DNA of 22,039 nt. It comes from a virus. The position numbers and the translations under genes were made by a program. The notes under the pieces were generated by a model. It had not been told where the DNA came from. It was given only the letters and a program-made list of their open reading frames with translations, and searched no databases. Positions within the stretch are counted from its first letter, which is position 1. Each line of letters starts with the position of its first letter. The stretch lies in the IMG/VR virus record IMGVR_UViG_3300027782_000400, positions 1 to 22,039 of that record; one strand, given 5' to 3'. Positions 1 through 22,039 of this stretch are shown in pieces.

Positions 1-437
1 GCATCAATACCCAAGAAGTTGTTAAAATTACCTGTGGTGTTAGAACAACCAGCACTATAACCTAAGAAGTTGTTGGAGCTGCCTGAAGTGTTACGGTAAC
101 CAGCAAAAGTACCCAAGAAGTTGTTAAAATTACCTGTGGTGTTACAACGACCAGCATTATTACCCAAGAAGTTGTTGGAGCTGCCTGAAGTGTTACAACG
201 ACCAGCACTACCACCAAAGAAGTTGTTATTGCCACCTGTAGTATTATAACGACCAGCACTATTACCCAAGAAGTTGTTGGTACCACCTGTAGTATTATAA
301 CGACCAGCACTATTACCAAAAAAGTTGTTGGAACCACCTGTAGTATTATAACGACCAGCACTACTACCCAAGAAGTTGTTGGAATTACCTGTGGTGTTAG
401 AACAACCAGCACCACTACCTATAAAGACATTATTACT
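1..437 (-). repeat. 51-bp tandem repeat coding 17-residue fibre repeats
   Basis: On the plus strand the core AAGAAGTTGTT (one copy begins AAAAAGTTG) recurs starting at 13, 64, 115, 166, 217, 268, 319 and 370, exactly 51 bp apart, with a degenerate copy at about 421. Units differ mainly at synonymous or near-synonymous positions, and the last bases vary between GGAGCTGCC, AAAATTACC and GGTACCACC types. The period is a multiple of three and lies in frame in the fibre gene, so it is protein-coding repetition and not an independent DNA element. Confidence 0.93.
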
Positions 438-875
438 ACCACTGGTCAATGCATTTCCTGCGCTAAGACCAAATACAAAGTTATGATTACCAGATGCAAC
501 ATCTCTACCTGTTGTAGCATCTCCTATGAAGATATTAGCAGTTGGTCTAGTTCTAATCTGTACAGAACTAATTGACAATATATTAGAAACTGTAGCAGAA
601 CTTAAAAGTACATTATTAGTAGAAAGATATGTATTGAGAGTTGTTATATCAAAATTAGAAGTACCAACTGCAGAAAGATATTTCCAAAGATCTGTTTGAC
701 CTGATAAGGTACCAGAAATTGTGCCCCATAGCGAAGACCCTGGATCCCCTTTAATGCCTTGTGGTCCTGCTGGATAAGAATATTCTATACTGATAGACGC
801 TGCTGAAGCTTCCACAACTTCAACATTTACATTCTGTAATGTAGTAGAAACATCTATTGTAATATTGTCACTCAT
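1..875 (-). CDS. Tail-fibre-like repeat protein, C-terminus cut by window edge
   Basis: The ATG is at 873-875, directly after the TAA of the upstream gene (876-878), so the two are probably co-translated. About 290 residues are visible and the frame is open to the left edge. The N-terminal region (about residues 1-36) is followed by a short collagen-like stretch, GPQGIKGDPG (residues 37-46), then a Ser/Thr-rich segment. From about residue 145 onward come tandem 17-residue repeats of the type NNFLGNSAGRYNTTGGS, about eight or nine in view. Gly/Asn/Thr-rich repeats of this kind occur in phage tail fibres and trimeric adhesins as beta-structured trimeric shafts. Role (inference): receptor-binding fibre or adhesin-like virion protein. 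The C-terminal tip that would show receptor specificity or a chaperone domain lies outside the window. Confidence 0.75.
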   Translation of the reverse strand, partial: MSDNITIDVSTTLQNVNVEVVEASAASISIEYSYPAGPQGIKGDPGSSLWGTISGTLSGQTDLWKYLSAVGTSNFDITTLNTYLSTNNVLLSSATVSNILSISSVQIRTRPTANIFIGDATTGRDVASGNHNFVFGLSAGNALTSGSNNVFIGSGAGCSNTTGNSNNFLGSSAGRYNTTGGSNNFFGNSAGRYNTTGGTNNFLGNSAGRYNTTGGNNNFFGGSAGRCNTSGSSNNFLGNNAGRCNTTGNFNNFLGTFAGYRNTSGSSNNFLGYSAGCSNTTGNFNNFLGID

Positions 876-1217
876 TTACTTTGTAACATCAAAATAAATC
901 TCCCAAGTGCCTTCCATGTAGGTGTTCACTACTCCAAGAGCACTTGTTATTTGAGTATCGTATTTGTAGGTGGCAGGAGGTATATCTATTAAAATAGCGG
1001 GTATTGTAAAAGCGGACAGACTAGGCAATACGGAAATAGTAGATGTAGTTGTTGATAGAGATAATATGGCAGGTGCATCATAATCTTCCCGAAATTCCAT
1101 GTCTACCTTAGCACCACTTAAGTTAATTGGTGCACCGTTAACTTTAATGCCAATTGCATTAATACCCTTCCAAGTATCCCCTCTACGGTGCTTGGGTATA
1201 ATATAAGTATAAGCCAT
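876..1217 (-). CDS. Small beta-sandwich-like phage tail/baseplate protein
   Basis: This 113-residue protein has no membrane segment or signal peptide. It opens with a pattern common in phage baseplate or fibre-attachment proteins: RRGDTWKGI, a hydrophobic strand, NGAPINLSGAKVDMEFR, then YKYDTQI and TYMEGTWEIYFDVTK at the end. The repeated strand pattern resembles the Ig-like N-terminal domain of BppU-type (DUF2479) tail proteins; this is inference from pattern, not a database match. A late-promoter octamer lies 6 nt upstream of its ATG, and its stop abuts the ATG of the repeat-containing fibre gene. It may therefore connect the fibre to the virion. Confidence 0.6.
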   Translation of the reverse strand: MAYTYIIPKHRRGDTWKGINAIGIKVNGAPINLSGAKVDMEFREDYDAPAILSLSTTTSTISVLPSLSAFTIPAILIDIPPATYKYDTQITSALGVVNTYMEGTWEIYFDVTK

Positions 1218-1223
1218 ATACTA

Positions 1224-1231
1224 TATTTATG
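1224..1231 (-). promoter_or_regulatory. T4-type late promoter octamer CATAAATA
   Basis: CATAAATA on the minus strand ends 6 nt before the ATG at 1217. It matches the T4 late consensus TATAAATA at seven of eight positions. With initiation about 6 nt past the octamer, the transcript would begin at or next to the start codon. Confidence 0.65.
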
Positions 1232-1242
1232 GAATTATTCTA

Positions 1243-1608
1243 TTACTTGTAAGCAATAACTGTACCGTACTGTAAAGAAATGCCTTGAATTACTGCTGAG
1301 AATGTAAAATTAATCGGTAGTTCAATAGCTGTTAATGATTGTACTGTAGCTGTTGTAACGTTAGTGGCTGTAAGTCCGGAAATTTTACAAGCAGAAAGTA
1401 CTTGAATAGAGGAATAAAGACCTGTAGAAATGGCTGATGGAGACACTAAATTAAAACCGTTGCCACCAGAACCACTCACATCATAAACTGCGCGCGCAAA
1501 AAGTGTTCTGCCTGCTCCATCCATTGGAAGCCAAGAAAAAGTATCTGCCATGCTTGGGTTATAAGAACCGGTTAATGCTGGTGTAGCTGTAAAGAGTGGT
1601 GTTGCCAT
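1243..1608 (-). CDS. Hypothetical virion-type protein, 121 aa
   Basis: I do not recognise a family. The 121-residue product is rich in Ser, Thr, Ala and Leu, with no charged clusters, signal peptide or membrane helix. Its composition, together with short hydrophobic strands (for example NGFNLVSPSAISTGLYSS and FTFSAVIQGISLQYG), fits a beta-rich structural protein. A late-promoter octamer lies 6 nt upstream, and it sits between the portal gene and the tail-fibre-linked genes on the same strand. I infer a minor capsid, neck or fibre-associated role and cannot be more specific. Confidence 0.6.
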   Translation of the reverse strand: MATPLFTATPALTGSYNPSMADTFSWLPMDGAGRTLFARAVYDVSGSGGNGFNLVSPSAISTGLYSSIQVLSACKISGLTATNVTTATVQSLTAIELPINFTFSAVIQGISLQYGTVIAYK

Positions 1609-1614
1609 ATACTT

Positions 1615-1622
1615 TATTTATT
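1615..1622 (-). promoter_or_regulatory. Late promoter octamer AATAAATA
   Basis: Minus-strand AATAAATA ends 6 nt upstream of the ATG at 1608, the same spacing as before 1217 and 3539. One base differs from the T4 late consensus TATAAATA. Confidence 0.6.
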
Positions 1623-1625
1623 CAA

Positions 1626-3539
1626 TTATGCTGGAGGAGTACCGGCTGTTGCCCCGGGAGTTTCAGCTGGAGGAGCTCCTGCTGTTGGCGGGCCACCTGC
1701 ACCACCTTCCGCGCCTGCTGCTCCCCCACCCATTTCTGCTCCGCCAGCTTCAGGGCCTACGGGAGCTGATCCGCCAAACTCAGGAATTTCAGATCCGCCA
1801 GCTGGCGCACCGCCACCCCCTCCTCCGCCTGCAGGAGGTGCTCCGCCACCCTCAGGTGCCACACCAGCGGCAGCGGCCGCTTGTTCTCTCCAGCCTGGGC
1901 CGCCGTTACCGATTTGTGCTAATTCCCATTGTAATGCAGCATCTTTTTGTAACCAAGCTCTATTTTCTCTCATCAATTCATCAGACCATTCTAAGTAATA
2001 TTTTTGAGCATAAGAAGGGGCAATAGAAGCATTTTGTGTTGCTGAATTAAAATTCTCAAACTTCATTTGCAGCAATTGCTGATCACGCATTGCCATGAAT
2101 GAACTTGGCACATTAAACTCAATATGAATGCTACGTTCGCGAAGCTTATATTGTTTCCAAAGACCTTTGAGTTTTAAGTTCGCTATAAACGTATCACGAA
2201 TGCCTTGTGCAAACTGTCTTTGAATGCGAATAATGTAACGAGCAAATCTTAATTCGTCTCTAGTAATCTCAGCACCATCTTTAAATGGAGTATCTGCTGC
2301 CATAAATCTCGAAGTAGGTACCTTCAAGGAGTTGTAAAGCTTTTTAAGAAAATAATTGAGATCGTCAAGCTGTCCTAAGTTTTGACCACCTGGTAATGAA
2401 TCAACTGTTGAACCATTGCCTTGAGCATCCTTAGTAAACCAGTAAGCATCAAGCATGGACTGAGGGTCATAGACGTTAGTAACTCTACCGCCTGAACCTT
2501 GTGTGCTGTCAAAGTTCTTCTTTGACCAGTATCCCTGCATGAGTCTCTTGAGATAAGCCTCAGCTTTTGGTGGTGGCATGTTACCAGTAAAGATAGTAAA
2601 TTTAAGTCTTTCTGGTGCTCTTACAAGACGGTAGATGACAATACTATCTTCTATAAGAGACAATTGACGATAAGCTCTTTTAGCATTTTCAATAAAAGGA
2701 AGACGGATAGACTTATACTCATTCCAAATACCAGATTGAATATAAGTAACCTGTGACTTATTCATAAAGAACAATTCTTCTTGGTCTTTTTTATTCATTG
2801 ACGTAGCTGGTCCTACAACAGGCTTACGGATTAAAAACCCTTTAACTAATTCATTTTGAACATTTTGATAAACAGGATTGATTAACTCAGATGGGATAGA
2901 AACTAGACCGAAAATACCTAAATGCTTTTTATCATCATCAATAATATTTTCAAAGTAAAGCTCTCCGTCAATGAGAAACTGTCTGAAGTATTCCCAACCT
3001 TTATCTTCTAATTCAAAAATTTCTACAAACTTTTTGTATTCTTTTTCAATTGTATCTTTAACTTCTTTAGTATAATCCCCTCTTAGGTTAAACTTAGCTA
3101 TTACATCGTTTTCGTCTTTAACAATACATTCGTCTGTAATCTCATCAATACAATCAGACAGTTCAGCAAAAGCAGCCATCCGGCGATAATCAGTCAACCG
3201 ACGAGTCTTATCTTTATCGACGTTAGCATAGATAAAGGCCTGATAGTCTTTATTGATCTGTAGAGAACCAGGAGCTCCTGGTCCTGAACCAAACGACAAT
3301 TCTGGGTCATTTAAGAAAACAGATTGATCTTGGATCATCTCTTCTCTTTTTGGAGCAACACCTTTAAAGTCTTGATACTTTGGATTGCGTTGCATCATGC
3401 TATCAATAATTTGGTATGCGTATGGCAATCTTGATACGAAAGCTCCAAGTAAAGTAGTCGACGGAAACGCTTGATCCTGCACAGGGCCAGTAGTGCTTCC
3501 AGGAATAGCGTTATTATAAGTGTAAGCTGAATGAATCAC
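1626..3539 (-). CDS. Portal protein, T4 gp20-like
   Basis: This 637-residue protein would form the dodecameric portal vertex through which DNA is packaged and ejected, and which carries the neck and tail. The segment at about residues 385-450 (LDDLNYFLKKLYNSLKVP, then EITRDELRFARYIIRIQRQF) is the typical core of T4 gp20-type portals. Length is near the family norm plus an added tail. The start is GTG (3537-3539), chosen because an octamer CATAAATA lies 6 nt upstream and the MIHSAYTYNN start fits. From about residue 543 the C-terminus is almost entirely Gly, Ala and Pro, probably disordered, and its DNA is much more GC-rich than the surroundings. The two genes downstream on the same strand are small virion-type genes, unlike the prohead protease/scaffold order in T4. 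Confidence 0.92.
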   Translation of the reverse strand: MIHSAYTYNNAIPGSTTGPVQDQAFPSTTLLGAFVSRLPYAYQIIDSMMQRNPKYQDFKGVAPKREEMIQDQSVFLNDPELSFGSGPGAPGSLQINKDYQAFIYANVDKDKTRRLTDYRRMAAFAELSDCIDEITDECIVKDENDVIAKFNLRGDYTKEVKDTIEKEYKKFVEIFELEDKGWEYFRQFLIDGELYFENIIDDDKKHLGIFGLVSIPSELINPVYQNVQNELVKGFLIRKPVVGPATSMNKKDQEELFFMNKSQVTYIQSGIWNEYKSIRLPFIENAKRAYRQLSLIEDSIVIYRLVRAPERLKFTIFTGNMPPPKAEAYLKRLMQGYWSKKNFDSTQGSGGRVTNVYDPQSMLDAYWFTKDAQGNGSTVDSLPGGQNLGQLDDLNYFLKKLYNSLKVPTSRFMAADTPFKDGAEITRDELRFARYIIRIQRQFAQGIRDTFIANLKLKGLWKQYKLRERSIHIEFNVPSSFMAMRDQQLLQMKFENFNSATQNASIAPSYAQKYYLEWSDELMRENRAWLQKDAALQWELAQIGNGGPGWREQAAAAAGVAPEGGGAPPAGGGGGGGAPAGGSEIPEFGGSAPVGPEAGGAEMGGGAAGAEGGAGGPPTAGAPPAETPGATAGTPPA

Positions 3540-3545
3540 TTTAAT

Positions 3546-3553
3546 TATTTATG
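3546..3553 (-). promoter_or_regulatory. Late promoter octamer CATAAATA before portal gene
   Basis: Minus-strand CATAAATA ends 6 nt upstream of the portal GTG start. It lies back to back with the sigma70-like promoter for the divergent plus-strand cluster. Confidence 0.65.
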
Positions 3554-3560
3554 GTTTTAG

Positions 3561-3588
3561 TTGTATTCTTCAATTGTTAAATTATAAT
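3561..3588 (+). promoter_or_regulatory. Sigma70-like promoter of the ThyX cluster
   Basis: TTGTAT (3561-3566), a 16-nt spacer and a perfect TATAAT (3583-3588). The ATG at 3595 is 6 nt after the -10 box, so the predicted transcript starts at or within a base or two of the start codon. Confidence 0.6.
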
Positions 3589-3594
3589 AGAGGT

Positions 3595-3807
3595 ATGAAA
3601 GCTAATATGCATTTAGAAACTCTTCGTTGGCTCGATAAACAGATTGACGATATAAATGCCAAATCTGAACTAATCGGCGAACTTCTTATGGAAGAAACTG
3701 ATAAAGATTTAGTAAAAAAGCTCGATAAAAAGCTTGCTCAATATGAGAAAGAACTAGACGATATAGCACAAAAAATTGAGTTTGAGAAAAAAATTCTTAA
3801 TAGCTAA
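3595..3807 (+). CDS. Small charged coiled-coil protein, hypothetical
   Basis: From ATG 3595 this codes for 70 residues. Apart from the first few residues it is a charged, heptad-like helix (ETLRWLDKQIDDINAKSEL through KKLDKKLAQYEKELDDI), so a small coiled coil is likely. Start choice: an upstream in-frame TTG at 3574 would add seven residues but lies before the predicted transcription start, while a further ATG at 3607 has AGAGG 13 nt upstream. It is the first gene of the plus-strand cluster and ends 4 nt before the ThyX ATG, implying co-transcription. Function unknown. Confidence 0.65.
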   Translation: MKANMHLETLRWLDKQIDDINAKSELIGELLMEETDKDLVKKLDKKLAQYEKELDDIAQKIEFEKKILNS

Positions 3808-3811
3808 TAAT

Positions 3812-4465
3812 ATGAATGTATCTTTAGAAGCTGTAACCCAGCCTGTTCAACGCTTAGTTGATCAAGGAATTAAAACGCCAGAAGACTTTATTGTATATTG
3901 TGCTCGAGTCTCAAATCCCTCTAATCAGCTAAATACTGAGACTGGAGATAGGCTTCTCAATTATTGCATTAAACATCAGCATTGGTCTATCTTCGAACAG
4001 GTTAGTTGCACCTTTAAGATTGAAACTTCAAGAGCCATTGCTGCTCAGATTTTGAGACACAGGTCATTTACTTTTCAGGAGTTTAGTCAAAGATATGCTG
4101 AAACCCAAGAACTAGAACTAGTTGAATGGCGCATGCAAGGCAAAACCAATAGACAAGTAGGAGATGAAGTAACAGAATTACCTCAACATCTTAAAGAGGG
4201 TTTTAATGAACTACAATGGAACTCAAAAAGATTGTATAAATTGTTAATTGCTGACGGGGTTGCTAAAGAATGTGCTCGAATGGTTCTACCTCTTAACACT
4301 CAGACTACACTTTATATGTCTGGTACCGTAAGATCTTTTATTCACTATATACAGTTAAGAGCAAAAGAAGATACACAAAAAGAACACAGAGAGATAGCCC
4401 TTGAAATGAAAAAAATCTTCTGTGAGACCTTTTCTGTTATTGCAAAAGCTTTAGAATGGAATTAA
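3812..4465 (+). CDS. thyX: Flavin-dependent thymidylate synthase ThyX
   Basis: ThyX methylates dUMP to dTMP using methylenetetrahydrofolate as carbon donor and FAD/NADPH for reduction, supplying thymidylate for phage DNA. The diagnostic RHR-x7-S motif is present as RHRSFTFQEFS (about residues 82-92), followed by QRY. The 217-residue length is normal for the family. I choose ATG 3812, 4 nt after the TAA of the preceding gene; an in-frame TTG at 3776 would extend it through the end of the upstream coding region and is unlikely. With the dCMP deaminase at 14430-14852 it forms a two-step dCMP to dUMP to dTMP route. Confidence 0.95.
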   Translation: MNVSLEAVTQPVQRLVDQGIKTPEDFIVYCARVSNPSNQLNTETGDRLLNYCIKHQHWSIFEQVSCTFKIETSRAIAAQILRHRSFTFQEFSQRYAETQELELVEWRMQGKTNRQVGDEVTELPQHLKEGFNELQWNSKRLYKLLIADGVAKECARMVLPLNTQTTLYMSGTVRSFIHYIQLRAKEDTQKEHREIALEMKKIFCETFSVIAKALEWN

Positions 4466-4474
4466 TATAATATT

Positions 4475-4666
4475 ATGCACGGACGATTCCCAACGATGAA
4501 CAAATACTATATCCAAAAAGAAATCTTTCCTTTCTTATCTAAAGAAGAAAAACGCTCTGTATACTATCCTACAAAAGAAGAACGTAAGGGTGGCAAGATA
4601 GCAAAAGCAGATCTTCGTCTTTCAAGAGAAGATCAAGAAATTTTAGATAAACACAGGGCTAAATAA
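4475..4666 (+). CDS. Small basic hypothetical protein, 63 aa
   Basis: A 63-residue, Lys/Glu-rich product with no recognised domain. ATG 4475 is 9 nt after ThyX; an internal ATG at 4496 would give 56 residues beginning MNKYYIQKEIFPFLSK and is also possible. A TATAAT sequence (4466-4471) lies just upstream, but with no matching -35 it may be chance. The gene ends 1 nt before the next ATG, so it reads as part of the ThyX cluster. Function unknown. Confidence 0.55.
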   Translation: MHGRFPTMNKYYIQKEIFPFLSKEEKRSVYYPTKEERKGGKIAKADLRLSREDQEILDKHRAK

Positions 4667-4667
4667 T

Positions 4668-4802
4668 ATGGCTGGTAAAGGTTCTAAACAACGTCCTACA
4701 AAAATTTTGGAATTTGTTAAAAATTTCGATAAAATTAAATGGCCAAAAACATCCACTAAGCCTACAAAAATAAAAAAAGGTAAGCAGATTTATGTATATT
4801 AA
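4668..4802 (+). CDS. Very small basic protein, 44 aa
   Basis: This ORF begins MAGKGSKQRPTKILEF and is strongly Lys-rich (44 residues). The ATG is 1 nt after the TAA of the preceding gene, typical of phage operons. Short proteins starting MAGKGSxxRP are, in my recollection, frequent in marine myophage genomes, but their role is not known to me. It is the last gene before the structured region at 4815-4891. The basic charge would suit nucleic-acid binding (inference). Confidence 0.5.
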   Translation: MAGKGSKQRPTKILEFVKNFDKIKWPKTSTKPTKIKKGKQIYVY

Positions 4803-4814
4803 TTGTCGTTTTTG

Positions 4815-4822
4815 AATAAATA
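4815..4822 (+). promoter_or_regulatory. Plus-strand late promoter octamer AATAAATA
   Basis: AATAAATA with the same form as the octamers before 1608 and 21112. No annotated gene starts within 10 nt; the predicted start at about 4828-4829 would produce an RNA carrying the long hairpin at 4840-4891 and then the 25-residue ORF at 4909. Confidence 0.45.
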
Positions 4823-4828
4823 TTAATA

Positions 4829-4905
4829 GCTCCGAAATGCTAAAAGATAAAGCTTGTTTGTGACTTTGTGGTCGTAAATAAGCTCTTTTAGTCTAAAGAT
4901 GCTAT
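4829..4905 (+). ncRNA. Candidate structured RNA/leader between cluster end and small ORF
   Basis: A long imperfect hairpin spans 4840-4891. The outer stem pairs CTAAAAGA (4840-4847) with TCTTTTAG (4884-4891). After a 4-nt bulge, TAAA (4848-4851), the inner stem pairs GCTTGTTTGTGAC (4852-4864) with GTCGTAAATAAGC (4871-4883), 13 pairs including three G-U, closing on a 6-nt loop. No T-run follows on either strand, so it is not a standard intrinsic terminator. It has no tRNA features. An 8-codon ORF (ATG 4837 to TGA 4861-4863) overlaps the 5' arm. Confidence 0.4.
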
Positions 4906-4908
4906 ATA

Positions 4909-4986
4909 ATGTTTGAACAGACAATTTGTGTTGTACTTTTTTGTTTATTAATTGCTTTGCAAGTAGTTAAAGGGTATAACAAGTAG
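4909..4986 (+). CDS. 25-residue single-span membrane peptide
   Basis: The ORF starts ATG TTT GAA CAG and ends GGG TAT AAC AAG TAG. After five residues it has one hydrophobic span (VVLFCLLIALQVV) followed by a Lys-containing tail, consistent with a small inner-membrane peptide. It ends 6 nt before the convergent fibre-like gene. It lies downstream of a late octamer and a large hairpin, so late expression is possible. Such peptides in phages can act in lysis timing or superinfection control, but there is no specific evidence here. Coding status is uncertain given the length and lack of a ribosome binding site. Confidence 0.4.
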   Translation: MFEQTICVVLFCLLIALQVVKGYNK

Positions 4987-4992
4987 AGTTAG

Positions 4993-6081
4993 TTATACAA
5001 TTCTTAAAGCTCCATCTTTATTCCAAACTGCTCCTACTGGTAGGTTAGCACTTAGAGTCGGTAGATTAGAGAATATTACAATTCCGTTTTGAACTTGAAG
5101 TCTAGGCGTGACAATTGACGAAGCTGATACTCCACCTGCAACTGTTAAAGCAGTGTTAGTAACTTGAGTTACAGATACATTGTTTAACCCAGGAGATACA
5201 GATGAAACCCAAAATCCTACTATGATTGTTGTGTCTGCAGGAACCGCGGTTACAGCTAAAGAATATGTACCTGCAGTTGTGTATGTATTTGTAGCTAATA
5301 CTTTGAAGTTACCGTCATAAATTGCTGCATTTAATATCCCGCTTGACCACGCAGCTATGCTTGTGCTAGCATAATCAAAAGTGACATTTATATTAGACAT
5401 AATTGGTAATATTCCCAAGTTTTGTCTAAAAGAAGAACTGCCTGCCCCTGTAGCTAATTGAGAAGGATTTGCAACAAAGTCCCCACCGCCACCGTTCCAA
5501 ACAGTATAGACTGGAGGGTCAACTGCTGATGTCCATCCAAATGGTAAACCTTGATACCACCCAGTCGAACCTATAGCAGTAAGACCAGTTGTATTTTGAA
5601 AATCTCCATTTACAACAGATGAAAGTGTTAAATTTGTGGTTTCTTTAATTGTGGTTCCACCAACAAGTAAATTGTTTTTAACTATTAAACCACCGTTTCC
5701 TGCGGATGCGGTTTCTGTAATCGTAGTCCCTATACCCACTTCACCAGAAGAAAGTATGGTCATTTTAGCATTATTATTAGTCTCAAATCTTAAATGATAT
5801 GCATCATTAGTACCTATTGTTATATTTGCGGCTCTACTATTACCACCGGCCACTATTGAAAATGCTGAAGATGTAGAAAAGGTTGAATATGTAGATTCCC
5901 AATTACCAGAAGCACTTTGATAAATGCTTTTAGGTAAAAAAAGATTTGTCCCGCTTACTACATTTACAATATCCTGAACTCGGGTTTTAATTTCTGCAGA
6001 ACTATCAGCCTTATAACCTACAATATAATCCCCGGTAGTAAGGGTTGTTGTAGAAAATTGTGTAAAATTCTTTGTAGCCAT
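4993..6081 (-). CDS. Tail-fibre-like virion protein
   Basis: A 362-residue protein whose N-terminus (MATKNFTQFSTTTL, then GDYIVGYKA and a DI motif about residue 38) is of the kind seen in phage tail proteins that present a fibre. The middle contains short beta-type segments resembling fibre shaft (SSGEVGIGTTIT, NGGLIVKNNLLVGGTT). Residues about 160-310 read like a jelly-roll carbohydrate-binding module (GWYQGLPFGWTS through GLNNVSVTQV). The end, VWNKDGALRIV, is typical of fibre C-termini. A late octamer lies 7 nt upstream. Probable receptor binding or fibre role; the carbohydrate-binding assignment is inference. Confidence 0.65.
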   Translation of the reverse strand: MATKNFTQFSTTTLTTGDYIVGYKADSSAEIKTRVQDIVNVVSGTNLFLPKSIYQSASGNWESTYSTFSTSSAFSIVAGGNSRAANITIGTNDAYHLRFETNNNAKMTILSSGEVGIGTTITETASAGNGGLIVKNNLLVGGTTIKETTNLTLSSVVNGDFQNTTGLTAIGSTGWYQGLPFGWTSAVDPPVYTVWNGGGGDFVANPSQLATGAGSSSFRQNLGILPIMSNINVTFDYASTSIAAWSSGILNAAIYDGNFKVLATNTYTTAGTYSLAVTAVPADTTIIVGFWVSSVSPGLNNVSVTQVTNTALTVAGGVSASSIVTPRLQVQNGIVIFSNLPTLSANLPVGAVWNKDGALRIV

Positions 6082-6088
6082 TTTATAT

Positions 6089-6096
6089 TATTTATT
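6089..6096 (-). promoter_or_regulatory. Late promoter octamer AATAAATA
   Basis: Minus-strand AATAAATA ends 7 nt before the ATG at 6081. It overlaps the TAA stop (6095-6097) of the upstream gene. Confidence 0.6.
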
Positions 6097-6580
6097 AAAT
6101 TTGAACAATATAGTCTCCGGATATAGTAACTAAAAACGACCCATCTATACTTAATATATTACTATCATCTCCGGATAGATATACAACAACACCTGAACTC
6201 CAAGGTCTAAGTTGTTGTAGTGTCTGTTGACCTGAATATAAGTCTTTAATAACATACTGAGTAAGCGTACCCCACCCTGCAGGATTTTGTGCTATAACAT
6301 CCACATAACCAGCATTAGCTGCAGAAGGCATAGTGACTGTTATGGTGTTATCGTTGTTTGTTGTATATTGAGAAGATAATAATTTAAGTGCAGTAAAGCC
6401 TGGATTGTTAGCTGATAATTTAGGTACACTTGAAAAAGGGTTATAAAAAGTTGTATTTGAATAAGGAGTACCTGATAGATAAACAGCCTGCAATTGCATG
6501 AACGATCTACCATACACATTAAACTCAGCAGATAGCCCGGTAAACATTAATGGATTATATGGCTTTTTTAAAAGTATCAT
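6095..6580 (-). CDS. Virion protein with IPT/TIG-like Ig fold, tentative
   Basis: A 161-residue protein, beta-rich and without membrane segments. The stretch about residues 55-120 (NNPGFTALKLLSSQY, NTITVTMPSAANAGYVDVI, AQNPAGWG) has the strand and NPAG pattern of IPT/TIG-type Ig-like domains often found in phage tail proteins. The ATG is 1 nt after the TAA of the gp15-like gene, so the two are coupled, and it precedes the fibre-like gene. Role inferred: tail or fibre accessory structural protein. Confidence 0.55.
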   Translation of the reverse strand: MILLKKPYNPLMFTGLSAEFNVYGRSFMQLQAVYLSGTPYSNTTFYNPFSSVPKLSANNPGFTALKLLSSQYTTNNDNTITVTMPSAANAGYVDVIAQNPAGWGTLTQYVIKDLYSGQQTLQQLRPWSSGVVVYLSGDDSNILSIDGSFLVTISGDYIVQI

Positions 6581-6581
6581 G

Positions 6582-7313
6582 TTAGTTTATAATGCGAGGC
6601 TGTGGTTGACCAGATAAAACAATACGTTCTGTAGAAAGTTCATTAAGAGCATCAAGTGATAGCAATGAATTTAAACCAGCCTCTGTTGAGTAGTTTGAGT
6701 TAATAGTAAAGATTTTACCATCTGCAGTAGGAGCTGCTTTAAAGAGCCAGCCTTTAAAAGTAAAAGAAGTAGTGCCTTCTACTCTAGCTACTGTTGTAGC
6801 ATTAAGATCAGTGGGGTATGTTGCTGTAACATTACCAGACCAGACGACTTGAGAGCGAATCTCATAGTCTGGCATTGAAGGTGTACGCCATGAAATAATA
6901 ATATAAGGATCAAAATAAGGAATAAAATTAGTAACAATTTGATCGTAATCTTCTTGAAAGCGTGTTAAGATTGTCATATTGATTGTTAGATCAATAGGTG
7001 TAGGCTGTAAAAGTTTAGACGCTTTTGTTGGGTCAGCATTAGCAATATAAGAACCTTGAATCTTATTAAACACCCTATTAGGGTCTCTAGTAATGCCTCC
7101 GTTAGTGAGAGCTACAACAGGGAGCTGTAAATTCTGAGCTTTATCTAAAAGATCTAATAATACTCTTTGTTTAGGCGCGTATACAAAACGAACTCTAATA
7201 GAATCTTGCGGCTCTCTATGATTGTTATAGCGCTTAATCGTGATATCGTCCATAGCACTTGCAAACATCGAAATCATAGTCGAAATTTCAAACGAGTATG
7301 TGTAATTTCTCAT
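6582..7313 (-). CDS. Tail sheath stabiliser/completion protein, T4 gp15-like
   Basis: This 243-residue protein has the gp15 signature order: near the N-terminus DDITIKRYNN then IRVRFVYAPKQRV (T4 gp15 has a corresponding IKR...IRVPITYASKE), and in the middle PTPIDLTINMTILTRFQEDYDQI followed by IPYFDPYI (T4: PSPIKMIYELSIFTRYEDDMFQI...LPYFQPH). gp15 forms the ring that terminates the contractile sheath and tube and joins the tail to the head. T4 gp15 is slightly longer (about 270). A late octamer lies 7 nt upstream of the ATG; a homing endonuclease gene sits immediately upstream. Confidence 0.8.
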   Translation of the reverse strand: MRNYTYSFEISTMISMFASAMDDITIKRYNNHREPQDSIRVRFVYAPKQRVLLDLLDKAQNLQLPVVALTNGGITRDPNRVFNKIQGSYIANADPTKASKLLQPTPIDLTINMTILTRFQEDYDQIVTNFIPYFDPYIIISWRTPSMPDYEIRSQVVWSGNVTATYPTDLNATTVARVEGTTSFTFKGWLFKAAPTADGKIFTINSNYSTEAGLNSLLSLDALNELSTERIVLSGQPQPRIIN

Positions 7314-7320
7314 ATGTATA

Positions 7321-7328
7321 TATTTATG
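7321..7328 (-). promoter_or_regulatory. Late promoter octamer CATAAATA before gp15-like gene
   Basis: Minus-strand CATAAATA, 7 nt before the ATG at 7313. The TAA stop of the homing endonuclease gene (7324-7326) lies inside the octamer. Confidence 0.65.
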
Positions 7329-8118
7329 AAATAAACTTTTTAACTTCTGTTAAAAACCGTTGTTCTATATCTTCTTGTGTAGGCATATAATCGTAGCGCA
7401 ATCTTAACGTGCGCCAACCAACTTCTTGTAAATCTCTATCTCTTTGTTCGTCTCTTAAAGGATCATTATGCCAATGTGCACCATCATATTCAACAGCTAA
7501 CTTATGTTCTAATATAGCTATGTCTATTATTCTACATCTATTCTTTAAGGTCTTTAAGGGGTAGCTTGGTATGGCGTTAGAATAATATTTTAAAACAACA
7601 TTATGAAGTAATCTTTCACATTTACTAACTTTACACTTTGCAAATTTAATATTATTGTTAATTGATGTTTGTCGAATACGTTGTTGGCTATTTTCTTTTA
7701 GTTGACAATATATTTCTTTTGTTCCTAATCTTTTAGTAATTCTATTAATCGTGGTTGGGTCTCTTTTTAATATTGTTCCAATTTGTACGGATGATAACCC
7801 TTGTAAAATTAACGGTTTAATTTCTTTATAAAGATAATCTAGTTTAGTTAATTTAGTTTGACTTATTTTATTACCTTTTGCTATTTTTTGTATTTTAATA
7901 TTGTCTTTTAATTTTTGTTTTAATTCAGATGTACCATACTCGTTAACAGTTCTTACAACATAATTGTAATCAATATTAACCTCACTTCGAATCATAGAAG
8001 GGTTATATCCTTTATTAACAAGATTAACAATAACTGGCCAATTTTTAGTTTTAGCAGCTGCTTTACATGCAGCATGTGCTTTCTTTATATTGTGTCTTCC
8101 CCAATCTGCTTTAGTCAT
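7324..8118 (-). CDS. VSR-fold homing endonuclease with N-terminal helix-turn-helix region
   Basis: A 264-residue free-standing endonuclease. The N-terminal two thirds contain helix-turn-helix-like segments (for example GLSSVQIGTILKRDPTTINR, residues 107-126) for DNA recognition. The C-terminal domain has the VSR/DUF559-type PD-(D/E)xK features: IDIAI (D199), EYDGAHWH (E210, D212, H215, H217), RDEQRDRDL and GWRTLRLRYDY. The arrangement is like the I-Bth0305I class. The start ATG 8116-8118 is chosen because a strong GAAGGAGGG lies 8 nt upstream, unlike almost all neighbours; a TTG two codons earlier is not needed. Inserted between a hypothetical gene and the gp15-like gene, it is a mobile passenger that probably targets nearby DNA. 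Confidence 0.85.
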   Translation of the reverse strand: MTKADWGRHNIKKAHAACKAAAKTKNWPVIVNLVNKGYNPSMIRSEVNIDYNYVVRTVNEYGTSELKQKLKDNIKIQKIAKGNKISQTKLTKLDYLYKEIKPLILQGLSSVQIGTILKRDPTTINRITKRLGTKEIYCQLKENSQQRIRQTSINNNIKFAKCKVSKCERLLHNVVLKYYSNAIPSYPLKTLKNRCRIIDIAILEHKLAVEYDGAHWHNDPLRDEQRDRDLQEVGWRTLRLRYDYMPTQEDIEQRFLTEVKKFIS

Positions 8119-8126
8119 AAACAAAA

Positions 8127-8135
8127 CCCTCCTTC
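8127..8135 (-). promoter_or_regulatory. Strong Shine-Dalgarno of the VSR-type endonuclease
   Basis: GAAGGAGGG on the minus strand, 8 nt before ATG 8118. It is the clearest ribosome binding site in the window and fixes this start. Its AAGGAGG core is complementary to CCTCCTT at 8183-8189 on the same strand. Confidence 0.85.
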
Positions 8136-8152
8136 ATGGTGCATTAAAGAGC

Positions 8153-8226
8153 TGTGACACAATTTGTATGCTAAAACCCACAAAGGAGGATTAATATGTT
8201 TTAAATTTTTGCCAAATTGTGTCACA
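8153..8226 (-). promoter_or_regulatory. 5' leader element: 14-bp inverted repeat with anti-SD in loop
   Basis: TGTGACACAATTTG (8153-8166) is a perfect inverted repeat of CAAATTGTGTCACA (8213-8226), separated by 46 nt. On the minus-strand RNA the loop contains CCUCCUU (8189 to 8183), which can pair over 7 bases, plus one G-U, with the Shine-Dalgarno at 8127-8134 just past the hairpin. The predicted late transcription start (about 8225) falls at the first stem arm. No T-run follows the hairpin, so termination is unlikely; a translation-control role is inferred. Confidence 0.55.
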
Positions 8227-8230
8227 TATA

Positions 8231-8238
8231 TATTTATA
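8231..8238 (-). promoter_or_regulatory. Consensus late promoter TATAAATA for the endonuclease leader
   Basis: An exact T4 late consensus octamer TATAAATA on the minus strand, located after the stop (8242-8244) of the upstream gene. Unlike the other octamers it has a leader of about 105 nt before its gene. The ATG 5 nt downstream is followed at once by TGA. Confidence 0.65.
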
Positions 8239-8241
8239 CTA

Positions 8242-8601
8242 TTATTTAAGTGAATCTTCTTCGCCGGCTTCTAAAACATACTTGAGTACTTCGAGTTGTA
8301 CTTTGGCTTTACCTTTAACTGATTTACCATCACTTACTGCATCTAAAACCTCGTTCGAACGCTGATCTACATAGCCCTGAATGAACTCTAAAAGCTTTTG
8401 AGAACGTGAGGACATATAGTCTTTAGCCTCAGTTTTACATATCTCTTTATAGTTCGAACTATCTGGGTTGATTTCTCCAGACTCTATCTTCCGTTTAAAC
8501 TGATCAAGATATTCGTTTTCTCTGCCTTTAAAAAATTTACGAACAGCAGCACGAAACTTTATAAACTCATTTTCTCTAATCTGTTCTATATCAACGACCA
8601 T
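8242..8601 (-). CDS. Hypothetical helical protein, 119 aa
   Basis: No family recognised. The 119-residue product is almost wholly predicted helix and highly charged (for example RKFFKGRENEYLDQFKRK, SQKLLEFIQGYVDQRSNEVL), without membrane segments. The ATG follows CATAAT by 7 nt, but a -35 is not evident. It lies 31 nt after the HExxH gene on the same strand and just upstream of the mobile endonuclease. Its position near gp15-like and fibre genes would suit a structural or assembly role, but nothing in the protein shows this. Confidence 0.65.
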   Translation of the reverse strand: MVVDIEQIRENEFIKFRAAVRKFFKGRENEYLDQFKRKIESGEINPDSSNYKEICKTEAKDYMSSRSQKLLEFIQGYVDQRSNEVLDAVSDGKSVKGKAKVQLEVLKYVLEAGEEDSLK

Positions 8602-8632
8602 ATAAACAATTATGGTCTATAAAACAATAATG

Positions 8633-9205
8633 CTACCGGAAGTATCTCAAATAATCGTTATCGGGATTATGATACTCTTTAAGAGGTAAAAATACTTCTG
8701 GCATCCTGCGAACAATTTTTGGATTATTGTAAGGGAAAGGCCACCACTTCTTATCTCTATAAGTTGCCCAGTAAGAAAAAAGATAAGAGTTAACTTGTTT
8801 GCGATATTGTACAAGATTGATATCTAGTTTATACTTTTTAATTTTCTTTTCAGATCTTCTTTCACAATCTAACTCAAGTTCTATTGTGTCTCTAAAAGCT
8901 TGAATGACTCTATCTTTTGAATACTGTGTCCCTTTACACCATTTTTCAATCATTGTAATTCCGGTATCAGCTTTTAACCACAAAGGATGTTTTTCAACAA
9001 ACTGATCTAAGTGACAGGATTCATGAACTAAAACATCTACCCAATCTTTCTTACCTGCAGCAACATAAAGATCTCTATCATCAAAAAAACCTGAACATTT
9101 AATACCATCTGCTTCAACAAACTTATCAGGAGATAGGTGGAAACCGACTTTGTACTTTTGACAGTCGGTGGCAACTTTACCAATAAGTTTTTGAATATTA
9201 GTCAT
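8633..9205 (-). CDS. Putative zinc metallopeptidase-like protein (HExxH)
   Basis: A 190-residue soluble protein with a VLVHESCHLDQF motif, so HExxH is at residues 61-65, and downstream acidic candidates for a third zinc ligand (E109/E111 in IELELDCERR, or E115). This gluzincin-like pattern suggests a small zinc peptidase; no signal peptide or wall-binding domain is seen. The C-terminal half is rich in Tyr, Trp and Lys. The ATG overlaps the stop of the upstream epimerase gene (ATGA), so the two are translationally coupled. Substrate unknown; host-protein cleavage or processing are both possible. Confidence 0.6.
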   Translation of the reverse strand: MTNIQKLIGKVATDCQKYKVGFHLSPDKFVEADGIKCSGFFDDRDLYVAAGKKDWVDVLVHESCHLDQFVEKHPLWLKADTGITMIEKWCKGTQYSKDRVIQAFRDTIELELDCERRSEKKIKKYKLDINLVQYRKQVNSYLFSYWATYRDKKWWPFPYNNPKIVRRMPEVFLPLKEYHNPDNDYLRYFR

Positions 9206-10068
9206 ACATCTTTACCTTGTGAGTGTGCTAATGCAACTATATCTCTTACTAATGAATCTTTTGTATCAGGGAGTTGTAGACCGATATTAGCAATTTTATC
9301 TGTCGACAAGACACAATTAGATCTATTAGCTTTTGTATTAAGATCTTTAAGTTTAATAAACTTCCAATTCGGGTTCTTTAATCCATGAAGCTCAAGCAAC
9401 CAAACGACCTCTTCTGCTTTAACTGGTTGTGGATTAACAACGTTGTAGATCCCGCACTCAGGCTTGGCAGCCATAAACCGAACTATAAACTCGTCAAAGT
9501 CATTGAGAGATGTAACAGAGTTAAGCTCATTGATAAGAGTATCATAGCCTAAAAGCTTACTAAAATAATTTTTCCTTGTTAGTGCATCAGTAAAAGGGAT
9601 CCGAATCCTTAAAACATAGCAATTAAAGTCTTTAGCGAACGTTTCAAAGATATGCTTACACTTTGAGTAATATGAAGACTCATTAGAATAGATTCCAAAG
9701 TTAGGTATATCATTCTCATTATATACTTTATCGTAACCGGAATAAATGCACCCAGAACCAATATGTATGATTGGTATGCCTAAGCTATCGCAAATTTTAA
9801 CAACCTGCATAGGATACAAAACGTTATAAGCATAGCAAATCTCTTTAGTATCTTCACATGCATCAACGTTAGGTACGCCAGTATAACCGGAGCAATTAAT
9901 AACCCATTCGATATCTCGATTATTTGTTTCGAAAAACTCTTTTAAAACATCAGGATCGGTATAATCTAATTCAGATTGAGAATAGATCTTATGCTCAATG
10001 TTATTACGTTTAAAAAATTGAGAAAGATGAGTTCCTACAAAACCCTTACCTAAAATTACCGTGTACAT
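9202..10068 (-). CDS. NAD(P)-dependent sugar epimerase/reductase (SDR family)
   Basis: A 288-residue extended short-chain dehydrogenase. It begins with a Rossmann glycine motif GKGFVG (residues 7-12), has INCSGYTGVPNVDACE (about 58-72, as in RmlD/epimerase families), GSGCIYSGY around residue 104, and the catalytic YxxxK as Y134-SKC-K138. It resembles dTDP-4-dehydrorhamnose reductase or GDP-sugar epimerases; substrate cannot be fixed. A phage nucleotide-sugar enzyme could serve host surface modification or glycosylation of DNA or virions. A sigma70-like promoter overlaps the end of the upstream GMP reductase gene. Confidence 0.8.
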   Translation of the reverse strand: MYTVILGKGFVGTHLSQFFKRNNIEHKIYSQSELDYTDPDVLKEFFETNNRDIEWVINCSGYTGVPNVDACEDTKEICYAYNVLYPMQVVKICDSLGIPIIHIGSGCIYSGYDKVYNENDIPNFGIYSNESSYYSKCKHIFETFAKDFNCYVLRIRIPFTDALTRKNYFSKLLGYDTLINELNSVTSLNDFDEFIVRFMAAKPECGIYNVVNPQPVKAEEVVWLLELHGLKNPNWKFIKLKDLNTKANRSNCVLSTDKIANIGLQLPDTKDSLVRDIVALAHSQGKDV

Positions 10069-10074
10069 GACTAT

Positions 10075-10103
10075 ATTTTATGGTCAAATGAGACTATATT
10101 CAA
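10075..10103 (-). promoter_or_regulatory. Sigma70-like promoter for the epimerase/HExxH pair
   Basis: TTGAAT (10098-10103, inside the 3' end of the GMP reductase gene), a 17-nt spacer and TAAAAT (10075-10080) on the minus strand. The ATG at 10068 is 6 nt beyond the -10, again leaving almost no leader. Confidence 0.45.
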
Positions 10104-11067
10104 CATCTTTAAATGCATCTAAATCATTTCCTCCAGCATAAGAAATAGCTGAGGTCAAGTCTTGGCGAACTTCTAGCATTAATTGCTCATAAGTCATACC
10201 ATTCATCGGCATTGATAATGTCTTACCCTCGATATTTTTCCTATTACCATTCATTGCTGAAGCAGATCCAAAATAAAGTTTCCTGGTTGGATCAGTTGGA
10301 TCAATCATGGCAGGCGAATCAATGCACCGAGCAAACATAGAGCCAGCCATTACAAAGTCCGCCCCAGCTACAAATGCTTTAGCAATATCACCATTACATC
10401 CAATACCTCCATCAGCAATAATAAGAGGGGCTGATCCTTCGTTACATTCTTCTCTCACTTGTCTAATTTTATTAACAGTAGAGAACATCGGGGAAGCAAA
10501 CCCTGTCTTGTTGTAAGTAATACAAGAAGCTCCGCAAGCGATACCCGCTTTAACAGCCTGTACATAAGGAAGCATTCGAAGATAAGCATCTGGTGTTGCA
10601 ATATTACCTCCAATAATAAACAAATCAGGATTGAAATGCTTCTTATATTCGTTAAGATAACGAAGCATTTCAATAGCTTCAGAGTGATCTCCATGAGCTA
10701 CATCTACTGTAACATAGTCGAGTCTCAGCTTCTCCTGAGCAATAGTAGTAATCATCTCAACATCTCTCTTCTTAATACCGATCGAAATAGAAATAAAAGG
10801 AAGAAGACTTTCACACTTATTCATTCTGCGCATCCAGTTTAAAATTTCATCATAATCATAAAACCTATGCATGATGTAGAAGTATCCACTACCAGCTAAC
10901 CAAGTAGCCTTTTCATATGAGATACAAGAGGCCATATTAGCAGGAACAATAGGTAGCTTAAATTTATAGTTTCCAAGTTCAATACTAGTATCAGCTAAAG
11001 CCCTCGAAGGCAATTGCGAATAGTTTGGAATGAGATGGATATCTTTATAGTTTAGCGATCTGTTCAT
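10084..11067 (-). CDS. guaC: GMP reductase-like protein (IMPDH/GMPR family)
   Basis: A 327-residue TIM-barrel enzyme without CBS domains, the usual length of GMP reductase, which converts GMP to IMP with NADPH and ammonia release. Visible motifs: GGNIATPDA (about 153-161), the catalytic loop GASCITYNKTG with Cys182, and IADGGIGCNGDIAKAFVAGADFVMAGSMFA (about 217-246) for phosphate binding. The loop departs from the usual GIGPGSxCTTR form (GIACGASCITY), so the exact reaction needs care; an IMP dehydrogenase-like role is less likely without CBS domains. The start overlaps the previous gene by 23 nt. It would recycle guanylate toward inosinate and adenylate. Confidence 0.85.
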   Translation of the reverse strand: MNRSLNYKDIHLIPNYSQLPSRALADTSIELGNYKFKLPIVPANMASCISYEKATWLAGSGYFYIMHRFYDYDEILNWMRRMNKCESLLPFISISIGIKKRDVEMITTIAQEKLRLDYVTVDVAHGDHSEAIEMLRYLNEYKKHFNPDLFIIGGNIATPDAYLRMLPYVQAVKAGIACGASCITYNKTGFASPMFSTVNKIRQVREECNEGSAPLIIADGGIGCNGDIAKAFVAGADFVMAGSMFARCIDSPAMIDPTDPTRKLYFGSASAMNGNRKNIEGKTLSMPMNGMTYEQLMLEVRQDLTSAISYAGGNDLDAFKDVEYSLI

Positions 11068-11260
11068 TTTGTAATTTGTTAAGTTTAGCTCTTACTTCCA
11101 TTTCGTTAAGACTCTTAAAGAGATTAAAGTTAAGTTTAATACCTTTTTTAGATAAAGCTAGAAGCAAATCTTTATATATCTGTATTATATTATAGTTGGC
11201 AACTGCATCACAATTGTGCAAATAAACAGAAAAGTTACTTATTGTCCTTGTGTTCATCAC
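11045..11260 (-). CDS. Small hypothetical protein, 71 aa
   Basis: A 71-residue product with no recognised domain, helical toward the end (SLNEMEVRAKLNKLQNEQ). The start could be GTG (11258-11260) or the ATG right after it (11255-11257). It overlaps the end of the zinc-motif gene by 23-26 nt and the start of GMP reductase by 23 nt. Such overlaps are usual in this cluster, and without this ORF there would be a 168-nt gap, so it is probably real. Function unknown. Confidence 0.5.
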   Translation of the reverse strand: MMNTRTISNFSVYLHNCDAVANYNIIQIYKDLLLALSKKGIKLNFNLFKSLNEMEVRAKLNKLQNEQIAKL

Positions 11261-11645
11261 ATCTCACTTTACACCAACCAGTACTATAAAGATCTCCCCA
11301 TTTACCACATACTTCACAAATAGACTCTGATTTTCTTTCTGCTGCAAATACTACATCAGAAATAATATCTTCAATAGCATCATCAAGATTTAAATCTGTA
11401 GTAACGATGGTGTCATAATAAAAGCGAAGAGTGCCATACTTCTCTTTAATTTGAGCAGCTACGACTTGTGTACCAGATGTTTTAGAGATATAATCTAGCT
11501 TGTTTAGAAGCTTATCAATAATATCATACCAGCCATCTTGGCATTCCATGCCCCATGCCATACAAGTGTGTTGACAATTGCCTCTATAATTTTTTAGGAT
11601 AGTAGGATACTTTTCTACAAGTTTAAGTTCTAGTTCTTCTGTCAT
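11235..11645 (-). CDS. Conserved phage protein with C-terminal zinc-finger-like motif
   Basis: A 136-residue protein with a pattern seen in many phages and prophages: an N-terminal GxxCxxTCxxWGMECQDGWYDIIDKL, a central QIKEKYGTLRFYYD (about residues 65-78), and a C-terminal paired-cysteine motif CEVCG...CDEH (about 110-132) likely to bind zinc. Function is not established to my knowledge. The ATG overlaps the TGA of the upstream gene (ATGA), indicating coupled translation. Confidence 0.65.
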   Translation of the reverse strand: MTEELELKLVEKYPTILKNYRGNCQHTCMAWGMECQDGWYDIIDKLLNKLDYISKTSGTQVVAAQIKEKYGTLRFYYDTIVTTDLNLDDAIEDIISDVVFAAERKSESICEVCGKWGDLYSTGWCKVRCDEHKDNK

Positions 11646-11851
11646 CTTGGTAAGAGTATAGCGTTAATTAGACATTCGTCAAAAGGGTAATCAGTATATT
11701 CCCCTTTCCAGTGTTTATCAGTTGGTTTGTAGTTAACTTTAATTTCACAAACCTTTGTAAGTTCATCATAACCCTCTTCGTATCCTGATACTAAGACTAA
11801 TTTATCAGGATGATGTTCTTGTAGCTTTTCTATTAATTGTTTAACTGTCAT
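11642..11851 (-). CDS. Small conserved phage protein, 69 aa
   Basis: It begins MTVKQLIEKLQEHHPDKLVLVSGYEEGYDEL, a form common among short phage and bacterial proteins (tiny alpha/beta fold with VKxLIexLq...P...V), and ends in LINAILLPR. No catalytic motif is visible. It overlaps both neighbours by 4-11 nt in the minus-strand cluster. Function unknown. Confidence 0.6.
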   Translation of the reverse strand: MTVKQLIEKLQEHHPDKLVLVSGYEEGYDELTKVCEIKVNYKPTDKHWKGEYTDYPFDECLINAILLPR

Positions 11852-12059
11852 AAATTTTAAATTCTATATCTACCTTATCGTACATACTGTTTAAATTATC
11901 AGACTCATGAACACAACACAGCTCACCTGTGTTCAAAAGAACTGTGTTGTAAACACCTGATTTGGGGTTTATTTTTTGATAAATGAATGGTGCATCAGTT
12001 TCTTCTAATTTAAAATAAAAGAAGTCTCCAGCTTTTAATTCACTCCATTTTACTTTCAT
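11841..12059 (-). CDS. Small hypothetical beta-barrel-like protein, 72 aa
   Basis: A 72-residue product starting MKVKWSELKAGDFFYFKLE, with alternating strands (FIYQKI, YNTVLLNTGELCCVHES, KVDIEF). The KxGDxFxF opening with a later strand and His/Glu loop suggests a small barrel, but I recognise no named family. It overlaps the phosphatase gene upstream by 4 nt and the next gene by 11 nt. Function unknown. Confidence 0.6.
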   Translation of the reverse strand: MKVKWSELKAGDFFYFKLEETDAPFIYQKINPKSGVYNTVLLNTGELCCVHESDNLNSMYDKVDIEFKIYDS

Positions 12060-12844
12060 ATTTTAATTTGAATAGGCTTGGTAGTCATCATTCCATCAAT
12101 AATGACTCCATAATCTTTTTCTGTATCGATATTCCAAGACTCTTTATTGGTATTCATATACACAACTTCAGGCATCTCCACGGTCGTGTGACCAACAATC
12201 TGTCTGCCAATATGTTCCGAGGCTTCGAACTCCATTCGCCAATCAAGCCAAAGTGCACCCCCAACACAACATTCACCACCTCTACTTTGACCAGCACCAG
12301 AAATAAGCCAATGATGAGGAACAGTAAAGTCCCTAAAGTTCTTCCAGACATGAGGAATAATCTCATTAACAACAACATCAATGTTCTTCCCAACAGGGAT
12401 ATGCCTTTCATGCAAACCAGCATGAGACAAAATGAAGTTCTGAGTCTGGTGAGCAATCTTAAAGTTTTTATAAAAGAAGTCATCTTTAAAACCCTCATCA
12501 TAAAACACTCTACGAAATTTCTTAGCTTTAGATGTAGTAAAGCCAGAGCAATAGAAATCAATTGCTTTATGAATAGAGGTCATTGAAGATGCTCTATTGT
12601 TAAAGATATAAGACATATCATGATTACCAACAAGGAAGACAAACTTAGACTTGTTAGGATGATCCATAACAAGAGAGCGCAAATACTCAGCGGTCTCTTC
12701 CATCCCTGCAACCTTTGGAGGATCATAGAATGAATCAAACCAATCCCCAAGGAAGACAACTTCATCATAGTCTGTCTCAGCTTCTAGGATACTCTTAACA
12801 GCATCCACACGCTGATGAATATCTCCTATAACAATAGTCTTCAT
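12056..12844 (-). CDS. Calcineurin-like metallophosphoesterase
   Basis: A 262-residue enzyme with the full di-metal phosphoesterase motif set: GDIHQ (residues 7-11), GDWFD (33-37), GNHDM (73-77), SHAGLH (140-145) and GHT (218-220). These ligands bind two metal ions and hydrolyse phosphomono- or diesters. The family includes the lambda-type serine/threonine phosphatase and nucleic-acid or nucleotide phosphatases; the substrate cannot be told. It sits in a run of overlapping minus-strand genes (4-nt overlaps on both sides) led by the sigma70-like promoter at 13787, suggesting early expression and host takeover or nucleotide metabolism. Confidence 0.88.
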   Translation of the reverse strand: MKTIVIGDIHQRVDAVKSILEAETDYDEVVFLGDWFDSFYDPPKVAGMEETAEYLRSLVMDHPNKSKFVFLVGNHDMSYIFNNRASSMTSIHKAIDFYCSGFTTSKAKKFRRVFYDEGFKDDFFYKNFKIAHQTQNFILSHAGLHERHIPVGKNIDVVVNEIIPHVWKNFRDFTVPHHWLISGAGQSRGGECCVGGALWLDWRMEFEASEHIGRQIVGHTTVEMPEVVYMNTNKESWNIDTEKDYGVIIDGMMTTKPIQIKI

Positions 12845-13059
12845 TTTAGTTCTTTTAAAATCTTATCTAACTCTTCTGAAGTTACTCTTTTATATATAAT
12901 ATTATCGCTCTTTGGTCCGGAGAACTCAAGCAAATATTTTAAAAAATAAATAGAAAACTTCCAATACTTTCCTCCATTAAAAAATGAGAATTTAGGATAA
13001 GGTCTGAGATGAAACAAAGGCACCCAATCAAACCAAATATTAACAGGTCCTATTTTCAT
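12841..13059 (-). CDS. Small hypothetical protein, 72 aa
   Basis: A 72-residue protein rich in Phe, Trp and Lys in its first half (IWFDWVPLFHLRPYPKFSFF), with a helical Lys/Glu tail. I do not recognise it. It overlaps its neighbours by 4 nt on each side, so it belongs to the same co-translated run as the phosphatase. The aromatic stretch is not long or apolar enough for a clear membrane helix. Confidence 0.6.
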   Translation of the reverse strand: MKIGPVNIWFDWVPLFHLRPYPKFSFFNGGKYWKFSIYFLKYLLEFSGPKSDNIIYKRVTSEELDKILKELK

Positions 13060-13547
13060 GTCCAGAGATGCTTTCTGTACTTGACAAGCTCTGTTAAGAC
13101 CTTAGTGTCCATTTCTTCCATCTCTTGTTCTAGTTTTTCAACCTTCCTATAATTAGGATAGGCATTCCCGATTTGCTTCTCAAGAGCAGGGCGATCTTGA
13201 TCAACATACTTGTATGATGCTTCTAACCATTTAGCAAACTTTACAGCTTCTTTACCGCTACCTTCCCAATCAACAGGGCCTTCCACATACTCATCTTCAT
13301 AAAAGGATTTAATGATTTCAAAGTTAACATTTTGCAAAACACCATCAAGGTCATTCCAATGGCGAGGAATAACTTTACGAATGCGAGTGTGTTGAGGAGC
13401 CCAAATAGTCTTAACCTTCATCCAATAAAAATCTCTAACCTGATAAGGTATAAGACATTGAACCTGCAATTTAATCCACCACCAAAACCTCTCTCTTTTG
13501 GTAAAGATTAGCTCTTCAGTAAAAATAGGATTTAGTTTTTTAATCAT
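13056..13547 (-). CDS. Conserved phage hypothetical protein, 163 aa
   Basis: The 163-residue product has a Trp-rich N-terminal half (RFWWWIKLQVQCLIPYQVRD, then HTRIRKVIPRHWNDLDGVL), an acidic middle (FYEDEYVEGPVDWEG) and a charged helical C-terminus (EKLEQEMEEMDTKVLTELVK). The order of an IPRxWxDLD motif followed by an F-E/D-E segment with a conserved W matches a family I recall from many large phages, of unknown function. It overlaps both neighbouring genes by 4 nt. Confidence 0.6.
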   Translation of the reverse strand: MIKKLNPIFTEELIFTKRERFWWWIKLQVQCLIPYQVRDFYWMKVKTIWAPQHTRIRKVIPRHWNDLDGVLQNVNFEIIKSFYEDEYVEGPVDWEGSGKEAVKFAKWLEASYKYVDQDRPALEKQIGNAYPNYRKVEKLEQEMEEMDTKVLTELVKYRKHLWT

Positions 13548-13777
13548 TTGTTTTTTTCGCTTTCTTTTTTAGATTCATTATAAGCATCAAGCCATTCCAC
13601 GCATGCATCATATGACCAATTTATAGTTTTAGGAACAGCATCATTAAACTCTTTGTATGACTCTTTAAAGTCAGACCAGAGTCTTGCATCAATGTTACAA
13701 CACGGTGCACCTCCACCGAAAAGAACTAAAGATTCATCGACTAAGTTGTAATACTCTTTGTTGGATATTCCTGCCAT
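13544..13777 (-). CDS. Small hypothetical protein, 77 aa; first gene of minus cluster
   Basis: A 77-residue protein with a GGGAPCCNID segment (about 21-30) and a Lys/Glu-rich end. No known family. It is the promoter-proximal gene of the overlapping run that extends at least through the phosphatase. The ATG at 13777 is 9 nt after the TAATAT -10 of a sigma70-like promoter. The paired cysteines could bind a metal, but there is only one such pair. Confidence 0.6.
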   Translation of the reverse strand: MAGISNKEYYNLVDESLVLFGGGAPCCNIDARLWSDFKESYKEFNDAVPKTINWSYDACVEWLDAYNESKKESEKNK

Positions 13778-13786
13778 ATGCCAACA

Positions 13787-13815
13787 ATATTAGTAGCTAT
13801 TTGAGGAACAGGCAA
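13787..13815 (-). promoter_or_regulatory. Sigma70-like promoter of the small-gene/phosphatase cluster
   Basis: TTGCCT (13810-13815), a 17-nt spacer and TAATAT (13787-13792) on the minus strand, 9 nt before ATG 13777. It lies in the short divergent gap between the minus and plus clusters. Confidence 0.5.
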
Positions 13816-13829
13816 CTAAAATATAAAGT

Positions 13830-14168
13830 ATGAAGAAAATTCTCCAACCTAAACAACCAGAAGAAGCTGTATACTATTCAGACTTTTCCGGAAGAATATT
13901 TAAAGATTTTGTACCTGTTACTGTAAAATTGCAATGTGATTACGGATCTGAGTATGATGGAGCTGAAATTGAATTTCATTTGTCTGATAAAGGTCTGGAA
14001 AAGCTTTTAGACTTCTTTAAACAAAACCTTTGCCAAGAAACTAAAGACGAATTAAAAAGACATATTAAAGAGAAAAATGAACAGTATGAAGACTCTGTTG
14101 AAAGTCGTGACTGGCAATCTTGCGAGTTCATATATAATAATAAAGACCTTTACCAAAAACTTATATGA
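13830..14168 (+). CDS. Conserved phage hypothetical protein, 112 aa
   Basis: A 112-residue, acidic and soluble protein; the central VKLQCDYGSEYDGAEIEFHLSDKGLEKLLDF (about 31-61) is the best conserved-looking block, followed by a charged helix. I do not recognise a named family. AT-rich sequence (TAAAAT ending 7 nt before the ATG) could be a -10 element, but no -35 is visible. It overlaps the next gene by 4 nt and leads a three-gene plus-strand unit ending in dCMP deaminase. Confidence 0.6.
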   Translation: MKKILQPKQPEEAVYYSDFSGRIFKDFVPVTVKLQCDYGSEYDGAEIEFHLSDKGLEKLLDFFKQNLCQETKDELKRHIKEKNEQYEDSVESRDWQSCEFIYNNKDLYQKLI

Positions 14169-14452
14169 AACAACCTATAGCAAAAACAATTAAAGTAAAA
14201 GAAGACTACTATATAGAATTTACAGACGAAGAGCTTAAAGCTCTTAAAATGGAAAAAGGACAAAAGTACTCTTGGGAAATTAAAGATGGAGGAGTTCAGT
14301 TAACCCCTTTTGTAAAAATGGAAATTGAAATAGGAGACTGGGAAAGAGAAACTTTAGAATTCCTTATACAAGAATCTTGCGAACGAGACGTGTCAGTTAA
14401 TGAAATTATTAATGAAGTGCTAATGAGCTATGCTAAGCAGTGCAATGCTTAA
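14165..14452 (+). CDS. Possible DNA-binding protein (AbrB-like plus ribbon-helix-helix pattern)
   Basis: The 95-residue protein has an N-terminal part (IEFTDEELKALKMEKGQKY, then SWEIKDGGVQLTPF) shaped like a swapped-hairpin AbrB/MazE-type domain. Its C-terminal half (EIGDWERETLEFLIQES followed by DVSVNEIINEVL) resembles a ribbon-helix-helix segment. That would make it a small transcription regulator or antitoxin-like protein; this is inference from pattern. No toxin gene is adjacent. It overlaps both neighbours (4 nt before, 23 nt or 8 nt after, depending on the deaminase start). Confidence 0.55.
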   Translation: MKQPIAKTIKVKEDYYIEFTDEELKALKMEKGQKYSWEIKDGGVQLTPFVKMEIEIGDWERETLEFLIQESCERDVSVNEIINEVLMSYAKQCNA

Positions 14453-14852
14453 ACCTAAATGGCGTAACGCCTATATGGATGTAGCTGAGAGGTTTGCTCA
14501 ACTTTCACCAGCTAAAAGATTAAAAGTTGGAGCTGTTGTAGTTAAGGACCATTCTATTATATCGATTGGTTATAACGGACTTCCATCTGGATGGTCTAAC
14601 CAATGTGAAGATGAAGACGGTAATACAAAATCAGAAGTTATTCACGCTGAAATGAATTGTATTTCTAAACTTGCTAAGTCTAGTATGTCAGGAGAAGGCT
14701 CAGCTATGTTCATTACACATGCACCTTGCATACATTGTGCAAAGGCAATCTACGGAGCAGGTATTAAATACGTTTACTACAAAGAGAACTACAGAGATGA
14801 CTTAGGAATAAAATTCCTAAAGAAGTGTAGAGTAAATATTACTTCGATTTAG
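14430..14852 (+). CDS. Deoxycytidylate (dCMP) deaminase
   Basis: A 140-residue zinc-dependent deaminase that converts dCMP to dUMP, the substrate for ThyX. Motifs: SPAKRLKVGAVVVKD (26-40), GYNGLPSGW (47-55), the zinc/catalytic HAE (72-74) and PCIHC (99-103). Length and the GYNGxPxGW motif favour dCMP deaminase over tRNA or cytidine deaminases. The start is ATG 14430 or, giving five residues fewer, ATG 14445; neither has a clear ribosome binding site, and both overlap the previous gene. The 3' end overlaps the convergent small basic gene by 14 bp. Confidence 0.92.
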   Translation: MLSSAMLKPKWRNAYMDVAERFAQLSPAKRLKVGAVVVKDHSIISIGYNGLPSGWSNQCEDEDGNTKSEVIHAEMNCISKLAKSSMSGEGSAMFITHAPCIHCAKAIYGAGIKYVYYKENYRDDLGIKFLKKCRVNITSI

Positions 14853-15060
14853 AACGAAGCTTTTTAAGAACTGCACCAGCCACTTTAGCACCGGCTTCTT
14901 TTGAGCCATACTTTTTAGCAGCAGCTTTTTCGATCTTTTTAAAGTTTTTACCTTTTTTGCCGATGTCTTTACCTTTAGCTGCTTGCTTAGCTGAATAAGA
15001 TTTTTTTTCAGTTAAGAATTGACCGACAATAGCATTAAAGTGTGGGGTATTTATATTCAT
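14839..15060 (-). CDS. Small lysine-rich protein, candidate internal head protein
   Basis: A 73-residue, strongly basic protein (Lys/Ala-rich, for example KGKDIGKKGKNFKKIEK and GAKVAGAVLKKLRSK). Its N-terminus, FNAIVGQFLTE, looks like the capsid-targeting peptide of T4 internal proteins (MKTYQEFIAE type), which is cut after an IxE or LxE site by the prohead protease; here the site would be LTE at residue 17. The mature protein would be basic, as expected for something packaged with DNA. The ATG is 5 nt after the previous gene, which has a similar N-terminus and a late promoter. Role inferred, not proven. Confidence 0.6.
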   Translation of the reverse strand: MNINTPHFNAIVGQFLTEKKSYSAKQAAKGKDIGKKGKNFKKIEKAAAKKYGSKEAGAKVAGAVLKKLRSKSK

Positions 15061-15065
15061 AAAAA

Positions 15066-15968
15066 TTAGTCTTCGTAACCGAGATTCATTGCTCCTGGCT
15101 CAGACTTCTTGGCGTCTTGATATGCCTTGCTAAAAGATCTTTCGAATTCTCTACGTGTTACATCTTCCATATCCTCATCACCAGCTTCTAGAGCTGCAAC
15201 GTCTTGATCTGAATTCTCTGCTGTAGCATATTTGATAGCACCAGCACTAATAAGTCTTGAAGCTGCTTTAGTAGCTGTTGCGTTATCAGTACTACCACTT
15301 CGGATGGCTCTTACTATGTCTTTACCTTTCTGAACTTGATCAGCAATGTTCTCTATTCTGCTATAATATGTCTTAAGATCATCTGAAAGCTCAACACCAG
15401 CAGCTGACATCTCATCAGGAGTTAAAATTTCATATTCAGCTTCATCAAGGTAACGAGCCGCTTTAGGTGCTCTAGGCTCAGCTGGTGTTGAGCTTTCTTC
15501 AGAACCTTCTTCTGATACAGCAGCTTTAACTGTTTTTATAGAAGTCTTTGCACCCGGACCATAATCTTTTCTAGCATTACTAAGTTGATCAACTACTCTA
15601 GCTGTATAACCTGCAACAGCATTACCCATTCCTTTTAATTCAATACCCTTGTCTTTAGCTACACTTATCACTGCGTTTTTAACAGCATTAGCTATAGAAG
15701 TTCTATAAGACATGTCATTGTTGGCTGAGTTAACACCGCCCGGAAATACTTCGTCATAAATGCTTTGAGAAATTAAATCAACAGCATCTTCTTTTGAAAT
15801 TTGTAATGCATCAGCAAGCTTACCAATACCGTAACCGCCACCCGGAGCTGTACCAATACCACCTCTTAGTTTTTTCTTAAACTCTTCAGAATCAGGCTCG
15901 TAAACAGGAGCTTCTGTAAGTTGTGAAAGGTATTCTTTAAGTAATGAATCAAAGTTCTTTGTTGCCAT
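15066..15968 (-). CDS. Candidate internal head/virion protein, 300 aa
   Basis: No domain is recognised in this 300-residue protein, which is Ala/Glu/Lys-rich, soluble and likely helical, with a disordered acidic linker around residues 150-170 (SEEGSEESSTPAEPRAP). The N-terminus MATKNFDSLLKEYLSQLTEAP resembles a T4 capsid-targeting sequence with a predicted LTE cleavage site at residues 17-19. A consensus TATAAATA late octamer lies 8 nt upstream. It is followed by the basic 73-residue gene with the same kind of N-terminus. I infer a head-core or internal protein, possibly delivered into the host with the DNA. Confidence 0.55.
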   Translation of the reverse strand: MATKNFDSLLKEYLSQLTEAPVYEPDSEEFKKKLRGGIGTAPGGGYGIGKLADALQISKEDAVDLISQSIYDEVFPGGVNSANNDMSYRTSIANAVKNAVISVAKDKGIELKGMGNAVAGYTARVVDQLSNARKDYGPGAKTSIKTVKAAVSEEGSEESSTPAEPRAPKAARYLDEAEYEILTPDEMSAAGVELSDDLKTYYSRIENIADQVQKGKDIVRAIRSGSTDNATATKAASRLISAGAIKYATAENSDQDVAALEAGDEDMEDVTRREFERSFSKAYQDAKKSEPGAMNLGYED

Positions 15969-15976
15969 ATGTATAT

Positions 15977-15984
15977 TATTTATA
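15977..15984 (-). promoter_or_regulatory. Consensus late promoter TATAAATA
   Basis: Exact late consensus on the minus strand, 8 nt before ATG 15968. The TAA stop of the upstream gene (15980-15982) lies inside it. Confidence 0.7.
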
Positions 15985-16360
15985 CGTTTCGTGCTTGAAT
16001 CTCTAGGATTCTGTTATAATACTGAGAAGGATTAATGTTTCGAGCTTTAATATTATTCAGTCTCTTATTAATATCCTCTCCTATTCCAGCTAAAGCAGGC
16101 AAACGATAATCAAAATAAGCCAAACCTTCTGTTATGTACTCTTCCACTTTAAACGGAATAGGAATCTCAAATGCCTCTTTAGTGTTTTTAGAACTCAGCA
16201 AGGTAATTTGCATATAGTAATGCGTGCGTTTAAAATGAACAAGACGGCCTTTTTTGATAATTTTTTTACCTAAAGTAAAAGTAATAGGGGATTGAAGGGA
16301 TCTAGTTAAAAAAGCCTCTCCAGGCAATTCTTCTAAATATGTGGAAGCTACTGATATCAT
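15980..16360 (-). CDS. Conserved phage hypothetical protein, 126 aa
   Basis: A 126-residue protein with a beta-rich middle (PITFTLGKKIIKKGRLVHF, then HYYMQITLLSS and FEIPIPFKVEEY) and a helical C-terminus (INKRLNNIKARN). The strand-rich, basic middle could be a small barrel, but no family is named with confidence. The ATG is 3 nt after the stop of the gene upstream, so it is co-translated with the preceding RMLCSND-type gene and the co-chaperonin. A structural or assembly role is plausible from its neighbours only. Confidence 0.6.
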   Translation of the reverse strand: MISVASTYLEELPGEAFLTRSLQSPITFTLGKKIIKKGRLVHFKRTHYYMQITLLSSKNTKEAFEIPIPFKVEEYITEGLAYFDYRLPALAGIGEDINKRLNNIKARNINPSQYYNRILEIQARNV

Positions 16361-16363
16361 AAA

Positions 16364-16750
16364 TTATTTGTTCATAAAGGTTGCTTTTTGCTGAGCAGGC
16401 ATAGGCAAGAGAGATTCATTAAAGTATTTCCAAAATTCTGTAGCGTCAGGAGATGTTTTGATTACTGCAATCACTTCTACATCATTGCAGTTAATAGTTC
16501 TATATGCTTGAAGAAAGATGTCCCAGGTAATGATTAAGTTTTTAGCAGCTGGATTATACTTAGGTGGTTGAGTAGCTGGTTCAAAGTTAAGAATATTCCG
16601 ACCAAGCTGAGACATTAAAAGACCGCGATCATTACTGCAAAGCATTCGACGATAATCCCCATAACCGGCTTTCTCTATTCGTCTTCTAAATCTCAACTCA
16701 ACAACATTAGTCATCAAAAGCTGAGCTAATGCTGTTCGTCCTAATCTCAT
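16364..16750 (-). CDS. Conserved T4-like phage protein, possible SH3-type barrel
   Basis: A 128-residue protein with motifs I associate with a widespread family of T4-like aquatic phages: RRMLCSNDRGLL (about 34-45), LNFEPATQPPKYNPAAKNLIITWDIF (about 54-79), YRTINC and EFWKYFNESLLPM. Members are sometimes labelled as having an SH3 beta-barrel fold; the function is not known. The ATG overlaps the stop of the co-chaperonin gene (ATGA), indicating coupling. Confidence 0.6.
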   Translation of the reverse strand: MRLGRTALAQLLMTNVVELRFRRRIEKAGYGDYRRMLCSNDRGLLMSQLGRNILNFEPATQPPKYNPAAKNLIITWDIFLQAYRTINCNDVEVIAVIKTSPDATEFWKYFNESLLPMPAQQKATFMNK

Positions 16751-17157
16751 TTCTTTTTCTTTAACTTCTCTTCTTTTCTAACAAGAGGTTTACAGATACC
16801 GAAAATGCGTTCTTCAGAAAGAAAGACGAGCATCTTACCATTTTTCTGAATTGACTGAAGACCTCTATCACCTGGAAATATAATTGTATCTCCTACTTTA
16901 ACTTGCTTGCAATCAGGTCCTGCTAGTGTAACTTTAGCTACACGCCAAGCTCTATGGTCAACAACTTGATTAGGGAGAATAATGCCGTTGCGCATAATTG
17001 ACTTTCCGTCTTCAGCTACATCTGCATACTCAACTGCTATAATGTTAGAAAGCAGCTCTACAATTTCAAAATCTTCCGGTAAAGGAATATCTTTATAATC
17101 CTCGGGTGCAATACCGTGCACTTCGGCTCCAAGGTTAGCCATTGATTGTCCTATCAT
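16747..17157 (-). CDS. GroES/gp31-like co-chaperonin
   Basis: A 136-residue protein matching the GroES fold in order: SNIIAVEYADV (about 36-46), the RNGIILPNQ segment, WRVAKVTLAGPDCKQVKVGDTIIFPGDRG (about 71-99), and a terminal strand FLSEERIFGICKPL. Phage co-chaperonins such as T4 gp31 replace host GroES so that GroEL can fold the large major capsid protein. The family is about 95-115 residues; the extra length is a 30-residue N-terminal extension and a basic tail. ATG 17157 lacks a Shine-Dalgarno; a second ATG at 17142 has AGGA 6 nt upstream and could be the true start (131 residues). Confidence 0.78.
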   Translation of the reverse strand: MIGQSMANLGAEVHGIAPEDYKDIPLPEDFEIVELLSNIIAVEYADVAEDGKSIMRNGIILPNQVVDHRAWRVAKVTLAGPDCKQVKVGDTIIFPGDRGLQSIQKNGKMLVFLSEERIFGICKPLVRKEEKLKKKK

Positions 17158-17167
17158 ATAGTTAAAT

Positions 17168-17515
17168 TTAAGTTAATTGTTGTCTAAGTTCAAGTAATAG
17201 TTCTACCTCTCGACGAGACATTTCTATATTTGAAGCTAATTGCTGTACTTTATTATCTTCTTCTGTTACTTCTTTCTTTACCTTCTTTATGTATTTGATA
17301 TATGGCTGCTGTTTCTGTTTAGGGAAGCATTTGAGCAGCAGTTTATAATGCTGTGATTTATCTAAACAACTCAGCTGGTTAACAGTTTCATTAATGCTAA
17401 CAGCAGAATTACCAACAAAAGAAATCCATCTATTAATAAGAAACGGGACATAATCATCTAAAGGTAAATTACCCTTTTTAAGAAGAAATATATCTTTTAA
17501 ATATTCAAATAGCAT
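17168..17515 (-). CDS. Clamp-loader small subunit, T4 gp62-like
   Basis: A 115-residue protein of the gp62 type: YVPFLINRWISF (about 22-33), NETVNQLSCLDKSQHYKLLLKCFPK (about 42-66), then a basic KYIKKVKKE run. In T4, gp62 with gp44 loads the gp45 sliding clamp and is essential for replication and late transcription. It is shorter than T4 gp62 (187 residues), lacking most of the C-terminal part, as in distant relatives. The partner gp44 is not in the window. Its ATG overlaps the TAA of the DUF366-like gene (TAATG). Confidence 0.65.
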   Translation of the reverse strand: MLFEYLKDIFLLKKGNLPLDDYVPFLINRWISFVGNSAVSINETVNQLSCLDKSQHYKLLLKCFPKQKQQPYIKYIKKVKKEVTEEDNKVQQLASNIEMSRREVELLLELRQQLT

Positions 17516-18105
17516 TATACTACAATCTTTGTTGTAGCAACAAATACATCAGCAAGAATTGAATTAAAGATGCCTTCAACATCTGACATGAATGCATAAG
17601 CTGCCTCTTCAGTTAGATTGGTAGAGTAAGCAAACGAAGGAGCTCTCTCACCGGCATTAATATTAATACCGAGATGAATCAAAACGGCTCCATTTTTTTC
17701 AGCTGCAATACTAACAGAAGCTTTCTTAGGCCCATCTTCTGTTACAATCATAATATCATCACCATCAACATAACCCGGTGTATTCAAATACTTTGAACAG
17801 AGCAAAGAACCGACTTGAGCATTAAGAAGACGCTGAAACAAAACACCACCCCAAATATTCTTATTAGGAATCTCCATAATAAAGTTCATAGCAAGATCAG
17901 AATAGATATAATCTTTATTGAGAGAATCTTCAAGATCAATGAGGTTGTCTCCCTCGACTGTCATCGGCGACACAAATGAAATAATATTACCTAGCGGGCT
18001 GACGTCTTTCTTAAAGAACTTGTAAGCTTGTCTGCAATGTAAAGCAGAACCATCATAATAATCACAACCCGTTACTTCTTTTAATTGATCTCTGTTAATA
18101 ATCAT
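17515..18105 (-). CDS. DUF366-like protein
   Basis: A 196-residue soluble protein with the look of the mainly archaeal DUF366 family: DGSALHCRQAYKFF (about 18-31), GNIISFVSPMTVEGDNLIDLEDSL (about 39-62), IYSDLAMNFIMEIP (67-80) and FQRLLNAQVGSLL (about 90-102). The biochemical function of the family is unknown to me. It is translationally coupled to the gp62-like gene. Upstream is TATAAT (18114-18119) 8 nt from the ATG, with TAGGT between, but the -35 is weak. A role in replication or nucleotide metabolism would be a guess from context. Confidence 0.6.
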   Translation of the reverse strand: MIINRDQLKEVTGCDYYDGSALHCRQAYKFFKKDVSPLGNIISFVSPMTVEGDNLIDLEDSLNKDYIYSDLAMNFIMEIPNKNIWGGVLFQRLLNAQVGSLLCSKYLNTPGYVDGDDIMIVTEDGPKKASVSIAAEKNGAVLIHLGININAGERAPSFAYSTNLTEEAAYAFMSDVEGIFNSILADVFVATTKIVV

Positions 18106-18170
18106 ACCTACAAATTATACCTGATATATACAAAAAATCTACTCTTTTAAGGTTTTTGGTGACTTTCATA

Positions 18171-18178
18171 CATAAATA
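18171..18178 (+). promoter_or_regulatory. Late promoter octamer CATAAATA before GIY-YIG gene
   Basis: Plus-strand CATAAATA, 5 nt before ATG 18184. It implies late, leaderless expression of the endonuclease. Confidence 0.55.
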
Positions 18179-18183
18179 ATAAT

Positions 18184-18966
18184 ATGAAAAAATATTATAT
18201 ATACAAAACAACAAATAAAATTACTAATATGCAATATATTGGATCTCATCACGGAAGTGTAAATGATAGTTATTTTGGTTCAGGTTTGGCTATTTCAAGA
18301 GCTATAGAAAAGTATGGTAAACATAACTTTAAAAAAGAAATAATTGAAATAGTTGATAATAAAGATTTACTTTTAGAAAGAGAAAAATATTGGTTAAAAA
18401 AATTTAATTGTGCAACAAATCCAAAATACTATAATTTAACAAATGTAGCAGGTGGCGGATTTATGTCTGATGGTAAGACTGACGAGGAAAGAAAAATTAT
18501 TCGAGAAAAACAAGAAGTAGGTAGAAGAGCTAAAAGAAAGCAAACTATAAAAAAAATGTTACAAACAAAACAAAACTGGACAGAAGAGCAAAAAATAAAT
18601 TACGGAAAATCAATATCTGATGCACTTAACAATTTACCAGCTTGGAAAAAAGAACAACTCGGAAAAAAAAGAAGTGAAGCTTCAAAACTACGTTTCGAAA
18701 ATATGTCAAAAAAAGAAAAGGAACAGCTGCGTTTAAAAATGAAAAATATCCGAAAGAAATTAAAAATAACCGAAGAACATAAAGCTAAAACATCCAGTAC
18801 AATGAAGTTACATTATGAACAATTATCAAAAAAAGAAAAAGAAGCAAAAGCTAAACACATGGGTGATATTGTCCGTGGTAAGAAGTGGTGTAATAACAGT
18901 ATAAAAAACTTTCGTAAGACCTCAGAACAAATTAAAGAACTTGGCTACTATTTAGGTAAACTATAA
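18184..18966 (+). CDS. Free-standing GIY-YIG homing endonuclease (Seg-like)
   Basis: A 260-residue protein with the GIY-YIG nuclease domain at residues 1-95: YIYKTTN (5-11), YIG (18-20), an Arg (R39) in AISRAIEKYG, the catalytic Glu in LLLEREKYW, and YNLTNVAGGG with the conserved Asn. The rest is a Lys-rich helical DNA-binding region of NUMOD3-like repeats (KSISDALNNLPAWKKEQL, KRSEASKLRFENMS) ending in a GKKWCNNSIKNFRK block typical of phage GIY-YIG endonucleases. Very AT-rich. It lies alone on the plus strand between two minus-strand operons, 3 nt from the glycosyltransferase stop; an inserted selfish gene is the natural reading. Confidence 0.9.
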   Translation: MKKYYIYKTTNKITNMQYIGSHHGSVNDSYFGSGLAISRAIEKYGKHNFKKEIIEIVDNKDLLLEREKYWLKKFNCATNPKYYNLTNVAGGGFMSDGKTDEERKIIREKQEVGRRAKRKQTIKKMLQTKQNWTEEQKINYGKSISDALNNLPAWKKEQLGKKRSEASKLRFENMSKKEKEQLRLKMKNIRKKLKITEEHKAKTSSTMKLHYEQLSKKEKEAKAKHMGDIVRGKKWCNNSIKNFRKTSEQIKELGYYLGKL

Positions 18967-18969
18967 ATG

Positions 18970-19695
18970 TTATTCAGACTTCTTCAAGGCATTTTGCCAA
19001 TTCTTTTTAAATTCGCTATTAGACTCTTCCCACTCTGGAGTTAAATATGAATTACCTAAACCATGATGAACAACAAAAATAGGGTAAGTACCCATTTTAA
19101 GCTTCTTTTCATTAGCCGATAAACAAGAAGCAATATCATAATGATGGAACTTATGTCTTTCATCAAAAAACCAACCTACCTGTAAAGCTTTTTCTATATC
19201 AACTGATATGAACAGACCGTCTAATACTAAACATCTTTGTGGCCAAGGGCCAAACAGTGTTGAAAGATATTTAGAATTATCGACAATTATTTGATTTTTT
19301 TCTTGTTTTGCAAGAGGGTGCGTAACTGTACCTGAATGAGTTTCTCGAGGAGAACATATATGCCAAAGATTTTTGTCTTGAAATTTAAATTGACTACCAC
19401 CAGCAAGACCGGTTATATCCCAAGGAGATTCGTTTAACTTTTCAACGAGTTGTAAATCATGTATTTCAACATCGTCGTGAACAAACAATACAATCTTGTC
19501 TTTATTTTTTTCGTTCAAATAACGATTATAGACTTCAGGAAGACCGGATGAATTATCTTTAACAATTTCAAAATCAAACTCGGGTTCAGAGTATCTTTTA
19601 TCGGTTAAAAGTTCAAGAGAAGCGGCTAAAGGTCTTTGTTTAAACTCTTCTAGAGTCTTAGATTTAGTTGCCGTTACGAGTAATACTTGTTTCAT
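18970..19695 (-). CDS. GT-A-type glycosyltransferase (StrF/GT2-like)
   Basis: A 241-residue enzyme with a glycosyltransferase layout: N-terminal strand VLLVTATKSKTLEEF, FVHDDVEIHD (71-80) with the DD metal/nucleotide-sugar motif, WDITGLAGG (about 92-100), VLDGLFISV (157-165) and HHYDIASC (about 184-191). This resembles the StrF-like GT2 group (Pfam Glyco_tranf_2_5 type). The ATG overlaps the stop of the amidotransferase gene (ATGA). Its place in the QueC operon raises the possibility of base glycosylation, but protein or lipid targets cannot be excluded. Confidence 0.75.
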   Translation of the reverse strand: MKQVLLVTATKSKTLEEFKQRPLAASLELLTDKRYSEPEFDFEIVKDNSSGLPEVYNRYLNEKNKDKIVLFVHDDVEIHDLQLVEKLNESPWDITGLAGGSQFKFQDKNLWHICSPRETHSGTVTHPLAKQEKNQIIVDNSKYLSTLFGPWPQRCLVLDGLFISVDIEKALQVGWFFDERHKFHHYDIASCLSANEKKLKMGTYPIFVVHHGLGNSYLTPEWEESNSEFKKNWQNALKKSE

Positions 19696-20327
19696 AAAAG
19701 AAAATATTGATTGTTATAGTTAAATGTATCACATACATCAAAACTCATTCCATTAAATTTAGTAACAATTCCATCTTTTTCAACTATTTTTGATCCTTCA
19801 AAAGCAACAGAACTAAAACTATCTTCACCTATATGAAGAGAAGAGCCAGCTTTAACTAAAAAAAGTTCATTTGTCATAGAGTTATAAATCCACGAAGTTA
19901 ACAAACCTTCGTAGTGTTCGTAAACAGAGCTAATATCTCCCTTATGAAGATGTAAATGATAGGGTACAATAGAGGAGTCCACTTTAAAATCTTTAGCATC
20001 AGAAAAACCTTTAAAGTTTTGAATAATTCCATTCTGAGCCACAAACCACTCCTTATAAGAGAAGGGATGTGTAGTGGTATAATCAAAGTCTTGACTAATA
20101 GTATTAGTAGGTGCTCTAGAATGAAAGAGACAATAAATAGGAAACTCTTCAGTATCTTTCATCTCTTTTTTGAGATAATCTAATTCAAATATTTCTTTCT
20201 GTTTAAGTAATTTAAAATTGTTCTTAGTAACACCTAAGAACCCAGATGACTGATAACCTCTATCAAGTCCTAGTTTGTAAAGCTCGTAAGCTTTATCGAT
20301 CGAAGAAGAACCGGCTATGCTACACAT
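19692..20327 (-). CDS. Stand-alone class II glutamine amidotransferase (Gat)
   Basis: A 211-residue N-terminal-nucleophile amidotransferase domain that hydrolyses glutamine to supply ammonia. It starts MCSIAGSS, placing the catalytic Cys at position 2 after Met removal. Supporting residues: RGYQSSGF (23-30, RGPDSSG-like), HSRAPT (69-74), QNGIIQN (98-104) and DSSIV (117-121, corresponding to the Asp of the TDxE motif). No synthetase domain is attached. QueC stops on its ATG (TAATG), so the two are made together, as expected for a split Gat-QueC that would convert preQ0 toward an amidine (archaeosine-type) base. The next gene is a glycosyltransferase. Confidence 0.82.
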   Translation of the reverse strand: MCSIAGSSSIDKAYELYKLGLDRGYQSSGFLGVTKNNFKLLKQKEIFELDYLKKEMKDTEEFPIYCLFHSRAPTNTISQDFDYTTTHPFSYKEWFVAQNGIIQNFKGFSDAKDFKVDSSIVPYHLHLHKGDISSVYEHYEGLLTSWIYNSMTNELFLVKAGSSLHIGEDSFSSVAFEGSKIVEKDGIVTKFNGMSFDVCDTFNYNNQYFLL

Positions 20328-21055
20328 TACGACATTATAGGCTTACAACCATAAGCCGTCCAGGGAATATCTTTAGCGTATGAAATCGGATCAATTAAGT
20401 GAGCATCTAAAAAGCCTTGAATGCGACTCGCACAAGCAGGACAGGTACCACAAGCCTCTTCATTTCCGTTATAACAAGTATGAGTCTTACCAAGGTTAGC
20501 ACCTAATTCGATACCCCATTTAATAATTTCAGCTTTTGACTTAACCATCAATGGTGCACTCACTCTAATCTTATTCTTGCGGTTAAGCGCAAGGGTAGTA
20601 TTAAGAAGGTTTAAGAACTCAACTGTACCATCCCAATGCCCGCTAATGTCATCAATCTGAGCAGCTCCATAATAAACATCGCTAGCTCCAATAGATTCAG
20701 CATAAGCAGCAGCAATTGATATCATCGTCATGTTACGATTAGGTACATGCGCTGCATTCTGCGGATGTCCTATAACATCTTTCATCTTAGGTACTTCGAT
20801 ATCAGGATTGGTTAGAGCAGAAGAGTTAGCCAATTGAGCATAAAAACCTAAATCAACAACTACGTGCTGGGCAATCTTATTACCTTCTCCAACCCCTAAG
20901 TCAGAAGTATAATCTAAAGCTCTATCAATTTCAATCTTATGCCTTTGATTATAGTTGTAAGTTAAACAATAAATTTCATCAAACTTTGAAAGACAATAAT
21001 GCAGAAGAACTGTACTATCCATACCACCACTGAAGATAACTACACATTTAGACAT
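20327..21055 (-). CDS. queC: 7-cyano-7-deazaguanine (preQ0) synthase QueC
   Basis: QueC converts carboxydeazaguanine to preQ0 with ATP and ammonia. The 242-residue protein has the PP-loop SGGMDST (9-15), HVPNRN (103-108), and the four-Cys zinc site Cys194, Cys202, Cys205, Cys208 (CYNGNEEACGTCPAC). The segment usually reading D-x-SGYPDCR is here DISGHWDGT, an unusual change. ATG 21055 is chosen: the upstream TTG (21061) would precede the predicted transcription start. QueD, QueE, FolE and a DNA transglycosylase (DpdA) are not in the window. It is the first gene of a three-gene operon with a near-consensus sigma70 promoter. Confidence 0.93.
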   Translation of the reverse strand: MSKCVVIFSGGMDSTVLLHYCLSKFDEIYCLTYNYNQRHKIEIDRALDYTSDLGVGEGNKIAQHVVVDLGFYAQLANSSALTNPDIEVPKMKDVIGHPQNAAHVPNRNMTMISIAAAYAESIGASDVYYGAAQIDDISGHWDGTVEFLNLLNTTLALNRKNKIRVSAPLMVKSKAEIIKWGIELGANLGKTHTCYNGNEEACGTCPACASRIQGFLDAHLIDPISYAKDIPWTAYGCKPIMS

Positions 21056-21062
21056 ATACAAG

Positions 21063-21090
21063 ATTATAGATTATCTTAGAAAGAAGTCAA
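21063..21090 (-). promoter_or_regulatory. Near-consensus sigma70 promoter of the QueC operon
   Basis: Minus-strand TTGACT (21085-21090), a 16-nt spacer and a perfect TATAAT (21063-21068). The ATG at 21055 is 7 nt later, so the mRNA should be leaderless or nearly so. This is the best sigma70 promoter in the window and implies early transcription by host polymerase. Confidence 0.7.
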
Positions 21091-21095
21091 ATTTG

Positions 21096-21103
21096 AATAA
21101 ATA
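21096..21103 (+). promoter_or_regulatory. Late promoter octamer AATAAATA
   Basis: Plus-strand AATAAATA, 8 nt before ATG 21112. It is back to back with the early QueC promoter in a 56-nt divergent gap. Confidence 0.6.
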
Positions 21104-21111
21104 ATAATACA

Positions 21112-21543
21112 ATGATCTCCAAAGACGTAGAACTTATTGCAGAAGCTTATTTATCAGCTTTGCAAAAATCTCCTAACTATCCAGCCGACCCAGCAACAGC
21201 AGCTATTGCTAAAGTTAATCCTGAAATGACAGACAGAACTAATGTAGAAAGATCTAATGCTGTTGTAGTAGCAGTACCAGGAGGACCTGAGGCGATGAGT
21301 GCTATGGATCAAGGTTGTGGTTGTGATGGTTCACAAGCCCATGAAGAGTCAGAAGAAGATTGGATGACACGCTCTAATCTTTTCTCTCTTTATTCAAACG
21401 CTAAGAAGATTCATAATCTGTCCCAAATGGGGTTAGATTTAGAGCCTTGGGCACAGCAAAAGGTTGCCGTTTGCGCGGACAACCTTGAAGCTGTTATGAA
21501 GTATGTAGCTTACGAAGCAGCTGAAAAAGGCATGCAGGCTTAA
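21112..21543 (+). CDS. Virion-type conserved phage protein, 143 aa
   Basis: The 143-residue protein has an N-terminal helix (MISKDVELIAEAYLSAL) that includes LIAE, a possible prohead protease site, a Pro/Ala/Gly-rich linker with CGC, and a C-terminal helical domain (MTRSNLFSLYSNAKKIHN...LEPWAQQKVAVCADNLEAVMKYV). The C-terminal pattern is one I recall from small T4-like marine phage proteins with a WVQxKIxxAxDxxxxVxxYL motif; function unknown. The late octamer supports a virion or assembly role. Confidence 0.6.
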   Translation: MISKDVELIAEAYLSALQKSPNYPADPATAAIAKVNPEMTDRTNVERSNAVVVAVPGGPEAMSAMDQGCGCDGSQAHEESEEDWMTRSNLFSLYSNAKKIHNLSQMGLDLEPWAQQKVAVCADNLEAVMKYVAYEAAEKGMQA

Positions 21544-21559
21544 TCAACTACTACCTCGC

Positions 21560-21793
21560 TTAGTGTTCGTATCCGTCATTACCGTCAAGTTCATCTTTAT
21601 AATCTACAGGAATCTGGTAGCGTGGGCCACTAGGTTCAATTTGATCATAGACCTCACAGAGAGATGTGGCTAGGTTACGATCAACCCGGAGCATATGAGT
21701 CAAAAGATCATATGCATCTTTGTTGATGGTATTGTCCCCAGACACAGTTGCAAGGACGTACTGCTTGACGAGTTCGATAGCTTCTTTATTCAT
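21560..21793 (-). CDS. Small hypothetical protein, 77 aa
   Basis: A 77-residue acidic protein of helices (MNKEAIELVKQYVLATVSG, YDLLTHMLRVDRNLATSLCEVYDQI) with an extended acidic end. No family recognised. It is convergent with the preceding plus-strand gene, 16 nt away, and lies 66 nt downstream of the next small gene on the same strand. AT-rich sequence upstream (GTAAATAA, then AAAATAAAG) may hold a degenerate late-type promoter. Confidence 0.55.
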   Translation of the reverse strand: MNKEAIELVKQYVLATVSGDNTINKDAYDLLTHMLRVDRNLATSLCEVYDQIEPSGPRYQIPVDYKDELDGNDGYEH

Positions 21794-21832
21794 TAGCTTT
21801 ATTTTTTTTATTTACTCGGTTGGTTTGATGTG

Positions 21833-21850
21833 GAAGGTAACCCTACCTTC
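21833..21850. repeat. Short perfect hairpin in intergenic gap
   Basis: GAAGGTA - ACCC - TACCTTC: a 7-bp stem with a 4-nt loop, extendable by two G-U pairs. It lies after the stop of the small minus-strand membrane gene. No T-run follows on either strand, so a classical terminator is not supported; it could be an RNA-stabilising or processing hairpin. Confidence 0.4.
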
Positions 21851-21859
21851 TGAGATGGT

Positions 21860-22009
21860 TTAAGAGAATCTTAAAAGAGAATCTTTAAAGTGTTCTTCGA
21901 GATTGAGTTGTTCATGAATTATATCGCGAGTGTAATTATAGATGGTACAGCTACTGAATGCAATAGCTAACACAAAGATAATTATTCCAGCTGCGATATA
22001 CTTTTCCAT
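21860..22009 (-). CDS. Small membrane or lipoprotein-like peptide, 49 aa
   Basis: The ORF starts MEKYIAAG and has one hydrophobic span (IIIFVLAIAF) ending in SSC at about residues 19-21. That could be an imperfect lipobox (the usual Leu at -3 is Phe) or the end of a membrane anchor. The remainder, HEQLNLEEHFKDSLL, is a charged helix. The ATG overlaps the TGA of the gene upstream (TGATG). The size and layout would suit a small envelope peptide such as a lysis accessory, but there is no direct evidence. Confidence 0.55.
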   Translation of the reverse strand: MEKYIAAGIIIFVLAIAFSSCTIYNYTRDIIHEQLNLEEHFKDSLLRFS

Positions 22010-22039
22010 CAGTCAGTGTAGATGGCTTCCATCTCTTGT
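22009..22039 (-). CDS. C-terminal fragment of a gene entering from the right edge
   Basis: Only the last codons are visible, reading EMEAIYTD and then TGA (22009-22011). The stop overlaps the ATG of the next small gene as TGATG, the coupling seen throughout this genome, which supports the frame. No function can be assigned. Confidence 0.35.
   Translation of the reverse strand, partial: QEMEAIYTD

Follow-up and report, generated by a model that had tools for sequence, protein, structure and literature searches.

We propose that a QueC homolog and a stand-alone class II glutamine amidotransferase (Gat), encoded by overlapping genes of a T4-like phage, together make up a two-subunit, glutamine-dependent preQ0 synthase, and that the pair most likely belongs to a phage 7-deazaguanine pathway with DNA as its target. 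Gat would hydrolyze glutamine and hand the ammonia to QueC, which, using ATP, would convert 7-carboxy-7-deazaguanine (CDG) to the amide (ADG) and then to the nitrile (preQ0), the precursor being made by QueD and QueE encoded outside the 22-kb fragment. A TGT/DpdA-like transglycosylase would then exchange guanine in the phage DNA for this base, the modified base would shield the DNA from restriction, and a GT-A glycosyltransferase (GT) encoded by the third gene of the unit would perhaps add a sugar to the inserted base. We put the probability of this explanation as a whole at about 0.6; on it, the QueC-Gat-GT unit probably helps the phage disguise guanines in its DNA. Gene content, order, and conservation are direct observations, and the TGT and GT-A folds are predicted.

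The window, that is, the whole stretch of DNA that we analyzed, is an entire IMG/VR record of 22,039 bases, assigned to a T4-like phage by its portal protein (Portal_T4, E = 7e-98). The features relevant here are as follows.

20327..21055, minus strand: queC, 7-cyano-7-deazaguanine synthase variant (ATP-pyrophosphatase fold, Zn site; HWDG instead of YPDC), called from the ORF, profile scores, and motifs
20325..20329, minus strand: TAATG, in which the queC stop codon overlaps the start codon of gat (translational coupling), read directly from the sequence
19692..20327, minus strand: gat, 211-aa class II (Ntn) glutamine amidotransferase, a stand-alone domain proposed as the glutaminase subunit of QueC, with conserved Cys2, HSRAPTN, NG, and D117
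19692..19695, minus strand: ATGA, in which the gat stop codon overlaps the start codon of the GT gene, read from the sequence
18970..19695, minus strand: third gene, GT-A-fold glycosyltransferase-like (Glyco_tranf_2_5-like, HDD metal motif at residues 73-75), called from profile, alignment, and predicted fold
9202..10068, minus strand: RmlD-like nucleotide-sugar reductase (rmlD model, 72.6 bits, below the cutoff of 224)

As listed, the queC ORF spans 20327-21061 (minus strand) with a TTG start; the ATG at 21055, two codons downstream, agrees with the start of the relatives (MSKC...), and the in-frame TTG at 21061 is also possible. The TAA of queC and the ATG of gat have one base in common, and the operon extends past 19692, where the GT gene begins at the ATGA closing gat. 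This tightly linked GT gene had been overlooked in the initial annotation. The RmlD-like reductase might at most provide the donor sugar of the GT; a homolog was found in none of the four long genomes checked. It adjoins a GMP reductase-like gene (10084-11067, minus strand; 288 bits to PRK05458, below the cutoff of 344), of which only one of the same four genomes (G002) has a homolog. At the edge of the QueC-Gat-GT unit lies a homing-endonuclease-like gene (18184-18966, plus strand; GIY-YIG type by eye), and such genes also flank or interrupt the unit in related contigs (L004:1896-2747, L025:759-1511, and L031:2640-3392, all minus strand).

The initial annotation had described a QueC with SGGMDST and a four-Cys zinc site, which the motifs, Pfam (PF06508, 192.1 bits, E = 1e-56), and the NCBIfam equivalog TIGR00364 (180.1 bits, above the cutoff of 150.3) bear out. 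The hallmarks of QueC are SGGxDS, YxQxHxxE, VPxRN, the four-Cys zinc site, and the substrate motif YPDC, of which Y131 is essential in Escherichia coli QueC (PMC13329287). The window protein carries SGGMDS(T), YNQRHKIE, VPNRN, and the zinc site CYNGNEEACGTCPAC, but at the YPDC position it reads HWDG (HWDGT with the next residue), and by this change we class it, on sequence grounds, as a variant QueC. All 55 of the Gat-paired QueCs examined have an altered YPDC, with the proline changed to W, H, Y, or F and the arginine that follows the motif to T, S, or A; the Gat-less QueCs keep YPDCR or FPDCR (10/10), and the fused Gat-QueC enzymes have YPDNE or FSDNE at this position. Since the replacement may reflect as few as two evolutionary events, we regard it as a usable sequence marker of Gat-coupled QueC and not as a statistical proof. 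One close relative has a QueC (L005:10007-10732) in which one of the four zinc cysteines is missing (CYKGEEVADGVCPAC), with Gat and GT intact.

Sequence and alignments likewise confirm the earlier description of the gat product as a 211-residue class II amidotransferase whose start overlaps the queC stop and which has Cys2, HSRAPT, NG, and Asp117 and no synthetase domain in its polypeptide. Six aligned Gat homologs (alignment A1) all have C2, H69-S-R-A-P-T-N75, N99, G100, and D117, and Cys2 and HSRAPTN are kept in 36/36 distinct window-type homologs. Its match to Pfam GATase_6 is weak (20.5 bits; cutoff, 27), as for a diverged class II member. Against a glutaminase subunit, bacterial QueC uses free ammonia, so that a glutaminase is not strictly required. 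The KVP40- and lake-type Gats have HxQAPT (23/23) where the window type has HSRAPTN; the arginine of the latter, Q in the former, is expected to aid glutamine binding. Among divergent phages, several Gats lack an ATG and have an apparent ATT start (ATTTGYGG; L007:4307, L025:1514, L028:9912, L029:10001, L031:3395, and L057:4951), with a strong Shine-Dalgarno sequence (approximately AAAGGAGGGTANCTCT) conserved ahead of it; two of these starts, those in L025 and L031, lie immediately 3' of a homing endonuclease gene, as if its insertion had replaced the original start. Two further candidates were set aside: the only cellular Gat relatives returned by a pattern search were the GlmS proteins of two Desulfurococcales MAGs, not Gat-QueC, and the match in E. 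coli phage Bas92 is a class II Gat adjoining amidoligases, hence of a different pathway.

The three genes form a conserved unit. Among the 43 phage contigs carrying a window-type Gat, the GT lies at most 60 bp 3' of Gat in 41, and in the other two (L037 and L054) a gap of about 1 kb between them holds a nucleotide-sugar epimerase-type gene. QueC is found at most 60 bp 5' of Gat in 32/43, most of the other QueCs being 7 to 9 kb off, split from Gat by a homing-endonuclease gene, or lost at a contig end. As the QueC-Gat-GT order recurs in dozens of contigs, it is not due to chance. The tighter adjacency of Gat to GT than to QueC, together with three contigs (L028, L029, and L030) that keep Gat and GT side by side with QueC 7 to 9 kb away, might be taken to mean that Gat serves the GT, for example, in making an amino sugar or an amide on a sugar, with QueC as a mere neighbor. 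We consider this highly improbable, as the KVP40-type and lake Gats adjoin or lie near QueC without such a GT beside them, and the GT family is absent from the near-genome-size lake contigs G135-G137, which carry DpdA, QueC, and Gat.

The initial annotation had assigned the pair to 7-deazaguanine modification of phage DNA, to be checked by a search for DpdA, FolE, QueD, and QueE, and here the relatives support the assignment where the window itself does not. Within the 22 kb of the window, QueC is the only gene of the DpdA/QueC/QueD/QueE set, QueD, QueE, and DpdA all being absent, and DpdA is also missing from the contigs nearest to the window (≤68 kb). The pathway is thus inferred from relatives that are about 45 to 50% identical in the proteins of the unit. 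Of the contigs with the unit, the five longest (G001-G004 and G007; 125 to 227 kb) all encode QueD (truncated in G003, where the contig stops) and a TGT/DpdA-like protein (phrog_19058, function unassigned in PHROG), and QueE (QueE-like phrog_2076) is present in the four that were checked, so that DpdA, QueD, QueE, and QueC occur together in G001, G002, G004, and G007. FolE (PF01227) was found in none of 20 contigs with the triad or the GT; it is present in the KVP40 and lake clusters. Some 26 contigs of lake phages have QueC, Gat, and a DpdA of the phrog_19058 family at one locus, often together with QueE, and examples of these loci also carry FolE, QueD, QueF, and a formyltransferase-like gene. 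The last of these adjoins DpdA in lake phages and in Flavobacterium phage immuto (L239:5866-6420 and L168:20942-21469) and in G002 (158027-158584), which suggests formylated preQ1-type bases in these phages.

Assignment of the phrog_19058 family to the transglycosylases relies mainly on its predicted fold. The TGT model PF01702 has no match in the 20 contigs, a blank that is uninformative because the model also misses known DpdAs (those of phage 9g and nt-1 DpdA2). Alignment of the family profile with 9g DpdA and DpdA2 by hhalign was not significant, and we therefore turned to a fold search. The seven PDB folds closest to the predicted structure (pLDDT, 94.7) are all TGTs, at E = 4e-8 to 2e-6, ahead of the first other fold at 1e-4; the top PDB-sequence match of the profile is the DNA-guanine transglycosylase 7ui4, although at only E = 0.1. 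The family also has a TGT-like motif order, and D55 and D213 are invariant in 46 sequences, their match to the TGT catalytic pair being by motif order only. The homolog in phage immuto is annotated as DpdA and lies amid FolE, QueD, QueE, QueC, and QueF.

These genes bear on a different reading, in which the phage merely raises host preQ0 for queuosine in tRNA and Gat and GT are unrelated neighbors. In its favor, QueC, QueD, and QueE are the usual enzymes of preQ0 synthesis, a boost to host Q has been suggested for phages that lack DpdA (PMC6884629), and the window itself has no DpdA. We nevertheless find this reading very unlikely: all five long contigs with the triad have a dedicated TGT-like gene unlike the tRNA TGT in sequence (no PF01702 match), and DpdA clusters with QueC and Gat in lake phages and with the GT in 18 of the 18 contigs that have a DpdA-like gene of a second type.

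As to the product, the most informative comparison is Vibrio phage 6E35.1a, whose genes run DpdA2, QueF, QueC (YWDCT), and Gat and whose DNA was reported to contain a species of the mass expected for dPreQ1, amounting to 15% of dG (PMC12028318). The initial annotation had taken the presence of a Gat to imply an amidine (G+). In 6E35.1a, where QueF accompanies the pair, the DNA has dPreQ1 and not dG+; hence, the most likely role of Gat is to supply QueC with ammonia, and an amidine is not implied. That Gat serves QueC rather than making G+ is further suggested by the co-occurrence of QueF with the unfused pair, seen in KVP40, pf16, 2.275.O, 6E35.1a, G002, and lake contigs. Two of these QueF proteins, KVP40.0123 (NC_005083) and pf16 gp79 (NC_041881), are annotated as "GTP cyclohydrolase" and have the QueF_N and QueF domains of a preQ0 reductase. 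The simplest role shared by Gat across all pairs is the supply of ammonia for the two ATP-dependent steps of QueC.

Formation of G+ for phage DNA by QueC and Gat, of the archaeosine type seen in phage 9g and Crenarchaeota, strikes us as rather unlikely. The fused Gat-QueC of 9g does give dG+, and nt-1, which has the unfused pair, contains dPreQ0 for the most part, together with some dADG and traces of dG+ (44 per 10^6 nucleotides), the last of which could be explained by its ArcS homolog (PMC6884629). No QueF was detected in G001, G004, and G007, triad genomes of the window type, so that preQ0, ADG, or G+ would all be possible end points there before any GT step. The unfused and fused forms lie apart in both the QueC and the Gat trees, however, and the unfused QueCs do not have the PDNE motif, in addition to the dPreQ1 of 6E35.1a. 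A Gat-coupled QueC with an altered YPDC might instead halt at 7-amido-7-deazaguanine, which would be inserted into DNA as such and perhaps decorated by the GT. ADG is the product of the first QueC step, the canonical YPDC(R) is missing from every Gat-paired QueC examined, and the product could differ because the change touches the essential Y131. Besides the dADG in nt-1, dADG has been reported (PMC6884629) in Campylobacter phages, in which our search found a homolog of the phrog_19058 DpdA family. Yet the QueC of 6E35.1a is altered as well and its phage has dPreQ1, which requires preQ0, and the QueC of Campylobacter phage CP20 retains PDCR with no Gat beside it; a stop at the amide is therefore unlikely in our view. 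Synthesis of preQ0 by the QueC-Gat pair remains our preferred reading.

The third gene is, by its predicted fold, a GT-A glycosyltransferase. Its AlphaFold2 model (pLDDT, 94.8) has the GT-A proteins UDP-bound majastridin, B4GALNT1, and RmlT as its best PDB matches, and the HDD motif (residues 73-75) is invariant in 46 sequences of the family (alignment A6). With the Pfam model Glyco_tranf_2_5, the homolog in L037 scores above the cutoff of 27 (33.9 bits) and the window protein below it (20.1 bits). The position of the GT suggests a role in the QueC-Gat pathway; moreover, it lies directly 3' of the second-type (A5) DpdA-like gene in all 18 contigs of that kind, so that it is tied to QueC-Gat in one set of contigs and to DpdA in another. 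The tie to deazaguanine is not exclusive, which counts against our explanation: two contigs (G008 and G009) have the GT without QueC or a DpdA-like gene, and a GT confined to deazaguanine pathways is thereby ruled out. Tentatively, we can imagine that a base made by QueC-Gat, inserted by the DpdA-like protein, and decorated by the GT yields a glycosylated 7-deazaguanine in phage DNA, the sugar coming in some phages from the nucleotide-sugar epimerase whose gene separates Gat from GT (L037 and L054). A literature search found no report of a glycosylated 7-deazaguanine in DNA. T4 glycosylates hydroxymethylcytosine in its DNA, and some phages may put sugars on deazaguanine in the same way.

If the proposal is correct, a QueC with a separate, dedicated glutaminase would constitute an unrecognized preQ0 synthase architecture, one that spans marine and lake phages as well as cultured Vibrio and Pseudomonas phages, including the models KVP40 and nt-1. 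The pair would offer a ready test of the differences between fused and unfused Gat-QueC, and the analysis draws attention to a poorly characterized family of DpdA proteins and to a GT gene with links to both QueC-Gat and DpdA.

The closest known systems are those of KVP40, nt-1, 6E35.1a, pf16, and 2.275.O, in which, as in the window, an unfused QueC is directly followed by a stand-alone Gat. Such pairs occur in 51 phages in GenBank, most of which are KVP40/nt-1-type Vibrio phages; pf16 and 2.275.O are also among them. In the records examined, Gat is annotated as a hypothetical protein or "nucleophile aminohydrolase," and that of KVP40 bears a PF00310 note with no link to QueC. The KVP40-type QueCs form one clade with the window QueC (100/95), and the PDCR motif is lost in both. 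They differ in that no A3-type GT adjoins the KVP40-type pair and its Gat has HxQAPT, not HSRAPT; furthermore, several KVP40-type phages have DpdA2 along with the pathway, whereas the relatives of the window have an immuto-type DpdA instead. This TGT-like protein of the long contigs is 40% identical to immuto DpdA (YP_010114477) and 34% identical to the CP220-type DpdA of Campylobacter phages, in CP220 itself a hypothetical protein (NC_027997:54675-55451; L169:24676-25452). The dADG-rich Campylobacter phages had been thought to lack DpdA (PMC6884629). The gene is encoded elsewhere in the genome and not in the window, and CP20 has no adjacent Gat.

The fused Gat-QueC of Crenarchaeota and Enterobacteria phage 9g shares both domain types and the 7-deazaguanine pathway with the window pair. 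It is one polypeptide with Gat first, whereas the window has separate ORFs with QueC first, and it has the YPDNE/FSDNE motif and belongs to other QueC and Gat clades. In the QueC tree, the QueCs of unfused pairs form the clade mentioned above, adjacent to the E. coli type, and the fused archaeal and 9g QueCs fall in a separate one (100/100) with archaeal stand-alone QueC; in the Gat tree, the unfused Gats are split from the fused Gats and GlmS (98/97). The earlier view of the two genes as split halves of a fused Gat-QueC is thus probably wrong. Independent origins are favored by these trees but not proven, as AU tests forcing unfused and fused forms together did not reject that topology (P = 0.088 and 0.098 for the QueC and Gat trees). 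A more distant parallel is the two-subunit GMP synthetase found in some archaea, in which an ATP-pyrophosphatase of the same superfamily is fed ammonia by a separate glutaminase, as we propose for QueC and Gat (PMC13329287); its GATase is of class I (PF00117) and the enzyme acts on another substrate, whereas the window Gat is a class II Ntn protein.
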